A stretch of DNA of 64,000 nt, taken from Pelistega ratti (lineage in GTDB: Bacteria; Pseudomonadota; Gammaproteobacteria; Burkholderiales; Burkholderiaceae_B). Position 1 is the first letter of the stretch; each line of letters begins with the position of its first letter. Positions 1 through 64,000 of the stretch are shown piece after piece. The DNA is taken from NCBI RefSeq assembly GCF_009833965.1, contig NZ_CP047165.1, positions 1 through 64,000 on the forward strand, given 5' to 3'. Position numbers and translations under genes: made by a program. The notes under the pieces were generated by a model that saw nothing but the letters and a program-made list of their open reading frames with translations, did not search any database and was not told the origin of the DNA.

Positions 1-2307
1 ACTGTTTCCGCACCACCTAGTCGCTTATTGTCGATGTTGGTTGAGGCAAAGGGATTAATTTATTTGTTTTTTACCGTTGTTCTAGCGGTACTTCTTTTTT
101 CTTGGCACGCTACTGATCCGGGCTGGGTGAGTACCTTGACAGATGGGCAGGTACGTAACTTACTAGGAACATTTGGTGCGTATATGGCTAATATTGTTTA
201 CTATCTGGTGGGGGCTTCTGCTTGGTGGTTAGTTATATTATTAGCACAACGTACCTATATTTCATTAAAGCGTGTTTTTGGAGCGAATGTTGTTATTGAC
301 CCAGAGTTGGCATTACCTCGTGTTCCATGGGAGTTATGGACAGGTTTTATTTTGGTCTTTTTCTCTTCAATGGGGATTGAGGCTACACAAAATTATACAT
401 TGCTATCCTCTTTACCCGGAGGAGCAGGGGGCGTATTAGGAAATACAATTGCTAATTATTTACAAACCTATATTGGTGTAGGCCCTGCTGCATTACTATT
501 AATTATTTTGTTTTTAGTGGGTTTAAGTTTATTTTTTAATTTTTCGTGGTTGAGTGTTGCTGAAAAAATTGGTGTACTAATTCAGCGTTTTATTAGTTTC
601 TTTATTAAGCATCGTGAAGAAGTAGAAGACCGTAAGATTGGTGAGCAAGCCAGTGAGACACGGGCAACAGTTGTAGAATCGCAAAAAGAAGATCTCTCTG
701 TGCATGCGGAACCCATTCGGATTGAACCTGCTGTTGCTCATGTTAAGCAAGCACTCAAAGTTGTGCAAAAAACCAAACAACCCGTGCTTTTTACGCTTTC
801 AGATGAAGAGAGAGAAGTTGAGTTACCAACGTTAGACTTATTAGACCCAGCACCTGAAATACAGGAAACCGTTTCTCTTGATACGATTGAATATAACTCT
901 CGTCTTATTGAGAAAAAACTGAATGATTTTGGGGTAGAAGTCAAAGTAGAAGCGGCTCAAGCAGGCCCTGTGATTACACGTTATGAGATTGAGCCTGCAA
1001 CAGGAGTACGAGGTACGCAAATCGTTAATCTTAGTAAGGACTTAGCACGTTCATTGAGTGTCGTACGTCTTCGTGTCGTAGAAACCATTCCCGGTAAAAG
1101 CCTAATGGGGATTGAGTTACCGAATCCTCGCCGTCAAACTGTACATTTATGTGAAATTATTGGTTCTGAAGTTTTCCATAAAAGTGCCTCTTTACTTACT
1201 TTAGCACTAGGTAAGGATATTGCCGGTCATCCAATTGTTGCTGACTTGGCAAAAATGCCCCATCTATTAGTAGCAGGAACAACAGGTTCAGGAAAATCGG
1301 TGGGTATTAATGCCATGATTTTATCTATTCTGTATAAGGCTGACCCTAGTGAAGTAAGATTAATTCTCATTGACCCTAAAATGCTTGAAATGAGTGTTTA
1401 TGAGGGGATTCGTCATCTACTTGCTCCAGTTGTCACCGATATGCGTCAGGCGGCTAATGCACTTAATTGGTGTGTTGCGGAGATGGAGCGCCGCTATAAG
1501 GTTATGAGTAAGATGGGTGTACGAAATATTGCAGGGTATAACACTAAGATTCGTGAAGCTAAGAAAAAGGGAGAAAGTATTCCTAATCCATTTTCTCTAA
1601 CACCAGATGATCCTGAACCGCTAGATACATTACCAATGATTGTAGTGATTATTGATGAGTTAGCAGACTTAATGATGGTGGCAGGCAAGAAAATTGAAGA
1701 GTTAATTGCTCGTCTTGCTCAAAAAGCCCGTGCCGCAGGGATTCACCTCATTTTAGCGACACAACGTCCTAGCGTAGATGTTATTACGGGTTTAATTAAA
1801 GCCAATGTTCCTACACGTATTTCTTTCCAAGTATCAACTAAGGTGGATTCTCGTACGATTTTAGACCAAATGGGGGCAGAATCACTACTGGGGCAAGGGG
1901 ATATGCTCTATATGCCACCGGGATCAGGTGTTCCTTTACGGGTACATGGGGCTTTTGTGGATGATGATGAAGTACATCGTGTCGTTGAATTCTTGAAAGA
2001 GCAAGGTGAGGCAGAATATGTAGAAGGTATTCTTGAGGGAGCAACCGCCAGTGGTGATGGTGAAGCTGGCTTTGCTGGTGGTTTTGGTGCAGATGCAGAA
2101 AAAGATGAACTATATGACCAAGCGGTAGAAATTGTATTGCGTACCCGTAAGGCTTCGATTTCTTCGGTGCAACGTCATTTACGAATTGGTTATAATCGAG
2201 CAGCACGTTTATTAGAGCAGATGGAAGCGGCTGGTTTAGTCTCACCCATGCAATCGAATAATAACCGTGAAATTCTTGTTCCTGCAGGACAAGGAACAGA
2301 AGACTAA
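1..2307 (+). CDS. ftsK: DNA translocase FtsK (5' end outside window)
   Basis: Septum-anchored DNA pump that clears and aligns chromosome termini during division. The frame is open to base 1, and in-frame TTG and ATG codons at 28 and 34 sit inside what looks like the cytoplasmic lead-in, so the true start is probably upstream of the window. The N-terminal third has several hydrophobic segments (about nt 55-110, 175-250, 330-375, 480-560), then a charged linker. The motor carries Walker A GTTGSGKS near nt 1277-1300 and a Walker B-like [10 protein letters not shown] near nt 1645-1675. The C-terminal winged-helix gamma domain ([11 protein letters not shown]...) would read KOPS-type sites. lolA and rarA follow on the same strand, a common bacterial arrangement. 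Confidence 0.95.
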
Positions 2308-2453
2308 GCGTATTTTTATCGTTTGGTGTACTTAATAGACTCTAAGGGATATTGATTGTAACAATTCTCTATCCCTAAGAAAGCGGATTGACTATACAAA
2401 AAGTAAAAATCGTTTTACATTGTGAGTTTTAAATTTATCCTAAGGAAAATAGA

Positions 2454-3188
2454 ATGAAAAGAACCTTCTCTGTTTTAGCCATGAGTACTTGTCTTTTGAT
2501 GGGAACTGTTGCTTTGGCACAAGAATTACAGGTTTCACCTGATCTTGCGAACCAATCCTTTTCTGTATCTACTGATTTAGGTGATATTCAATTTTCAGCG
2601 ATTCCTGCGGTTAAAAATCAGACAAAAACAGATGCTCGTCAGCAACTTAGTGATTTTGTAAAGAATATCCAATCGGCTACGGGTCAATTTGCACAAGAGA
2701 CAGTAGGGGGCAATAATCCTCAACCTCCTTCTTCAGGTGATTTTGCTTTCCAACGTAATGGGGGTAAATTTTCATGGCATATTCGTAAGCCCTATGAGCA
2801 ACATATTGTGTCAGATGGGCGTATTGTGTCTCAATATGACCCCGATTTAATGCAAGTAACAGAGCGTACTATTAAGGGTGCATTGGGTAGCTCACCTGCG
2901 GCTATTTTATTTGGAAAGGGTAATTTAGAGAATAATTTTACTGTTCAGATTTTACCTGAATCAGAGGGTATGGTTTGGTTAAGAGCAACACCTAAGGTAG
3001 CAGATGAGGGAATGAATTATATTGATATTGCTTTTGCTAATAATTTACCTGCGGAGTTGCGTATTTTGGATTCTTTTGGGCAAACAACCCATATTAAACT
3101 ACGTAACTTTAAGTCTAATGTTAGTATTGCCAATAAAACCTTTCAATTAAATCTACCTAATAATGTAGAGCGTGTTCGGTTGGATTAA
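2454..3188 (+). CDS. lolA: Outer-membrane lipoprotein carrier protein LolA
   Basis: Periplasmic chaperone that takes lipoproteins from LolCDE and delivers them to LolB at the outer membrane. 244 codons, with a signal peptide of about 22 residues ending ALA-Q. The body has the LolA pattern: a helix with LSDFVKNIQSATGQFAQ, then strands around FAFQRNGGKFSWHIRKPYEQHIVSDG, and LRILDSFGQTTHIKL near the C-terminus. A clear AAGGA precedes the ATG. It follows ftsK by 146 nt and precedes rarA, an order seen in many proteobacteria. Slightly longer than E. coli LolA (about 204 aa) because of an N-terminal insertion before the conserved domain. Confidence 0.93.
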   Translation: MKRTFSVLAMSTCLLMGTVALAQELQVSPDLANQSFSVSTDLGDIQFSAIPAVKNQTKTDARQQLSDFVKNIQSATGQFAQETVGGNNPQPPSSGDFAFQRNGGKFSWHIRKPYEQHIVSDGRIVSQYDPDLMQVTERTIKGALGSSPAAILFGKGNLENNFTVQILPESEGMVWLRATPKVADEGMNYIDIAFANNLPAELRILDSFGQTTHIKLRNFKSNVSIANKTFQLNLPNNVERVRLD

Positions 3189-3251
3189 GGGTTTAGCGTT
3201 ATCTTATATTGATAATGGTTTTATAGAGATAAGCACCTTTATTAAAGTGTT

Positions 3252-4598
3252 ATGGAACAAGGTACAGATTTATTTTCTCAAAAGCTGCTTGATGTGCCTT
3301 TGGCAGAGCGTTTGCGTCCTAAACATCTTTCGGAAGTAGTAGGGCAAACACACCTATTGGCAAAGGGAAAACCCTTGCAAGTTGCTTTCCAATCTGGGCG
3401 ACCACATTCCATGATATTTTGGGGGCCTCCCGGCGTAGGAAAAACAACATTAGCACGTTTAATGGCAAATGGTTTTGATGCTCAATTCATTGCTATTTCG
3501 GCGGTATTGGGCGGTGTTAAAGATATTCGTGAGGCGGTACAATCGGCACAAATAGCCCAATCACAAGGGCGAAAGACTATTTTGTTTGTGGATGAGGTGC
3601 ATCGTTTTAATAAAGCTCAACAAGATGCTTTTTTACCTTATGTTGAAAGTGGTTTATTTACTTTTATTGGTGCAACGACTGAAAACCCTTCGTTTGAAGT
3701 CAATTCCGCACTGTTGTCTCGCGCAAGAGTGTATGTACTGGAAGCACTTAAACCTGATGAATTAAATATTCTTATCCATAGGGCATTAGATGTCGTAAAT
3801 GAAACCCATACTGAAAATCCGTTTAGTATGGATGAGGCGGTTAAAGAGCATCTAGCACAATGGGCGGATGGTGATGGAAGACGGTTAATTAATGCGATTG
3901 AGATTGTGTTAGAGTCGGCTTTAGTCGTTGGGCAGTACACCATTACATTAGAGTGGTTAGAAAAATTTTTACCTCAAAATCTAAGGCGATTTGATAAGGG
4001 GGGTGATGCTTTCTATGATCAAATTAGTGCTTTACATAAATCGGTAAGAGGCTCTCACCCTGATGCCGCTTTATACTGGCTCACTCGAATGCTAGATGGT
4101 GGGGCAGATCCTAAATATTTGGCACGCCGTATTGTACGAATGGCATGGGAAGATATTGGCTTGGCTGACCCTAGAGCGATGCAGATAGCCAATGATGCAG
4201 CAGCGACTTATGAGCGATTAGGAAGCCCTGAGGGTGAATTAGCCTTGGCACAAGCAGTGATTTATCTGGCGGTTGCAGCTAAAAGTAATGCGGGTTATAT
4301 GGCATATAATGCTGCTCGTGCCTTTGTGAAACACGATAAATCTCGTCCTGTTCCTTTACACTTACGCAATGCCCCTACAGAGCTGATGAAATCATTAGGA
4401 TACGGTAAGACTTATCGTTATGCTCATGATGAACCTAATGCTTATGCGGCAGGGGAAACCTATTTACCTGAGGGAATGGACGAACCAAATTGGTATCAAC
4501 CTGTTCCAAGAGGGTTAGAATTACAAATTACAGAAAAATTAGCACGATTAAAACAGTGGGATAAAGAGGCTTTATCATCTGATAAAAATAAGCGTTGA
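3252..4598 (+). CDS. rarA: Replication-associated recombination protein A (RarA/MgsA)
   Basis: AAA+ ATPase acting at stalled replication forks, related to clamp-loader subunits and RuvB. 448 aa, the normal length. The N-terminus carries LAERLRPKHLSEVVGQ, then Walker A GPPGVGKTTLARL near residue 57, Walker B ILFVDEVHRFNK near residue 113 and sensor 1 IGATTENPSFEVNSALLSR. The C-terminal tetramerisation region has HKSVRGSHPDAALYWLTRMLDGG and the family-typical YLAVAAKSNA. The start lacks a strong ribosome binding site but matches the family N-terminus. It lies 63 nt after lolA and may be co-transcribed. Confidence 0.95.
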   Translation: MEQGTDLFSQKLLDVPLAERLRPKHLSEVVGQTHLLAKGKPLQVAFQSGRPHSMIFWGPPGVGKTTLARLMANGFDAQFIAISAVLGGVKDIREAVQSAQIAQSQGRKTILFVDEVHRFNKAQQDAFLPYVESGLFTFIGATTENPSFEVNSALLSRARVYVLEALKPDELNILIHRALDVVNETHTENPFSMDEAVKEHLAQWADGDGRRLINAIEIVLESALVVGQYTITLEWLEKFLPQNLRRFDKGGDAFYDQISALHKSVRGSHPDAALYWLTRMLDGGADPKYLARRIVRMAWEDIGLADPRAMQIANDAAATYERLGSPEGELALAQAVIYLAVAAKSNAGYMAYNAARAFVKHDKSRPVPLHLRNAPTELMKSLGYGKTYRYAHDEPNAYAAGETYLPEGMDEPNWYQPVPRGLELQITEKLARLKQWDKEALSSDKNKR

Positions 4599-4848
4599 GT
4601 TGTTTTTTGAGATACTTAAACTTAGATAACGTATTGGAAAAATACTATTAATAGAATATAGATTGCTACAATATTAATTAAGAATAAATCTATCAAAATT
4701 GCTACAGCGAATTGTCATACTTCCCCTATTTAAAAATTAGTCCTTATTAGCCACTCTACGTATTTTGGAAGAATCATTGATATATTGATAAAATCAGTAT
4801 AGTATTTTCCAATAAATGGTTTAGATATAAATATGTTGTAGAGGGATA

Positions 4849-5712
4849 ATGGATAGTCGTTTGATGCAAATCAGTAAAGAAGATTTAGCCAAATTAGAAC
4901 GGGCTGTTGTTTTATTAGAATCACCGACGTTGACAGCACAAATTACCAATTTACTGGGTAAGGTAGTTAAAATTGATCTATTGCCAAATTATATTCAAGG
5001 TAAAATTGTCGGTATTGCTGAACAAGCCTTAGATACTGTTTTTAATGTGGCAAGCTCAACAATGGAAGATAAACAAAAAGTATCGTCTCCTCTATTACAT
5101 AAATTAGCAGCTGCCGCGACTGGAGGAGCAGGGGGATTTTTTGGCATGACGGCTATACTCGTTGAAATGCCTATTTCGATTACAATTATGATGCGTTCTA
5201 TCTTAGATATAGCACGTGAAGAGGGTTTTTCTTTGCGAAGTTATGAGACTAGAATGGAGTGTATTAAGGTTTTCGGTTTAGGTAGTAATTTATCACAAGA
5301 TGATGATGAATCGGAGTCAGGCTATTTTTTGTCAAGAGTAGCACTAGATCGTATTACGCAAAGTTTATCAAAAACAGCAATGGAGATAGCGGCTAAAGAT
5401 ATTGGGGTAAAACAATTTGCTACTACAAATATTCCTTCTCAAATTATAGAGCCAGTCAGCAAAGCCATGATTAAATTAATTCAAGCGGTTGCGCAACGTT
5501 TTGGGGTTGTTTTAACAGAAGAAGCTGCCGCCAAACTTGTTCCGGGTTTAGGGGCTGTTACGGGTTCAATGCTTAATACAATGTTTGTTGATTATTATCA
5601 GGATATGGCTAAGGGGCATTTTATGGTAAAAAAACTTGAGCAAAAGTACTCTGAAGAACTTATCAAAACAGAATATCAACGTATTTATAAGCAACAAAAA
5701 ATATCAAAATAA
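4849..5712 (+). CDS. EcsC family protein
   Basis: 287 aa, soluble-looking protein of the EcsC family (named after a Bacillus gene beside the EcsAB transporter). Biochemical function is unknown. Family signs are the long amphipathic helices, the Gly/Ala-rich block LAAAATGGAGGFFGMTAILVEMPISITIMMRSILDIAREEG around residues 85-130, and a second Gly-rich block LVPGLGAVTGSMLNTMFVDYYQDMAKGHF near residue 230. A good AGAGGG ribosome binding site precedes the ATG. It stands alone: 250 nt after rarA and convergent with phoR. The 250-nt upstream gap is AT-rich and shows no gene; promoter position not assignable by eye. Confidence 0.85.
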   Translation: MDSRLMQISKEDLAKLERAVVLLESPTLTAQITNLLGKVVKIDLLPNYIQGKIVGIAEQALDTVFNVASSTMEDKQKVSSPLLHKLAAAATGGAGGFFGMTAILVEMPISITIMMRSILDIAREEGFSLRSYETRMECIKVFGLGSNLSQDDDESESGYFLSRVALDRITQSLSKTAMEIAAKDIGVKQFATTNIPSQIIEPVSKAMIKLIQAVAQRFGVVLTEEAAAKLVPGLGAVTGSMLNTMFVDYYQDMAKGHFMVKKLEQKYSEELIKTEYQRIYKQQKISK

Positions 5713-5797
5713 GTGGTTTTTATTATTTGAGGGGGTAGTAATTGGAGTGCTATATCATATATTTATTGGGGATATGGAAAAATAAAGTGTAACACGG

Positions 5798-5855
5798 CAC
5801 ATCTTACATTATCGACTTATCTTTTAAAACATGACACTTTGATCTTGAAATTAAG
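5798..5855. repeat. 58-nt intergenic repeat, copy A
   Basis: In the gap between the convergent EcsC and phoR genes. Aligned without gaps to 34492..34549 it matches at 44 of 58 positions by my count, including the identical run TTATCTTTTAAAAC and TATCTTGAA-like ends. Function unknown; likely a relic of an insertion or a small dispersed element. Confidence 0.5.
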
Positions 5856-5903
5856 CCGTATTAATGCGTTATTTAAAATATAGGACTCTACTTTAAAAAT
5901 ATA

Positions 5904-7208
5904 TTATTTCTCTTTCGCTATAACAGGTAAAACAGCTTTAAAACAGCTTCCTTCCCCAAATATGCTTTCTATTTCTAATGTAGAGTGGTATTTTGCCAGT
6001 GCGTATTTTGTAATCGCTAAGCCAAGCCCTGTACCACCTGTTTGTCGTGAACGTGCATTATCAATACGATAAAAGCGTTCAGTTAGGCGAGGAATATGTT
6101 CTGGAGCGATACCAATACCTGTATCTGTTACAGAAAAAATAGCATGATCTGTATCTGATCTACTAAGTTGAACAGTAATAACCCCTTGTGCTGGGGTATA
6201 GCGTACAGCATTAAAAGTAATATTACTAAATGCACTATATAGCTCTGATTCTAAACCATAAAAATAAATATCTGGTTCCACTTCAATAATAAATTGATGC
6301 TGTCCTTTAGAGATATTTTGGGTGGCTTCAATCACTTGGTTTACCATATAAGAAAGATTGAATTGTTGGAAATCACCTGCGGTTGATTGTCCTCGTTCTA
6401 AACGTGAAAGCGTTAATAAGTCGGTTAGCAGATTCAGCATTCTTTTGCCTTCTTTCTGCATAAGCCCTAAGAAAGTTTGGCGCTGTTCAAGTGGTAAATC
6501 AGGTATATCAGATAATGTTTCAACAAAACCATTAATAACGGTTAATGGTGTGCGTAATTCATGAGAAACATTGGCAACGAAAGTAATTTGTGCATCATCT
6601 AATTGTTCTTGTTGAGTAATATCTTGTGTGATAATGAGTTCACTTTGTTGCGTAAAGGGCTGACGGCTAATGGATAAAATACGTTTAAAATATTGCCCAT
6701 CAGGTATGCTTAATTTTAAGGTAAGTGGCTGATTATCAAGTTTTTCTTGTAAGAATTGCTGACACTCTGGTAAACGGATAAGGTTTTGTAAAATACCTTT
6801 AAGGTCATTTTGATAATTAAGATTAAGGTGTTGGCAAATAAGGGGATTAAACCATTCGATACGACCTTCTGTCAGAATGATAATACCGCAAGGAATGGCC
6901 TCAATAATATGATTAAAACGAGCTAAAGAGGCAGAAAGTTTTTTCTTTCTCTTTAGGCTCGCTTTGCGAAGGGACAAAATTTTATCAAAAATATGTCCCC
7001 AGATACCAAACCCCTGTAATTTACTTTGTTGATCATTTAACCACCTAATAAGACGGGTAAGATAAAAGAGTTGTACACTTATCCAACCTAGTAGAACAAT
7101 ACTAATAGACATCCACATTAGTGTTGTTCCGCCTATTAAATAACAGATCCCTGCTACTAAAAAGAGTAGTAAAAAGAGCCGAATAAAGGTGGGTAAAAAT
7201 AATCTCAT
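5904..7208 (-). CDS. phoR: Phosphate regulon sensor histidine kinase PhoR
   Basis: Membrane kinase that phosphorylates PhoB when phosphate is scarce and is held off by the Pst transporter with PhoU. 434 aa, typical length. Two membrane segments lie in residues 10-50, followed by a basic linker, a PAS-like region (about residues 95-195), and the histidine box FVANVSHELRTPLTVI near residue 215. The ATPase part has a TFNAVRYT N-box, DTGIGI and GGTGLGLAI motifs. The ATG overlaps the phoB stop by 4 nt (ATGA), indicating translational coupling. It is the last gene of the pst-pho block. Confidence 0.95.
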   Translation of the reverse strand: MRLFLPTFIRLFLLLFLVAGICYLIGGTTLMWMSISIVLLGWISVQLFYLTRLIRWLNDQQSKLQGFGIWGHIFDKILSLRKASLKRKKKLSASLARFNHIIEAIPCGIIILTEGRIEWFNPLICQHLNLNYQNDLKGILQNLIRLPECQQFLQEKLDNQPLTLKLSIPDGQYFKRILSISRQPFTQQSELIITQDITQQEQLDDAQITFVANVSHELRTPLTVINGFVETLSDIPDLPLEQRQTFLGLMQKEGKRMLNLLTDLLTLSRLERGQSTAGDFQQFNLSYMVNQVIEATQNISKGQHQFIIEVEPDIYFYGLESELYSAFSNITFNAVRYTPAQGVITVQLSRSDTDHAIFSVTDTGIGIAPEHIPRLTERFYRIDNARSRQTGGTGLGLAITKYALAKYHSTLEIESIFGEGSCFKAVLPVIAKEK

Positions 7209-7903
7209 TGTGTTTCTTCTTTACCAAAACGGTAGCCGAATCCTCTGACGGTTTGTAGTAAATTATCAAGTCCGCTGGGTTTGAGCGATTGGCGTAAACG
7301 GCGTATATGCACATCAATAGTCCGCTCTTCCATAAAAACATGATCTCCCCAGACAAAATCAAGTAATTGTATCCGACTATATAAGCGATTAGGGTGTGTC
7401 ATAAAGAAATGCAATAATTTAAATTCTGTTGCACCTAAATTGAGTATGACACCATTGCCTGAAACAACTTTATTGATCGGATCAAGATTTAGTCCGTTGA
7501 TACTGATTAATTGCGTTGTTTTATGGGGGTGGTGACGGCGTAATAATGCATTAACACGAGCCGTTAATTCACGAGGGGAAAAGGGCTTTGTGACATAGTC
7601 ATCAGCCCCTGTATTTAACCCTTTTTCTTTATCTAATTCATCACTACGAGCCGTAAGGAGGATAATCGGTAAAGATTGTGTACGACTGTTACTACGTATC
7701 TCTCTGATAAAGTCAATGCCAGAAATATCGGGTAGCATCCAGTCAAGTAAGATAAGATGAGGAAGCTGTTCACTAATATGATGTCTGGCTTGTGAGATAC
7801 TGTCAGCAAGTTTTACATTAAATCCGCCCTGCGTTAAGGTGAACTGAATTAAGGTAGCGATAGACTCTTCGTCTTCTACGACAAGAATATCGGCTTTTGA
7901 CAT
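7205..7903 (-). CDS. phoB: Phosphate regulon response regulator PhoB
   Basis: DNA-binding response regulator that activates pst and other genes through Pho boxes. 232 aa, OmpR/PhoB architecture. The receiver domain has acidic pocket VEDEE near the N-terminus, phosphoacceptor Asp in LLDWMLPD (about residue 54), TAR and TKPFSPREL. The C-terminal winged helix ends with the recognition region MEERTIDVHIRRLRQSL and VRGFGYRF. It lies 39 nt downstream of pstB and overlaps phoR by 4 nt. The two Pho boxes found in this same locus are its expected targets. Confidence 0.96.
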   Translation of the reverse strand: MSKADILVVEDEESIATLIQFTLTQGGFNVKLADSISQARHHISEQLPHLILLDWMLPDISGIDFIREIRSNSRTQSLPIILLTARSDELDKEKGLNTGADDYVTKPFSPRELTARVNALLRRHHPHKTTQLISINGLNLDPINKVVSGNGVILNLGATEFKLLHFFMTHPNRLYSRIQLLDFVWGDHVFMEERTIDVHIRRLRQSLKPSGLDNLLQTVRGFGYRFGKEETQ

Positions 7904-7942
7904 AGAGTATTCCTTTGTATTATGAATATAAGTCTAAGTGTA

Positions 7943-8701
7943 TTAACCAAATTTACCTGTAATATAGTCTTCCGTTTCTTTACGTTTGGGTTTCGTAAAG
8001 ATTTGTTTGGTATCATTGACTTCGATAAGTTCCCCAAGATACATATAGGCTGTTATATCAGATACACGGGCAGCTTGTTGCATATTATGTGTAACAATAG
8101 CAATCGTGTAATCATTTTTGAGCTCTGTGATTAACTCTTCAATATAAGCAGTAGAAATAGGGTCTAATGCTGATGTAGGCTCGTCTAGTAATAATACATC
8201 AGGTTGGCAAGCAATAGCACGCGCAATACATAGACGCTGTTGTTGCCCACCAGAAAGAGAGTTACCTGATTGTTTTAATTTGTCTTTTACTTCTGTCCAG
8301 ATAGCTGATTTACGTAATGCCCATTCTACACGATCATCTAAATCACTTTTGTTGAGTTTTTCATAGAGTTTGACACCAAAAGTAACATTATCATAGATTG
8401 ACATAGGGAAAGGCGTTGGTTTTTGGAAAACCATACCAACTTTTGCACGGAGTAGATTAACATCAACCTCTGGACTAATAATATTTTTTCCATCAAGTAA
8501 TAATTGTCCCTCTGCACGCATATTAGGATAAAGGTCATACATACGGTTAAATATACGTAGTAAGGTAGATTTACCACAACCAGAAGGTCCAATAAAGGCA
8601 GTTACTTTTTTTTCTAAAATATCAAGATTAATATTTTTTAAGGCATGAAAATTGCCATAGTAGAAGTTAAGATTAAGGGCTGAAATTTTTGTTTGCATCA
8701 T
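7943..8701 (-). CDS. pstB: Phosphate ABC transporter ATP-binding protein PstB
   Basis: ATPase of the high-affinity phosphate importer PstSCAB and part of the signalling complex with PhoU and PhoR. 252 aa. Visible motifs are Walker [10 protein letters not shown] near residue 40, Q-loop [15 protein letters not shown] (diagnostic for PstB), ABC signature SGGQQQRL and Walker [14 protein letters not shown], with the H-loop in [14 protein letters not shown]. The start with MMQTKI lies 7 nt after pstA. In some relatives phoU lies next to pstB; here it is at the other end of the locus. Confidence 0.97.
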
Positions 8702-8708
8702 AAATTCC

Positions 8709-9560
8709 TTAGTGTTTTTGACGACCTAAAATTCTTGCCATAATATTGGCAAATAGTACCGTAATAGCAATGAGTAACGCACCTGCCCATGCTAAAGATT
8801 GCCAGTCTTTATAAGGACTCATGGCAAATTGATAAATAACATTAGGTAAGTTAGCAATAGGTTGGCTCATATTTGAGCTGAAAAATTGATTATTTAACGC
8901 GGTAAAGAGTAAGGGTGCTGTTTCACCAGAAATACGAGCGAAAGCAAGTAAGACACCTGTAAGTACCCCTGTTTTAGCTGCTTTAAGTGTAACCATAGAA
9001 ACCATTTTCCATTTTGGTGTTCCTAGTGCATAAGCTGCTTCGCGTAAGCTATTGGGGACTAGCTTTAGCATATTTTCTGTTGTTCGAACAACAACAGGTA
9101 TAACGAGTAAGGAAAGTGCGAGAGATCCTGCCCACCCTGAAAAATGCCCTTGCTTAACAACAAAGATACCGTAAATAAATAGACCGATAACAATTGAGGG
9201 AGCGGAGAGCAAAATATCATTCATAAATCGAGTCATGCTAGCTATCTTGCTATAACGACCAAATTCAGCTAAGTAGATACCTGTTAAAATACCGATAGGT
9301 GTACCAATAAATAGTCCAAATATGGTGATTAATAAACTTCCCCAAATGGCATTACGTAAACCACCACCAGCATCAGGGGGCATGGTATCAACTCTAAAAA
9401 GATGTAATCCTAATCCGTTGATACCATTGGCTAATAGCGTATAAAAAATCCAACCTAACCAAAATAGACCAAATCCCATCATTAACCAAGCAATGAGTAA
9501 ATAGGTACGATTAAGCCATTGGCGACGTGTATAGAGTGAATGATTAATAGTAGTTTTCAT
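8709..9560 (-). CDS. pstA: Phosphate ABC transporter permease PstA
   Basis: Inner-membrane permease subunit that pairs with PstC to form the phosphate channel. 283 aa with about six hydrophobic segments. The cytoplasmic coupling loop is [33 protein letters not shown], with the EAA-type motif that docks PstB. The N-terminal [12 protein letters not shown] segment and the periplasmic [18 protein letters not shown] stretch are typical for PstA. It abuts pstC with zero spacing (pstC ends at 9561), so the two are surely co-translated. Confidence 0.95.
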
Positions 9561-10511
9561 TTAACGTCCCTCATTTTTTACCATTTTTAATAACAGTAAT
9601 TTTGATAAACATAATACAGTGAAGGTAATAATAAAGAGGATTAAACCTAAGTAGAGTAGGGAAGATAAATGCAATGGATTCACCGCTTCTGCAAATTCAT
9701 TTGCCAGTGCAGAAGTAATGGATACGCCAGAGTTATTTAGACTAGCACTAATATTAAAGGTATTACCAATAATAAAGGTAACTGCCATTGTTTCACCCAA
9801 TGCACGACCTAAACCAAGGATAATGCCACCAATAACACCTACTTTGGTATAAGGTAGAACAATGTGGCGGATAACCTCCCAACGTGTACAACCTAAACCA
9901 TAAGCAGATTCTTTAAGCATTGTGGGTGTTACTTCAAAAACATCACGCATTACAGAGGCAATATAGGGGATAATCATAATGGCAAGAATTAAACCTGCAG
10001 GGAAAAGACCAATTCCCATAGGAATACCACCGAATAAGACACCAATGAATGGTAGATGGCTAAAATGCTCAATAATAAAGGGTTGAAGGGTATCAGAAAA
10101 AATAGGAGCAAAGACAAATAAGCCCCACATACCGTAAATAATAGATGGGATACCAGCAAGTAGCTCAATAGCAATACTTAATGGGCGGCGTAATATAACA
10201 GGGCATAGTTCTGTTAGGAATACGGCAATACCAAAACTCACTGGTATTGCGATCAATAGTGCAATAACAGAAGTTACTAATGTACCGTAAATGGGGGCTA
10301 ATGCACCGTATTGACCTTGTACAGTATCCCAATCGCTTGAGCTGAAAAATCCGAATCCAAACTGTTGCATAGCTGGATAGGCACCAATCACTAATGACAC
10401 TAAGATACCACTAAGACTGGCTAATACGAGTAAGGCAAAGAATCGAGTAATATTTACAAATATAACGTCAATAAATGCCTGCTGTTTTAATTTTTGGGAA
10501 AGTATCATCAT
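9561..10511 (-). CDS. pstC: Phosphate ABC transporter permease PstC
   Basis: Second permease subunit of the phosphate importer. 316 aa and about six membrane spans. It carries family blocks [48 protein letters not shown], and the EAA coupling loop [30 protein letters not shown] ribosome binding site lies between the ATG and the foot of the stem-loop at 10521..10554. The first two codons are both ATG (10511 and 10508); either could be used. Confidence 0.95.
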
Positions 10512-10520
10512 GTTTCCTCA

Positions 10521-10554
10521 TTCCCTCCCTCAAATGAATAGAGGAGGGAGGGAA
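10521..10554 (-). promoter_or_regulatory. Stem-loop between pstS and pstC
   Basis: Perfect 11-bp stem: TTCCCTCCCTC at 10521-10531 pairs with GAGGGAGGGAA at 10544-10554, with a 12-nt loop. In the transcribed (minus) direction it sits right after the pstS stop and is not followed by a U-run, so it looks like a 3'-protecting or partial-termination hairpin rather than a full terminator. Read on the plus strand it is followed by a T-tract and could stop antisense transcription. Confidence 0.7.
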
Positions 10555-10564
10555 TATTTTTTTA

Positions 10565-11584
10565 TTACTTATTCACTTTTTTCCATTCAGTACGTACCAA
10601 TTCTTTTACAGCATCTGGTAAAGGTACATAATCAAGTTTTTGTGCTTGTTCATTTCCTTTTTGGTATGCCCAGTTAAAGAAATCAAGTACTGTTTCTGAA
10701 CGTTGTTTATCAGCACCATTTTTTGGTACTAAAATAAAGGTAGCTGCTGCTAATGGCCATGCATTTGCTGCTGGTTGATTTGTTAGCACTAAGTTAAATC
10801 CTTTTGCTTTTGTCCAATCAACATTGGCAGCGGCAGCAAAGTTTTCTTGAGATGGAAGTACAAAATTACCTGCTGCATTTTGTAGTTGGATATAGGTCAT
10901 TTTATTTTGTTTAGCATAAGCATACTCTACATAACCAATAGAGTTTTTAACACGACCAACATAAATAGAAACACCTTCGTTGCCTTTACCTGCAGCACCG
11001 CTTGCTGAGGTTGGCCATTTTACGGTGTTAGCAGCACCAACTTTTTCTTTCCAGTCAGGTGATACTTGGCTTAAATAATGCGTGAAAATAAAGCTTGTAC
11101 CTGAACCGTCTGAGCGGAATACGGTAGTGATAGGTGCATCAGGTAGTGAGGCAGATGGATTTAATTGTTTAATTTTCTCATCATTCCAGCGAGTAATTTT
11201 GCCTAAGTAAATATCGGCTAATAATTCGCCTGTTAATTTAAGTTCCCCTGCTTTGATACCTTCTACATTAATAATAGGTACAACACCACCAATAACGGTT
11301 GGGAATTGGATAAGGTTGTTTTTAGTAAGATCTTCTTCTTTCATTGGTGAGTCAGAAGCACCAAAATCAACAGTACCAGAAATAATTTGTTTTACACCAC
11401 CAGATGAGCCGATAGATTGATAGTTAATTTGATTACCTGTTTCTGCCTTATAATCCATTGCCCATTGTACATAAATGGGTTGAGGGAAAGACGCGCCAGC
11501 ACCTGTAACAGTAGTAGCTTGTGAAACTTGACTAAAAGTAAGTGTAGACAATAAAGTTAATGTTATTGTACTAATCTTTTTCAT
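10565..11584 (-). CDS. pstS: Phosphate-binding periplasmic protein PstS
   Basis: High-affinity phosphate receptor feeding PstCA. 339 aa with a Sec signal peptide of about 23 residues (TFSQVSQA-TTV). Ligand-binding signatures are visible: TGAGASFPQPIY at the mature N-terminus, QSIGSSGGVKQI, DFGASDSPM, and FRSDGSGTSFIFTHYLS in the middle. A good GGAG ribosome binding site precedes the ATG. It has its own Pho-box promoter upstream and a stem-loop downstream, consistent with it being made in excess over the membrane subunits. Confidence 0.97.
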   Translation of the reverse strand: MKKISTITLTLLSTLTFSQVSQATTVTGAGASFPQPIYVQWAMDYKAETGNQINYQSIGSSGGVKQIISGTVDFGASDSPMKEEDLTKNNLIQFPTVIGGVVPIINVEGIKAGELKLTGELLADIYLGKITRWNDEKIKQLNPSASLPDAPITTVFRSDGSGTSFIFTHYLSQVSPDWKEKVGAANTVKWPTSASGAAGKGNEGVSIYVGRVKNSIGYVEYAYAKQNKMTYIQLQNAAGNFVLPSQENFAAAANVDWTKAKGFNLVLTNQPAANAWPLAAATFILVPKNGADKQRSETVLDFFNWAYQKGNEQAQKLDYVPLPDAVKELVRTEWKKVNK

Positions 11585-11631
11585 GGTATTCTCCTTGAGT
11601 TAATTATGTGTGAATTATTATCACGCCGATA

Positions 11632-11665
11632 AAGATAACAAATGAATATGTCAGAAATATGACAA
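11632..11665 (-). promoter_or_regulatory. Pho box and -10 element of pstS promoter
   Basis: On the minus strand TTGTCATATTTCTGACAT (11648-11665) gives two 7-mers, TTGTCAT and CTGACAT, separated by 4 AT bases, matching the PhoB half-site pattern. Exactly 10 nt later is TATCTT (11632-11637), the distance at which PhoB replaces a -35 element in known Pho promoters. It is 64 nt ahead of the pstS ATG. Confidence 0.85.
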
Positions 11666-11738
11666 ATAATATTTACAATTTGATTTGTTTTTTTAACAAC
11701 ACTAAGGTGGTAGAGGAAAGGTATAAAGGGGGAGGGAT

Positions 11739-11757
11739 AAGATAATGGGATTATCTT
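11739..11757. repeat. Short hairpin in phoU-pstS gap
   Basis: AAGATAAT and ATTATCTT form a perfect 8-bp stem with a GGG loop. It lies between the Pho box of pstS and the larger inverted repeat at 11788..11866. No U-run follows on either strand; role unknown. Confidence 0.45.
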
Positions 11758-11787
11758 GTAGCGATGTTTGTGGGGAAAAAGAGGGGG

Positions 11788-11866
11788 GCTACGCTACTGT
11801 TATTATTGTTATATATTGTCTGTTTTATTAGGGGAAGAGATGTAAAACAGAGGGCTGTAGCGTAGC
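11788..11866 (-). repeat. Nested inverted repeat downstream of phoU
   Basis: An outer perfect 10-bp pair, GCTACGCTAC (11788-11797) with GTAGCGTAGC (11857-11866), encloses an inner 8-bp pair, CTGTTTTA (11820-11827) with TAAAACAG (11843-11850). Both outer arms are flanked by six-G/C runs, so the flanks form a short direct repeat. In the phoU direction the second arm is followed by C-rich sequence and CTCTTTTT, so it may end phoU transcription. It could also be a small mobile repeat. Confidence 0.6.
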
Positions 11867-11890
11867 AAAGGGGGGCTTATATTAGATGTT

Positions 11891-12592
11891 TTATTGTAAA
11901 TTAGATTCAATTTCAGCCAGTGGCTTGTGTCGTATATCAATACCATGTACTAAATAGACAACGTGTTCAGCCATGTTTTTAGCATGATCGCCAATACGTT
12001 CAATCGCTTTATTCATCATCATAACATCAATCCATGTGCTGATTCTTTTTGGATCTTCAAAGATATTGGTTGTGATTAAGCGAATTTGGTTACGATAGTC
12101 TGTATCTAGTTTTTCATCGGCTAAGCGTAAAGTAATCACCGTATTTTCATCTAAACGGGCAAAAGCATCTAATGCTTGGCGAACCATACTAAATGCCATT
12201 TCTAAAATGCGGTGTGTATCGTATAGTTCTGGAATAGTGATTTTATTATTTGTTAATAAATTATTGGTATAGAGAGCGATTTTTTTAAGCTCATCACCAA
12301 TACGTTCTAAATCGACAATCATTTTGGATGTTGTTAAGACAAAGCGTAAATCACTTGCAGCAGGTTGTCGTCTAGCGATAATGGTTTGGCAATGATCATC
12401 AATACGACCTTCCATATCATTAATTTTTTTATCGTTTTCAACGACTTCTTCTAAACCTTGTGTGTTACCTTGGTTTAGACTGTTGAGAATGGTTTGGATT
12501 TGTTGCTCAATAATGCCGCCCATTTGCATAACTTCTGTGCGAACGTTTTCAAGCTCTTGGTTAAAATAGGAAGAAATGTGCTGATTTTTCAT
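11891..12592 (-). CDS. phoU: Phosphate signalling/transport regulator PhoU
   Basis: Cytoplasmic regulator that links Pst transport state to PhoR and restrains the Pho response. 233 aa, made of two three-helix PhoU repeats. Metal-binding-type motifs E(N)DKKINDMEG near residue 48 and ERIGDELKKIALY near residue 100 belong to the first repeat, and ERIGDHAKNMAEHVVYL near residue 198 to the second. Unlike the E. coli order (pstSCAB-phoU), it is the most upstream gene here, with its own Pho box, and is separated from pstS by 306 nt of structured DNA. Confidence 0.96.
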   Translation of the reverse strand: MKNQHISSYFNQELENVRTEVMQMGGIIEQQIQTILNSLNQGNTQGLEEVVENDKKINDMEGRIDDHCQTIIARRQPAASDLRFVLTTSKMIVDLERIGDELKKIALYTNNLLTNNKITIPELYDTHRILEMAFSMVRQALDAFARLDENTVITLRLADEKLDTDYRNQIRLITTNIFEDPKRISTWIDVMMMNKAIERIGDHAKNMAEHVVYLVHGIDIRHKPLAEIESNLQ

Positions 12593-12627
12593 TGAAATAA
12601 GCCCTAAAATAAATTATAAACAGTGCC

Positions 12628-12661
12628 AGTATAAAGAGTAAATATGTCAAAAATATGACAA
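12628..12661 (-). promoter_or_regulatory. Pho box and -10 element of phoU promoter
   Basis: TTGTCATATTTTTGACAT on the minus strand (12644-12661) differs from the pstS Pho box at one base. Exactly 10 nt further is TATACT (12628-12633), a good -10. It lies 52 nt ahead of the phoU ATG. The identical geometry at both genes supports PhoB control of both. Confidence 0.85.
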
Positions 12662-12958
12662 TTAATCGTTTCTTATTTTTCCTTCATTCTAATGTATTGT
12701 GTTTAATAATATTGAATGCATAAAATAGATATGATGACTAAAACTATTAATCATAGTGTAGGGAAAGCTACTCACCTATCATTTTATAGGGTCATGTTAA
12801 TTGGCTTTATTATTTGTTTTAGATAAGAATATTATTTGTAGTGTAAAGGTATTCTTATCATTTATGCGTATTACTTGATTAAAGTATATAAAAATGATGG
12901 TATATATTGATAATTTATGCTAAATTTCTAATGTCTTTTCTTTATAAAAAGGATTTTC
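12662..12958. other. Intergenic region with 10-bp inverted repeat
   Basis: Remainder of the 366-nt divergent gap between phoU and the lipoprotein gene. No gene is seen. GATAAGAATA (12822-12831) and TATTCTTATC (12850-12859) form a perfect inverted repeat with an 18-nt spacer about 100 nt ahead of the lipoprotein start; this could be an operator or an mRNA hairpin. A short TACTT/AAGTA pair follows. Confidence 0.5.
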
Positions 12959-13882
12959 ATGATGAAAAAAACAATCATAGCAACTGTTATTGGTTCGGTG
13001 TTTATGTTAGCGGCTTGCAGTGATAATACTGAGCTGACTCAAGCGAAAGAAAAGTTGGCTACCCTTGAGCAACAATCGGCTCAACAGGTAGAAAAATTAA
13101 CGGCTGAACTCAATCAAGTTAAAGCAGAATTGGCAACTCATGCTTCTCAAGTACCTGCATTGCACGTAAAGGTATCGACTGTATTTGAAAAAGAAGAAGA
13201 AATCAAACATACGGTTAAAGATGAGTATGATATAGAAACAACAACAGTGCATTATAGAATGCAAGTCCCTGAAACAGGTATAGATTGGCTTGATACATTA
13301 CTTGTAAAAGTCTATAGTAATACTGATGGTAAATTATCAGACAAAGTATTGACTAAAGAAGCACTTACTCAACAGGCTCAACAAGAATTTTCTACTATAG
13401 TTGATGATATTAAAAAAGAGCCTATTAGTGGTTATGAGCATATTTCTAATGCTGAGTTTGAAGGACAGCGTGAAAATATCGTGACATTTAGCCATTCTTA
13501 TTATTCTTATGCCGGTGGTGCGCATGGTGTAGGAGGTATTAATTATATTAATATTGATACAAATAAAAAGGCAATTATTACCTTAAATGATTTAATTGCG
13601 CCTGCTCAACAAGATAAATTAAAAGATATATTATGGGGAAAGTATAAGGGAGATCAGGCAGAAGAAGATCTTTTTGTAAACAGAAAAGATTTTGATTTTA
13701 TTAAAAATAATAATTTCTACTTTAGTCCAGCTGGTTTACACTTTGTCTATCCTGTGTATACACTAGGCCCTTATGTAGAGGGGGAAGTAGAATTGACCGT
13801 TTCATGGTATGAAATTAATGCTTTATTAAATAAAGATTATCAACGTGAATCCATTGAAATGGACTCTGTAGAGGGTAGTTAG
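12959..13882 (+). CDS. Lipoprotein with DUF4163/DUF3298 (RsiV/PdaC-like) domain
   Basis: 307 aa. The signal peptide ends in lipobox LAAC (Cys about residue 20), so it should be lipidated. Residues 25-60 form a short coiled coil rich in Glu, Gln and Lys. The main domain has ...TFSHSYYSYAGGAHGVGGINYINIDTNK followed by ITLNDLI and YFSPAGLHFVYPVYTLGPYVEGEVELTVSW, the pattern shared by RsiV-type proteins that bind lysozyme and by PdaC-associated domains. Binding partner in this organism is unknown. Two ATGs in tandem (12959 and 12962) follow an AAAGGA site. It has no operon partner. Confidence 0.75.
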   Translation: MMKKTIIATVIGSVFMLAACSDNTELTQAKEKLATLEQQSAQQVEKLTAELNQVKAELATHASQVPALHVKVSTVFEKEEEIKHTVKDEYDIETTTVHYRMQVPETGIDWLDTLLVKVYSNTDGKLSDKVLTKEALTQQAQQEFSTIVDDIKKEPISGYEHISNAEFEGQRENIVTFSHSYYSYAGGAHGVGGINYINIDTNKKAIITLNDLIAPAQQDKLKDILWGKYKGDQAEEDLFVNRKDFDFIKNNNFYFSPAGLHFVYPVYTLGPYVEGEVELTVSWYEINALLNKDYQRESIEMDSVEGS

Positions 13883-14044
13883 TATTATCTGTTCTTACTA
13901 TTATATCGAGGTAATATAACGATTGATAATCGGTATAAAAAGTGAATAGAAGAGATGGTATAAAGTAGTGAATAAAGCGTAGGAAGTTTATACTTTATAT
14001 ACAAAAAATAGTTTACTAACCACTTTCTTCTTTTTAATAAAAAA

Positions 14045-14070
14045 ATCCCCAGAGAAGTCTGGGGATTTTG
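14045..14070. terminator. Bidirectional terminator between lipoprotein gene and acnB
   Basis: Stem ATCCCCAGA (14045-14053) with TCTGGGGAT (14058-14066), loop GAAG, A-tract on the left and T-rich stretch on the right. It is 50 nt past the acnB stop, with the longer U-run in the acnB direction. Confidence 0.85.
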
Positions 14071-14118
14071 TTTGAATCGATGAAGTGGTGAAAAAGAAAT
14101 TTCCCACCACTAAATTGA

Positions 14119-16710
14119 TTATGCTTTCACTGTAGCAGCAAGTTCTTTGTAGCTATCGATTTGATCAAAGTTCATATAGCGATAGATCTTATCACCATTT
14201 TCATTAATCACTCCAATATCAGCAAGGTATTCTTCTCGTGTAGGAATACGACCAAGACGAGAACAAATTGCTGCTAATTCTGCCGAACCGAGATAGACAT
14301 TGGTATTCTTACCTAAACGGTTAGGGAAGTTACGTGTACTGGTTGACATTACGGTTGCCCCTTCTCGAACTTGGGCTTGGTTACCCATACAGAGTGAGCA
14401 ACCCGGCATTTCTGTACGCGCACCAGAAACACCGAATACACCATAGTGTCCTTCTTCGGTTAATTGCTCTGCATCCATTTTGGTTGGTGGAGCAATCCAT
14501 AGGCGTACAGGAATATCACGTTTACCTTCAAGTAGTTTAGAAGCGGCACGGAAATGACCGATATTGGTCATACAACTACCGATAAAGACTTCGTCAATTT
14601 TTGCACCAGCAACGTCTGAAAGTGTTTTCACATCATCAGGGTCATTAGGGCAGGCAACGATAGGTTCGTGAATTTCATTTAAGTCAATCTCAATGACAGC
14701 AGCGTATTCTGCATCAGGATCGGCTTGTAATAATTGTGGATTTGCTAACCACTCTTCCATTTTACGGATACGGCGAGCTAATGAGCGTGCATCTTGATAG
14801 CCATTTGCAATCATTGTTTTTAATAGGGTGATATTACTATTGATGTATTCAATGATTGGCTCTTTATTAAGATGTACGGTACAACCAGCCGCTGAACGTT
14901 CAGCAGAAGCATCGGTGATTTCAAAAGCTTGTTCTACTTTAAGATCAGGTAAACCTTCGATTTCAAGGATACGTCCAGAGAAGATATTTTTCTTACCTTG
15001 TTTAGCAACGGTTAATAAACCTTGTTTAATAGCGTATAAAGGAATTGCATTCACAAGGTCGCGTAGTGTTACGCCAGGTTGCATTTTACCTTTGAAACGA
15101 ACTAAAACAGACTCAGGCATATCTAATGGCATAACACCTGTTGCAGCAGCAAAGGCAACAAGACCAGAACCTGCAGGGAATGAAATACCAATTGGGAAAC
15201 GAGTATGAGAGTCACCACCTGTACCGACTGTATCAGGTAATAACATACGGTTTAGCCATGAGTGAATGACACCATCACCGGGACGTAATGAAATACCACC
15301 ACGGCTACTAATAAAGGCAGGTAATTCATGGTGTGTTTTTACATCAACAGGTTTTGGATAAGCTGCGGTATGACAGAATGACTGCATGACTAAGTCAGCA
15401 GAGAAACCTAAACAAGCAAGGTCTTTTAATTCGTCACGTGTCATTGGACCAGTGGTATCTTGGCTACCGACAGAAGTCATGCGTGGTTCGCAGTAAGTAC
15501 CTGGACGGACACCTTGTCCTTCAGGTAAACCACAGGCACGCCCAACCATTTTTTGAGCCAATGTAAAGCCTTTACCTGTATCAGCAGGGCTTTTGGGTAG
15601 GCGGAATAAGGTTGATGGGGGTAAACCAAGGGCTTCACGCGCTTTTGCGGTTAGACCACGACCAATAATCAATGGAATACGACCACCTGCACGGACTTCA
15701 TCAAATAAAACATCTGATTTAACTTGGAATTCGGCAATGACTTGACCATTTTTGATGGCTTTACCTTCGTATGGGCGAAGTTCAACTTCATCTCCCATTT
15801 CCATTTGAGAAACATCTAATTCGATAGGTAATGCACCGGCATCTTCCATGGTGTTATAAAAGATAGGAGCAATTTTACCACCCAAACAGACACCACCAAA
15901 ACGTTTGTTAGGAATGAAAGGAATATCTTCACCCGTAAACCATAAAACAGAGTTAGTTGCTGATTTACGAGAAGAACCTGTTCCTACCACATCACCGACA
16001 TAAGCAACAAGATTACCTTTTTCTTTGAGTGATTGGATAAAGGCAACAGGACCACGTTTACCATCTTCTTCTGGTTCAAAAGCAGCGCCTTCACGTTTGT
16101 TTTTTAACATGGCGAGTGCATGCATTGGAATATCAGGACGTGTTGTGGCATCAGGTGCGGGTGATAAGTCATCGGTATTCGTTTCACCGGGTACTTTGAA
16201 AACAGTGATTTTGAGACTTTCAGGTACTTCAGGACGACTAGTAAACCATTCGCCATCTGCCCAGCTTTGTAGAACTTCTTTGGCAAATTGATTACCTTTT
16301 TCGGCTTTCTCTTGTACATCGTGGAAAGCATCAAACATTAATAAGGTTTTTTTCAATGCATTAGCGGCAATTTGCCCTAGTTCTGGGTTATCTAAAAGCT
16401 CAATTAATGGGCTGATATTGTAACCACCTAGCATAGTACCTAGTAGTTCAGTTGCATAAGCAGGGCTGATAAGCGCATTTTTTTCACTACCAAATGCGAG
16501 AGCAGCGAGGTAAGATGCTTTTACTTTGGCTGCTTCATCTACACCAGCAGGTACACGGTGAGTGAATAGCTCTAATAAAAATTCTTCTTCACCAGTAGGT
16601 GGATTTTTGAGCAATTCGATAAGATCAGCGGTTTGTTGCGCTGATAGGGGGAGGGCAGGAATACCCAAGGCAGCACGTTCTGCTGCATGTTTACGATACG
16701 CTTCTAACAT
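14119..16710 (-). CDS. acnB: Bifunctional aconitate hydratase 2 / 2-methylisocitrate dehydratase
   Basis: Interconverts citrate and isocitrate in the TCA cycle using a [4Fe-4S] cluster. AcnB type: the HEAT-like and swivel domains come first ([54 protein letters not shown]), the catalytic domains after. 863 aa, as expected. Predicted cluster ligands sit in [10 protein letters not shown] near residue 708 and GCSLCMGNQ near residues 767-771, at the same positions as in E. coli AcnB. An 18-bp perfect palindrome lies 68 nt upstream and may be an operator. Monocistronic, with a terminator on its 3' side. Confidence 0.97.
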
Positions 16711-16777
16711 ATGCTTTCCCTAAAGTGATTTAAAATTAATATGCTCTATTATAAAGTAAAAAATGAATGTCATGTTT

Positions 16778-16795
16778 AAGTCTTATATAAGACTT
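16778..16795. promoter_or_regulatory. 18-bp palindrome upstream of acnB, candidate operator
   Basis: AAGTCTTATATAAGACTT is its own reverse complement. The core TCTTATATAAGA resembles the TCTTATA repeats between mdh and the GntR regulator at 23814..23841, so a shared regulator is plausible. It lies in the 250-nt stretch between acnB and the thiC riboswitch, where no gene is seen. Confidence 0.6.
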
Positions 16796-16965
16796 GCTCA
16801 AAAGCAACAAAAATCTAGGGTTAGCGAGTATAAAAATGCCATATAGGTGTTGTTTTTTATCATAAGTTTAACGAATAGGTGTTGAAGTAAACCATAATCC
16901 ATGTATTACAAATTTGTACTTGCTATTTTGTTGCTGACTTGTTACACTTTGTGTATTCATAACGA

Positions 16966-17041
16966 AACAGGGGTGCTGTAATTTTATACGGCTGAGAATT
17001 ACCCTTTATACCCGAACAAGATAATACTTGCGTGGGGAGTT
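16966..17041 (+). ncRNA. TPP riboswitch (THI element)
   Basis: The conserved thi-box blocks are present in order: GGGGTGC (about 16970), GGCTGAGA (about 16990), TACCC, then CCCGAACAAGATAAT and ACTTGCGTGGGGA. This is the thiamine pyrophosphate aptamer and lies directly upstream of thiC, where it is expected to shut off expression when TPP is plentiful. Confidence 0.95.
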
Positions 17042-17074
17042 TTAGGTATGTGACTGACTATTCATCATTCATAG

Positions 17075-18997
<1,923 letters not shown>

Positions 18998-19073
18998 TTG
19001 GAGCATATAAAGATCGATTGGATTTAGTAAAGGAGGAGTAGCTAAGGAGGAGGAAGAGGAGACTTCTATATCA

Positions 19074-19112
19074 ATAAATTTAGGGCTAATCTAATATAGC
19101 CCCTAAATTTTT
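19074..19112 (+). terminator. thiC terminator built on a dispersed repeat
   Basis: AAATTTAGGG-CTA and TAGCCCCTAAATTT form a long stem with one bulge around an AATCTAATA loop, followed by TTTTTAT. Its core, TTTAGGGCTAATCTAATA (19079-19096), is identical in reverse complement to 54566..54583, and with the flanks 24 of 27 bases match there. Confidence 0.75.
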
Positions 19113-19247
19113 ATATAACTCTAAATAGTATTTTAGAAAAATAACTGATCGATATTTAAAATAGATAAGTGAAATAATATAAAAATTCTTGTAAAAAGAA
19201 TAAATGGTTTTTGCTAGAACGGTGATATAAATAAGAGAGATTATTGG

Positions 19248-20129
19248 TTAGTATGGTATTGTTGCTAATTTCTCTTTTAAGAAATTAATAAATACTTGTG
19301 TTTTAGCGGGTAAAAGTTTAGTTGTTGTGAGGATATAGGCGGTAATGGGTTTTGCATGCCATGTTGGTAATATACGCTGGATTTTACCTGCTTGAACATA
19401 TTGTTGTGCAAGAATATCGGGTAGTATCGTAATCCCTAACCCCTCACAAGCTAAGCGTAAATTCATACCGACACTATTTCCTTCAAAAGAACCCTGTATT
19501 TCAATCATTTTTTCTTTTTTTGAATGATGAATAAGATGCCATTGTGATTGATGGTGGAGTTGTAAACATTGGTGATGTATAAGTTCTTCTGGTGTATTGG
19601 GTATGCCAGAATGTGCAAGGTAGTGGGCTGAGGCATATAAACTACGCGTTAACGTAACCAGTTTACGGCTAATAAGAGAGGAATTTTTTTGTTCCCCCAT
19701 TCTAATGACCATGTCAAATGTTTCGGTAATAATATCCACCTTACGAGGTGTTATATCAAACGCTAATTGAATGAGAGGGTAACGTTGATGAAATTCTGGT
19801 AGAAGCGGAGAAAGAATATCATAAGCAAAATCAACAGGGATAGAGATGCGTAGTATGCCAGTTGGATTGGTCAATATACCATTTAATTGTTGATGTAATG
19901 CTTTACTTTCTTGAACAATATGGACAGCTCTATCATAGTAAATCTTACCAATATCAGTGAGTTCTATTCGGCGAGTTGTTCGATTAAGTAATTGTAGCCC
20001 TAACTGTTTTTCTAATTTATTGATTCTTACCGAAATCGTAGAGGTTGGTATATGTAGTTTACGAGAGGCACTGGTAAAACCTTTAGCATTGACTACCTCT
20101 ACAAAGAGATTCATATCATCTATCAGCAT
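19248..20129 (-). CDS. LysR family transcriptional regulator
   Basis: 293 aa. The N-terminal winged helix has FVEVVNAKGFTSASRKLHIPTSTISVRINKLEKQLGLQLLNRTTRRIELTDIG; the rest is a periplasmic-binding-like effector domain (about residues 90-290). It belongs to the branch often annotated as DsdC/AaeR-like 'transcriptional regulator'; ligand unknown. It diverges from an isochorismatase-family hydrolase with a 116-nt shared gap, so that gene is its likely target. The start MLIDDMNLF lacks a good ribosome binding site; MNLF at 20114 is an alternative. Confidence 0.88.
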   Translation of the reverse strand: MLIDDMNLFVEVVNAKGFTSASRKLHIPTSTISVRINKLEKQLGLQLLNRTTRRIELTDIGKIYYDRAVHIVQESKALHQQLNGILTNPTGILRISIPVDFAYDILSPLLPEFHQRYPLIQLAFDITPRKVDIITETFDMVIRMGEQKNSSLISRKLVTLTRSLYASAHYLAHSGIPNTPEELIHHQCLQLHHQSQWHLIHHSKKEKMIEIQGSFEGNSVGMNLRLACEGLGITILPDILAQQYVQAGKIQRILPTWHAKPITAYILTTTKLLPAKTQVFINFLKEKLATIPY

Positions 20130-20176
20130 ATTAATTATTCAAAATAATGAATAGTAAATTCAATTTTACATTATTT

Positions 20177-20199
20177 ATATTTATTTTTTGAATAAATAT
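20177..20199. promoter_or_regulatory. Candidate LysR-type operator
   Basis: ATATTTATT-N5-AATAAATAT, a perfect 9-bp inverted repeat in the divergent gap between the LysR gene and the hydrolase gene. A second, shorter one (ATTATT-CAA-AATAAT, 20134-20148) lies at the regulator start. AT-richness lowers the specificity of both. Confidence 0.45.
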
Positions 20200-20245
20200 A
20201 ATGAAGATGTTTTATTAGTTTTATTAATTTCTTAGGAGAATGTCT

Positions 20246-20827
20246 ATGAAAAATGTATTTACAGTAGATAATGCCACTATGTTACTGATTGATCATCAGG
20301 TGGGTACAATGGGCTGGGTTGGCTCTATTTCTTTTGATGAAATGAAAAAACATGCGTTGATGTTAGCGAAAACAGCCAAGGCGACTAATATGCCAGTTGT
20401 ACTAACATCTAGTATGGAGGATCAAGCTCAAGGCCCTTTACTACCTGAGTTACAAACCATCCTACCACAAGCATTTGAAAATAGGATTTTGCGAGCAGGC
20501 ATTGTGAATGCGATGAATGATGTTAATTTTGCAAATGCGGTAAAAGCAACAGGTCGTAAGAAAGTGATTGTTGCTGGGGTAACCAATGATGTATGTACAG
20601 TGTATCCTGTATTAACACTATTAGAACAAGGGTATGAGGTGCAAGTAGTAGCGGATGCAGGAGGCTCACCCAGTAAATTTGCAGATGAAATGTCATTAAT
20701 TCGTATGCGAGAAGCGGGAGCAATAATTACGAGCACTAATCAACTCATTGCGGAGTTAGCACAAGATTGGTCTTCTGAAAATGGTTCAAAATTATTAGGT
20801 GTAATTGTAGAGAGTTTTCAAAGTTAA
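20246..20827 (+). CDS. Isochorismatase-family cysteine hydrolase (YcaC-like)
   Basis: 193 aa from the ATG at 20246, chosen because AGGAGA ends at 20239, leaving a 6-nt spacer; an ATG at 20240 is too close. Fold signs: TMLLIDHQVGTMGW with the catalytic Asp near residue 15, conserved Lys in the TAKAT/ARNM region, and nucleophile Cys in VAGVTNDVC near residue 114. It most resembles YcaC-type hydrolases of unknown substrate rather than true isochorismatases or nicotinamidases. Its neighbour on the other strand is a LysR regulator, suggesting inducible expression. Hairpins at 20853..20918 follow. Confidence 0.8.
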   Translation: MKNVFTVDNATMLLIDHQVGTMGWVGSISFDEMKKHALMLAKTAKATNMPVVLTSSMEDQAQGPLLPELQTILPQAFENRILRAGIVNAMNDVNFANAVKATGRKKVIVAGVTNDVCTVYPVLTLLEQGYEVQVVADAGGSPSKFADEMSLIRMREAGAIITSTNQLIAELAQDWSSENGSKLLGVIVESFQS

Positions 20828-20852
20828 TTGACGATTATTTCTTTATTTAAGA

Positions 20853-20918
20853 AGGGTGCTTTTTACGGTTTATAGCGATAAGGGTGAAAAGTACCCTAGT
20901 CTTTTAAAAGACCTTATC
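20853..20918. terminator. Overlapping hairpins after the hydrolase gene
   Basis: AGGGTGCTTTT (20853-20863) pairs with AAAAGTACCCT (20887-20897) with one G-U. GATAAGG (20877-20883) can instead pair with CCTTATC (20912-20918), and GTCTTTTAAAAGAC (20899-20912) is a perfect palindrome. The first two stems overlap and exclude each other. Probably a terminator region, though the U-run is modest. Confidence 0.45.
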
Positions 20919-21047
20919 ACTAGATAAAAATATCCCCAAAAAGGAATAAAAATATAATCTAATCAATAAAATAGTTAATGCTGTTCTAATTCTGATAGAA
21001 TGCCATAGATATTTATAGGTATTTTTATATTTCTTTAGAGGGATAAA

Positions 21048-21965
21048 ATGGCATTAAATAAAAAGGTTGGTTTGACAGTTATTGCTGCGGCTATTATTGG
21101 GGCAGGGGTTTGGTTTGGAGGAAATTATTTTCTTTCTAATAAAATTGAAACAGAGGCAAAAGCTTATATTGCCAAAAATAATTTAGAAGAACATATTAAA
21201 TGGGAAAGTGTTGAAGGGCGATTAAACAAAAAGGCTATTTTCCATCAGGTTACTCTATCAGGTATGACACCAAAAGAAACACTCCACATTGAGCAGTTAG
21301 AAGTCAATGATTATGATAAAAGTGATGATCGCTTTTTACTGGATATTGATTTAAAAGGAATTACTGATTATCAAAAGCAACCGATTATCTCCTCTGCAGA
21401 AGAATTACAACCCGGTATTACTTTAGAAAGCTTAGGTATTACAGATATACCATTATTAAATAGTCATATTAAGATTAAACAAGATAGCCCCAGTAATTAT
21501 GTCACCATTGATATTGGTTTAAATCAAGAGAAAGTGATTGATGTTGAGTTTGCCATTGATATGAAAAATACCAATACACTAATAGATGCTGTGCGAGAAC
21601 AAAGTAATGAACTTAGTCCATTGCGGGTATTAGGTTTCGCAAGTAGTATGGCAGTAGGGGAAGTTTCTATCCAATTTAAGGATAAGGGAGCTATTGCTAC
21701 AAATGCGAAAAAGAATCCTGAATTGATTCCACCAAAACAAGAATGCCTTGATAATTTAGAAGCTTTACATTTACCTCATGCGGATACGTATTGTGATGCT
21801 ATCGTAAAATATTTCAGCGGTGATGCTTCTACCATTATGGTATCGGCTAAACCTCAGAAACCTTATCCTGTTGTCAAGCTAATAGATGATTGGCGAAAAA
21901 TACAAATAATGCCGTATATGATTCCAGATGTTATTGAAAAGCTAAATATCAAGGTGAGTAACTAA
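21048..21965 (+). CDS. Uncharacterised membrane-anchored protein
   Basis: 305 aa, not recognised. One hydrophobic segment at residues 7-27 (VGLTVIAAAIIGAGVWFGGNYFL) would anchor it with the rest in the periplasm, or act as an uncleaved signal. The body is mostly beta-like, with repeated patterns such as SVEGRLNKKAIFHQVTLSGM and LHIEQLEVNDYD, reminiscent of periplasmic AsmA/DUF945-type lipid-interacting proteins, but this is a weak resemblance. Two cysteines near residues 232 and 247 (QECLDNL, DTYCDAI) could form a disulfide. A good AGAGGG site precedes the ATG. It has no operon partner. Confidence 0.6.
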   Translation: MALNKKVGLTVIAAAIIGAGVWFGGNYFLSNKIETEAKAYIAKNNLEEHIKWESVEGRLNKKAIFHQVTLSGMTPKETLHIEQLEVNDYDKSDDRFLLDIDLKGITDYQKQPIISSAEELQPGITLESLGITDIPLLNSHIKIKQDSPSNYVTIDIGLNQEKVIDVEFAIDMKNTNTLIDAVREQSNELSPLRVLGFASSMAVGEVSIQFKDKGAIATNAKKNPELIPPKQECLDNLEALHLPHADTYCDAIVKYFSGDASTIMVSAKPQKPYPVVKLIDDWRKIQIMPYMIPDVIEKLNIKVSN

Positions 21966-22017
21966 TACAGAGGAATATTAATATAGAGGGATATGTAAAA
22001 CCTCTAAAATGATAAAA

Positions 22018-22045
22018 AAGGGCAACCCATTGTGTTGCCCTTATT
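22018..22045. terminator. Bidirectional terminator
   Basis: AAGGGCAAC (22018-22026) pairs with GTTGCCCTT (22034-22042), 9 bp and 7-nt loop, A-tract on the left and T-rich on the right. It separates the unknown membrane protein from the convergent GNAT gene and can serve both. Confidence 0.85.
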
Positions 22046-22115
22046 GTTATCAGTGATGTAATGCAATGATACATCAAAATTATTGATAGAAAAATAAACT
22101 CTTTGTTAAATCAAT

Positions 22116-22391
22116 CTATTTTGCCACAAGATCTTGATATTCAGGATGACGTTTAAGATAAGATTCCGTATAAGAGCAAGAAGGAATAATTTTGTAGTTA
22201 TTTTCTTTGGCTGTATTTAGCATAAATTCGGTAATTTTTCCTGCTATACCTCTACCGCCAATGGCTTCTGGTACGACAGTATGGAGAATATTTAACGTAT
22301 TATCGCCTTGAGGTTCATAATGAATATAAGCGGTATGACCATCTACTTCGGTGAAGAAAAGGTGTTTTTGTGTGTCATGATGAATTGTCAT
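22116..22391 (-). CDS. Small GNAT-fold N-acetyltransferase (YjdJ-like)
   Basis: 91 aa, a short member of the GNAT superfamily. The acetyl-CoA-binding signature is read as VVPEAIGGRGIAGKITEFML around residues 38-57, followed by KIIPSCSYTESYLKRHPEYQDL near the C-terminus, which is the hallmark of this short class (YjdJ/NATD1 type). Substrate unknown. It stands alone, with a shared terminator downstream and a 328-nt gap upstream toward mdh. Confidence 0.85.
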   Translation of the reverse strand: MTIHHDTQKHLFFTEVDGHTAYIHYEPQGDNTLNILHTVVPEAIGGRGIAGKITEFMLNTAKENNYKIIPSCSYTESYLKRHPEYQDLVAK

Positions 22392-22675
22392 AAGATGTCC
22401 TTTATAAAATAGATTAACGAATAAATGATTTCCCCTAAACTAATAATCATTAGGACGAGTTTAAGAAGGTTGTCTCCCAATAAACCCAGTAGTGATGATG
22501 GATAAGGGGATTATATAGGTTATGAGATATAAGAATAATAATGAGGATTTTCAGTATAACCTATTTTTAATTGTAAAAAAATATATTTTTTAGGTGCTAA
22601 AGGTATTTTTTTCTAGCACTAAGAGAAAGTCTAAAGGGGTAGGGTAGTTATGTATTAGATAAAATAGTATAAAAA
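22392..22675. other. Intergenic region upstream of the GNAT gene
   Basis: Most of the 328-nt gap between the GNAT gene and mdh. I see no gene, RNA or clear repeat. It should hold the promoter of the minus-strand GNAT gene. Confidence 0.4.
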
Positions 22676-22702
22676 AGCCACGCTTATTTGCGTGGCTCTT
22701 AT
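22676..22702 (-). terminator. mdh terminator
   Basis: AGCCACGC (22676-22683) pairs with GCGTGGCT (22690-22697), loop TTATTT. In the mdh direction it is followed by the six-base T-run opposite 22671-22676. It is 23 nt past the mdh stop. Confidence 0.85.
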
Positions 22703-22719
22703 TTAAAATAATTTATATA

Positions 22720-23709
22720 TTATTTTAATAAATCAGCAACACCATCACGTTCTTCAGTGAGTTCTGCTAAGGTTTTATCCATGCGTTCACGAGAGAAAGC
22801 ATCAATTTCTAAACCTTGAACGATTTTATATTCACCGTTTTCAGTCGTAACAGGGAAACCATAAATAATACCTTCTGGAATACCATAAGAACCGTCAGAA
22901 GGAACACCCATTGTTACCCATTTACCATTTGTACCAAGTACCCAATCATGGATATGGTCAATAGCTGCATTGGCAGCAGATGCGGCAGAAGATAAACCAC
23001 GTGCTTCAATAATAGCTGCACCACGTTTACCAACGGTAGGAATAAAGGTGTCTTTGTTCCATACATCATCATTGATTTTCTTCTCTAAGCTTTCACCATT
23101 GACGGTAGCAAAGCGAATATCTGGATACATGGTAGGAGAGTGATTACCCCAAACGACTAATTTCTCAATATCTTTAACTTGTGTACCTGATTTTTGAGCC
23201 AGTTGGGTCAATGCACGGTTATGATCTAAACGTAACATCGCTGTAAAGTTTTTAGCAGGTAAATCAGGTGCTGATTTCATCGCAATGTAAGCATTTGTAT
23301 TAGCTGGATTACCAACAACAAGTACTTTCACATTGCGGCTAGCTACTGCATTTAATGCTTTCCCTTGAACAGTGAAGATTTGTGCGTTAGCTTGTAATAA
23401 ATCTTTACGTTCCATACCAGGGCCACGGGGGCGTGCACCAACTAATAAAGCAATATCGACATCTTTAAAGGCTGTCATTGGATCACTATGTGCTGTTACT
23501 TCTTGAAGAAGAGGGAAGGCACAATCGTCTAATTCCATAATAACCCCTTGTAGGGCTTTTTGTGCTTTTTCATCAGGGATTTCAAGAAGTTGTAGAATAA
23601 CAGGCTGGTCTTTCCCTAGCATTTCACCAGAGGCGATACGGAATAGTAAGGCATAACCAATTTGACCTGCAGCCCCTGTAACGGCAACACGAATAGCGGG
23701 TTTAGACAT
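22720..23709 (-). CDS. mdh: Malate dehydrogenase
   Basis: Oxidises malate to oxaloacetate with NAD+, closing the TCA cycle. 329 aa, the long Asp/cytosolic-like class found in betaproteobacteria. The Rossmann motif is [19 protein letters not shown]; substrate arginines lie in [15 protein letters not shown]; the catalytic Asp and His are in MLRLDHNRA and [13 protein letters not shown]. It diverges from the GntR regulator and the sdh-gltA operon. The shared 198-nt gap carries three TCTTATA repeats. Confidence 0.97.
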
Positions 23710-23813
23710 AATGATGCTCCAATAAAATATAAATAATAGTTACTTTACTTTAAAAGTAAGTAAAAGTTTGAATCTTCCCAATGTTATCCTTAAATAAGGA
23801 TTTCGTCAATCAT

Positions 23814-23841
23814 TCTTATATCTTATATATGATATCTTATA
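23814..23841. promoter_or_regulatory. TCTTATA repeat array between mdh and the GntR regulator
   Basis: Three TCTTATA heptamers start at 23814, 23821 and 23835 (spacings 7 and 14). The middle part, ATATCTTATATATGATAT, is nearly palindromic. The motif matches the acnB palindrome core. Candidate binding site of the adjacent GntR-family protein. Confidence 0.55.
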
Positions 23842-23907
23842 GATGAGTGGACAATTAGTGTAATATGTGAAATAATTCTACTACATTCAACATTTTTATT
23901 TACCGTT

Positions 23908-24681
23908 ATGGTCAAAAATGACAAGGTAGTGACCAGACGAGTGATCAAAGAGAAATCTTCCGCTTCGTTTAGTCCTTTATATAAACAGATTAAAGATTTA
24001 TTGTTACAAAGTCTAGAATCTGGTGAATTTAAAGCTGGTTTAATGATTCCTAGTGAGCAAGAACTTGCTGCCCGTTTTCAGGTTAGTCAGGGAACTGTCC
24101 GTAAGGCGATTGATGAATTATCGACAGAGAATGTTCTTATTCGCCGTCAGGGAAAAGGCACTTTTGTTGCTACGCATCATGAACCTCAAGTGCGTTATCG
24201 CTTTTTACGATTATCAACAGATACTTATCATGCTGATGAAAAACGCGCACAAAGTATCGTCTTATCCTGTACTCAACAAACGCCTACAGAAGAACAACGA
24301 CAACTATTTGAGTTAAAGCCAGAGCAATTCGTTATTTGTATCAAACGAGTAATGCATTTGTCGAATCAGCCAACGGTTTATGAGGAAATTTATGTTCCTG
24401 AGCCTTCATTTCAGCACTTAACGCTTGAGTTACTGAATACAGAGAAACTACCACTATATAGCTTGTTTGAAAGTTATTTTGGTGTTCAGTTAATTCGTTG
24501 TGATGAAAAGTTGCGAGCAGTGAAAGCCCCATTGGACGTGGCACGTATGCTTAATGTCGAGGAAGGATACCCCTTACTTTCTGTGAATCGTATCGCCTAT
24601 ACCTATGGTGATAAGGCAATGGAAATTCGTAATGGTTTATACCTAACAGAGCATTATTACTACAGAAATAGTTTAAATTAG
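23908..24681 (+). CDS. GntR family (HutC/UTRA) transcriptional regulator
   Basis: 257 aa. Residues 24-90 form the winged helix: YKQIKDLLLQSLESGEFKAG, then IPSEQELAARFQVSQGTVRKAIDELSTENVLIRRQGKGTFV. Residues about 110-250 are the UTRA ligand-binding domain (KRVMHLSNQPTVYEEIYVPEPSF; ALNVEEGYPLL-like MLNVEEGYPLLSVNRIAY). It sits between mdh and sdhC, where many Burkholderiales carry a GntR gene, so a role in TCA-cycle control is likely but not shown. The effector is unknown. Confidence 0.88.
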   Translation: MVKNDKVVTRRVIKEKSSASFSPLYKQIKDLLLQSLESGEFKAGLMIPSEQELAARFQVSQGTVRKAIDELSTENVLIRRQGKGTFVATHHEPQVRYRFLRLSTDTYHADEKRAQSIVLSCTQQTPTEEQRQLFELKPEQFVICIKRVMHLSNQPTVYEEIYVPEPSFQHLTLELLNTEKLPLYSLFESYFGVQLIRCDEKLRAVKAPLDVARMLNVEEGYPLLSVNRIAYTYGDKAMEIRNGLYLTEHYYYRNSLN

Positions 24682-24712
24682 CGGTAAACTATCTGCTACA
24701 ATTGATTTCTAC

Positions 24713-24741
24713 TTTTCAGTGTGCCAAAAAAATCCTATAAT
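24713..24741 (+). promoter_or_regulatory. Possible sdh promoter
   Basis: TTTTCA (24713-24718) and TATAAT (24736-24741) are 17 nt apart in the 107-nt gap ahead of sdhC. The -10 is perfect, the -35 weak. Assignment is by eye. Confidence 0.45.
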
Positions 24742-24788
24742 CGAAGAGTTTTATTTGTTAATTGTTGTAAAAATAGAGGTTAGTTCAT

Positions 24789-25196
24789 ATGTCAGCTAAA
24801 AAACCTAGCCGTGAATTTCGAAATCTCGATATTCAACTAATTGCGACAAAGTATCGTTTACCTTTTGCGGGTAAAGTATCGATCCTACATCGCATTAGTG
24901 GCGTACTTCTTTTTCTTAGTCTGCCTGTGCTAATCACATTATTCTTATATAGTGTGGCTAGTCCAGAAACATTCGCCCAAATGGGTGTAGGGGCAGGTGG
25001 TGTTTTCCTTAAATTAGTGGCGTTAGTCGCTTTATGGGGATTTATGCACCATATGTGTGCAGGTATTCGATTCCTCATTCTTGATTTACATATCGGTATG
25101 GATAAGGTCAGTGCGCAAAAGAGTGCTATCGCGGTACTTATTATCAGCCTTACACTCACTGTCATTTTTGCAATTAAACTATTTGGAGTTTTATAA
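24789..25196 (+). CDS. sdhC: Succinate dehydrogenase cytochrome b556 subunit
   Basis: Membrane anchor of complex II; with SdhD it binds heme b and ubiquinone. 135 aa and three hydrophobic segments. Family motifs are RPLSPHL-like REFRNLDIQLI, SILHRISGVLLFL near residue 34 (quinone-site Ser/Arg), and HHMCAGIRFLILD near residue 86, which contains the heme-ligand His. First gene of sdhCDAB-sdhE-gltA; its stop overlaps the sdhD ATG. Confidence 0.95.
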   Translation: MSAKKPSREFRNLDIQLIATKYRLPFAGKVSILHRISGVLLFLSLPVLITLFLYSVASPETFAQMGVGAGGVFLKLVALVALWGFMHHMCAGIRFLILDLHIGMDKVSAQKSAIAVLIISLTLTVIFAIKLFGVL

Positions 25197-25576
25197 TGGC
25201 TGATGAACAATACGGTAGAAAGCGTCGAGTAGTTGGTGCACATTATGGCACGATAGATTTTGTTGCTCAACGTCTGACAGCATTTGTATTAGCAGTTTAT
25301 GCGATTGGTTTTCTAATTGCACTTTTGTTTACACCAGAAATTACCTATGATAAATGGGTGCATTTCTTTACCTTTACCTGTTTTGGCTTCCCTCTAGGGC
25401 GTGTTTTAGTAACGATTGCATTCTTCTCGTTAGCATGGCATGCTTGGGTGGGTGTACGTGATGTCTGGATGGATTATGTAAAACCCTTCGGGCTTCGTCT
25501 TGGTTTATTTGCTTTTACACTTCTTTGGTTAGCAGGCTGTGTGGCCTATTTTGCTGCCATTGTTTGGAGAATTTAA
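25196..25576 (+). CDS. sdhD: Succinate dehydrogenase membrane anchor subunit
   Basis: Second membrane anchor of complex II. 126 aa with three membrane segments. Sequence signs include QRLTAFVLAVYAIGF near residue 22 and HAWVGVRDVWMDYVKP near residue 82, holding the conserved heme/quinone-side His, Asp and Tyr. The ATG overlaps the sdhC stop and the gene ends immediately before the sdhA ATG at 25577. Confidence 0.93.
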   Translation: MADEQYGRKRRVVGAHYGTIDFVAQRLTAFVLAVYAIGFLIALLFTPEITYDKWVHFFTFTCFGFPLGRVLVTIAFFSLAWHAWVGVRDVWMDYVKPFGLRLGLFAFTLLWLAGCVAYFAAIVWRI

Positions 25577-27361
25577 ATGTCAGCGATTCTTTCTTCATTA
25601 CCACGCCGTAAGTTTGATGTAGTGGTTGTAGGTGCAGGTGGTGCAGGTATGCGCTGTTCATTACAACTTTCTCAAGCAGGTTTATCGGTAGCTGTTTTAT
25701 CAAAAGTATTCCCTACTCGTTCGCATACGGTTGCTGCACAAGGCGGTATTAGTGCCTCTTTAGGTAATATGTCAGAAGACCATTGGACATGGCATATGTA
25801 TGATACTGTTAAAGGATCTGACTGGTTAGGCGATCAAGATGCTATTGAATTTATGTGTCGTGAAGCACCTAATGCTGTTTATGAATTAGAGCATTTTGGT
25901 ATGCCATTTGACCGTAACCCTAATGGTACAATTTATCAACGTCCGTTCGGTGGTCACACTTCTAATAACGGTGAAAAACCTGTTCAACGTGCTTGTGCTG
26001 CCGCTGACCGTACAGGTCATGCTTTATTACATACTCTTTATCAACGTAATGTAGCCGCACGTACACATTTCTTTGTTGAATGGATGGCGTTAGACTTAAT
26101 TCGTAATGATGATGGAGACGTATTAGGTGTAACTGCTTTAGAGATGGAAACAGGGGATATTTATATCCTAGAAGCCAAGACAACGGTACTGGCAACAGGT
26201 GGTGCAGGTCGTATCTGGGCGGCATCAACGAATGCTTTTATTAATACGGGTGATGGTTTGGGTATGGTTGCTCGTGCTGGTATTCCACTTCAAGATATGG
26301 AATTCTGGCAATTCCACCCAACAGGTGTGGCAGGAGCCGGTGTCTTAATTACTGAAGGTGTTCGTGGAGAGGGTGGTATTCTTCTCAATAAAAATGGTGA
26401 GCGTTTCATGGAGCGCTATGCCCCTAACCTTAAAGACTTAGCTCCTCGTGATTTCGTTTCACGTTCAATGGACCAAGAAATTAAAGAAGGTCGTGGTTGT
26501 GGGCCTGATGGTAGCTATGTCGTACTTAAATTAGACCATTTAGGTGCTGATGTTATTAATAAACGTCTGCCGTCTATTCGTGAAATTGCTATTCGTTTTG
26601 CAAACGTTGATCCTATTAAAGAGCCTATTCCTGTTGTGCCAACTATTCACTATCAGATGGGTGGTATTCCAGCTAACTATCATGGTCAAGTATTAACATG
26701 GGATGCAGCAACACAATCTAATAAAGTAGTTAATGGTCTCTATGCAATTGGTGAATGTGCGGCGGTATCTGTACATGGTGCTAACCGTTTAGGTACTAAT
26801 TCATTATTAGACTTAGTTGTCTTTGGTCGTGCAACAGGTAATCATATTGTGGATTCACACCCTGAACGCCAATTAGCTCATCAAGAATTACCAATGCATT
26901 CAGTAGAAAAATCGCTTGATCGTGTGAATGCACTTGAAACACGTGCTTCTGGTGAAAAAGTTCAAGATGTGGGTAATGCAATTCGTGTGGCAATGCAACA
27001 TCATTGCGGTGTATTCCGTACACTAGATTTATTAAATAAAGGTGTTGAGAAAATTGATGAAGTAGCTGAACAAGCGAAACATATTTATTTCAAAGATAAA
27101 TCAAAAGTGTTTAACATGGCTCGTCAAGAAGCACTTGAAATTGAAAATATGATTGAAGTTGCTCGTGCAACAGTTAAATCAGCTTCTCAACGTACTGAAA
27201 GTCGTGGTGCACACGCCTTAAATGATTACCCAGAGCGTGATGATGTGAACTGGCTCAAACATACTTTATGGTATTCAAATGATGGACGTTTAGAGTATAA
27301 ACCTGTTCAAATGAAACCATTAACAGTAGATTCTATTCCTCCAAAACCACGTACATTCTAA
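25577..27361 (+). CDS. sdhA: Succinate dehydrogenase flavoprotein subunit
   Basis: Catalytic subunit that oxidises succinate to fumarate, passing electrons from covalent FAD to SdhB. 594 aa. The dinucleotide motif is [20 protein letters not shown] near residue 17; the FAD-linking His is in [10 protein letters not shown] near residue 50; active-site segments include [23 protein letters not shown] and [21 protein letters not shown]. The C-terminus (PPKPRTF) is typical. Codon use is more biased here than in neighbouring genes, as expected for high expression. Confidence 0.98.
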
Positions 27362-27372
27362 TCGGATTTATT

Positions 27373-28086
27373 ATGACTAAACGTATCGTAAAATTTGAAA
27401 TTTATCGCTATGATCCTGATAAGGATGAACGCCCTTATATGCAAAAACTTGATGTTGAGTTAGGGCCTAATGACAAAATGCTATTAGATGCGATTGTTCG
27501 CATTAAAAATGATGTTGATGATAGTTTATCTATCCGTCGCTCTTGTCGTGAAGGTGTCTGTGGCTCTGATGCAATGAACATCAATGGAAAAAATGGTTTA
27601 GCTTGTATTACTAACTTGCGTGATTTGAAAGAACCGATTGTATTGCGTCCATTACCAGGGTTGCCTGTTATTCGTGATTTAATCGTTGATATGACACACT
27701 TCTTTAATCAATATCATTCGATTAAACCTTATCTCATTAATAACACACCAGCACCAGAGAAAGAGCGTTTACAAAGTCCAGAGGCTCGTGAAGAGTTAGA
27801 CGGTCTTTATGAATGTATTTTATGTGCTTGCTGTTCTACTTCTTGTCCATCATTCTGGTGGAATCCTGATAAGTTTGTAGGGCCAGCAGGTTTATTACAA
27901 GCCTATCGATTTATTGCGGATAGCCGTGATGAAGCGACAGGAGAACGTTTGGATAACTTGGAAGATCCGTATCGTCTATTCCGTTGTCATACCATTATGA
28001 ACTGTGTGGATGTGTGTCCGAAAGGTCTCAATCCAAGCAAAGCAATTGGTAAGATCAAGGAAATGTTGGTACGTCGTACTGTTTAA
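27373..28086 (+). CDS. sdhB: Succinate dehydrogenase iron-sulfur subunit
   Basis: Carries the three Fe-S clusters that link SdhA to the quinone site. 237 aa. [2Fe-2S] ligands are in [22 protein letters not shown] (about residues 57-78 region); [4Fe-4S] and [3Fe-4S] ligands are in [17 protein letters not shown] and [17 protein letters not shown]. It follows sdhA by 11 nt and precedes sdhE by 3 nt. Confidence 0.97.
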
Positions 28087-28089
28087 GTT

Positions 28090-28350
28090 ATGGCAAATTT
28101 AACAGAGCTAGAGCGTGCACGTCTGAGATGGCGTGCTCGCCGCGGGTTACTAGAAAATGATCTTATTATTACACGTTTTCTAGACCGCTTTGAGGCAGAG
28201 TTGACTGATGACGATGTCAAAAGTTTAACTCATCTTTTTGAATTGGATGATAATTCGTTGCTTGACGTATTACTTGGCAGAGCAGAATTAACCGGAGACT
28301 ATGATACTGTTAATATTAAACGGTTAGTAAAGCTCATGAATGAAGCCTAG
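28090..28350 (+). CDS. sdhE: FAD assembly factor SdhE
   Basis: Small chaperone that promotes covalent attachment of FAD to SdhA. 86 aa. The signature RGLLEND (residues 18-24, RG-x-x-E) is present inside RWRARRGLLENDLIITRFLDRF, followed by an acidic helical C-terminus (LTDDDVKSLTHLFELDDNSLLDVLLG). Its place inside the sdh operon, right after sdhB, fits the role. Translation starts 3 nt after the sdhB stop. Confidence 0.94.
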   Translation: MANLTELERARLRWRARRGLLENDLIITRFLDRFEAELTDDDVKSLTHLFELDDNSLLDVLLGRAELTGDYDTVNIKRLVKLMNEA

Positions 28351-28400
28351 CGGAAGAGACAACGGAGTAATTCCGGTATAACATTAAGGAGAATTCAGTT

Positions 28401-29708
28401 ATGAAATTATCTGATAAAAAAGCAGTTTTAAATATTGATGGTAACGCACCTATTGAGCTTCCAGTCTATTCAGGTTCTATTGGTCCTGATGTATTAGATA
28501 TTCGTAAGCTATACGGACAAAGTAAAACATTTACTTTTGACCCTGGTTTTATGTCAACCGCTTCGTGCGAATCAGCCATTACTTATATTGATGGTGATAA
28601 AGGTGAGTTGTTATACCGTGGTTATCCGATTGAACAATTAGCCGAAAAATGTGATTACCTAGAAGTATGCTATTTATTATTAAATGGTGAGCTTCCTAAT
28701 GCACAGCAAAAAGAGGAATTCACTTACTCTGTGAATCATCATAATTTAGTTCATGAGCAAATGCATTTCTTCTTACGTGGCTTCCGCCGTGATGCACACC
28801 CTATGGCTATTTTGACTGGTCTTGTTGGTGCAATGTCTGCGTTCTATCATGATTCTTTAGATATTACAAATCCTCGTCATCGTGAAATATCAGCGATTCG
28901 CCTTATTGCTAAAATGCCTACATTAGTAGCAATGGCATACAAATATTCTCGTGGTGAGCCTTATGTATATCCACGTAATGAATTATCTTATGCTGGTAAT
29001 TTCTTACGTCAAATGTTTGCAACACCATGCGAAGATTATAAAGTCAATGAAGTGGTTGAACGTGCTTTTGACCGTATTCTTACTTTACACGCTGACCATG
29101 AGCAAAATGCTTCTACTTCTACCGTTCGTTTATGTGGTTCTTCTGGTACCAACCCATTTGCAGCCATTGCTGCAGGTGTTGCGTGCTTATGGGGGCCTGC
29201 TCACGGTGGTGCAAATGAAGCATGCTTGAATATGCTTGAAGATATTCAGGCCAATGGTGGTATTGCTAAAGTTGGTGAGTTCATGGAGAAAGTAAAAGAC
29301 AAAAACTCTGGCGTTCGTCTAATGGGTTTTGGTCATCGTGTTTACAAAAACTATGATCCACGTGCTAAATTAATGCAAGCAACTTGCAAAGAAGTATTGG
29401 CAGCTTTAGGTTTAGAAAACGATCCATTATTCAAATTGGCGATGGAATTAGAGCGTATTGCTTTAGAAGATCCATATTTTGTAGAACGTAAACTCTATCC
29501 TAACGTTGATTTCTATTCAGGTATTGTTCAACGTGCTATTGGTATTCCAACACAACTCTTTACCGCTATTTTCGCATTAGCGCGTACCGTTGGTTGGATT
29601 GCACAATGGAATGAAATGTTATCTGATGAAAACTACAAAATTGGTCGTCCTCGTCAGTTATATGTGGGCCATTCACTTCGTAACGTACCTGATATTACAA
29701 GTCGTTAA
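28401..29708 (+). CDS. gltA: Citrate synthase (type II)
   Basis: Condenses acetyl-CoA and oxaloacetate to citrate, the entry step of the TCA cycle. 435 aa, the hexameric Gram-negative type. Active-site residues are His in [10 protein letters not shown] near residue 268, His in [14 protein letters not shown] near residue 309 and Asp in NVDFYSGI near residue 366. Strong AAGGAG ribosome binding site. Last gene of the sdh-gltA operon, 50 nt after sdhE, with a terminator 87 nt downstream. Confidence 0.98.
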
Positions 29709-29794
29709 GAATAGTGGCGCCATTAGAAAATTTTATTCATTGTAATAGAATAGTCTAAAGAGTTTCCTCCTTTTGTTAATAAAGGGGATCATGG

Positions 29795-29834
29795 AAAACT
29801 TGCTTCTGTTGATTCAATAGGGGCAAGTTTTTTT
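29795..29834 (+). terminator. gltA operon terminator
   Basis: AAAACTTGC (29795-29803) pairs with GCAAGTTTT (29823-29831), followed by a T-run. The loop is 19 nt, longer than usual, but includes a small TTGA/TCAA stem. Confidence 0.7.
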
Positions 29835-29906
29835 ATTGCTGTAGGGAAAAGGGTTTAGAGGGAATGGGTTTAGATATTATGAATAAGTGTAATGAAGATA
29901 AATAAA

Positions 29907-29935
29907 AAGCCTATTCAAATGCATTGAATAGGCTT
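29907..29935 (-). terminator. tRNA-fMet terminator
   Basis: AAGCCTATTCAA (29907-29918) pairs with TTGAATAGGCTT (29924-29935), a perfect 12-bp stem with 5-nt loop. In the minus direction it is followed by TTTTTATTT, 47 nt past the tRNA 3' end. Confidence 0.85.
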
Positions 29936-29981
29936 CAGGGTTTTAATATATTTAAGGAGAACAATATTAAAAAACTTAGAA

Positions 29982-30058
<77 letters not shown>

Positions 30059-30134
30059 TCAGAAGATATAATTATAGAACTAATGGTATAATAAAGCAAG
30101 TCCTTTTTTAAATTATTTTATAGATTACCCTAAA

Positions 30135-30899
30135 ATGAAAGAAGAATTACTCAAGAAAGTTTTAGAGACAGCACTTTTATGTGCAAGCGAACCTATGAAA
30201 ATAGGTACATTATCTAAACTATTTGCTCAAGAAGATGATATTAAAAATGATGTAATAAAACAACAATTATTAAATTTACAAAGCGAATGGTTCAATAAAG
30301 GGTTACAATTAGTGGAAGTTGCTGGTGGGTGGCGTTTTCAAAGTCATCCCAATATGCAAAAATATCTAGAACGTCTGAGTCCAGAAAAACCACCTAAATA
30401 TTCTCGTGCCGTGATGGAAACATTAGCCATCATTGCATGGCGGCAGCCCGTTACTCGAGGTGATATTGAGGATATTCGTGGTGTAACCGTCTCTTCTCAA
30501 ATCATTAAAACGTTGGAAGACCGAGGCTGGATTGAGGTAGTCGGACATAAAGAAGGACCAGGCCGTCCTGCCTTATTTGGTACAACACATCATTTTCTTG
30601 ATGATATGGGTCTTAAAACACTCACAGAACTACCTTCTATTGAATCAGATATTGAGCTTTTAAAAGCAAATACCCCTGAGCTTGCACAATTATTGCAAGA
30701 ACAACAACTAGCACTTGTTAATGAAGAGGGTGAAAAAGTATTTAACTCAACTATACGTGAAGATATAAATACAGAGAATGAGATGGATACAGAGCATATC
30801 GTACCGACTGAGCAAGAGGATAACCGTTCTTTAGCTCAAGGTAGTATGACTGACAATAGTGCAGAAGATATACCTGTAGATGAGTCACCTACTGTATAG
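30135..30899 (+). CDS. scpB: Segregation and condensation protein B
   Basis: Regulatory kite-type subunit of the SMC-ScpAB condensin complex. 254 aa. Two winged-helix domains cover residues 1-180: [17 protein letters not shown], then [23 protein letters not shown], [24 protein letters not shown] and [30 protein letters not shown], all typical. The last 70 residues are acidic and low-complexity with no visible domain. scpA is not in the window. rluB follows 105 nt downstream, a conserved neighbour in Burkholderiales. Confidence 0.94.
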
Positions 30900-31004
30900 A
30901 AAAATTTCTGGCAGATACTGCTAATTATTTATTAATGATTTAATGACTTAATTTACTATTTTACATCAACAATAATTATTTCAAATTTAAAGGATAACTA
31001 TATC

Positions 31005-32546
31005 ATGAGTGAAACACAGGATTTCCTAGACAACATAAACGATACAACTTCAATAAATGATACGGCTAAAAAAGGAAGAAAACTTCGTACCCCTTTCCGC
31101 CGCCGGAAAGTAATAATAGAAGAGAAACCAACAACACCTAGCACATCACCTACAGAATTTACTCTCCCTGTTAAAGAAGAAAAAACCTCAAAGGGTAAAA
31201 CATTAAGAAGTCCAATGTTGCGTAGTCGCCGAAATCTTCAACATAAGACATATACTAAAAATCCTCATAAAAAACCTTCATTTGTGAGTAATCAGGATTT
31301 AATTCTGCAACAAGCGATTCAAGAAGATGAGGCGAATGCTGCTTTATTTGAAAAAGAGCAACATCAAGTACTTAATTATCTTGACCAACACCACGATAAA
31401 TTAGAAAGAAAGCTAGGCAAATATTTAAGCTCTGATACTATTATGCCTAAATTACATAAAGTATTAGCAGATGCAGGTGTAGGCTCTCGCCGTGATATGG
31501 AAGAGCTTATCCTTCAGGGGAGGGTATCTGTAAATGGTGAGCCAGCCCATATTGGACAGCGTGTTGGTTCAGAAGATGTTGTGCGAGTAAATGGTCGTTT
31601 AGTGCAACGTCCTAAAGTAGATCGTCCTCCTCGAGTTATTCTTTATCATAAGCCTGCTGGTGAGATTGTTACTATGGATGATCCTCAAAATCGAGCAACT
31701 GTTTTTTCTCGATTACCTAAAATGCGTACGGGAAAATGGGTTTCTGTTGGGCGATTGGATTTAAATACAGAAGGATTATTAATTTTTACAACATCGGGTG
31801 ATTTAGCCAATCGTCTCATGCACCCTCGCTATGGTAGTGAACGTGAATATGCTGTGCGTGTATTAGGGGAAGTAACAGAAGAACAACGTCAGCAATTATT
31901 AAAAGGTATTATGCTTGATGATGGTTTAGCAACGTTTGGCTGTCTTGACTATATTGGCGGTGAAGGAAGTAACCGTTGGTATCGTGTAACGATTCATGAA
32001 GGGCGTAATCGTGAGGTTCGCCGTATGTTTGAAGCGGTTGGTTTGCTCGTTAGTCGATTGATTCGTTCTCGTTTTGGTGATATTTGTTTACCTCGCAACT
32101 TACGCCGTGGTGCATGGGAAGAGTTAGATGCTAGTCTTGTACTCGCTTTAATGGAACGTCTTGGTCTTCGTAAATCTGAGGAAGAGATGGTGACTAAAAA
32201 ATATACTCGTCACCGTCCTTCTTATGCTATTTCGCATGATAATGCAATGCCACCAGGTTTTGAAAATGCAGTTGATGTTTCTTCTACCTTTAGTATTCAT
32301 ACACCGCGAAATACCCTTCAACAAAAACCTCGTACATTACGGAAAGGGACGACTGTTATTGTGAAGAAATCCTCTTCGCGCTTGTCTCATGCTAGTACAA
32401 CAGAAACACAAAACCCTAAAAAAACTTCTCGTTTATATACTACACGTCGTAATACGCGTACCCGTGATGATTGGCAACCTAAAGGAAATAATGCGCATGA
32501 ATCACAACTGGGTTTTTTCTGGGATGCTCATAAGAAAAATTATTAG
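31005..32546 (+). CDS. rluB: 23S rRNA pseudouridine(2605) synthase RluB, with long extensions
   Basis: RsuA/RluB-type pseudouridine synthase acting on 23S rRNA. Residues about 145-195 form the S4 RNA-binding domain ([32 protein letters not shown]). The catalytic domain has the Asp motif [15 protein letters not shown] near residue 248 and the closing [17 protein letters not shown]. Total length 513 aa versus about 290 in E. coli: an N-terminal tail of about 140 residues rich in Lys, Arg, Thr and Glu, and a basic C-terminal tail of about 115 residues. Long basic tails are common in betaproteobacterial RluB. A strong terminator follows. Confidence 0.93.
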
Positions 32547-32573
32547 TATTTAGTACAGAATATATACTGAGTG

Positions 32574-32610
32574 TATCAGCTATAGTAATTGCTATAGCTG
32601 ATATTTTTTT
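32574..32610 (+). terminator. rluB terminator
   Basis: TATCAGCTATAG (32574-32585) pairs perfectly with CTATAGCTGATA (32592-32603), 6-nt loop, followed by a run of seven T. Confidence 0.93.
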
Positions 32611-32694
32611 AAGTATAAAATAGATTATTATAGTTATACTTATTTTGAAAAGTTATCGTTATAATAATTATTTATCTCTCTATAGGAAAATAAA

Positions 32695-33357
32695 ATGTTT
32701 GGTATTACTAAAGAGCAGTTTTTAAAAGCATTTCAATATCGTAGTGCTACTCGTGCTTATGATCCTGAGAAGAAAATTAGCCAAGAAGATTTTGATTATA
32801 TCCTAGAGTTAGGACGTTTATCGCCTAGTTCAGTTGGTTCAGAGCCTTGGCAGTTTGTTGTTATTCAAAATCCTGAGTTACGCTTAAAGCTGAAACCAGT
32901 TAGTTGGGGAATGCAAACGCAAGTAGAGGATTGTAGCCATCTAGTGGTATTTCTAGCTAAGAAAAATGCTCGTTGGGATTCTGCCTTTTTACGTCAAGGA
33001 TTGGGGCGGCGTAATATTACGGGTGAACAAATGGAACAAGTAATTGAAAAGTATAAGAGTTTTCAAGAGCAGGATATTAAAGTAACCGAAAGTGAACGAG
33101 CTTTATTTGACTGGTGCAGTAAACAAACCTATATTGCATTAGGAAATATGATGACAGGTGCAGCAGTAATAGGTATTGATTCTTGTCCTATTGAAGGATT
33201 TAACTATGAGGCAGTCAATCAGATTTTGGTAGAAGCAGGTGTGTTTAATCCAGAAGAATGGGGCGTATCTGTTATGGCAACTTTTGGTTATCGTGCTAAA
33301 GAGATTACTCGCAAATCACGCAAACCTATTGAAGAAGTAGTGAAGTGGATTAAATAA
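32695..33357 (+). CDS. Nitroreductase-family NAD(P)H-dependent oxidoreductase
   Basis: 220 aa FMN-dependent oxidoreductase of the NfsB/nitroreductase fold. FMN-binding signs are YRSATRAYDPEKKIS near residue 16, LGRLSPSSVGSEPWQFVVIQN near residues 40-60 and IGIDSCPIEGF near residue 160, with a C-terminal GYRAKEITRKSRKPIEEVV. Physiological substrate unknown; quinones or nitroaromatics are usual for the family. AGGAAA precedes the ATG. It is followed by a large AT-rich inverted repeat and an insertion sequence. Confidence 0.87.
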   Translation: MFGITKEQFLKAFQYRSATRAYDPEKKISQEDFDYILELGRLSPSSVGSEPWQFVVIQNPELRLKLKPVSWGMQTQVEDCSHLVVFLAKKNARWDSAFLRQGLGRRNITGEQMEQVIEKYKSFQEQDIKVTESERALFDWCSKQTYIALGNMMTGAAVIGIDSCPIEGFNYEAVNQILVEAGVFNPEEWGVSVMATFGYRAKEITRKSRKPIEEVVKWIK

Positions 33358-33495
33358 TAAATTTAATAAGTGGATATATGAAAAATATTATTTTATTGAG
33401 GTAAACATTCATTTGTATATCCATCTATATTAAAACGAAGTGTTTTATTAAATAGATTTTCTCTTTTTGAGGGGTTTCTAGCTATTTTAAAAATA

Positions 33496-33556
33496 AAGGA
33501 TATTTAAAAAGGTTTTATCTTCATCTATGATGGTATTTACCTTTTTAAATATCCTT
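33496..33556. repeat. 18-bp AT-rich inverted repeat beside the insertion sequence
   Basis: AAGGATATTTAAAAAGGT (33496-33513) and ACCTTTTTAAATATCCTT (33539-33556) are perfect reverse complements with a 25-nt spacer. It lies between the convergent nitroreductase and transposase genes and may be a bidirectional terminator or an insertion relic. No long U-run follows. Confidence 0.6.
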
Positions 33557-33569
33557 ATTTGTTAGAAAC

Positions 33570-34409
33570 TCAAGCGTTGTTTACACTATTTGCAAAATAA
33601 ATTTCTAAATATTCGTAAGGTGTCAGTGTCCGTTTATGACCAAGTTGATCTTGGTAAACAAGAGCACTATGTGGTTTTACGGTGTTGTAGAAATTAATAA
33701 ATCGGGTAAGCTCCTGTTTTCTATGCTGGCTATCGGTAAATTCATGTTTATCATGCCACATTTGCATCAAGGTTCTAATTACCCGTTCTGCTTTTCCATT
33801 GGTTTTAGGATTGGCGACTTTAGTAAATTTTTGATTGATATGATGTTGATAACAAGCTTTACCAAACTCATGTTCTTTTGTTCCTTTATATTCTGTTCCA
33901 TTATCCGAGTAAATAACCTCTATGGTATAAGGACAAGGGTCTATCAGATGTTGGGTTAAGAACGTAGCCGCACTAAAGGCGGTTTTATCTGGCATAATAG
34001 CCGCATATAATTCACGCGAGTAATCATCAATAGCTACAAACAGATATTCCCTTTGACTTTGTGTATGTTGTCCTTTTAGTAAAGGCAAACGTTTTGTATC
34101 GACATGAATCATCTCGCCAGGATAGGATTTATTATAGCGTTTGGCTTGTTTTTTTAATCGTTCTTGGATGGACTTTTCTACTTTGGCTAAGCGTTTAATC
34201 CCAAATTTAGCCTGTCTAAACCGATTATTGATACTGGTCTGAGGTTTTAATAATCGACCACGAGCGAGTTTGAGTATCTTATAGATGGTGGGGCGAGAAA
34301 CCTTGTATTCTTTCGCTAAAGAGGTGACATTTTGTTTGTTTTGCGTGTAAGCTAGCCAAATCTCTTCTCTTTGGCGAGGTAATAAGCGAGTGTTTTTGTG
34401 TATATTCAT
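33570..34409 (-). CDS. IS481-family transposase
   Basis: 279 aa, full-length DDE transposase. N-terminal helix-turn-helix (LPRQREEIWLAYTQNKQNVTSLAKEYKVSRPTIYKILK), then the integrase core with acidic residues in HVDTKRLPLL, YSDNGTEYKG and KTNGKAERVIRTLMQ, giving the D, D, E set. The C-terminal FINFYNTVKPHSAL block is typical of IS481. No frameshift is seen, so it may be active. The stop codon lies at the edge of the left inverted repeat, so the last codons are part of the element end. Confidence 0.92.
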   Translation of the reverse strand: MNIHKNTRLLPRQREEIWLAYTQNKQNVTSLAKEYKVSRPTIYKILKLARGRLLKPQTSINNRFRQAKFGIKRLAKVEKSIQERLKKQAKRYNKSYPGEMIHVDTKRLPLLKGQHTQSQREYLFVAIDDYSRELYAAIMPDKTAFSAATFLTQHLIDPCPYTIEVIYSDNGTEYKGTKEHEFGKACYQHHINQKFTKVANPKTNGKAERVIRTLMQMWHDKHEFTDSQHRKQELTRFINFYNTVKPHSALVYQDQLGHKRTLTPYEYLEIYFANSVNNA

Positions 34410-34443
34410 CGTACTATTATCTTAAAATAATGTAAACAACGCT
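33573..34443. mobile_element. IS481-family insertion sequence, 871 bp
   Basis: Bounded by 18-bp inverted repeats with one mismatch: AGCGTTGTTTACACTATT (33573-33590) and its near complement AATAATGTAAACAACGCT (34426-34443). It encloses one transposase gene on the minus strand. I see no matching target-site duplication at these limits, so the exact ends are uncertain by a few bases. Inserted between the nitroreductase and SDR genes without breaking a recognisable gene. Confidence 0.8.
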
Positions 34444-34491
34444 AGTTTATTCTACACCTTATTGATAAAGGTAGATTTAAAGACGAAGTTG

Positions 34492-34549
34492 CACATTTTG
34501 CACCATCAGTTTATCTTTTAAAACCTTGTACTTCTATCTTGAATTTAAG
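34492..34549. repeat. 58-nt intergenic repeat, copy B
   Basis: Partner of 5798..5855 (44 of 58 positions match without gaps). It lies just outside the IS481 element and directly before the 3' end of the SDR gene. Confidence 0.5.
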
Positions 34550-34561
34550 TATGATATTCAT

Positions 34562-35200
34562 CTATTGTATCGACCAAATATCTTTTGCTTCTAAGGTATG
34601 GATCCCTTTATATTTTTTAGCGACAGAGACTAGAGCCGTCGCTAAGGTTTTGGTTGGCATCGGTTTCATACTTTTTAATAACCCAATAGTATTAAACGCT
34701 TGTAAGATTTTGATACTCCACACTTCTCCTATACGTTGACTGTTTTGACGGATTAATACAGGGGGACGGAAAATCAGTAAATTTGCAAAACCAAGCTGTT
34801 TAATAGCTTCTTCTAATTGTCCTTTCATACGAGTATAAAAGTTACGAGACTGTGGTGAGGCAAAACCTGAGGAGACCAAAACAAAAGTATTTACTTGATT
34901 TGTTTTAGCGGCTTTAGCAAAAGCATATTGATATTCATAATCAACTTGCCATTGTGCTTGTTGTGTTTTAGCGGCTTTAATCGTTGTGCCGAGGCATGAG
35001 AAAGCAATATCTCCCTTAACTTTATCTGCCCATGTATCTGCTTTGTCAAACTCAACAATATGGACGGTCAATTTTTCATGGTTAATAGATAAGGGACGGC
35101 GAGAGAATACAACAACTTCTGTAAATGCTGTATCAGCAAGCAAAAGTGGTAATAAGTCTTTACCTGTAGCACCTGTTGCGCCAATCAATAATGCTTTCAT
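34562..35200 (-). CDS. NAD(P)H-binding atypical SDR protein (HTATIP2-like)
   Basis: 212 aa with an N-terminal Rossmann fold: MKALLIGATGATGKDLLPLLL. Downstream are FSCLGTTIKAAKTQQAQWQVDYEYQYAFAKAAK and FVLVSSGFASPQSRNFYTRMKGQLEEAIKQLGFANLLIFRPPVLI, with the SSxG/YxxxK arrangement of extended SDRs of the NAD(P)-binding HTATIP2/YbjT-like group. Enzymatic activity is unknown. It is on the same strand as nnrS but 63 nt downstream with its own start region, so membership in that operon is uncertain. Confidence 0.8.
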   Translation of the reverse strand: MKALLIGATGATGKDLLPLLLADTAFTEVVVFSRRPLSINHEKLTVHIVEFDKADTWADKVKGDIAFSCLGTTIKAAKTQQAQWQVDYEYQYAFAKAAKTNQVNTFVLVSSGFASPQSRNFYTRMKGQLEEAIKQLGFANLLIFRPPVLIRQNSQRIGEVWSIKILQAFNTIGLLKSMKPMPTKTLATALVSVAKKYKGIHTLEAKDIWSIQ

Positions 35201-35263
35201 AAAATTTTAACCTTAAATAAAATCATATTATACGGTTTTTAAAAATTACTTTTTTATTTGGAC

Positions 35264-36388
35264 TTAACAACCACCACTACCTTCAGGATCATCTGTAAAA
35301 GGATTTTGCTTAAAAATTGGTATAAATGTTAGCAAATAGAGTACAAATACCATTATCAGCAATAAAGAGGGAATGTTGGTTTGTAACCATTCTGGTGCTA
35401 AAGGCATTAATACCGTACGAGTTAGTGCGGTAAGGAATAATAGGGGTAAAGCAATACGGCAAAGTATAGGGTAATCTAATCGTATAAATCCACTATGCCA
35501 TAAGCCAGCAGTAAGCCACACCATAAGCACACCACCAAAGATACCTGCTATCGTAATGAGGTGTAAGGGGGTACTGCTAAGTGTTTGAAAAAGATGTGTA
35601 TAGCCTAACCAGAGATAAGCTATACTGGCAAAAAGTTGTAAAAAATAATATGTACGTACATAATGTATGCGTAGTAGTTCATGATGATGTAACTCACGCA
35701 GTTTAGCGAGTAGAATCAGACCAACAGCTAATGCCATAAAACCAACAGCTTGTTGTGGTAGGTAGCGTTCAGCGATTGCATACATTAAAATAAGTAAAAT
35801 AGCGATATTTTTATAAACTGCATTAGGAATAAAGATAGGATCCTTTAATGTACTTCTTTTTAGTGCTTCATTTCCTAAGAGAATACTAACCCGAAAGGAT
35901 ACCAACATCACCGCCGCCATATTTAAATGAACTTGGGTTTTAAGCCATGAAAGATCGCCTGTCATGGCATAACGTGTTTGCACAAGGGTAAAACAAGATA
36001 GTAATAGTAAGAGGGCAAAGTTATTGGTATTACGATCTAACCATATAAGCCATGTGGTAAAAAGCAATAAAACGAACCAGTACGCAGCGATAATATAACT
36101 ACTTATAGTAGGAGCAATAAAAAGTGTGATAAACCCTAATAGTAGTAATATCCCAAGTATATTAGCAATCCCTTTTAGACTTCCTGAGAAGTGAGTCCAT
36201 TCTAATAAAGCTGCCATTAAAAAACCACCGTAGGCAGCGGGTAACATAAATTCAAGAAAAATTTGTCTGTGCAGAATAATTGCTGTTGGACTTATCCAAA
36301 AACTGATGCTACTGATAATAGCAAAACAGGCCGTTATTACAAAAAAAGGACGCATGGGGTGCGTAAAGAAGGTTTGCCAGCTACTCAT
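35264..36388 (-). CDS. NnrS family membrane protein
   Basis: 374 aa from the ATG at 36388 (MSSWQTFFTHPMRPFFVITA); the frame extends further upstream, but HPMRPFF is the standard NnrS beginning. About twelve hydrophobic segments. NnrS is a heme- and copper-containing inner-membrane protein linked to nitric oxide stress in other proteobacteria. Conserved His residues (FTHPMRPFF, EWTHFSG, LHHHELLRIHY, GLWHSG) would be the metal ligands. The C-terminus ends SGGC. Its ATG overlaps the ATPase stop by 8 nt, so it is coupled to the ABC transporter genes. Confidence 0.85.
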   Translation of the reverse strand: MSSWQTFFTHPMRPFFVITACFAIISSISFWISPTAIILHRQIFLEFMLPAAYGGFLMAALLEWTHFSGSLKGIANILGILLLLGFITLFIAPTISSYIIAAYWFVLLLFTTWLIWLDRNTNNFALLLLLSCFTLVQTRYAMTGDLSWLKTQVHLNMAAVMLVSFRVSILLGNEALKRSTLKDPIFIPNAVYKNIAILLILMYAIAERYLPQQAVGFMALAVGLILLAKLRELHHHELLRIHYVRTYYFLQLFASIAYLWLGYTHLFQTLSSTPLHLITIAGIFGGVLMVWLTAGLWHSGFIRLDYPILCRIALPLLFLTALTRTVLMPLAPEWLQTNIPSLLLIMVFVLYLLTFIPIFKQNPFTDDPEGSGGC

Positions 36389-37070
36389 AATAATGGATTC
36401 CTTGAAACTCACGAGCAACGATTTTTTCTTCGTACGATGAATCACGAGAAGAGAGGGGTTCTGGTAAGATAACTCGATGGTTAATCTTCATGCCTTTTGG
36501 GGATAAAAATAAAATCTCATGGCTTAATCGAGCCGCTTCAAAACGATCATGAGTAACAAGTACACAAGCCATTCCTTGCTCAATTTTGTCATTTAAAAGA
36601 CGAACTAATATATCGCGTAAATCACGATCTAATCCAACAAAGGGTTCATCTAATAATGCCAAGTCACAACCACACAGTAAAAGACGTAAAAAGGCGACAC
36701 GTTTTGCCATACCGCCTGAAAGCTCTGTTGGGTATTTATATAAATCCCCTTGTGTGAGTCCAACTTTGGCTGCTAATGCAATCACAGCAGGTATATCCGC
36801 CTTTTCCATAAAAATAGTGATATTTTGCATCGCTGTCAGATTTTCAAGTAAGCGGTTTTCTTGAAATAAAAATCCAATTTTTTGAAAATCACTACTTATT
36901 TTTCCTGATTTTGGGGTCTCTAGTCCTGCAATAAGACGTAGAATAGTTGTTTTACCACAGCCACTGGGTCCAAATAAGGTTTTTACCTCACCTCGTTGTA
37001 GTGTAAAGCTAAAATGACGAATAATAGGATCTCGTAGTATCTCAAAACGAATATGATCTAATGTTAGCAT
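36381..37070 (-). CDS. ABC transporter ATP-binding protein (nitrate/taurine/sulfonate type)
   Basis: 229 aa from the ATG at 37070, preferred over an ATG at 37082 because GGAGA lies between them and the 37070 start makes a TAATG junction with the permease stop. Motifs: Walker A GPSGCGKTTI near residue 36, signature LSGGMAKRVAFLR near residue 126, Walker B LALLDEPFVGLD, and H-loop VTHDRFEA. It is shorter than SsuB/TauB relatives. Couples with the upstream permease and, by an 8-nt overlap, with nnrS. Confidence 0.88.
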   Translation of the reverse strand: MLTLDHIRFEILRDPIIRHFSFTLQRGEVKTLFGPSGCGKTTILRLIAGLETPKSGKISSDFQKIGFLFQENRLLENLTAMQNITIFMEKADIPAVIALAAKVGLTQGDLYKYPTELSGGMAKRVAFLRLLLCGCDLALLDEPFVGLDRDLRDILVRLLNDKIEQGMACVLVTHDRFEAARLSHEILFLSPKGMKINHRVILPEPLSSRDSSYEEKIVAREFQGIHYYE

Positions 37071-37867
37071 TATCGTCTCCAAGGCATTAGAATAATTTCA
37101 AGGGGCTTGGTGATGAGGTATTCAAAAAGTGAGACAAAAACAATAACCAATACAACATATGCCATTACCGTAGATGTTTCTAACATGACTCGAGCATCGG
37201 CAATTTTAGCGCCCATACCATCACTTGCACCTAATAGCTCCGCCATAATAACCACTTTGACACCCATTGCAACTGCAATACTGATACTAGAGATGACATA
37301 GCTAGTAAGGTGAGGGAGGTAGAGATAACGGATTTTTTTTAATAAAGAACAACGGTAAGCATCAAAAAGCTCTTCATGTTGTTGGTTAATACTCGCCATA
37401 CCCATTGCGGCACTGGCAAACGTTAGGGGGGATACTAGTACAATAATCGTAAATAATACGCTGGGTGAACCAAATCCAAACCAGAACAATGCCATCACTA
37501 CCCAGATAATAGGGGGCATAGCTAATAAAATCGTGATAATGGGTTTAAGTAATGCCATGGCGGTTTTAAAGCTACCTGCTATTAAACCTAAGCATAATCC
37601 TGCTATTAAAGAAATACTAATCCCTAAAATAGCTCGTGATAGTGTAATATCTAATTCATAAAGGCTAAATTGTTGCAATAAAGCCCATGATTGATGAAAA
37701 ACATTTAAAGGGGAAGGCAGCATAAACTCACCGAATACTGTGCTTCCCCAAGCCCACAAAGCAACGAGTACCATAGCAATTGCAAGGCTAGTAAAACCAC
37801 TCCATAGATAATCTATAATAATAAATATCATAGGCTGTGGTTTTTTGATTTTATCGGTCTTAATCAT
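37070..37867 (-). CDS. ABC transporter permease (SsuC/TauC-like)
   Basis: 265 aa with about six membrane segments. The family fold is seen in FGEFMLPSPLNVFHQSWALLQ near residue 50, LSRAILGISISLIAGLCLGLIAG, and the EAA coupling loop HEELFDAYRCSLLKKIRYLYLPHLTSYVIS near residue 168. The substrate cannot be read from sequence. It ends in a TAATG overlap with the ATPase gene and starts 89 nt after the binding-protein gene. Confidence 0.87.
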   Translation of the reverse strand: MIKTDKIKKPQPMIFIIIDYLWSGFTSLAIAMVLVALWAWGSTVFGEFMLPSPLNVFHQSWALLQQFSLYELDITLSRAILGISISLIAGLCLGLIAGSFKTAMALLKPIITILLAMPPIIWVVMALFWFGFGSPSVLFTIIVLVSPLTFASAAMGMASINQQHEELFDAYRCSLLKKIRYLYLPHLTSYVISSISIAVAMGVKVVIMAELLGASDGMGAKIADARVMLETSTVMAYVVLVIVFVSLFEYLITKPLEIILMPWRR

Positions 37868-37956
37868 AATAGATGGGGCTAATACAAAATAAACTAAAAA
37901 CCATCAAAGTGTATCGAATAATCACTTACCCCCAGATAAGTTTATCCGATATGTAT

Positions 37957-38925
37957 TTATACCAAGAAAAAATCATCACTTGGTAATTTACCCCCAAGTA
38001 ATTTAGGATTAAATCGCATTAACTCTTCATAAAATTGCATTAATTCGGTTTTGATATCTCTACTTTTTGTTACGGTGAGATTTGCGTAAGGTAAACTTTG
38101 TACTAAGGCAGGTACAGGAGCAGGCATATAGTTTTTACCAATTTGAGCGGCACTTTGTGGGTTGTTGTTTGCCCATGCTAGAGCCGCTTGTAAATCCTGA
38201 TGGAATAATTCAAATTGTTCTTGATGTTGTTGAAAGTAGTCAATATCTGCAATAATCCCTGCTTGTGGAATCATTGCTTGTGTATTAAATGCCTCACCCC
38301 ATGCTTGGGTTAAATTAAAACTACGCACTACATTGATTCCCATTGTTTTCCCTTTTAAGATACTGGCACTTGCCATTGGTTCGGGGAGTAAAACAGCATC
38401 AAAATCTTTATTGAGGAATAAACCCACCGCCTCAGGAGGTGTTGCCGTATAAGTGATAGCTATTTTTTGGCTATCAATATTCAGTTTTTTAAGTAAAGCG
38501 TGTAAAACAATATCAAGCATATCGTTTTTGAAAGGAATTAAGACTTTTTTACCTATTAAATCTTGTGGTTGATTAATCGCTTGTTTACTGACAATATTAA
38601 TAATCCCTTTGGTGAGAATATTAATCATACCAACACGCTGCCCTTGGTTAGCTAAATTAACCCCTACATTACTTGGGCTCATCATTACTTTAAATTGACC
38701 ACTTGCAACCCCTGCACGTAACTGATCAGGTGATCGCCATGTTTTTAGTGATACATCCATCTGTTTGGTTAATTGCCCTTGTACAGCAGCAATCCCGATA
38801 ATCATACTAGGTAGGGCAGGCGCTCCGTAAATAGCAAAGGTTTCTTTCTCCGCAGCTAATAAATTGGGTGAAAGTCCTAGTGTTGAAGTACCTGCTAATA
38901 ATTTTAAAAATCCTCGTCTTTGCAT
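37957..38925 (-). CDS. ABC transporter substrate-binding protein with Tat-like signal
   Basis: 322 aa. The N-terminus QRRGFLKLLAGTSTLGLSPNLLAA has a twin-arginine-type signal, suggesting export in folded, perhaps cofactor- or metal-loaded form. The mature part follows the NMT1/SsuA-like fold (IGIAAVQGQL; TPPEAVGLFLNKDFDAVLLPEPMAS). Ligand unknown: relatives bind nitrate, sulfonates, thiamine precursors and others. It lies 51 nt after the beta-barrel gene and before the permease, so is most likely the periplasmic step of the same uptake route. Confidence 0.85.
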   Translation of the reverse strand: MQRRGFLKLLAGTSTLGLSPNLLAAEKETFAIYGAPALPSMIIGIAAVQGQLTKQMDVSLKTWRSPDQLRAGVASGQFKVMMSPSNVGVNLANQGQRVGMINILTKGIINIVSKQAINQPQDLIGKKVLIPFKNDMLDIVLHALLKKLNIDSQKIAITYTATPPEAVGLFLNKDFDAVLLPEPMASASILKGKTMGINVVRSFNLTQAWGEAFNTQAMIPQAGIIADIDYFQQHQEQFELFHQDLQAALAWANNNPQSAAQIGKNYMPAPVPALVQSLPYANLTVTKSRDIKTELMQFYEELMRFNPKLLGGKLPSDDFFLV

Positions 38926-38976
38926 AATGATTTCTCCTAATCGGAAAAAGAGTCTGAATAAAGTTAAGATTAAACG

Positions 38977-40896
38977 TTAGAATGCAGCGTGTAGGCTAAG
39001 CCAATATGTTCTACCCGGTGCATTCACTACGGCAGTAGGGGATAGGGCGACAACATGATCACCACTGATAAACTCAGCATAACGTTTATCAAATATATTA
39101 TTAATACCTAACCGTACGCCATATTTATCGTGGATATTAATACCAGCATAAATATCTGCAACAACAAAGCTTTTGGCGGCTTCATGGTTGTCTATTCCTA
39201 ACCCTTTTGTTTTATCAAAATCTCCACGGTGTTGCTTAGCGACATAGCGTGCAGTAATCCCTACATTGTAGCTACCAAGACTAAAATAATCTTTATAATC
39301 TGCCTGTGCCATTAACTCAAATGGACGCATTTGGTATAACGCACGACCATCGGTTTCATTCTGTCCGTAGTTATAGCGTGCTTTAAGCCCTGCTGCCCAA
39401 TGTGCATTAAAGTTGTAGTGTGCATAGGCTTGAGCTGTAAATAGGCGGGCATCTACATTTCGAGTGATAATCCCACCGCCTTGGGTGGAGACACCACGTT
39501 GGTTTCTAGCACGATCAAAAATAATTAAATCTTTTACTTTATCAAAGATTAAATCACCACCTATATGCCAACCTTGCCCTGTTAGTGAGTTCATATAGTC
39601 ATTATAGGCATCATTTTTGGTATCAATGCTAAGTTTAATAAAATTATGTTGTTCTGGTTTAAGTAAAGGATTCCCTACAATAGCAGCAACAGGTCGTTGG
39701 TTCATTAATTGACCATTAATCGTATTATGAATAATTGCCGCAATAGAATTAAAGCGTTCTAAATGGTTTCCAACTCGTTCAATATGAGCTAAGGTAAGGC
39801 TGTACTTTTGATATTCTGATGGGGTGTAATCGTATTGTAATTCTCCTGAGAAAGTTTCTTGTCGTACTTTACCATCAAATGCATAACCATAATGAGCTTG
39901 CCATATCTGTTGAGGATTAGCAAATGCTAAGCGTGGATTCATAGGGTTGGCAAGACGTGTGGTATTTTTACGAACCTCCGCTTCATTAAATTCATACGTC
40001 AGTCCTAAACCAAGTTTATGTTGTTCATTAAAACGATAGGATAAGGTATTTGATAGACGATAGCGATTGATATGTACATCACCAAAACGATATCCATTAA
40101 GAATATCCCTTCGGGGGGTATGTAGATAGCGCTCTCCATTAAAGTAATCATGTTGATAAGAAATAGCTGCTGTGTTATGAAACTGACCAATATCGTAATC
40201 ATGTTTAAGGGAGAAGTTAAACATTTTACGTTCTAAATCAAGATATATATTTTGTGCGTGATTTTCTCGTAATGTATAGTTATCAGCATGACGCTGCATC
40301 TTGATAAAACTTGTTTCGGCTTGCAGTGTATTACTTAAATCAGCCTTACCCCACCGAGCATTGAGTTTAGCAATATGCCGCTCTGTTTTAATAGGATCCA
40401 TCGCAAACTCAGGTTGTTTATCATCATCTATATTGTCATGTAGATAAGTGAGTTTGTATTCTTGATATTCAGAAGGGACAAATCCTAAAATCACTGATTG
40501 ATTAAATCGCTTATACCCCCAATCAACATCATGACCTGCACCATCTTTATATCCATTGGCTTTTGTGTGATTAAGGTTGGCAATTCCATAAAAATTTGCA
40601 CCGCGTGCTTGTGCCGATATTGCGTTATAAAAATTCTTACCATAAAACCCACTATTGATTTTTAAAGGGCGAAAGGCTTTATCAATATTTTCTGTCACAA
40701 AGTAGTAATCACGGCGATCAGTACGATCAAACTGATTTTCAGGAAAATAACCTAATGCAATATTCGGAGTAATGGGTTTAGGAGGTGAAAAGAATTTAAT
40801 CGGTTCAATCGTATCTGGATTAGCAAGCTCTTGAGCAAAGGTAGTTATCGTAATAAAACTACTTAAGAGTGTGCAAATAGATAATTTTAAATTCAT
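38977..40896 (-). CDS. OprC/NosA-like TonB-dependent-receptor beta-barrel, apparently without plug domain
   Basis: 639 aa, with a Sec signal peptide ending TTFA-Q and the terminal Phe of outer-membrane barrels. From about residue 70 it follows the copper-receptor (OprC/NosA) barrel: YYFVTENIDKAFRPLKINSGFYG, NGYKDGAGHDVDWGYKRFNQS, NPLLKPEQHNFIKLS, GINNIFDKRYAEF. The normal plug (about 130 residues between signal and barrel) is missing: only some 50 residues, rich in Pro and charge, lie there, with no plug motifs. There is no frameshift. An AGGAGG site precedes the ATG, and a Fur-like box lies just upstream. First gene of the barrel-SBP-permease-ATPase-nnrS unit. Family assignment is from recalled motifs, not a search. 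Confidence 0.75.
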   Translation of the reverse strand: MNLKLSICTLLSSFITITTFAQELANPDTIEPIKFFSPPKPITPNIALGYFPENQFDRTDRRDYYFVTENIDKAFRPLKINSGFYGKNFYNAISAQARGANFYGIANLNHTKANGYKDGAGHDVDWGYKRFNQSVILGFVPSEYQEYKLTYLHDNIDDDKQPEFAMDPIKTERHIAKLNARWGKADLSNTLQAETSFIKMQRHADNYTLRENHAQNIYLDLERKMFNFSLKHDYDIGQFHNTAAISYQHDYFNGERYLHTPRRDILNGYRFGDVHINRYRLSNTLSYRFNEQHKLGLGLTYEFNEAEVRKNTTRLANPMNPRLAFANPQQIWQAHYGYAFDGKVRQETFSGELQYDYTPSEYQKYSLTLAHIERVGNHLERFNSIAAIIHNTINGQLMNQRPVAAIVGNPLLKPEQHNFIKLSIDTKNDAYNDYMNSLTGQGWHIGGDLIFDKVKDLIIFDRARNQRGVSTQGGGIITRNVDARLFTAQAYAHYNFNAHWAAGLKARYNYGQNETDGRALYQMRPFELMAQADYKDYFSLGSYNVGITARYVAKQHRGDFDKTKGLGIDNHEAAKSFVVADIYAGINIHDKYGVRLGINNIFDKRYAEFISGDHVVALSPTAVVNAPGRTYWLSLHAAF

Positions 40897-40908
40897 TTAA
40901 ACCTCCTA

Positions 40909-40923
40909 TAAGAATAATTATCA
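40909..40923 (-). promoter_or_regulatory. Fur-box-like site upstream of the beta-barrel gene
   Basis: TGATAATTATTCTTA on the minus strand matches the 7-1-7 Fur consensus TGATAAT-N-ATTATCA at 12 of 14 paired positions. A further GATAAT lies about 20 nt upstream. It is 13 nt ahead of the barrel ATG, next to the ribosome binding site. Confidence 0.6.
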
Positions 40924-41332
40924 TTTCCTTTTTCATTATCGTACAAAAGTAATATGAAGTAAACCGATATGAGGAAATTCTATAAATTTAGCGTAATAGT
41001 TTTATATCAATGTATATGATAAATAGCCTATAAATTTCTTATATTTCAATAACTTATATTAAATTATTGTTATGAAAAGAAAGATTTTTTAGGGGGTAGG
41101 GGAAAATGATTGTTATATTTTATGTAACAGAAGGTATATTTTATGGGAGTAGATGGATAAGAAAAAGAGTAGTAGTGCCGAGTTTTAATATTACTAAACG
41201 AATTATCTAAATACTTTAAATAATATATAAGGAAATAGAATTTATAATGGTTTTGGCTTATCAGCTACTATTTTTTAAAAACCTATGTAAAATAAAGGGC
41301 TTATTTATTATTTGCTTTTTACTTTTTTTAAG
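40924..41332. other. Intergenic region before lysC
   Basis: Divergent gap of over 400 nt between the beta-barrel and lysC genes. Apart from the Fur-like site at its left end, I see only AT-rich DNA. No tRNA, riboswitch or small gene was recognised; the two promoters must be here. Confidence 0.4.
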
Positions 41333-42592
41333 ATGTCTTTAATCGTCCACAAATATGGTGGAACCTCAATGGGTTCTATCGAACGTATCCAAAATGTGGC
41401 TAAACGTGTTGCCAAATGGCATGCGGCTGGTCATCAAGTTGTTGTTGTTCCATCTGCTATGGCAGGGGAAACTAATCGTTTGTTGGGGCTTGCTAAAGAA
41501 ATTAACGAGTTAGCCGACCGTAGAGAATTAGATATGTTAGCTGCGACAGGGGAGCAGGCTAGTAGTGCTTTACTTGCTATTGCATTACAAACATTAGGTG
41601 TTTCTGCGCGTAGCTATACAGGCTGGCAAGTTCCTGTGCATACGGATAAATCTTATACCAAAGCACGTATTACTAGTATTGAGCCAGACCGTATCAAACG
41701 TGATTTAGATCAAGGTAAAGTCGTTGTTGTAACGGGTTTCCAAGGGGTTGATGATGAGGGTAATATTACCACTCTTGGACGTGGTGGTTCAGATACCTCA
41801 GCAGTCGCTATTGCGGCAGCTATTAAGGCAGATGAATGCCTTATCTATACAGATGTTGATGGTGTTTATACGACTGACCCACGGGTAGAGCCGGATGCTC
41901 GCCGTTTATCCGTTATTTCATTTGAAGAAATGTTGGAAATGGCCTCTTTAGGTTCTAAAGTCCTTCAAATTCGTTCAGTTGAATTTGCAGGTAAGTATCA
42001 TGTGCCTTTACGTGTTCTTTCTTCGCTTACCGACCCTAATATTGATCTTGAAGTTGAAAAAAATTCAGGAACGTTAATTACTCTTGAGGAAAATTCAAAA
42101 ATGGAAGCCGCTATTGTTTCTGGTATCGCCTTTAGTCGCGATGAAGCCAAAATTACGCTTTTAGGTGTACCTGACCAACCGGGTGTTGCCTATACAATTC
42201 TTGATCCTATTGCCCAAGCCAATATTGATGTGGATATGATTATCCAAAATCAATCCGTTGATGGTACAACAGACTTTTCATTTACCGTTAATCGTAATGA
42301 TTTTAAACGTGCTATTGAGGTGATTAATAGTCAAGTTGCACCTGCCATTAATGCGCGTGAAGTGATAGCAGATGATAAAATTGCTAAAGTTTCTATCGTA
42401 GGGATAGGGATGCATTCTCATGCAGGTGTTGCAAGCAAGATGTTTGGTACGCTCTCAAAAGAAGGTGTTAATATTCAGATGATTAGTACAAGCGAAATCA
42501 AAACCTCTGTGGCTATTGAAGATAAGTATATGGAGTTAGCGGTTAGAGCTTTACATAAAGCATTTAATCTGGATAAAGAAAATAATTCATAA
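41333..42592 (+). CDS. lysC: Aspartate kinase
   Basis: Phosphorylates aspartate, the first step toward lysine, threonine, methionine and diaminopimelate. 419 aa from the ATG at 41333 (MSLIVHKYGGTS), matching the family start; in-frame codons upstream at 41312 have no conserved sequence. The kinase domain covers residues 1-235 (VHKYGGTSMGS, TLGRGGSDTSAVAIAAAI, IYTDVDGVYTTDPR). Two ACT domains lie in residues 265-405 (TLLGVPDQPGVAYTIL; VSIVGIGMHSHAGVASKMF), which probably bind feedback amino acids. Monocistronic with a terminator. Confidence 0.97.
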   Translation: MSLIVHKYGGTSMGSIERIQNVAKRVAKWHAAGHQVVVVPSAMAGETNRLLGLAKEINELADRRELDMLAATGEQASSALLAIALQTLGVSARSYTGWQVPVHTDKSYTKARITSIEPDRIKRDLDQGKVVVVTGFQGVDDEGNITTLGRGGSDTSAVAIAAAIKADECLIYTDVDGVYTTDPRVEPDARRLSVISFEEMLEMASLGSKVLQIRSVEFAGKYHVPLRVLSSLTDPNIDLEVEKNSGTLITLEENSKMEAAIVSGIAFSRDEAKITLLGVPDQPGVAYTILDPIAQANIDVDMIIQNQSVDGTTDFSFTVNRNDFKRAIEVINSQVAPAINAREVIADDKIAKVSIVGIGMHSHAGVASKMFGTLSKEGVNIQMISTSEIKTSVAIEDKYMELAVRALHKAFNLDKENNS

Positions 42593-42627
42593 AGTTTATG
42601 AACTTAGCATAATTTGCTTATTTGATA

Positions 42628-42660
42628 AAAGGGACGGTAGTAATACCGTCCTTTATTGTT
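42628..42660 (+). terminator. lysC terminator
   Basis: GGACGGTA (42632-42639) pairs with TACCGTCC (42644-42651), GTAA tetraloop, extended by AAA/TTT with one bulge, then TTTATTGTTT. Confidence 0.88.
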
Positions 42661-42930
42661 TGAAACAACAACTGTAAATAGTGTTTAGGTCGCTCAAGTT
42701 ATTGCCTATTTTATTTAAAAACAAATTTTATTCATGACAAATTTCTATATTGATGTAGTAGATATATAGGTCAATAGATAGAGATTTTTAATTCATCATT
42801 TCTGTTGTATATAAAGTAGCAAAATGTAATAACTATTTTTTATATAAGTAATGATTCTCCTATGTCAGTAGTGCTTATTGTTATTTATAATAAATGCTAT
42901 TATTATCCTAAGGGAAAGGAGTGTTTTACT
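42661..42930. other. Intergenic region before the CDF transporter
   Basis: Rest of the 338-nt gap between lysC and the cation exporter. AT-rich with no gene, RNA or strong repeat seen. Confidence 0.4.
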
Positions 42931-43908
42931 ATGTCATCTGCACACCACCATCACCATGATGGACATCATCATGTTCATACCAGTAATAAAAAAGTATTGC
43001 GTATTTCATTATGGATTATCGCTATTTATATGATGGTTGAAGTGATAGGGGGTCTGTGGACAGGAAGCCTAGCTTTACTATCTGATGCAGGTCATATGTT
43101 TTCAGATGCCTTTGCGATAGGATTATCTTTATTAGCCTTTCAATTTGCTGAACGGGCAAGTAATTCACAAAATACCTTTGGTTACAAGAGAGCTGAAATT
43201 TTAGCTGCTGCATTAAATGGCATAACGTTAATTGTTATTGCGGTATTAATTATTATTGAAGCGATTAGACGGTTTTACCAACCACCAGAGATTGCAACAG
43301 TAGGAATGTTGCTGATTAGCTTTATTGGCTTGGTGGTGAATATTGTGATTGCTGTGTATATGCATCGTCAGGGAGATACAGAGCAAAATGTGAATATGCG
43401 AAGTGCTTATTTACATGTGCTAGGAGATTTACTGGGATCAGTCGGTGCGATTATTGCGGCATTGTTAATGATGTTTTTTGATTGGCGATTGGCTGACCCT
43501 TTAGTAAGTGTGATGGTAGCACTACTGATTGCTCGAAGTGCTTATGGTATTCTCAAAAGCACGTTCCCTATCCTTATGGAAGCCGCCCCTTCTCATATCA
43601 ATCAGCAATCTATTGTAGAGGATATATTGAATACAGAAGGAATACAAGGCATTCATGATTTACATGTCTGGACATTAACAGGACAAGGTCATTATTTTTC
43701 TGCTCATTTGGTTGTAGAAGAGACATTAACAGTCGTAGAAACAAGCCAAATAATTCATCAAATAGAAGCTAAATTAAAAGATTACGGTATTTTGCATAGT
43801 ACGCTACAGGTAGAAGGTAAACGTCATCAACATAGTGAAACACTCTATTGTGATGGCATGCAGAATCATCAGCACCATGCACCACACCATACCTGCCATC
43901 ATCATTAG
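42931..43908 (+). CDS. Cation diffusion facilitator metal exporter (CzcD/ZitB-like)
   Basis: 325 aa from the ATG at 42931, chosen because AAAGGAG lies 9 nt upstream. Six membrane segments. Metal-site helices are LLSDAGHMFSDAFAIGLSL near residue 53 and YLHVLGDLLGSVGAIIA near residue 162, each with the HxxxD pair of the Zn2+-type CDF family. The cytoplasmic C-terminal domain begins IHDLHVWTLTGQGHYFSAHLVV. Both ends are His-rich (HHHHHDGHHHVH at the N-terminus; HQHHAPHHTCHHH at the C-terminus), a trait of zinc/cobalt exporters. No metal-responsive regulator is adjacent. Confidence 0.92.
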   Translation: MSSAHHHHHDGHHHVHTSNKKVLRISLWIIAIYMMVEVIGGLWTGSLALLSDAGHMFSDAFAIGLSLLAFQFAERASNSQNTFGYKRAEILAAALNGITLIVIAVLIIIEAIRRFYQPPEIATVGMLLISFIGLVVNIVIAVYMHRQGDTEQNVNMRSAYLHVLGDLLGSVGAIIAALLMMFFDWRLADPLVSVMVALLIARSAYGILKSTFPILMEAAPSHINQQSIVEDILNTEGIQGIHDLHVWTLTGQGHYFSAHLVVEETLTVVETSQIIHQIEAKLKDYGILHSTLQVEGKRHQHSETLYCDGMQNHQHHAPHHTCHHH

Positions 43909-44023
43909 TATATTTTATGATACTAAAATAAACCATGCGTATCTAAAATAAAATAGTGCTTAAAATAGAGTGAATTTTACGGTAAAATAATGCCACTTTT
44001 ATAGATTAATTATCAAGGTGATA

Positions 44024-44590
44024 ATGTTTTTTTCGCATCGTTTTCGTTTCGTTAGTATCGTCGGTATAACCTTATTTTTAGCGGCATGTAGTACGGTAAC
44101 ACAGCATCGTTATCGTTCAATTGATCATGCTAAGCGCCCTCATGTAGAACGTGTTAATTTTGACCCGTCAGATATTAAAAAGGGTACAGGGACAACACAG
44201 CTAGTTGGACGTGCCTATCTACAGGATAACCGACAATTTAAAGAATATTCTGGTGCTATGATCGATGTTGTACTTAATCCTGTCTCTAAGGCGAGTGAAC
44301 AATGGTTTAAAGAAGTCTGCCAACGTGGAAGAGTGCTGAGCGAACCAGCAAGTGCTTTGTATAAACAAGCTTTATATCAGGTGAAAACGAATACCTTTGG
44401 TCAATTTGCTTTCCCGAATGTTCCTCAAGGAGAATACTTTTTATCAACTCGTCTATATTGGGTCGATACAGCCCCTCGAAGTGGTCCAGTTGAATACGGC
44501 GGTTTATTAGCCAAAAGGGTGAAACTTACCTCAGCAGCTCAGGCAATCGACTTAAATCAACAAGACCGTTGTGCAGGATATTTCCATTAG
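44024..44590 (+). CDS. Putative lipoprotein with transthyretin-like/carboxypeptidase-regulatory fold
   Basis: 188 aa from the ATG at 44024 (AAGG 5 nt upstream); a GTG at 44018 overlaps that site. The signal peptide ends in lipobox LAAC. The body has GTTQLVGRAYLQDNRQFKEYSGAMIDVVLNPVS and later KTNTFGQFAFPNVPQGEYFLSTRLYW, the pattern of a carboxypeptidase-regulatory-like beta-sandwich. Function unknown. First of three successive lipoprotein genes. Confidence 0.65.
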   Translation: MFFSHRFRFVSIVGITLFLAACSTVTQHRYRSIDHAKRPHVERVNFDPSDIKKGTGTTQLVGRAYLQDNRQFKEYSGAMIDVVLNPVSKASEQWFKEVCQRGRVLSEPASALYKQALYQVKTNTFGQFAFPNVPQGEYFLSTRLYWVDTAPRSGPVEYGGLLAKRVKLTSAAQAIDLNQQDRCAGYFH

Positions 44591-44770
44591 TATATATTGA
44601 CGTTTATTTACAAAAAAAATAGAAAAATCTTCAAATTTTTGATGACTATTTTGCATAATTTCTCTATAGTAGCGGTAATTTCTTTGTCATGATAAAAAGG
44701 CATCCTATATTGTCTTATGATTGATAGGGTAATGTGATTTTATTTAATTTTCAGATTTAGGATAAATTCT

Positions 44771-45328
44771 ATGAAACTTTCTCGTATTGCCATTGGTGTT
44801 GCATTAAGTTTGAGCTTAACGGCTTGTTTTTCATTTTTTCCTCGTACTAGTCCATCTACGCCATCAGATGTTGTGGTGAAAGAAAATAGAAGTGCTCAAA
44901 ATAATGCTAAAACTTTCCACCTTTATGTTGGTTCTACACATAAACCAGTTGCCAGTAAAAAATCAAGCAAGAAAAAAGCCCCTGCTACACAAGCAACAGA
45001 AGAGATTAAATCAGGTGATGTAACCTACTATACAACAGGTGCGATTGCTTCAATGGAAGATGTTCGTAATGCTTTTGTTGCAAAAACCGTATCTGACCAA
45101 CCTGCTTTAGGTATCCGTTTAAGTGATGCGGCGAATAAGCGTTTAAGCGCTGCCTTAGCACACCATCGTTCAAATACAGTTTTAGCTAGCTTAAATAACT
45201 CGGTTTTCTCTAAAATTGATAATGCAGGCGCTAAACTACAAGATGGCGTTTTACTCTTACCTATGGCAACACTAAACCAAGCACGTGAAGTAGCCGATAT
45301 CTTACGTCAAGCGAAAGCGAGTAAGTAA
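44771..45328 (+). CDS. Putative lipoprotein, SecDF-P1-head-like (paralogue 1)
   Basis: 185 aa. Lipobox LTAC at about residue 19. After a Lys/Ser-rich linker (KKSSKKKAPATQ) the domain runs FHLYVGS...GDVTYYTTGAIASMEDVRNAFV, PALGIRLSDAANKRLSAALAHHRSNTVLASLNNSVFSK, then LLLPMATLNQAREVADIL. This strand-helix order resembles the P1-head domain of SecD and small lipoproteins carrying it. It shares layout with the next gene, so they are likely tandem paralogues. A terminator follows. Confidence 0.6.
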   Translation: MKLSRIAIGVALSLSLTACFSFFPRTSPSTPSDVVVKENRSAQNNAKTFHLYVGSTHKPVASKKSSKKKAPATQATEEIKSGDVTYYTTGAIASMEDVRNAFVAKTVSDQPALGIRLSDAANKRLSAALAHHRSNTVLASLNNSVFSKIDNAGAKLQDGVLLLPMATLNQAREVADILRQAKASK

Positions 45329-45381
45329 ATTTCTAAGATGTAGTTATTATCTTTATATAAAAGCGTCATATACGATATGAG

Positions 45382-45410
45382 AAAAGGGCGGGCTTATCTG
45401 CCCTTTTTAG
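45382..45410 (+). terminator. Terminator after lipoprotein paralogue 1
   Basis: AAAAGGGC (45382-45389) pairs with GCCCTTTT (45400-45407), 10-nt loop, followed by T-rich sequence. The two paralogues are therefore probably separate transcription units. Confidence 0.8.
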
Positions 45411-45535
45411 TATTTTTAAATGGTAAAACAGTGAAATATCTCTTTGCTTTTATAAGGTAGCGAGTAGAGAGGATAGGTATTTCTTTGTTATAATGTGCAG
45501 AAGTTTTATTTATGTCTAACCAATAAGGAATGATG

Positions 45536-46033
45536 ATGAAGTTTTCTCGTAAATTGGCATTAGCCGTATTACCATTAGCTGCTATTTTGGCAGGTTGTGC
45601 ATCAAGTGCTAGCAAAGATGCAGCAACAGAGACAGTTGCTCAACAAGCGCAAGCACAACAAGCAGCTTCTTTTGAGGTTTATGTTGCTTCAGATAAAGTG
45701 GTAAAAGGTTATCGTCCACTCAAAGTATCAGAGCAATCAACTATTTATGTTGCACAACAACCGCTTTTTACGCGTGATCAATTAACAAATATTGAATCCG
45801 TACAAGATGATAAAGGTCGTATTTTTGTTCGTGCGGTACTAAATCCTACCGCATCAAAAGCATTAGCAGCCGTTAATAATCGTGGTTTTGTTACGGTAGT
45901 AGGCTCACAAGTGGTTTCATTAAATAGTGCTCGTGATGGTGAAAACTTCCTATTCTTAGTAGGAGACCAACAAACAGCTCAAGCTATCGTTACTGCTGTT
46001 AAAGGTCAGCCTGTTCAACCTCCACTTAAATAA
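45536..46033 (+). CDS. Putative lipoprotein, SecDF-P1-head-like (paralogue 2)
   Basis: 165 aa from the third of three consecutive ATGs (45530, 45533, 45536), chosen for its 6-nt distance from AAGGA. Lipobox LAGC; then an Ala/Gln-rich linker (AQQAQAQQAAS) and the domain FEVYVASDKVVKGYRPLKVSEQSTIYVAQQPLFTRDQLTNIESVQDDKGRIFVRAVLNPTASKALAAVNNRGFVTVVGSQVVSLNS. The arrangement mirrors the previous gene (variable linker, YTT/YVA strand, long amphipathic helix, then a hydrophobic strand). No function assigned. Confidence 0.6.
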   Translation: MKFSRKLALAVLPLAAILAGCASSASKDAATETVAQQAQAQQAASFEVYVASDKVVKGYRPLKVSEQSTIYVAQQPLFTRDQLTNIESVQDDKGRIFVRAVLNPTASKALAAVNNRGFVTVVGSQVVSLNSARDGENFLFLVGDQQTAQAIVTAVKGQPVQPPLK

Positions 46034-46059
46034 TTAATAGTTAGTATATTGATTATTAT

Positions 46060-46090
46060 AGCCTCAGGTATATGCCTGAGGCTTTACTTT
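46060..46090 (+). terminator. Terminator after lipoprotein paralogue 2
   Basis: AGCCTCAGG (46060-46068) pairs with CCTGAGGCT (46075-46083), 6-nt loop, then TTACTTTT. It ends 18 nt before the next start codon, so that gene must have a promoter within or beyond this stem. Confidence 0.85.
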
Positions 46091-46107
46091 TCTTATCTGG
46101 GTGAGTT

Positions 46108-47811
46108 ATGAGAATTCCATTTTTCTCTCGTTATTTAGTTTTTGTCCTTATCGCTATTTTAGCGGTAGTAGGATTGATTTTATCGCTTTTTAATGCGAAT
46201 TGGTTATGGCTAGCGATTCCCTGTATTATCCTGACAGGATTAGGGATATATGATATGAAACAGGTACGGCATTCTATCCGTCGTAACTATCCTATTATTG
46301 GGAATTTACGATTCTTATTAGAGTCAATTCGTCCCGAAATTCGTCAGTATTTTATTGAGAATGATACGGAAAACTTACCTTTCTCACGTTTGCAACGCTC
46401 AATCGTGTATCAGCGAGCCAAACAACAGATTGATAAACGTCCCTTTGGTACGATTAAAGATGTGTATGAAAAAGACTATGAGTGGATTAACCATTCTATG
46501 CACCCTTTTCATATTACAGATACCGATTTTCGTATTACAGTAGGTGGCCCTCAATGTAAACAGCCTTATAGTATGTCGATCTTTAATATTTCGGCGATGA
46601 GTTTTGGTGCATTATCGGCTAATGCTGTGTCTGCCTTAAATCGAGGAGCACTTAAAGGTAAATTTGCCCATGATACAGGTGAGGGTGGTATTAGTAAGTA
46701 TCATTTACAAGGTGGTGATCTTATCTGGAATATTGGTTCTAGCTATTTTGGTTGTCGTAATGAAGATGGTACTTTTAATGATGAAAAATTTGCTGAAAAA
46801 GCTCGCCATCCCAATGTTAAGATGATTGAATTAAAAGTATCACAAGGTGCAAAACCCGGTCATGGTGGTATCTTACCAGGTGCAAAAGTGACTGCCGAGA
46901 TTGCAGAGGCACGTGGTATTCCTATTGGTATTGATTGTAATTCACCCTCTACTCATCCTGAATTTGATACACCTATCGGTATGCTAAAGTTTATTCAACG
47001 AATGCGCGATTTATCGGGGGGTAAACCAACAGGCTTTAAAATTTGTGTAGGCCATGCATGGGAATTTTTTGCGATTGCTAAGGCGATGTTAGAAACAGGG
47101 ATTTATCCTGATTTTATTGTGGTAGATGGGGCTGAAGGTGGTACAGGTGCGGCACCAGTTGAATTTGCTGATCATGTTGGTACACCTTTGCGTGAGGCAT
47201 TACGTTTAGTACATAATACCTTGGTGGGTATTGGTTTACGTAAATATATTAAGATTGGGGCTGCGGGTAAAATTATTTCTGCCTTTGATATTGCCAGAAC
47301 CTTATCCTTAGGGGCTGATTGGTGTAATGCTGGTCGTGGTTTTATGTTTGCTGTCGGCTGTATCCAAGCACAAGTTTGTCATACCGATAAATGCCCAACA
47401 GGGGTAGCAACACAAGATCCTAAACGTGCTAAGGCACTTGATGTGGATAATAAATCAGAACGTGTCTATAACTACCACCGTAATACGATGCGTGCCGTGG
47501 GTGAATTGGTAGGGGCTGCTGGTTTAAGCCATCCTAATTTATTGAAAGCACACCATATTGCTCGTCGTATTTCACCGACAGAAATACGGTTATTATCGGC
47601 TATTTACCCTGAGTTTCAAGAGAATGATTTACTCAATGGTATTTATCATTCTCGTTTATTTGAAGTGGCTTGGCCTGTGGCTCGTGCCGATTCATTTGAC
47701 CCCAATGAGCAAATGGAAGAACTGATGGTTAAACTAAATGCTGTCTATCGCCCTTATACTGCGACAACCATACCTATTGTTCCTGAAGAAAAAAATGCGT
47801 CATCTACATAA
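46108..47811 (+). CDS. FMN-binding glutamate synthase family protein (membrane-anchored)
   Basis: 567 aa. Two hydrophobic segments within residues 5-48 anchor a domain that matches the FMN-binding glutamate synthase core: SMSIFNISAMSFGALSANAVSALNRGA, then KPGHGGILPGAKVT, VDGAEGGTGAAPVEFADHVG and the cluster-like Cys set CIQAQVCHTDKCPTG near residue 425. It lacks the amidotransferase and so is not a full GltB; such stand-alone proteins are widespread and uncharacterised. Not next to gltB/gltD here. A hairpin follows the gene. Confidence 0.85.
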   Translation: MRIPFFSRYLVFVLIAILAVVGLILSLFNANWLWLAIPCIILTGLGIYDMKQVRHSIRRNYPIIGNLRFLLESIRPEIRQYFIENDTENLPFSRLQRSIVYQRAKQQIDKRPFGTIKDVYEKDYEWINHSMHPFHITDTDFRITVGGPQCKQPYSMSIFNISAMSFGALSANAVSALNRGALKGKFAHDTGEGGISKYHLQGGDLIWNIGSSYFGCRNEDGTFNDEKFAEKARHPNVKMIELKVSQGAKPGHGGILPGAKVTAEIAEARGIPIGIDCNSPSTHPEFDTPIGMLKFIQRMRDLSGGKPTGFKICVGHAWEFFAIAKAMLETGIYPDFIVVDGAEGGTGAAPVEFADHVGTPLREALRLVHNTLVGIGLRKYIKIGAAGKIISAFDIARTLSLGADWCNAGRGFMFAVGCIQAQVCHTDKCPTGVATQDPKRAKALDVDNKSERVYNYHRNTMRAVGELVGAAGLSHPNLLKAHHIARRISPTEIRLLSAIYPEFQENDLLNGIYHSRLFEVAWPVARADSFDPNEQMEELMVKLNAVYRPYTATTIPIVPEEKNASST

Positions 47812-47841
47812 AAAGGGTTATCAATAGGGGGTAATATTAAT

Positions 47842-47878
47842 CCAGATGATGTATAACGTATCCTTATATATCATCTGG
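47842..47878 (+). terminator. Hairpin after the glutamate-synthase-like gene
   Basis: CCAGATGATGTATA (47842-47855) pairs with TATATATCATCTGG (47865-47878), 14 pairs with one G-U and a 9-nt loop. No U-run follows, so termination is not certain. Confidence 0.5.
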
Positions 47879-47977
47879 TATTAAAGCTATCGTTAAGTAA
47901 TACATCTAACGAAAATATCTTTTTAATAAATATTATTTATACTATTGTGATAAGGTCAAATCTCTTTAGGATTATTT

Positions 47978-48493
47978 ATGCAAATAGCGCTTTATTTTTC
48001 TCGTCTATTTATAGGTGTTGTGGCTAGTGTTAGTGCCTCATCTGCACTTGCTTTTGCAAAAGCACCTACGCAACAAGAGCGAGAAATACTATCAAAACAG
48101 GCAAGTCATTCTTGTGAAGTCGTGCTGGATAAGTTTAATCGTGAACAATTAGATAATAAGATTGATGTTAATCAGCTAGTGGGTATTATTCGTAGCCTTA
48201 ATACGACCCAACAACTTCCCTCGTATTTTGTGACAAAACGAGAAGCAAGTGCTTTAGGGTGGTCAGCAGGTGTTCCTTTTAATCGTATTCCTGAACTCAA
48301 AGGAAAATCAATTGGAGGGGATCGTTTTGGTAATTATGAAAACCGTCTGCCTAAAGGACAGTGGAAAGAGGCGGATTTAGATTATCGTGGGAATAAGCGT
48401 AATGCAAAGCGGTTAGTCTTTAATACGCAACAAGAACGTTATATTACGATTGATCATTATGAACATTTTTCTCGTGTACCAAGTTGTGAGTAG
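47978..48493 (+). CDS. Secreted barnase-family ribonuclease
   Basis: 171 aa. A signal peptide of about 26 residues (SASSALA-FAKA) points to export. The mature domain aligns with barnase: LPSYFVTKREASALGW, GKSIGGDRFGNYENRLPKG, WKEADLDY, RNAKRLVFNTQQERYITIDHYEHFSRV. The general-base Glu131, Arg141 and Arg145 and the general-acid His160 keep the exact spacing of barnase Glu73, Arg83, Arg87 and His102. Two cysteines (46 and 170), absent from barnase, could form a disulfide. The barstar-type inhibitor gene follows 12 nt downstream. All catalytic residues are intact, so it should be active. Confidence 0.85.
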   Translation: MQIALYFSRLFIGVVASVSASSALAFAKAPTQQEREILSKQASHSCEVVLDKFNREQLDNKIDVNQLVGIIRSLNTTQQLPSYFVTKREASALGWSAGVPFNRIPELKGKSIGGDRFGNYENRLPKGQWKEADLDYRGNKRNAKRLVFNTQQERYITIDHYEHFSRVPSCE

Positions 48494-48505
48494 TAGGGGA
48501 ATAAA

Positions 48506-48826
48506 ATGAAAAAATGTACGCAGACCAAAATAAAGCAGCCTTCACGTATTCATCAAATAAAAATTCCTCTTATTCATAGTGAGGCAGAGTTTTATAATGC
48601 TTTAGCTCAGCAAGTAAAGTTACCTTCTTATTTTAGTCATAATCTTGATGCATTATGGGATTTTCTCAGTACAGATTTAGAAGGGCCTATTGAATGGTAT
48701 TGGTTAGAACATCAACAAAGTAAGGTATTTCTTAGTAAAACTTTCTATGATCAATTAATGATACTGTTACAAGAAATGGAAGTAGAGCGAGAAGATTTTA
48801 CATTAATCATAGGCATAGAAGAGTAG
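48506..48826 (+). CDS. Barstar-family ribonuclease inhibitor
   Basis: 106 aa, no signal peptide, so cytoplasmic. Matches barstar in QIKIPLIHSEAEFYNALAQQVKLPSYFSHNLDALWDFLSTDLEGPIEWYWLEH, including the Leu-Asp-Ala-Leu-Trp-Asp stretch whose acidic residues plug the barnase active site. The AGGGGA site lies just after the RNase stop, so the two genes are one operon. It would protect the producing cell before export. The weak stem TAGGG/CCCTA followed by T6 at 48833..48862 may terminate the pair. Confidence 0.85.
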   Translation: MKKCTQTKIKQPSRIHQIKIPLIHSEAEFYNALAQQVKLPSYFSHNLDALWDFLSTDLEGPIEWYWLEHQQSKVFLSKTFYDQLMILLQEMEVEREDFTLIIGIEE

Positions 48827-49205
48827 ATGGTATAGGGGAGAGGAGATAGTCCCTAGTTTTTTCTTATAAAATGTTGCAAAAATATAACAAAATAAATTTT
48901 TAATATTACCCTTATTATCAAATAATAGGGGTTTCCCCTGATATTGAGTGATATAAATAGCCTTTAAAATAGTGCGGAAAATAGCGTAAGATTTAGGTTT
49001 TATCAGCTATATTACTTTGAATGTAATGTAATAGCCTAGATCTTTGGGCGACTGTATTTTGATAGAAAATAGGTATGTTTAGGTATAACTGCACATAAAA
49101 GTTAAAAAAACTTTACAAAATTACTTTTTTAAGTTATTAATAAATTTTATGTTTTTATACTTATCGTTACTATTTATTCTAAATTCTAATTAAGGGAAAC
49201 AACAG
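48827..49205 (+). other. oppA1 leader region
   Basis: 379-nt gap between the barstar gene and oppA1. It contains the conserved block 48925..48975 shared with the second oppA leader, including the palindrome AGGGGTTTCCCCT and TGATATTGAGTG. A possible -10 and ribosome binding site (AAGGGAA) are near the gene. No ORF recognised. Confidence 0.5.
48925..48975 (+). repeat. Conserved leader element of oppA, copy 1
   Basis: About 50 nt, over 80% identical to 54850..54899 by eye, with an AGGGGTTTCCCCT hairpin, then TGATATTGAGTG and a CTTTAAAATA stretch. It lies 230-280 nt ahead of the start codon. Likely a leftover of the duplication that may retain a regulatory role. Confidence 0.6.
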
Positions 49206-50840
49206 ATGCAACCTATCCTAAAATATTCGGTATTATCAGCAGCAATTGCACTAGGCTTATCAACATCTGCTTTGGCAGCTAAAGTGCCAGCAGGCACTGT
49301 ATTAGCCGATAAGCAAGAAATTACGATTAATAATGGCACAGAGCCACAAAGTTTAGATCCTCATAAATCAGAAGGTGTACCAGAGTCTCAAGTGGCTTAT
49401 CAATTATTTGAGGGGCTTGTTACAGGAGATGAAGACGGAAATGTTATACCCGGTGTAGCAGAATCATGGGAACATTCACCTGATTTCAAACAATGGACAT
49501 TTAAATTACGTCCTGATGCCAAATGGTCTAATGGTGATCCTGTTACCGCACATGATTTTGTTTTTGCATGGCAACGTCTTGTTACGCCAACGACAGCAGC
49601 ACCTTATGCAAGTTATCTAAACTATCTTCAAATTGAAAATGCGAATGATGTTATTGAGGGTAAAAAATCTCCTGATGCATTAGGTGTTAAAGCAGTAGAT
49701 GATCATACCCTCCAATTAACATTAAGCAATCCTGTGCCTTACTTAGTACCTATGGTTGCACATCAATCTGTCTTACCTGTTCCTCAAAAAGTAGTTGAAA
49801 AATTTGGGGATAATTGGGTAAAAAAAGAAAATATCGTAGGGAATGGTGCTTATAAACTGGTTGACCATGTGGTTAATGGCAAAATTGTATTTGAACGTAA
49901 TCCCCATTACTGGAATGATAAAGAAACCATTATTAATAAAGCGACTTTCCTTACGATTGAACAACCGATGACGGATGTACAACGTTATCGTGCTGGCGAT
50001 TTAGATATGACAAACTATGGTTTACCGCCAGAGATCTTCCCAAAATTAAAAAAAGAACTACCTGATGAATTATTTGTGACAAGAACACTGTCAACGTATA
50101 TGTATGAAGTCAATCATACAAAAGCACCGTTTAATGATATTCGTGTTCGTAAAGCACTTAATTTAGCACTAGACAGAACAATTATTACTGATAAAGTATT
50201 AGCACAGGGACAGACACCTACTTATGTCTTTACACCGCCTTATATTAATGAAGGGAATAAGATTCAACAACCTGCTTATGCAAACCAATCTATGCAAGAG
50301 CGTAGTGCAGAAGCGATTAAATTATTAGAAGAGGCGGGTTTTAGTAAGTCAAATCCATTGACGTTTACGATTCTCTATAACACTAATGAAAGTCACAAAA
50401 AAATCGCTATTGCGGCAGCATCACTTTGGAAAAACAATACCAAAGGTTTAGTCAATGTTAAATTAGAAAATCAAGAATGGAAAACATATGTAGATAGCCG
50501 CCGTCAAGGTAATTATGATGTTGCTCGTGCAGGTTGGGTGGCTGACTATAATCATGCGACCACTTTTGGTAACTATTTCCTTTCTAATTCAAGTAATAAT
50601 ACGGCTTCTTATAAAAATAAAGCCTATGATGAGGCGATTGCAGCTTCCTATACCTTTGATGATAGTGAAGGACGTGAAAGTGCCTATGCCAAAGCAGAAG
50701 AAATTCTAGCCAATGATTTTGCATTGATTGCAGTCTATAACTATGTAAATACACGTCTTGTCAAACCGTATGTAGGCGGTTATTCAGGTAAAGACCCTCA
50801 AGACCATGTTTTACTGCGTAATCTTTATATCAAAAAATAA
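49206..50840 (+). CDS. oppA: Peptide ABC transporter substrate-binding protein OppA (copy 1)
   Basis: Periplasmic oligopeptide receptor. 544 aa with a plain Sec signal peptide (STSALA-AKV), no lipobox. SBP family 5 signature: NNGTEPQSLDPHKSEGVPESQVAYQLFEGLV near residue 42, ...ESWEHSPDFKQWTFKLRPDAKWSNGDPVTAHDFVFAWQRL and NDIRVRKALNLALDR. It is the first gene of oppA-oppB-oppC-oppDF, but a strong hairpin separates it from oppB, so it is probably expressed above the rest. Confidence 0.93.
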   Translation: MQPILKYSVLSAAIALGLSTSALAAKVPAGTVLADKQEITINNGTEPQSLDPHKSEGVPESQVAYQLFEGLVTGDEDGNVIPGVAESWEHSPDFKQWTFKLRPDAKWSNGDPVTAHDFVFAWQRLVTPTTAAPYASYLNYLQIENANDVIEGKKSPDALGVKAVDDHTLQLTLSNPVPYLVPMVAHQSVLPVPQKVVEKFGDNWVKKENIVGNGAYKLVDHVVNGKIVFERNPHYWNDKETIINKATFLTIEQPMTDVQRYRAGDLDMTNYGLPPEIFPKLKKELPDELFVTRTLSTYMYEVNHTKAPFNDIRVRKALNLALDRTIITDKVLAQGQTPTYVFTPPYINEGNKIQQPAYANQSMQERSAEAIKLLEEAGFSKSNPLTFTILYNTNESHKKIAIAAASLWKNNTKGLVNVKLENQEWKTYVDSRRQGNYDVARAGWVADYNHATTFGNYFLSNSSNNTASYKNKAYDEAIAASYTFDDSEGRESAYAKAEEILANDFALIAVYNYVNTRLVKPYVGGYSGKDPQDHVLLRNLYIKK

Positions 50841-50851
50841 ATATCCAAGGT

Positions 50852-50880
50852 AACAAGGGGGGCTTTCCCCCTTGTTTTGT
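50852..50880 (+). terminator. Terminator/attenuator between oppA and oppB
   Basis: AACAAGGGGG (50852-50861) pairs with CCCCCTTGTT (50867-50876), 5-nt loop, followed by TTGTTC. It lies 12 nt past the oppA stop and 123 nt before oppB, so oppA is likely made in excess of the membrane subunits. Confidence 0.85.
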
Positions 50881-50998
50881 TCTTTAGTATTACAAATGAT
50901 TGCGTATCAACAAAATACGAAAGCGTTGTTTTGAATGATAAGAATCTTTTGCTTTAATACTTATCAATAGTTATTTCTGGTTTTTTGGGAGATACTTA

Positions 50999-51922
50999 AT
51001 GTTGAAATTTATTTTAAGGCGGATATTAGAAGCGATTCCAACGCTACTGATTCTTATCACCGTTTCATTCTTTTTAATGCGTCTTGCACCGGGTAGTCCT
51101 TTTACCTCAGAACGTGCGTATTCCCCTGAGGTGATGGCGAATATTGAGGCAAAATACCATCTTAATGAGCCTTTGTATAAGCAATACTTCTTATATTTAA
51201 AGAATATGGCTCAAGGAGACTTTGGGCCTTCTTTTAAATATAAAGATCAAACGGTTAATAGTCTGGTTGCTTCTGCTTTTCCCGTTTCATTTAAACTTGG
51301 TGTTGTTTCTTTCTTCTTTGCCGTGTTGATAGGTGTGTCGGTTGGTACATTTGCTGCCTTAAAACAAAATAGCCGGTGGGATTATCTGCTGATGTCCTCG
51401 GCGATGATAGGTATTATTATGCCTAGCTTTGTATTTGCCCCATTATTAGTATTAATTTTTGCGATTTATCTGGATTGGTTGCCTGCGGGTGGCTGGAATG
51501 GCGGTGAACTTTATTATATGGTCTTACCTGTTACTTCCTTAACGATTGCTTATGTGGCAGGGATTGCGCGTATTACACGAGGCTCAATGATTGAAGTCTT
51601 GCATTCCAATTTTATTCGTACCGCTAAAGCAAAAGGCTTACCGATGCGAAAAATCCTCTTAAAACATGCGCTTCGTCCTGCCTTAATGCCCGTGGTGAGT
51701 TATCTGGGTTCAGTTTTTGTAGGGATTATTACGGGTTCAATCGTGATTGAAAGTGTATTTGGTATCCCGGGTATCGGTCAGCTTTTTGTGAATGGTGCGT
51801 TAAACCGAGACTATTCTTTGGTGATGAGTCTCACAATTTTAGTTGGTTTTCTCACTATTTTATTTAATACTGTTGTAGATATTCTCTATGCAGTGATTGA
51901 TCCGAAAATTCGTTATTCATAA
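50999..51922 (+). CDS. oppB: Peptide ABC transporter permease OppB
   Basis: 307 aa with six membrane segments. The N-terminus MLKFILRRILEAIPTLLILITVSFFLMRLAPGSPF is the standard OppB/DppB start, and the EAA coupling loop is VLHSNFIRTAKAKGLPMRKILLKHALRPALMPVVSYLG near residue 200. Weak ribosome binding site (GGGAGA). Pairs with oppC downstream. Confidence 0.94.
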   Translation: MLKFILRRILEAIPTLLILITVSFFLMRLAPGSPFTSERAYSPEVMANIEAKYHLNEPLYKQYFLYLKNMAQGDFGPSFKYKDQTVNSLVASAFPVSFKLGVVSFFFAVLIGVSVGTFAALKQNSRWDYLLMSSAMIGIIMPSFVFAPLLVLIFAIYLDWLPAGGWNGGELYYMVLPVTSLTIAYVAGIARITRGSMIEVLHSNFIRTAKAKGLPMRKILLKHALRPALMPVVSYLGSVFVGIITGSIVIESVFGIPGIGQLFVNGALNRDYSLVMSLTILVGFLTILFNTVVDILYAVIDPKIRYS

Positions 51923-51948
51923 GCAGTTTTATTATAAAGGAGAGAGCG

Positions 51949-52863
51949 ATGTCTGCTCATTCAGATCAACAAGCAATAGACCGTACTGTAGAAGCTATGC
52001 AAACACAAAGTGTACAAGGGCGTAGTTTGTGGCAAGATGCTCGCCGTCGATTTTTTCGGAATAAAGCAGCGGTTGGTAGCTTAATCATTTTATTATTGAT
52101 TATTTTATTCATTATTTTTGCACCAATGCTTATACCATTTAGCTATGAAGATACCGATTATAGCTTGATGAATACTGCACCAGATTTTGCATCAGGTCAT
52201 TATTTTGGTACAGACTCAGCAGGACGAGATTTACTTGTTCGAGTGGCTATTGGAGGGCGAATTTCCTTAATGGTCGGTATTGCTGGTGCGTTTATTGCCG
52301 TGATTATGGGGACTTTGTATGGTGCTATTTCAGGTTATTTAGGTGGCAAAGTGGATATGGTGATGATGAGAACCTTAGAAATTCTTGCGTCATTTCCTTT
52401 TATGTTCTTTATTATTTTATTAATTACCTTATTCGGTAAAGATATTCTACTGATTTTTGTTGCTATTGGTATGATTGCATGGTTAAACCTTGCCCGTATT
52501 GTAAGAGGACAAACATTAAGTTTAAAAAATAAAGAGTTTGTAGAAGCCGCGATTGTTTGTGGTGTTTCTCGTCGTCAAATTATTTGGAAGCATATTATTC
52601 CTAATGTATTAGGTTTAGTAGCTGTTTATGCTTCACTTGAAGTGCCTGCATTGATTTTATTTGAATCTTTTCTTAGTTTCTTAGGATTAGGTACACAAGA
52701 GCCAATGAGTAGTTGGGGGGCATTGCTGAGTGATGGGGCTATGCAAATGGAAACATCTCCTTGGTTATTGATTTTTCCTGCATTTTTCTTATGTTTAACC
52801 TTGTTTTGTTTTAATTTTATCGGTGATGGTTTGCGTGATGCACTTGACCCAAAAGATAAATAG
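51949..52863 (+). CDS. oppC: Peptide ABC transporter permease OppC
   Basis: 304 aa. Soluble N-terminal tail of about 30 residues followed by RRRFFRNKAAVGSLIILLLIIL, then the DppC/OppC fold; the coupling loop is KNKEFVEAAIVCGVSRRQIIWKHIIPNVLG near residue 195, and FLGLGTQEPMSSWGALLSDGA is the family C-terminal block. AAAGGAGAG ribosome binding site. It lies 26 nt after oppB and 11 nt before the ATPase gene. Confidence 0.94.
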   Translation: MSAHSDQQAIDRTVEAMQTQSVQGRSLWQDARRRFFRNKAAVGSLIILLLIILFIIFAPMLIPFSYEDTDYSLMNTAPDFASGHYFGTDSAGRDLLVRVAIGGRISLMVGIAGAFIAVIMGTLYGAISGYLGGKVDMVMMRTLEILASFPFMFFIILLITLFGKDILLIFVAIGMIAWLNLARIVRGQTLSLKNKEFVEAAIVCGVSRRQIIWKHIIPNVLGLVAVYASLEVPALILFESFLSFLGLGTQEPMSSWGALLSDGAMQMETSPWLLIFPAFFLCLTLFCFNFIGDGLRDALDPKDK

Positions 52864-52874
52864 GGGATAGGATC

Positions 52875-54464
52875 ATGAAATTATTAACCGTTAATCAGCT
52901 TAATGTTTATTTAAAAACAGATGAACAATTGGTACACGCTGTACGTAATAGTTCATTTGAGGTCGAAAAAGGACAAACGCTAGCCATTGTTGGTGAGTCT
53001 GGCTCAGGTAAGTCAGTAACGGCGATGTCAATCATGCAATTACTGCCTTCTAATATTGTGCAATATGGAAAGGAATCAACGATTCTTTTTGAAGGGCAAG
53101 ATATTCTACAGCTAACAGAGGAACAACTGCGTGCTATTCGAGGGGATCGTATTGGAATGATTTTCCAAGAACCCATGACCTCATTAAACCCCTTTATGAC
53201 CATTGGGGAACAGATTCTTGAAGCAGTGATGACTCACCGTCAAATCAGTCGTACAGAGGCGGAAAAACAGGCATTAGCTATTTTACAGAAAGTTAAAATA
53301 CCCAATATTGAGAAAAAACTCAAATGTTATCCTCATGAGTTTTCGGGTGGGCAACTACAACGTATTATGATTGCAATGGCAATTATTAATACCCCTGATT
53401 TATTAATTGCGGATGAACCGACTACTGCACTTGATGTAACGACACAGGCAGAAATTCTTGATTTAATGCATGATTTACAGCGTGAAATGGGTATGGCGAT
53501 TATTCTTATTTCCCATGATTTACGTTTAGTCAAAAAATACAGTGATCAAGTTTGTGTGATGCAACATGGAGAGATTATTGAGCGTGGTGAAACCCAACAA
53601 GTATTTAATCATCCACAGCACCCTTATACTATTGAGTTACTAACACCGATTCCAGTTAATTTAAAACAAGCAAATGAACATACTGCTACGCTAATTAAAG
53701 CCGATAATATTGAGGTAGAGTATGTGTTAAAACGGACTTTCTTTGGTAAACCTAAAAAAGTATTTAAAGCGGTCAAAGGTATCTCATTAACCCTTGATGT
53801 TGGTGAAACATTGGGTATTGTGGGTGAATCAGGCTCAGGTAAATCGACACTGGGTAGAGCCATTATGCAGATATTGGATTATCGGGGTAATATTACTTTT
53901 AATGATGCTGTTATTGCAAAATTATCAAAGTCTGAACGCAAATTATTAAAAAAAGATATGCAGATGGTATTCCAAGATCCATTTAATTCACTTTCACCTC
54001 GTTTAACCGTTGGTGAAATTATTGGAGAAGGCTTATCTGTACACTTTCCGCATTTAACCGCACAGCAACGTCGTGAAAAAGTGATGAAAATGTTGGAAGA
54101 GGTTAATTTATCACCCAGTATGATTAACCGCTATCCACATGAGTTCTCAGGAGGACAACGCCAGCGAATTGCGATTGCGAGAGCGATTATTCTTGAACCT
54201 AAGTTTGTATTATTAGATGAACCCACTTCTGCATTGGACCGTTCTACACAAATTACGGTTGTAGAATTGCTTAACCGTTTACAGAAAAAATATGGTCTAA
54301 GTTATATCTTTATTAGCCATGATCTTTCTGTTATTCGGGCATTAAGTGATCGAGTCATTGTGATGAGTCAAGGTCAAGTCGTTGAGAGCGGTGATGTCCA
54401 TCAAATCTTTGAATCTCCCAAAGATGACTATACAAAACGCTTGATTACAGCTTCAAATTTGTAA
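52875..54464 (+). CDS. Fused peptide ABC transporter ATPase (OppD-OppF)
   Basis: 529 aa with two complete nucleotide-binding domains in one chain. The first (about residues 1-260) has Walker A GESGSGKSVTAMS and signature FSGGQLQRI; the second (about 270-525) has GESGSGKSTLGRA and FSGGQRQRI. Walker B motifs are LLIADEPTTALD and [12 protein letters not shown]. This replaces the separate OppD and OppF proteins, so no other ATPase is needed; such fusions occur as YejF/GsiA-type. A strong terminator follows. Confidence 0.93.
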   Translation: MKLLTVNQLNVYLKTDEQLVHAVRNSSFEVEKGQTLAIVGESGSGKSVTAMSIMQLLPSNIVQYGKESTILFEGQDILQLTEEQLRAIRGDRIGMIFQEPMTSLNPFMTIGEQILEAVMTHRQISRTEAEKQALAILQKVKIPNIEKKLKCYPHEFSGGQLQRIMIAMAIINTPDLLIADEPTTALDVTTQAEILDLMHDLQREMGMAIILISHDLRLVKKYSDQVCVMQHGEIIERGETQQVFNHPQHPYTIELLTPIPVNLKQANEHTATLIKADNIEVEYVLKRTFFGKPKKVFKAVKGISLTLDVGETLGIVGESGSGKSTLGRAIMQILDYRGNITFNDAVIAKLSKSERKLLKKDMQMVFQDPFNSLSPRLTVGEIIGEGLSVHFPHLTAQQRREKVMKMLEEVNLSPSMINRYPHEFSGGQRQRIAIARAIILEPKFVLLDEPTSALDRSTQITVVELLNRLQKKYGLSYIFISHDLSVIRALSDRVIVMSQGQVVESGDVHQIFESPKDDYTKRLITASNL

Positions 54465-54485
54465 AATAATAAGAAGTTATTTATC

Positions 54486-54516
54486 AAAAAGAGGTACTCT
54501 AGTAGTGCCTCTTTTT
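54486..54516 (+). terminator. opp operon terminator
   Basis: AAAAAGAGGTACT (54486-54498) pairs with AGTGCCTCTTTTT (54504-54516) with one G-U pair, then T and TTGTGG. It ends 52 nt past the oppDF stop. Confidence 0.9.
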
Positions 54517-54558
54517 TGTGGTTTAAATTTAAATGAGAAGTGCTATGTTTTTAAATAA

Positions 54559-54775
54559 GGGACTGTATTAGATTAGCCCTAAACACATTACCTTCTCCTA
54601 ATCTTACGATAAAATATGGCTGAATGAGAGGGGTTATCTAGTATATCTAGCTTCTGATCGGTTAGTGATTTCTATTATAAAATGCTAATCATTTTCTTTG
54701 TGTAGATTGCTTTTATTTACAATGATTTATCTTCATTTTTATAGGTTAATATAACGGCTAATCTAATACAGCCTC
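54559..54775. mobile_element. MITE-like element bounded by 20-bp inverted repeats
   Basis: GGGACTGTATTAGATTAGCC at 54559-54578 and its near complement at 54756-54775 (18 of 20 match) bound 217 bp with no coding content. One arm also occurs in reverse complement at the thiC terminator. No perfect target duplication is visible; TTTTTAA occurs near both ends. I cannot name the family. Confidence 0.5.
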
Positions 54776-54849
54776 TTTTTAATATTCTCAGGATACTTTA
54801 TTGGTTTAAAGTTAAATAGTTCTTTAAAAATTTCTTTAAATTTTAATAA

Positions 54850-54899
54850 ATAGGGATTTCCCTGATATTGAGTGTTGTTAATAGTCTTTAAAATAATGC
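54850..54899 (+). repeat. Conserved leader element of oppA, copy 2
   Basis: Second copy of the element at 48925..48975: AGGGATTTCCCT, then the identical TGATATTGAGTG and CTTTAAAATA. It lies about 320 nt ahead of the oppA2 ATG. Confidence 0.6.
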
Positions 54900-55215
54900 A
54901 ATGTTAAAAATAGTTTCTTAACTTTAATGAATTTAAATTATTATTAATTGTAATGAAACTGTATAATCCCTACTATGTTATCGTATTATTTATCAAAAAC
55001 AGTAGTTTATTGGATATTACATAGTAAAAAGTGCATATTGTTATAGCGTTTTTACATTAATGATAGAGAAATTTATCAAACTATTTTTAATGGATAAATA
55101 GGGTTGTGGGCGTTTATTGATCTAGTTTCTTTGCTTATGGCAGAACAAAATGCAAACCCTAATGTTTTAGTACATTTTTACTTTATAGCATAATGCTTTA
55201 TTCAGGAGAATAATA

Positions 55216-56847
55216 ATGCAGTCTATTATGAAATATTCGGTATTATCTGCGACAATTATTTTTGGTTTATCGACAACTGCTTTTGCAGCCAAAGTACCTG
55301 AAGGTACGGTATTGGCAGAAAAGCAAGAAATTACGGTTAATAATGGTACAGAACCGCAAAGTTTTGATCCCAATCAAATAGCGGGAGGCCCAGAATCACA
55401 AGTGGCATTACAATTATTTGAGGGGCTTGTAACAGCAGATGAAGATGGTAATATCATACCTGGTGTTGCCGTATCTTGGGAGCATTCTCCTGATTTTAAA
55501 CAGTGGACATTTAAACTACGTCCAGAAGCCAAGTGGTCTAACGGTGATCCTGTTACGGCGCATGATTTTGTCTTTGCATGGCAGCGTCTTGTTACACCAG
55601 CGACAGCAGCACCTTACGCAAGTTATCTTGAGTTTCTTCAAATCGAAAATGCAAATGAGATTATCGAAGGTAAAAAATCTCCTGATACACTTGGCATTAA
55701 AGCAGTAGATGATTATACCCTTCAATTAACCCTAAATAATCCTGTCCCTTATTTAGTATCGATGACAGCACATCCATCTGTGTTTCCACTCCCACAAAAA
55801 GTGATTGAAAAATTTGGGGATAGTTGGGTAAAAAAAGAAAATATAGTGGGTAATGGTGCTTATAAGCTCGTTGATCATGTGATTAATGGCAAAATCGTAT
55901 TTGAACGTAATCCATTTTATTGGAATGATAAAGAAACGGTTATTGATAAAGCAACTTTCTTAGCGATTGAGTCAGGTGTCGCCGATGTACAGCGTTATCG
56001 GGCAGGTGATTTAGATGTTAATAATGGTCTGCCTGCGGAATTATATGCCAAACTCAAAAAAGAAATTCCAAATGAGATATTTAACAATCGCATACTAACA
56101 ACCTATACTTATGATATTAATCATAGTAAACCTCCTTTTAACGATATTCGGGTACGTAAAGCATTAAATCTAGCACTAGACCGAAATATTATTACCGATA
56201 AAGTATTAGGACAGGGGCAAATACCTACTTATGTCTTTACGCCACCTTATATTAATGAAGGACATAAAATTCAACAGCCAGCTTATGCGAACCAGTCAAT
56301 GCAAGAGCGAAGTGCAGAAGCGATTAAATTATTAGAAGAGGCAGGCTTTAGCCAATCAAATCCACTGAAATTTACGATTCTGTATAACACCAGTGAAGGT
56401 CATAAAAAAATTGCTATTGCTGTGGCATCTATTTGGAAAAAGAATACAAACGGCTTAATCAATGTTAAATTAGAAAATCAAGAATGGAAAACCTTTTTAG
56501 ATACACGTCGTCAGGGTAATTATGAGATTGCACTGAGTGGTTGGGGAGCAGATTATAATCAGGCAACTACTTTTACGAATTACTTCCTATCTGATTCTAG
56601 TCAAAATTCTACTTTCTATAAAAGTAAAGCGTATGATGATGTAATTACGAATGCGTATAAAATTGAGGATAGTGAAGCACGTGCTGAAGCTTATGCTAAA
56701 GCGGAACAAATTCTAGCGGATGATTTTGCATTGATTCCCTTTTATAACTATGTGCGTGTACGATTGATAAAACCTTATGTAGGGGGATATACGGGTAAAG
56801 ATCCGCTTGCTCGTGTCTTACTACAAAATCTGTATATTAAAAAATAA
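55216..56847 (+). CDS. Peptide ABC transporter substrate-binding protein OppA (copy 2)
   Basis: 543 aa, closely similar to the first OppA along its whole length (roughly three quarters identical by eye; MQPILKYSVLSAAI versus MQSIMKYSVLSATI), including signal peptide, family signature and C-terminal NLYIKK. Differences cluster in binding-lobe stretches, for example RAGDLDMTNYGLPPE against RAGDLDVNNGLPAE, and YEVNHTKAP against YDINHSKPP, so ligand preference may differ. It has its own leader and terminator and would share OppBC-OppDF with copy 1. An orphan receptor made by tandem duplication. Confidence 0.92.
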   Translation: MQSIMKYSVLSATIIFGLSTTAFAAKVPEGTVLAEKQEITVNNGTEPQSFDPNQIAGGPESQVALQLFEGLVTADEDGNIIPGVAVSWEHSPDFKQWTFKLRPEAKWSNGDPVTAHDFVFAWQRLVTPATAAPYASYLEFLQIENANEIIEGKKSPDTLGIKAVDDYTLQLTLNNPVPYLVSMTAHPSVFPLPQKVIEKFGDSWVKKENIVGNGAYKLVDHVINGKIVFERNPFYWNDKETVIDKATFLAIESGVADVQRYRAGDLDVNNGLPAELYAKLKKEIPNEIFNNRILTTYTYDINHSKPPFNDIRVRKALNLALDRNIITDKVLGQGQIPTYVFTPPYINEGHKIQQPAYANQSMQERSAEAIKLLEEAGFSQSNPLKFTILYNTSEGHKKIAIAVASIWKKNTNGLINVKLENQEWKTFLDTRRQGNYEIALSGWGADYNQATTFTNYFLSDSSQNSTFYKSKAYDDVITNAYKIEDSEARAEAYAKAEQILADDFALIPFYNYVRVRLIKPYVGGYTGKDPLARVLLQNLYIKK

Positions 56848-56856
56848 AGCTCAAAA

Positions 56857-56890
56857 AAAGGGTTAGCGTATCTAACCCTTTCTTTTATTA
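56857..56890. terminator. Bidirectional terminator of oppA2 and yggX
   Basis: AAAGGGTTAG (56857-56866) pairs with CTAACCCTTT (56872-56881), 5-nt loop, A-tract left and T-rich right. It lies between the convergent oppA2 and yggX. Confidence 0.88.
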
Positions 56891-56910
56891 ATCTAGTGAC
56901 TGATTAATGA

Positions 56911-57183
56911 TTAAGCACTTGGCGGTGTATAGCCTTGTGCTTCAACATCTTGGTCATCAAAGAGATAACTTTCCATTTGTTGTCTAACGTATTTTCTGGC
57001 ACGCACATCAGCAAGATTAAGTCTGTTTTCATTGACAATGCGTGTTTGAATATCCATCCAGTTTTGCCAAGCTTCACGAGAGATATTTTTGTAAATTTGT
57101 ACGCCAAGTTCTCCAGGATATGGAGGGTAATCAAGACCTGGTGCTTCTTTTTTTAATTTTACACATTGAACCATACGAGCCAT
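56911..57183 (-). CDS. yggX: Fe(2+)-trafficking / oxidative damage protection protein YggX
   Basis: 90 aa. Small conserved protein linked to iron trafficking and repair of oxidised Fe-S clusters in enterics. Typical start [27 protein letters not shown], then [46 protein letters not shown]. The Cys at residue 7 is the conserved one. It is 13 nt downstream of argA and most likely co-transcribed, a frequent betaproteobacterial pair. Confidence 0.95.
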
Positions 57184-57196
57184 AAATAACTTCCTT

Positions 57197-58549
57197 CTAT
57201 AAATTCTTGATAAAAATAAGACTGTTTCTAGAACGATTGTAATTGATTTGCTTTTCCTTTGGCAAGTCGTCTAATGTTCCTTGTATAAAACCACGGTTCA
57301 TAAACCAATGTGATGTTCGAGTCGTAAGAACGAAAAGTTTTTTAATGCCCATTGTGCGTGCCTTGGATTCGGTATGTTTAAGTAATAGCTCGCCTTCACC
57401 TGCACTTTGCCAATCTGGGTGTACAATTAAACAAGCCATTTCAGCCATCTGTTCATTGGTGTAGGGTATAAGTGAAACACAGCCATAGATAATGCCGTCA
57501 TGCTCTAGCACGGTAAATTTCTCGACATCTCGTTCAATAATATGCCGTCCTCTAGGGACAAGTGTGCCATCGGCTTCAAGAGGTTCAATTAATGACAGAA
57601 TAGCCCCAATATCGTCCATAGTTGCTGGGCGTAAATCATCTAGTGTATCTTCTACGACCATTGTACCGATACCATCATGGGTAAAGTATTCAAGTAGTAG
57701 GCTACCATCCAAATTATGGGGGATAATATGAGCCCGCTTAACACCACAACGCACTGCTTTAACGGTATGTTTTAAAAGATTAGCAAAGTGAGGCTCTATG
57801 CTTTTTTCCTTTAGAATTTTTTCTGCTTCTGCACGGGCAATTTCGGTAATAACATGACCATTATCATCCCTTAATACGGTTGATTGATTGAGAAAAACTA
57901 ATTTATCGGCTTTAAGTGCAATAGCCGCATGGGTAGCAAGTTCTTCCATCGCGATATTAAAGGCCTCTCCTGTTGGAGAAAAACCAATTGGCCCTAATAA
58001 AACGACAGCACCAAGGGAAATGGCTTTATGAATAGAGGTAATATCAAATTTTCTGACTTTTCCAGTATGTTTATAATCAATCCCATCAATAACTCCAATA
58101 GGTTGAGCAGTGACAAAATTACCAGAAATAACGTGTATTTGAGCATTTGACATGGGGGTATTGGGCAACCCTTGACTAAAGGCTGCCTCAATATCTAAAC
58201 GAAGTTCACCTGCTGCTTCTTTACAGCATTCAAGTGCAATCGCTGATGTAGGCTCCATACCTGTATCAAATTGAAAATCATATCCTTTTAAGCGTAGCTG
58301 TTCATTTACTTGGGGAAGGGAACCAAATACCAGTACCAAACGAACACCTAATGCGGTGAGTAAGGATAAATCCTGTATTAAGGCATTAAGCCGTTCTTCT
58401 TGGACTAAATCGCCACCAAACCCAACAACAAAGGTTTTGCCTCGCATGGTATGTACATAGGGGGCAACATCACGAAACCAACGAACAAATTGAGCAGGAG
58501 CATATTCGGGCGCATCTAACGCTGAGTAGGTTTCTGTTTCAATTGACAT
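57197..58549 (-). CDS. argA: N-acetylglutamate synthase ArgA
   Basis: First step of arginine synthesis, acetylating glutamate; usually feedback inhibited by arginine. 450 aa. N-terminal amino-acid-kinase-like domain (residues 20-290; [73 protein letters not shown]), then a GNAT domain (about 305-450; [22 protein letters not shown]). It diverges from hrpA with a 133-nt gap and precedes yggX. Confidence 0.95.
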
Positions 58550-58682
58550 GAAAAAGTGTCCTCCATGAAAGATAGGGATAGCGTAAATCTATTTTGAAAA
58601 TTATAATAGTGAGTAATACAAAATGGATTATCTTTTATGAAAAAGATAAAAATACATAATAACGTGTACTGATTGACCAACA

Positions 58683-61600
58683 ATGCAAAAAGATACTGAC
58701 TTAGTGAATACACCTATCCAAAAAAGAATGCCAAACCAATCTATGAATAAAAAAGCAAAGCAAGACCATCAAAAAACAATATCTGTTGAAGCATCAGAGG
58801 TGCTTTCTACGCGTTTAGCAAAATCTACTCAATTAAGAATTAAGAAACGTAAAACTACGTCTCCTAAAAAAATACCCTCTGCGCCAGATTTATCCGCAAA
58901 ACCTACTCCCCCTTTAGAGAAAACACCTAGAGCATTACCTCCGATTCATTATGATGATGAATTACCTGTTAGTGGTAAAAGAGAGGAAATTGCAAAAGCG
59001 ATTGAACAACATCAAGTCGTTATTGTAAGTGGTGAGACAGGTTCAGGGAAAACAACCCAATTACCTAAGATCTGTCTGGCATTGGGTAGGGGGCAAAAAG
59101 GATTAATTGGTCATACCCAACCAAGACGTATTGCGGCTATTTCGGTGGCTAAACGGATAGCACAAGAACTAAAAACAGAGATTGGGGATTGGGTAGGGTA
59201 TCAGGTACGGTTTAATGACAAAACAGGCCCTAATGCGGCGATTAAGTTGATGACGGATGGTATTTTGCTAGCAGAGACACAGCAAGATCCTTTACTCCGC
59301 AAATATGACACGATAATTATTGATGAAGCACATGAACGTAGTCTAAATATTGATTTTTTACTGGGTTTACTCAAAAATATTCTTAAAAAACGGGCTGATT
59401 TAAAACTGATTATTACTTCAGCTACTATTGATGCGGATCGCTTTGCCCAACATTTTGCAAATGCTCAGGGGATTGCTGCCCCTATTATTGAAGTCTCTGG
59501 ACGTTTATATCCTGTTGAAGTACGTTATCGTCCTATTGGTCTAATAGAGGAAGAAGATAGTGTATATTCTACTCAACAAGACCGTATGGATAGAGATGAA
59601 GAAAAAGACCTTATCAATGCCATTATTGATAGTGTTGATGAGTGTATGCGTGTAGGGTCAGGGGATATTTTAATCTTTCTTCCCGGTGAGCGAGAAATTA
59701 GAGAAACAGCAGATGCCCTACATAAGCATAAAATGGCCGCAGTGCAAGTATTACCACTTTTTGCTCGTATGTCTCAAGCAGAGCAAGAAAGAATATTTCA
59801 ACCCTCTACAAATCTACGGCGAATTATCTTGGCAACCAATGTGGCAGAAACCTCTTTAACTGTACCGGGTATTCGTTTTGTTATTGATAGCGGTTTAGCG
59901 AGAATTAAGCGTTATTCTTGGCGGAATAAAGTTGAACAGCTTCAAATTGAGAAAATTAGTCAAGCCTCTGCTAACCAACGAGCAGGTCGTTGTGGACGTA
60001 TCGGAGCAGGGGTGTGTATTCGCCTTTATGATGAGCTGGATTTTAAACGGCGAGCTGCATTTAGTGATCCAGAAATTTTACGTTCTTCTTTAGCATCGGT
60101 TATTTTGCGAATGAAAGCATTAAAACTGCATGATATTGAACAATTTCCCTTTGTGGATCAGCCTACAGGGAAAGCGATTGCTGATGGCTATCATATTTTG
60201 CATGAGTTAGGGGCATTAGATACGCGTAACCATATTACACCGGTTGGTAGGGTGTTAGCAGAGTTACCGCTTGATCCCAAAATTGCACGTATGATTTTAT
60301 CTGCTAAAGAGCAACATAGCCTACACGAAGTATTGATTATTGCGGCTGCTTTATCAGTACAAGATCCACGTGAGCGTCCATTTGATGCCAAAGAGCAAAG
60401 TACACAGGCACACGCTAAATTTAAAGATGAGAAGTCTGAATTTATCTCCTATTTAAAATTATGGGATTGGTATCATGATAAGGTTGAACATAAAGCATCA
60501 CAGCGTAAGTTGGTTAATGAACTTCGTAAAGAATATTTATCGCCTATTCGTCTAAGAGAGTGGCATGATATCCATAGCCAATTATTAACACTGGTTGCTG
60601 AAAAAGGGTGGCGTATAAATCAAACAGCAGCGACGTATGAGCAAATTCATAAAGCTTTATTAAGTGGTTTATTAGGGAATATTGGTCTTAAAAGTGAGCA
60701 GGATAATCAGATTTATCAAGGGGCAAGAGATATTCGTTTTATGATTCACCCTAGTTCTACCTTAGCAAAAAAAGCGGGTAAATGGATAATGGCAGGTGAA
60801 TTAGTGGAAACTTCACGACTGTTTGCTCGAATCATTGCTAAGATTGAGCCACAGTGGATTGAGCGTGTAGCAGAACATTTGCTGAAAAAACAATGGTCTG
60901 ATCCACATTGGAATCGTCAAAGAGGTCAAGTACAAGTCAATGAACGAGCGACTTTATATAGTATTCCTATCTATAATGGGCGTAAGGTACATTATGGGCG
61001 AATTAATCCCCAAGCGGCTAGAGAAGTGTTTATTCGTGAGGCATTAGTTACAGGAGAAATTGATAGTCAATTGCCTTTTATTATCAAAAATCGTCAGCTG
61101 ATTGAAGAAATTGAACGATTAGAACACCGATCTCGCCGTCCTGATATTTTGGTGGATGATGAGCTTATCTTCGCTTTTTATGACCAGCATATTGCAACAG
61201 ATATTTACCAGACGGCAACATTAGAAGCATGGTATAAACGGCTCTCTAAAGAAGAACAAAAAGCACTAATACTGGATAAAAAAGACTTAATGCGTCATGA
61301 AGCAGCAGGTGTTACCACACAGGTTTTTCCTAAAAAATTCACGTGGGATGGGCTTGATTTACCATTAGACTATCATTTTGAACCCGGTTCGCCTAAAGAT
61401 GGCGTTACCATGACCATTCCTGTCTATGCCTTACGTCAAATTGATCCTGTTCCTACACAGTGGTTAGTACCGGGTATGTTAAGAGAGAAAGTGCAACTTT
61501 TACTTAAATCTTTACCACAGAAATTACGCCGACATTGTGTGCCTTTGCCAGAATATGCAAGGGATTTTTACTTCCGTCATGAGCATATTTTACAAAAACC

Positions 61601-62702
61601 TAACCGCCCTTTATTACAAGCCTTAATCGATGATATTTGGGCAACCACACAAACAAGGGTCAAGGAAGAAGACTTTAAAGTGGAAACATTACCCCCTCAT
61701 ATGCATATGATTTTTAAAGTCGTTGATGAATATGGGCGAATGTTATCGGCTAGTCGTCATTTAAGTTTACTTAAAGCAGAGCATGCTACACAAACACAAG
61801 AAAGTTTTCAGAAAGTGGCTGAACATGATCGCTATGCCGCAGCACTGCTTAAAACAGACCAAATTACTACATGGGATTTTGGTGAATTACCTGATATTCT
61901 TGAAATTAAAAAGGGACAACAATCCGTTATTGGCTATCCTGCCTTAGTTGATGAGGGGACTCATTGTGCCATTGATGTTTTTGATGAGCTAGAACAGGCA
62001 CTTGATAAGCATAAAAAAGGGTTATTACGCTTATTTAAACTTGGTCTTAAAGAACAGATAAAATATTGGCAAAAGAATATCCATGATATAACTAAAATGA
62101 GTATGTTGTACCTACCATTGGGTACGCAAGAAGAATTATTGAGCGATATAATTGATTGTGCGTTAATACAAGCAGCTTTAATTGATCCTTTGCCTATGAA
62201 TCAACAAACATTTGAAGACCGTAAAATGGTGGTCAAAGAAAAATTAGGCTTATTGGTCAATGAAGTGGCGAGACTTTGCTATCAAATTTTGGAACAATGG
62301 CATCAAACACAGAAAAAAATGGGAGCGATTAAAGCGTATAAAAATGCCTATCAAGATATGATGAGTAATCAGTCAGCCCTGATGCAAAAACATTTTTTAA
62401 CACAGACAGACTATTCTCATTTAAATCATTTTGTGCGGTATTTAAAAGCAGATTTTGTGCGAGCAGAGAAAATACAAACTGACCCAGCACGAGATACCCG
62501 TCTAATGGCAGAGATGGCACCTTTATTGACCAATTATCAACGTGCATTTGCCCAGTTAAAGGGGAGAGAAGATAAGGGTTTAGAAGATTTTAGATGGTTA
62601 CTGCAAGAGCTTAGAGTGGCTTTATTTGCACAAGAGTTGCGTACGCCAATGCCTGTATCGGTTAAACGCTTGCAAAAGGCATGGTTAATGCGAGGGGCTT
62701 AG
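58683..62702 (+). CDS. hrpA: ATP-dependent RNA helicase HrpA
   Basis: DEAH-box helicase involved in mRNA processing and rescue of stalled ribosomes in E. coli. 1339 aa, normal for HrpA. Motifs: Walker A SGETGSGKTTQL near residue 118, DEAH box IIIDEAHERSLN near residue 213, TSATIDADRF, ATNVAETSLTVPGI, and the arginine-finger block QRAGRCGRIG near residue 437. The C-terminal RNA-binding and DUF3418 region follows. A basic low-complexity tail (about residues 1-80) precedes the helicase. The start has no clear ribosome binding site; a Met at residue 15 or 20 could be used instead. Confidence 0.94.
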   Translation: MQKDTDLVNTPIQKRMPNQSMNKKAKQDHQKTISVEASEVLSTRLAKSTQLRIKKRKTTSPKKIPSAPDLSAKPTPPLEKTPRALPPIHYDDELPVSGKREEIAKAIEQHQVVIVSGETGSGKTTQLPKICLALGRGQKGLIGHTQPRRIAAISVAKRIAQELKTEIGDWVGYQVRFNDKTGPNAAIKLMTDGILLAETQQDPLLRKYDTIIIDEAHERSLNIDFLLGLLKNILKKRADLKLIITSATIDADRFAQHFANAQGIAAPIIEVSGRLYPVEVRYRPIGLIEEEDSVYSTQQDRMDRDEEKDLINAIIDSVDECMRVGSGDILIFLPGEREIRETADALHKHKMAAVQVLPLFARMSQAEQERIFQPSTNLRRIILATNVAETSLTVPGIRFVIDSGLARIKRYSWRNKVEQLQIEKISQASANQRAGRCGRIGAGVCIRLYDELDFKRRAAFSDPEILRSSLASVILRMKALKLHDIEQFPFVDQPTGKAIADGYHILHELGALDTRNHITPVGRVLAELPLDPKIARMILSAKEQHSLHEVLIIAAALSVQDPRERPFDAKEQSTQAHAKFKDEKSEFISYLKLWDWYHDKVEHKASQRKLVNELRKEYLSPIRLREWHDIHSQLLTLVAEKGWRINQTAATYEQIHKALLSGLLGNIGLKSEQDNQIYQGARDIRFMIHPSSTLAKKAGKWIMAGELVETSRLFARIIAKIEPQWIERVAEHLLKKQWSDPHWNRQRGQVQVNERATLYSIPIYNGRKVHYGRINPQAAREVFIREALVTGEIDSQLPFIIKNRQLIEEIERLEHRSRRPDILVDDELIFAFYDQHIATDIYQTATLEAWYKRLSKEEQKALILDKKDLMRHEAAGVTTQVFPKKFTWDGLDLPLDYHFEPGSPKDGVTMTIPVYALRQIDPVPTQWLVPGMLREKVQLLLKSLPQKLRRHCVPLPEYARDFYFRHEHILQKPNRPLLQALIDDIWATTQTRVKEEDFKVETLPPHMHMIFKVVDEYGRMLSASRHLSLLKAEHATQTQESFQKVAEHDRYAAALLKTDQITTWDFGELPDILEIKKGQQSVIGYPALVDEGTHCAIDVFDELEQALDKHKKGLLRLFKLGLKEQIKYWQKNIHDITKMSMLYLPLGTQEELLSDIIDCALIQAALIDPLPMNQQTFEDRKMVVKEKLGLLVNEVARLCYQILEQWHQTQKKMGAIKAYKNAYQDMMSNQSALMQKHFLTQTDYSHLNHFVRYLKADFVRAEKIQTDPARDTRLMAEMAPLLTNYQRAFAQLKGREDKGLEDFRWLLQELRVALFAQELRTPMPVSVKRLQKAWLMRGA

Positions 62703-62758
62703 CGGATTAAGTATCTTTGTTATAATTACTTTTTCTCTTCCTTTAAGACGGTATTACT

Positions 62759-64000
62759 ATGTCCCCTCGTTTTGTTCATCTTCGTTGTCATTCAGAATAT
62801 TCTGTTGTAGATGGTATAGCACGTATCAAAGATTTAGTTGATACGGCAAAACAATTTGAACAACCAGCATTAGGTATAGCGGATCTAGGTAATCTTTTTG
62901 GACAAATTAAATTTTATAAACAGGCGAGAAAAACAGGGATTAAGCCAATTATTGCCTGCGATTTATGGGTGAGCAATGATGATGACCCTCAAAAACCCTT
63001 TCGTTGTTTACTAATTGCTCGTACCCATCAGGGGTATTTGCGACTATGTGAGCTTATCTCTAAGGCTTGGCTAGAAAATCAAAATATTGACCATGCAGAG
63101 ATTCGTAAAGAATGGCTAACAGAGACAGAAGGGCTTATCGCGTTATCAGGCGGTTTGATGGGTGATATAGGTAGAGCAATAGCAGTAGGTAATGTAGGAC
63201 TTGCACAGCAATTGGCGAAAGAATGGTCAGCCAAATTCCCCAATGCTTTTTATATTGAATTACAACGAGCAGGATTTGATGGTGAAGAAAACTATATCCA
63301 TGAAGTAAGTAAAATTGCACAAACATTACAATTGCCCGTAGTTGCTACACACCCTATCCAATTTTTAAAAGAAGAGGATTTTGATGTCCATGAAACAAGA
63401 GTTTGTATTGCGAGAGGTGAGCTTTTAGGCGATAGCAATCGTGTTAAGCTTTTTACCCCCCAACAGTATATGAAAAGTACAGAAGAGATGTGTACTTTAT
63501 TTGCGGATATTCCTTCTGCCTTAGCGAATACGGTTGAAATTGCCAAACGCTGTAATGTAGAGATTGAATTAGGTCGCCCACAACTACCCTTATTTCCAAC
63601 CCCTGATAATATTCCTTTAGATGATTATCTGATTCAGTTGGCACAAGAGGGATTAGCCAAACGCATGAAACATCTTTACCCTGATGAGAAAGAGCGTCAG
63701 GCACAGTACCCTAAGTATCAGGAACGATTGGATTTAGAATGTCAGACCATTACCAAAATGGGATTTTCAGGGTATTTCCTTATCGTACAAGACTTTATTA
63801 ACTGGGGGAAAAATAATGGTGTGCCTGTTGGCCCGGGGCGTGGATCGGGGGCTGGCTCTTTAGTGGCATATTCTATTGGGATTACCGACTTAGACCCCTT
63901 ACGCTATGACTTGCTTTTTGAGCGATTTTTAAACCCAGAACGTGTGTCGATGCCTGACTTTGATATTGATTTCTGTCAGGATAACCGTGAAAAAGTGATT
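62759..64000 (+). CDS. dnaE: DNA polymerase III alpha subunit (3' end outside window)
   Basis: Replicative polymerase catalytic subunit, cut by the right edge after 414 codons. The frame is open to base 64000. N-terminal PHP domain: [27 protein letters not shown], with metal-site His pairs typical of the fold; then [13 protein letters not shown] and [26 protein letters not shown]. The palm begins with [20 protein letters not shown], the nucleotide loop [14 protein letters not shown], and catalytic Asp pair in MPDFDIDF. Start ATG at 62759; a TATAAT lies about 35 nt upstream. Confidence 0.97.

Follow-up and report, generated by a model that had tools for sequence, protein, structure and literature searches.

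The window, meaning the whole stretch of DNA that we analyzed, comprises 64,000 nucleotides of Pelistega ratti. On its minus strand, a gene for a TonB-receptor-type barrel protein heads five same-strand genes and is followed by those for a binding protein, a permease, an ATPase and an NnrS family protein (Table 1). The barrel frame is intact, with 639 residues and no internal stop codons, and the protein ends in Phe, both as an earlier note on this DNA had stated. The twin-arginine start of the binding protein is visible in its sequence, and its gene, together with those of the permease and the ATPase (PF09084, PF00528 and PF00005), forms an NMT1-like ABC uptake set. Rfam returned no matches between positions 33000 and 43000 of the window.

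Table 1. Coordinates of the genes and features at the locus, with the basis of each assignment
Feature	Position	Strand	Basis
Plug-free TonB-receptor-type barrel protein, 639 aa (stop included)	38977..40896	-	Intact frame, TIGR01778 barrel part, no Plug
Likely signal peptide, residues 1-21	40834..40896	-	By eye from sequence
Conserved plug-replacing segment, residues 22-77	40666..40833	-	Alignments, dN/dS
Segment core motif F-x-P-P-x-x-I ... N-x-F-D, residues 36-57	40726..40791	-	Alignment
Barrel part, residues 78-639	38980..40665	-	Profile-profile match to plugged relatives
OprC HxM ligand position, residues 202-204, here R-H-A	40285..40293	-	Column counts; ligands per PMC8610252 (excerpt)
ABC substrate-binding protein, NMT1-like, twin-arginine start	37957..38925	-	PF09084, 28.5 bits against a cut-off of 20.5
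ABC permease	37070..37867	-	PF00528, E 1.1e-17
ABC ATPase	36381..37082	-	PF00005, E 2.4e-26
NnrS family membrane protein	35264..36445	-	PF05940, E 1.2e-34
Fur-box-like site, 14/19 (weak evidence)	40910..40928	-	Best of the window's 45 upstream regions; 14/200 shuffles equal

The homology searches upheld the earlier proposal of an OprC-like barrel. The protein matched the NCBIfam model TIGR01778 (TonB-copper) from residue 101 onward, over model positions 141–637 (E 8.6e-50), with a score of 170.1 bits that lies under the curated cut-off of 472.45 bits, and it matched the solved OprC chains by sequence (E 2.4e-20). Alignment of plug-free against plugged profiles recovered the barrel from residue 95 with a probability of 100 and an E-value of 6.5e-65. 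By homology, the protein is a predicted 22-stranded barrel of the TonB-receptor family. The Pfam barrel family PF00593 was detected (E up to 0.01) in 7 of 20 plug-free sequences versus 22 of 22 plugged relatives, and gave no match at this threshold in the window protein itself. AlphaFold2 models of the protein with four orthologues (pLDDT 26.5) and of the binding protein with five orthologues (pLDDT 36.6) were too low in confidence to read a fold or to be of use, respectively, and a crude strand scan was uninformative.

Absence of the plug, originally read from length and sequence, was confirmed by the domain search: Pfam found no Plug in the window protein at E-values up to 1. At E up to 0.01, Plug was present in none of the 20 plug-free sequences versus all 22 plugged relatives, and the permissive threshold of 1 returned none in six proteins from family f87 and genome G1003, with the control G747 containing Plug. 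The number of residues preceding a common barrel column is 77 in the window protein and 47–100 in the plug-free rows, except for L083 (149, with a start placed too far upstream); rows labelled plugged have 126–250, except for L056 (99, frame cut) and L075 (106), the latter being labelled plugged at first and later found plug-free by profile and Pfam.

A segment of approximately 55 residues (residues 22–77) occupies the position of the plug. In the alignment of 20 plug-free sequences, A21, the end of the likely signal peptide, is invariant, as are F36, P38, P39, I42, N54 and F56, while P44, E53, Q55 and D57 are nearly so. This stretch, which the earlier note described as devoid of plug motifs, has no Plug match and, with its six invariant residues, is not featureless. 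The f87 proteins carry a differently worded segment from that of the window protein's relatives. Inspection of the alignments by eye revealed no conserved Ton-box-like stretch before the core motif. The sequence YYFVTENIDKAF (residues 64–75), previously taken for the start of an OprC barrel, was not borne out as such: it lies within the plug-replacing stretch, pairwise homology to plugged relatives begins at residues 66–113 in 10 of 12 comparisons (the remaining two begin at 269 and 407), and the profile alignment starts at 95. In the three usable pairs, namely those with a segment dS of 0.2–0.7, since saturated pairs yield pS values above 1 in the script used, dN/dS was 0.068/0.622, 0.059/0.318 and 0.055/0.223 for the segment, and 0.028/0.199, 0.022/0.257 and 0.019/0.188 for the barrel; dN of the segment core (residues 34–60) was 0.016, 0.016 and 0. 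Judged by these values, the segment is under constraint, but less so than the barrel in two of the three pairs.

In OprC, copper is ligated by Cys143 and Met147 of the plug and by His323 and Met325 of the barrel (PMC8610252, excerpt). The CxxxM motif, together with H and M at their columns, occurs in 42/42 plugged rows, and the CxxxMD pattern is absent from 19/19 plug-free rows, in which the H column is occupied by R (14), L (3), V (1) or I (1) and the M column by A (18) or N (1). By these counts, the plug-free branch has lost the OprC copper site in its plug half as well as its barrel half. Because all four ligand positions are changed or missing, the window protein is probably not an OprC-type copper receptor. 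The same genome (G000) retains a separate plugged relative that carries the copper motif.

A scan of genome contigs identified five loci, all in named Neisseria, four of them with an intact frame, of 639 aa in N. viridiae, N. polysaccharea and N. elongata and of 621 aa in N. bergeri. In N. gonorrhoeae, the barrel gene is broken into two frames (417 and 233 aa); in this stretch (L027, 10001–17201) NnrS is likewise interrupted and the permease frame stops prematurely at 229 aa, so that the operon of this strain seems to be decaying. Among 83 genomes of the Neisseria family (E 1e-20), 21 matched: ten intact in genus g86, in which locus L028 is the N. elongata sequence, one broken (G672) and two in genus g137. 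The remaining eight matched only from about residue 470 onward, and a plug was present in the four of these that were tested (L043, L044, L045 and L050).

Sampling at higher ranks extended this distribution. Within the family of P. ratti, 1 of 268 genomes matched at 1e-40, namely G000 itself, and 5 of 399 in the order sample (1e-30), comprising G000 and four of g86. In family f69, of the same class as the window, 6 of 12 genomes matched, with the frame of G1092 cut at its start. The class sample (n=369, 1e-25) gave 21 matches. G000 and G921 are plug-free, and the remaining 19 comprise 16 that matched our plug profile, two that were labelled plugged (L101 and L103) and one that is cut (L095). 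The plug profile itself derives from 22 of the 42 plugged rows for which it is reported. Seventeen matches were obtained in the phylum sample (n=378, 1e-40), nine with the plug profile and eight plug-free (G000, G310, G921 and five of f87), and G1003, a further plug-free case, was reached via its binding protein. Plug-free orthologues of similar length thus occur in Neisseria, a second genus of its family, f69 and two more distant groups. This comparison agrees with the natural plug-free form suggested by the earlier note, and it excludes a frameshift or assembly error in the window.

Recent transfer into the window's genome, considered in view of the gene's presence in one of 268 family genomes, is not indicated by G+C content (0.372 in the operon and 0.373 across the window) or by eight uptake-sequence motifs. 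No relative was found in nine viral stretches, and the two matches in a phage collection were labelled FepA. Three regions inspected in a plasmid collection belonged to a gonococcal chromosome, Thioclava and Cupriavidus. The gonococcal record (NZ_CP119140.1, 2.17 Mb) is filed as a plasmid but is a chromosome by its size, and its receptor place is in two pieces; the Thioclava and Cupriavidus receptors are plugged by eye, the latter also by profile.

In the window and in 21 of the 22 fetched Neisseriaceae and f69 loci (22/23 together), the binding-protein gene lies 3′ of the barrel gene; some species entered this set twice, through two collections, and the exception is G1093 (L085/L110). At all 14 Neisseria/g86 loci, the binding-protein match starts 64 bases after the receptor end. 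The complete five-gene set was found in the window, L023–L026, L078 and two g137 loci. The f69 stretches contain the binding protein, but neither NnrS nor a permease was matched next to the receptor; G921 has, elsewhere in its genome, another binding protein accompanied by a permease, an ATPase and NnrS. None of these four partners was found in the five f87 stretches (L143–L147, from G838, G808, G789, G908 and G801), whose barrels have an N-terminal motif of their own; in L143–L145, a gene that by eye resembles a response regulator adjoins the barrel gene.

A search in the opposite direction, for the binding protein, identified nine genomes with a relative in a phylum sample of 398. The nearby receptor is plug-free in four (G000, G310, G921 and G1003) and plugged in two (G747 and G809), and the stretch around the binding protein has no receptor match in three (G831, G1013 and G1018); therefore, the pairing of binding protein and plug-free barrel is not exclusive. 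In the window and at seven Neisseriaceae loci, a Fur-box-like site (13–15 of 19 positions) begins 25–32 bases upstream of the start of the barrel gene. The f69 loci are mixed (12–14 of 19, with 0 to 115 of 200 shuffles), and the site is absent in two f87 loci. This site hints weakly at iron control.

In a first barrel-only tree of 59 rows, which left out L015, L016, L040, L051 and duplicates, among others, 17 plug-free rows formed one group (SH-aLRT 100) against 42 others. L075, then labelled plugged, lay away from the 17 and joined G747 and G809, with a long-branch warning. After profile and Pfam had shown no plug, L075 was relabelled for a second tree, to which f87 was added and which also omitted G747, G809, L032, L101, L103 and four plug-free rows. 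Here, 18 of 19 plug-free rows grouped at 99, and a topology uniting all 19 had a higher likelihood and was not rejected (p-AU 0.718). L138, which had a branch of 6.5 in this tree and is probably in the wrong frame, was dropped for a third tree, in which all 19 plug-free rows grouped, weakly (59). All were quick trees without bootstrap, and the simplest reading of them would be a single loss of the plug.

We consider it somewhat probable (about 0.55) that these proteins constitute a natural plug-free branch of OprC/TonB-copper barrels, not worked by TonB via a plug and serving the neighboring binding protein. This reading draws on the Plug counts, the barrel homology, the grouping in trees, the segment core, the loss of the copper site, the binding-protein neighbor and the lack of a lone Plug gene in G000, G310 and G702; against it stand the five f87 members and G1093 without a nearby binding-protein gene, the plugged receptors of G747 and G809, a segment whose dN/dS exceeds that of the barrel in two of three pairs, and the weak placement of L075 (59). 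The usual TonB-dependent drive requires a plug for TonB to pull. In a plug-free branch, the 22-stranded barrel would still be built in the outer membrane without such pulling, and the ligand would cross it by diffusion or via a gate formed by the segment and loops. A barrel of such size that stayed open at all times should compromise the outer-membrane barrier, which makes some form of closure likely. The segment would sit on the periplasmic side, either as a short gate reaching into the lumen or as a dock for the exported binding protein. We infer that the barrel may be TonB-independent or differently gated and pass its ligand to the binding protein, from which the ABC permease and ATPase would move it into the cytoplasm; NnrS might work in linked metal or nitrogen-oxide metabolism. 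A more tentative proposal, which we hold to be slightly less likely than not, is that a long-conserved TonB-receptor branch has lost both plug and TonB and forms a two-piece conduit, in which the proline-rich segment of about 55 residues would gate the barrel and either dock a dedicated exported binding protein or be closed by it.

The main rival is a receptor with a reduced plug rather than a channel, in which the segment and loops would fold inside and close the barrel, and TonB or another force would move the segment. Conservation of the segment at the place of the plug, and the pairing of plugged receptors with related binding-protein genes in G747 and G809, speak for this arrangement. We nevertheless regard it as unlikely, as the lumen of OprC holds a plug of about 15 kDa (PMC8610252, excerpt), against which some 55 residues without a Plug match are few, and the core motif is not preceded by a conserved Ton-box-like stretch (judged by eye). 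Alternatively, the barrel could serve as a receptor or scaffold that binds a surface ligand or holds the binding protein while nothing passes, as the five f87 loci lacking a nearby binding-protein gene might suggest; its conserved place before that gene in Neisseriaceae and f69 makes this improbable.

A plug might instead be supplied in trans by a separate protein, and a soluble plug does partly restore an engineered plugless FpvAI (PMC10994204, excerpt). Yet all Plug matches in G000 (11/11), G310 (13/13) and G702 (4/4) lie in frames of at least 641 aa, with no lone Plug gene in these genomes; in G921, the single short match among six comes from an interrupted receptor, and in G605, 3 of 17 lie in short frames. 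We therefore consider a trans plug very improbable. Decay or misassembly of a copper receptor, to which the broken genes of N. gonorrhoeae and G672 and the cut frame of G1092 could point, deserves hardly any credence given the intact frames of similar length and purifying selection in other genomes and the grouping of plug-free rows in trees.

Compared with known systems, the window protein shares barrel homology with OprC/NosA (TIGR01778) over residues 101–639 but lacks the plug, CxxxM and HxM, in keeping with a score of 170 against the cut-off of 472. The engineered plugless FpvAI is likewise a barrel without a plug, but it is laboratory-made and the barrel-only strain is deficient in uptake (PMC10994204, excerpt), whereas the window protein is natural and conserved. 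SusCD also has a TonB-receptor barrel, with a lumen that is empty in some in vitro states; its gene, however, encodes a plug that is displaced, according to an excerpt of PMC7782687, and the window gene encodes none. In the receptor–ABC sets of G747 and G809, a receptor gene likewise adjoins related genes for binding protein, permease and ATPase, but the receptor is of another subfamily, with a Pfam Plug in G747 and, in G809, a location on the opposite strand and a plug called from sequence.

No natural plug-free TonB-receptor family was found in the literature searched, which lay largely outside subscription journals; the plug-free barrels encountered there were the barrel-only FpvAI strain and the in vitro SusCD states. 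Such a family would offer a way to probe which functions truly depend on the plug, plug movement being the unsettled step of TonB-dependent transport, and could provide natural parts for outer-membrane pores. It would also define an uncharacterized import pathway that Neisseria species share with other bacteria.

Several minor observations concern the surroundings of these genes. In the window, a transposase-like gene (by eye, 33570–34409) lies near the operon end, so that the region is possibly mobile, and a gene resembling a histidine-rich cation-diffusion transporter (by eye) is located at 42862–43908. An extra gene, absent from the window operon, separates ATPase and NnrS in some Neisseria, namely in L025 (17254–17919), L026 (15869–16534) and L078 (6042–6707); it encodes a membrane protein resembling CadD-type cadmium transporters. 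The L070 stretch of G831 (18 kb) contains a binding protein (63–64% identical), permease, ATPase and NnrS with no receptor match, and a plugged copper-type receptor elsewhere in that genome reads in two frames (L127). In G921, a siderophore-type receptor (L150, 516–2629) is split into a plug frame of 183 aa and a barrel frame of 518 aa, with the plug-free receptor about 8 kb away.
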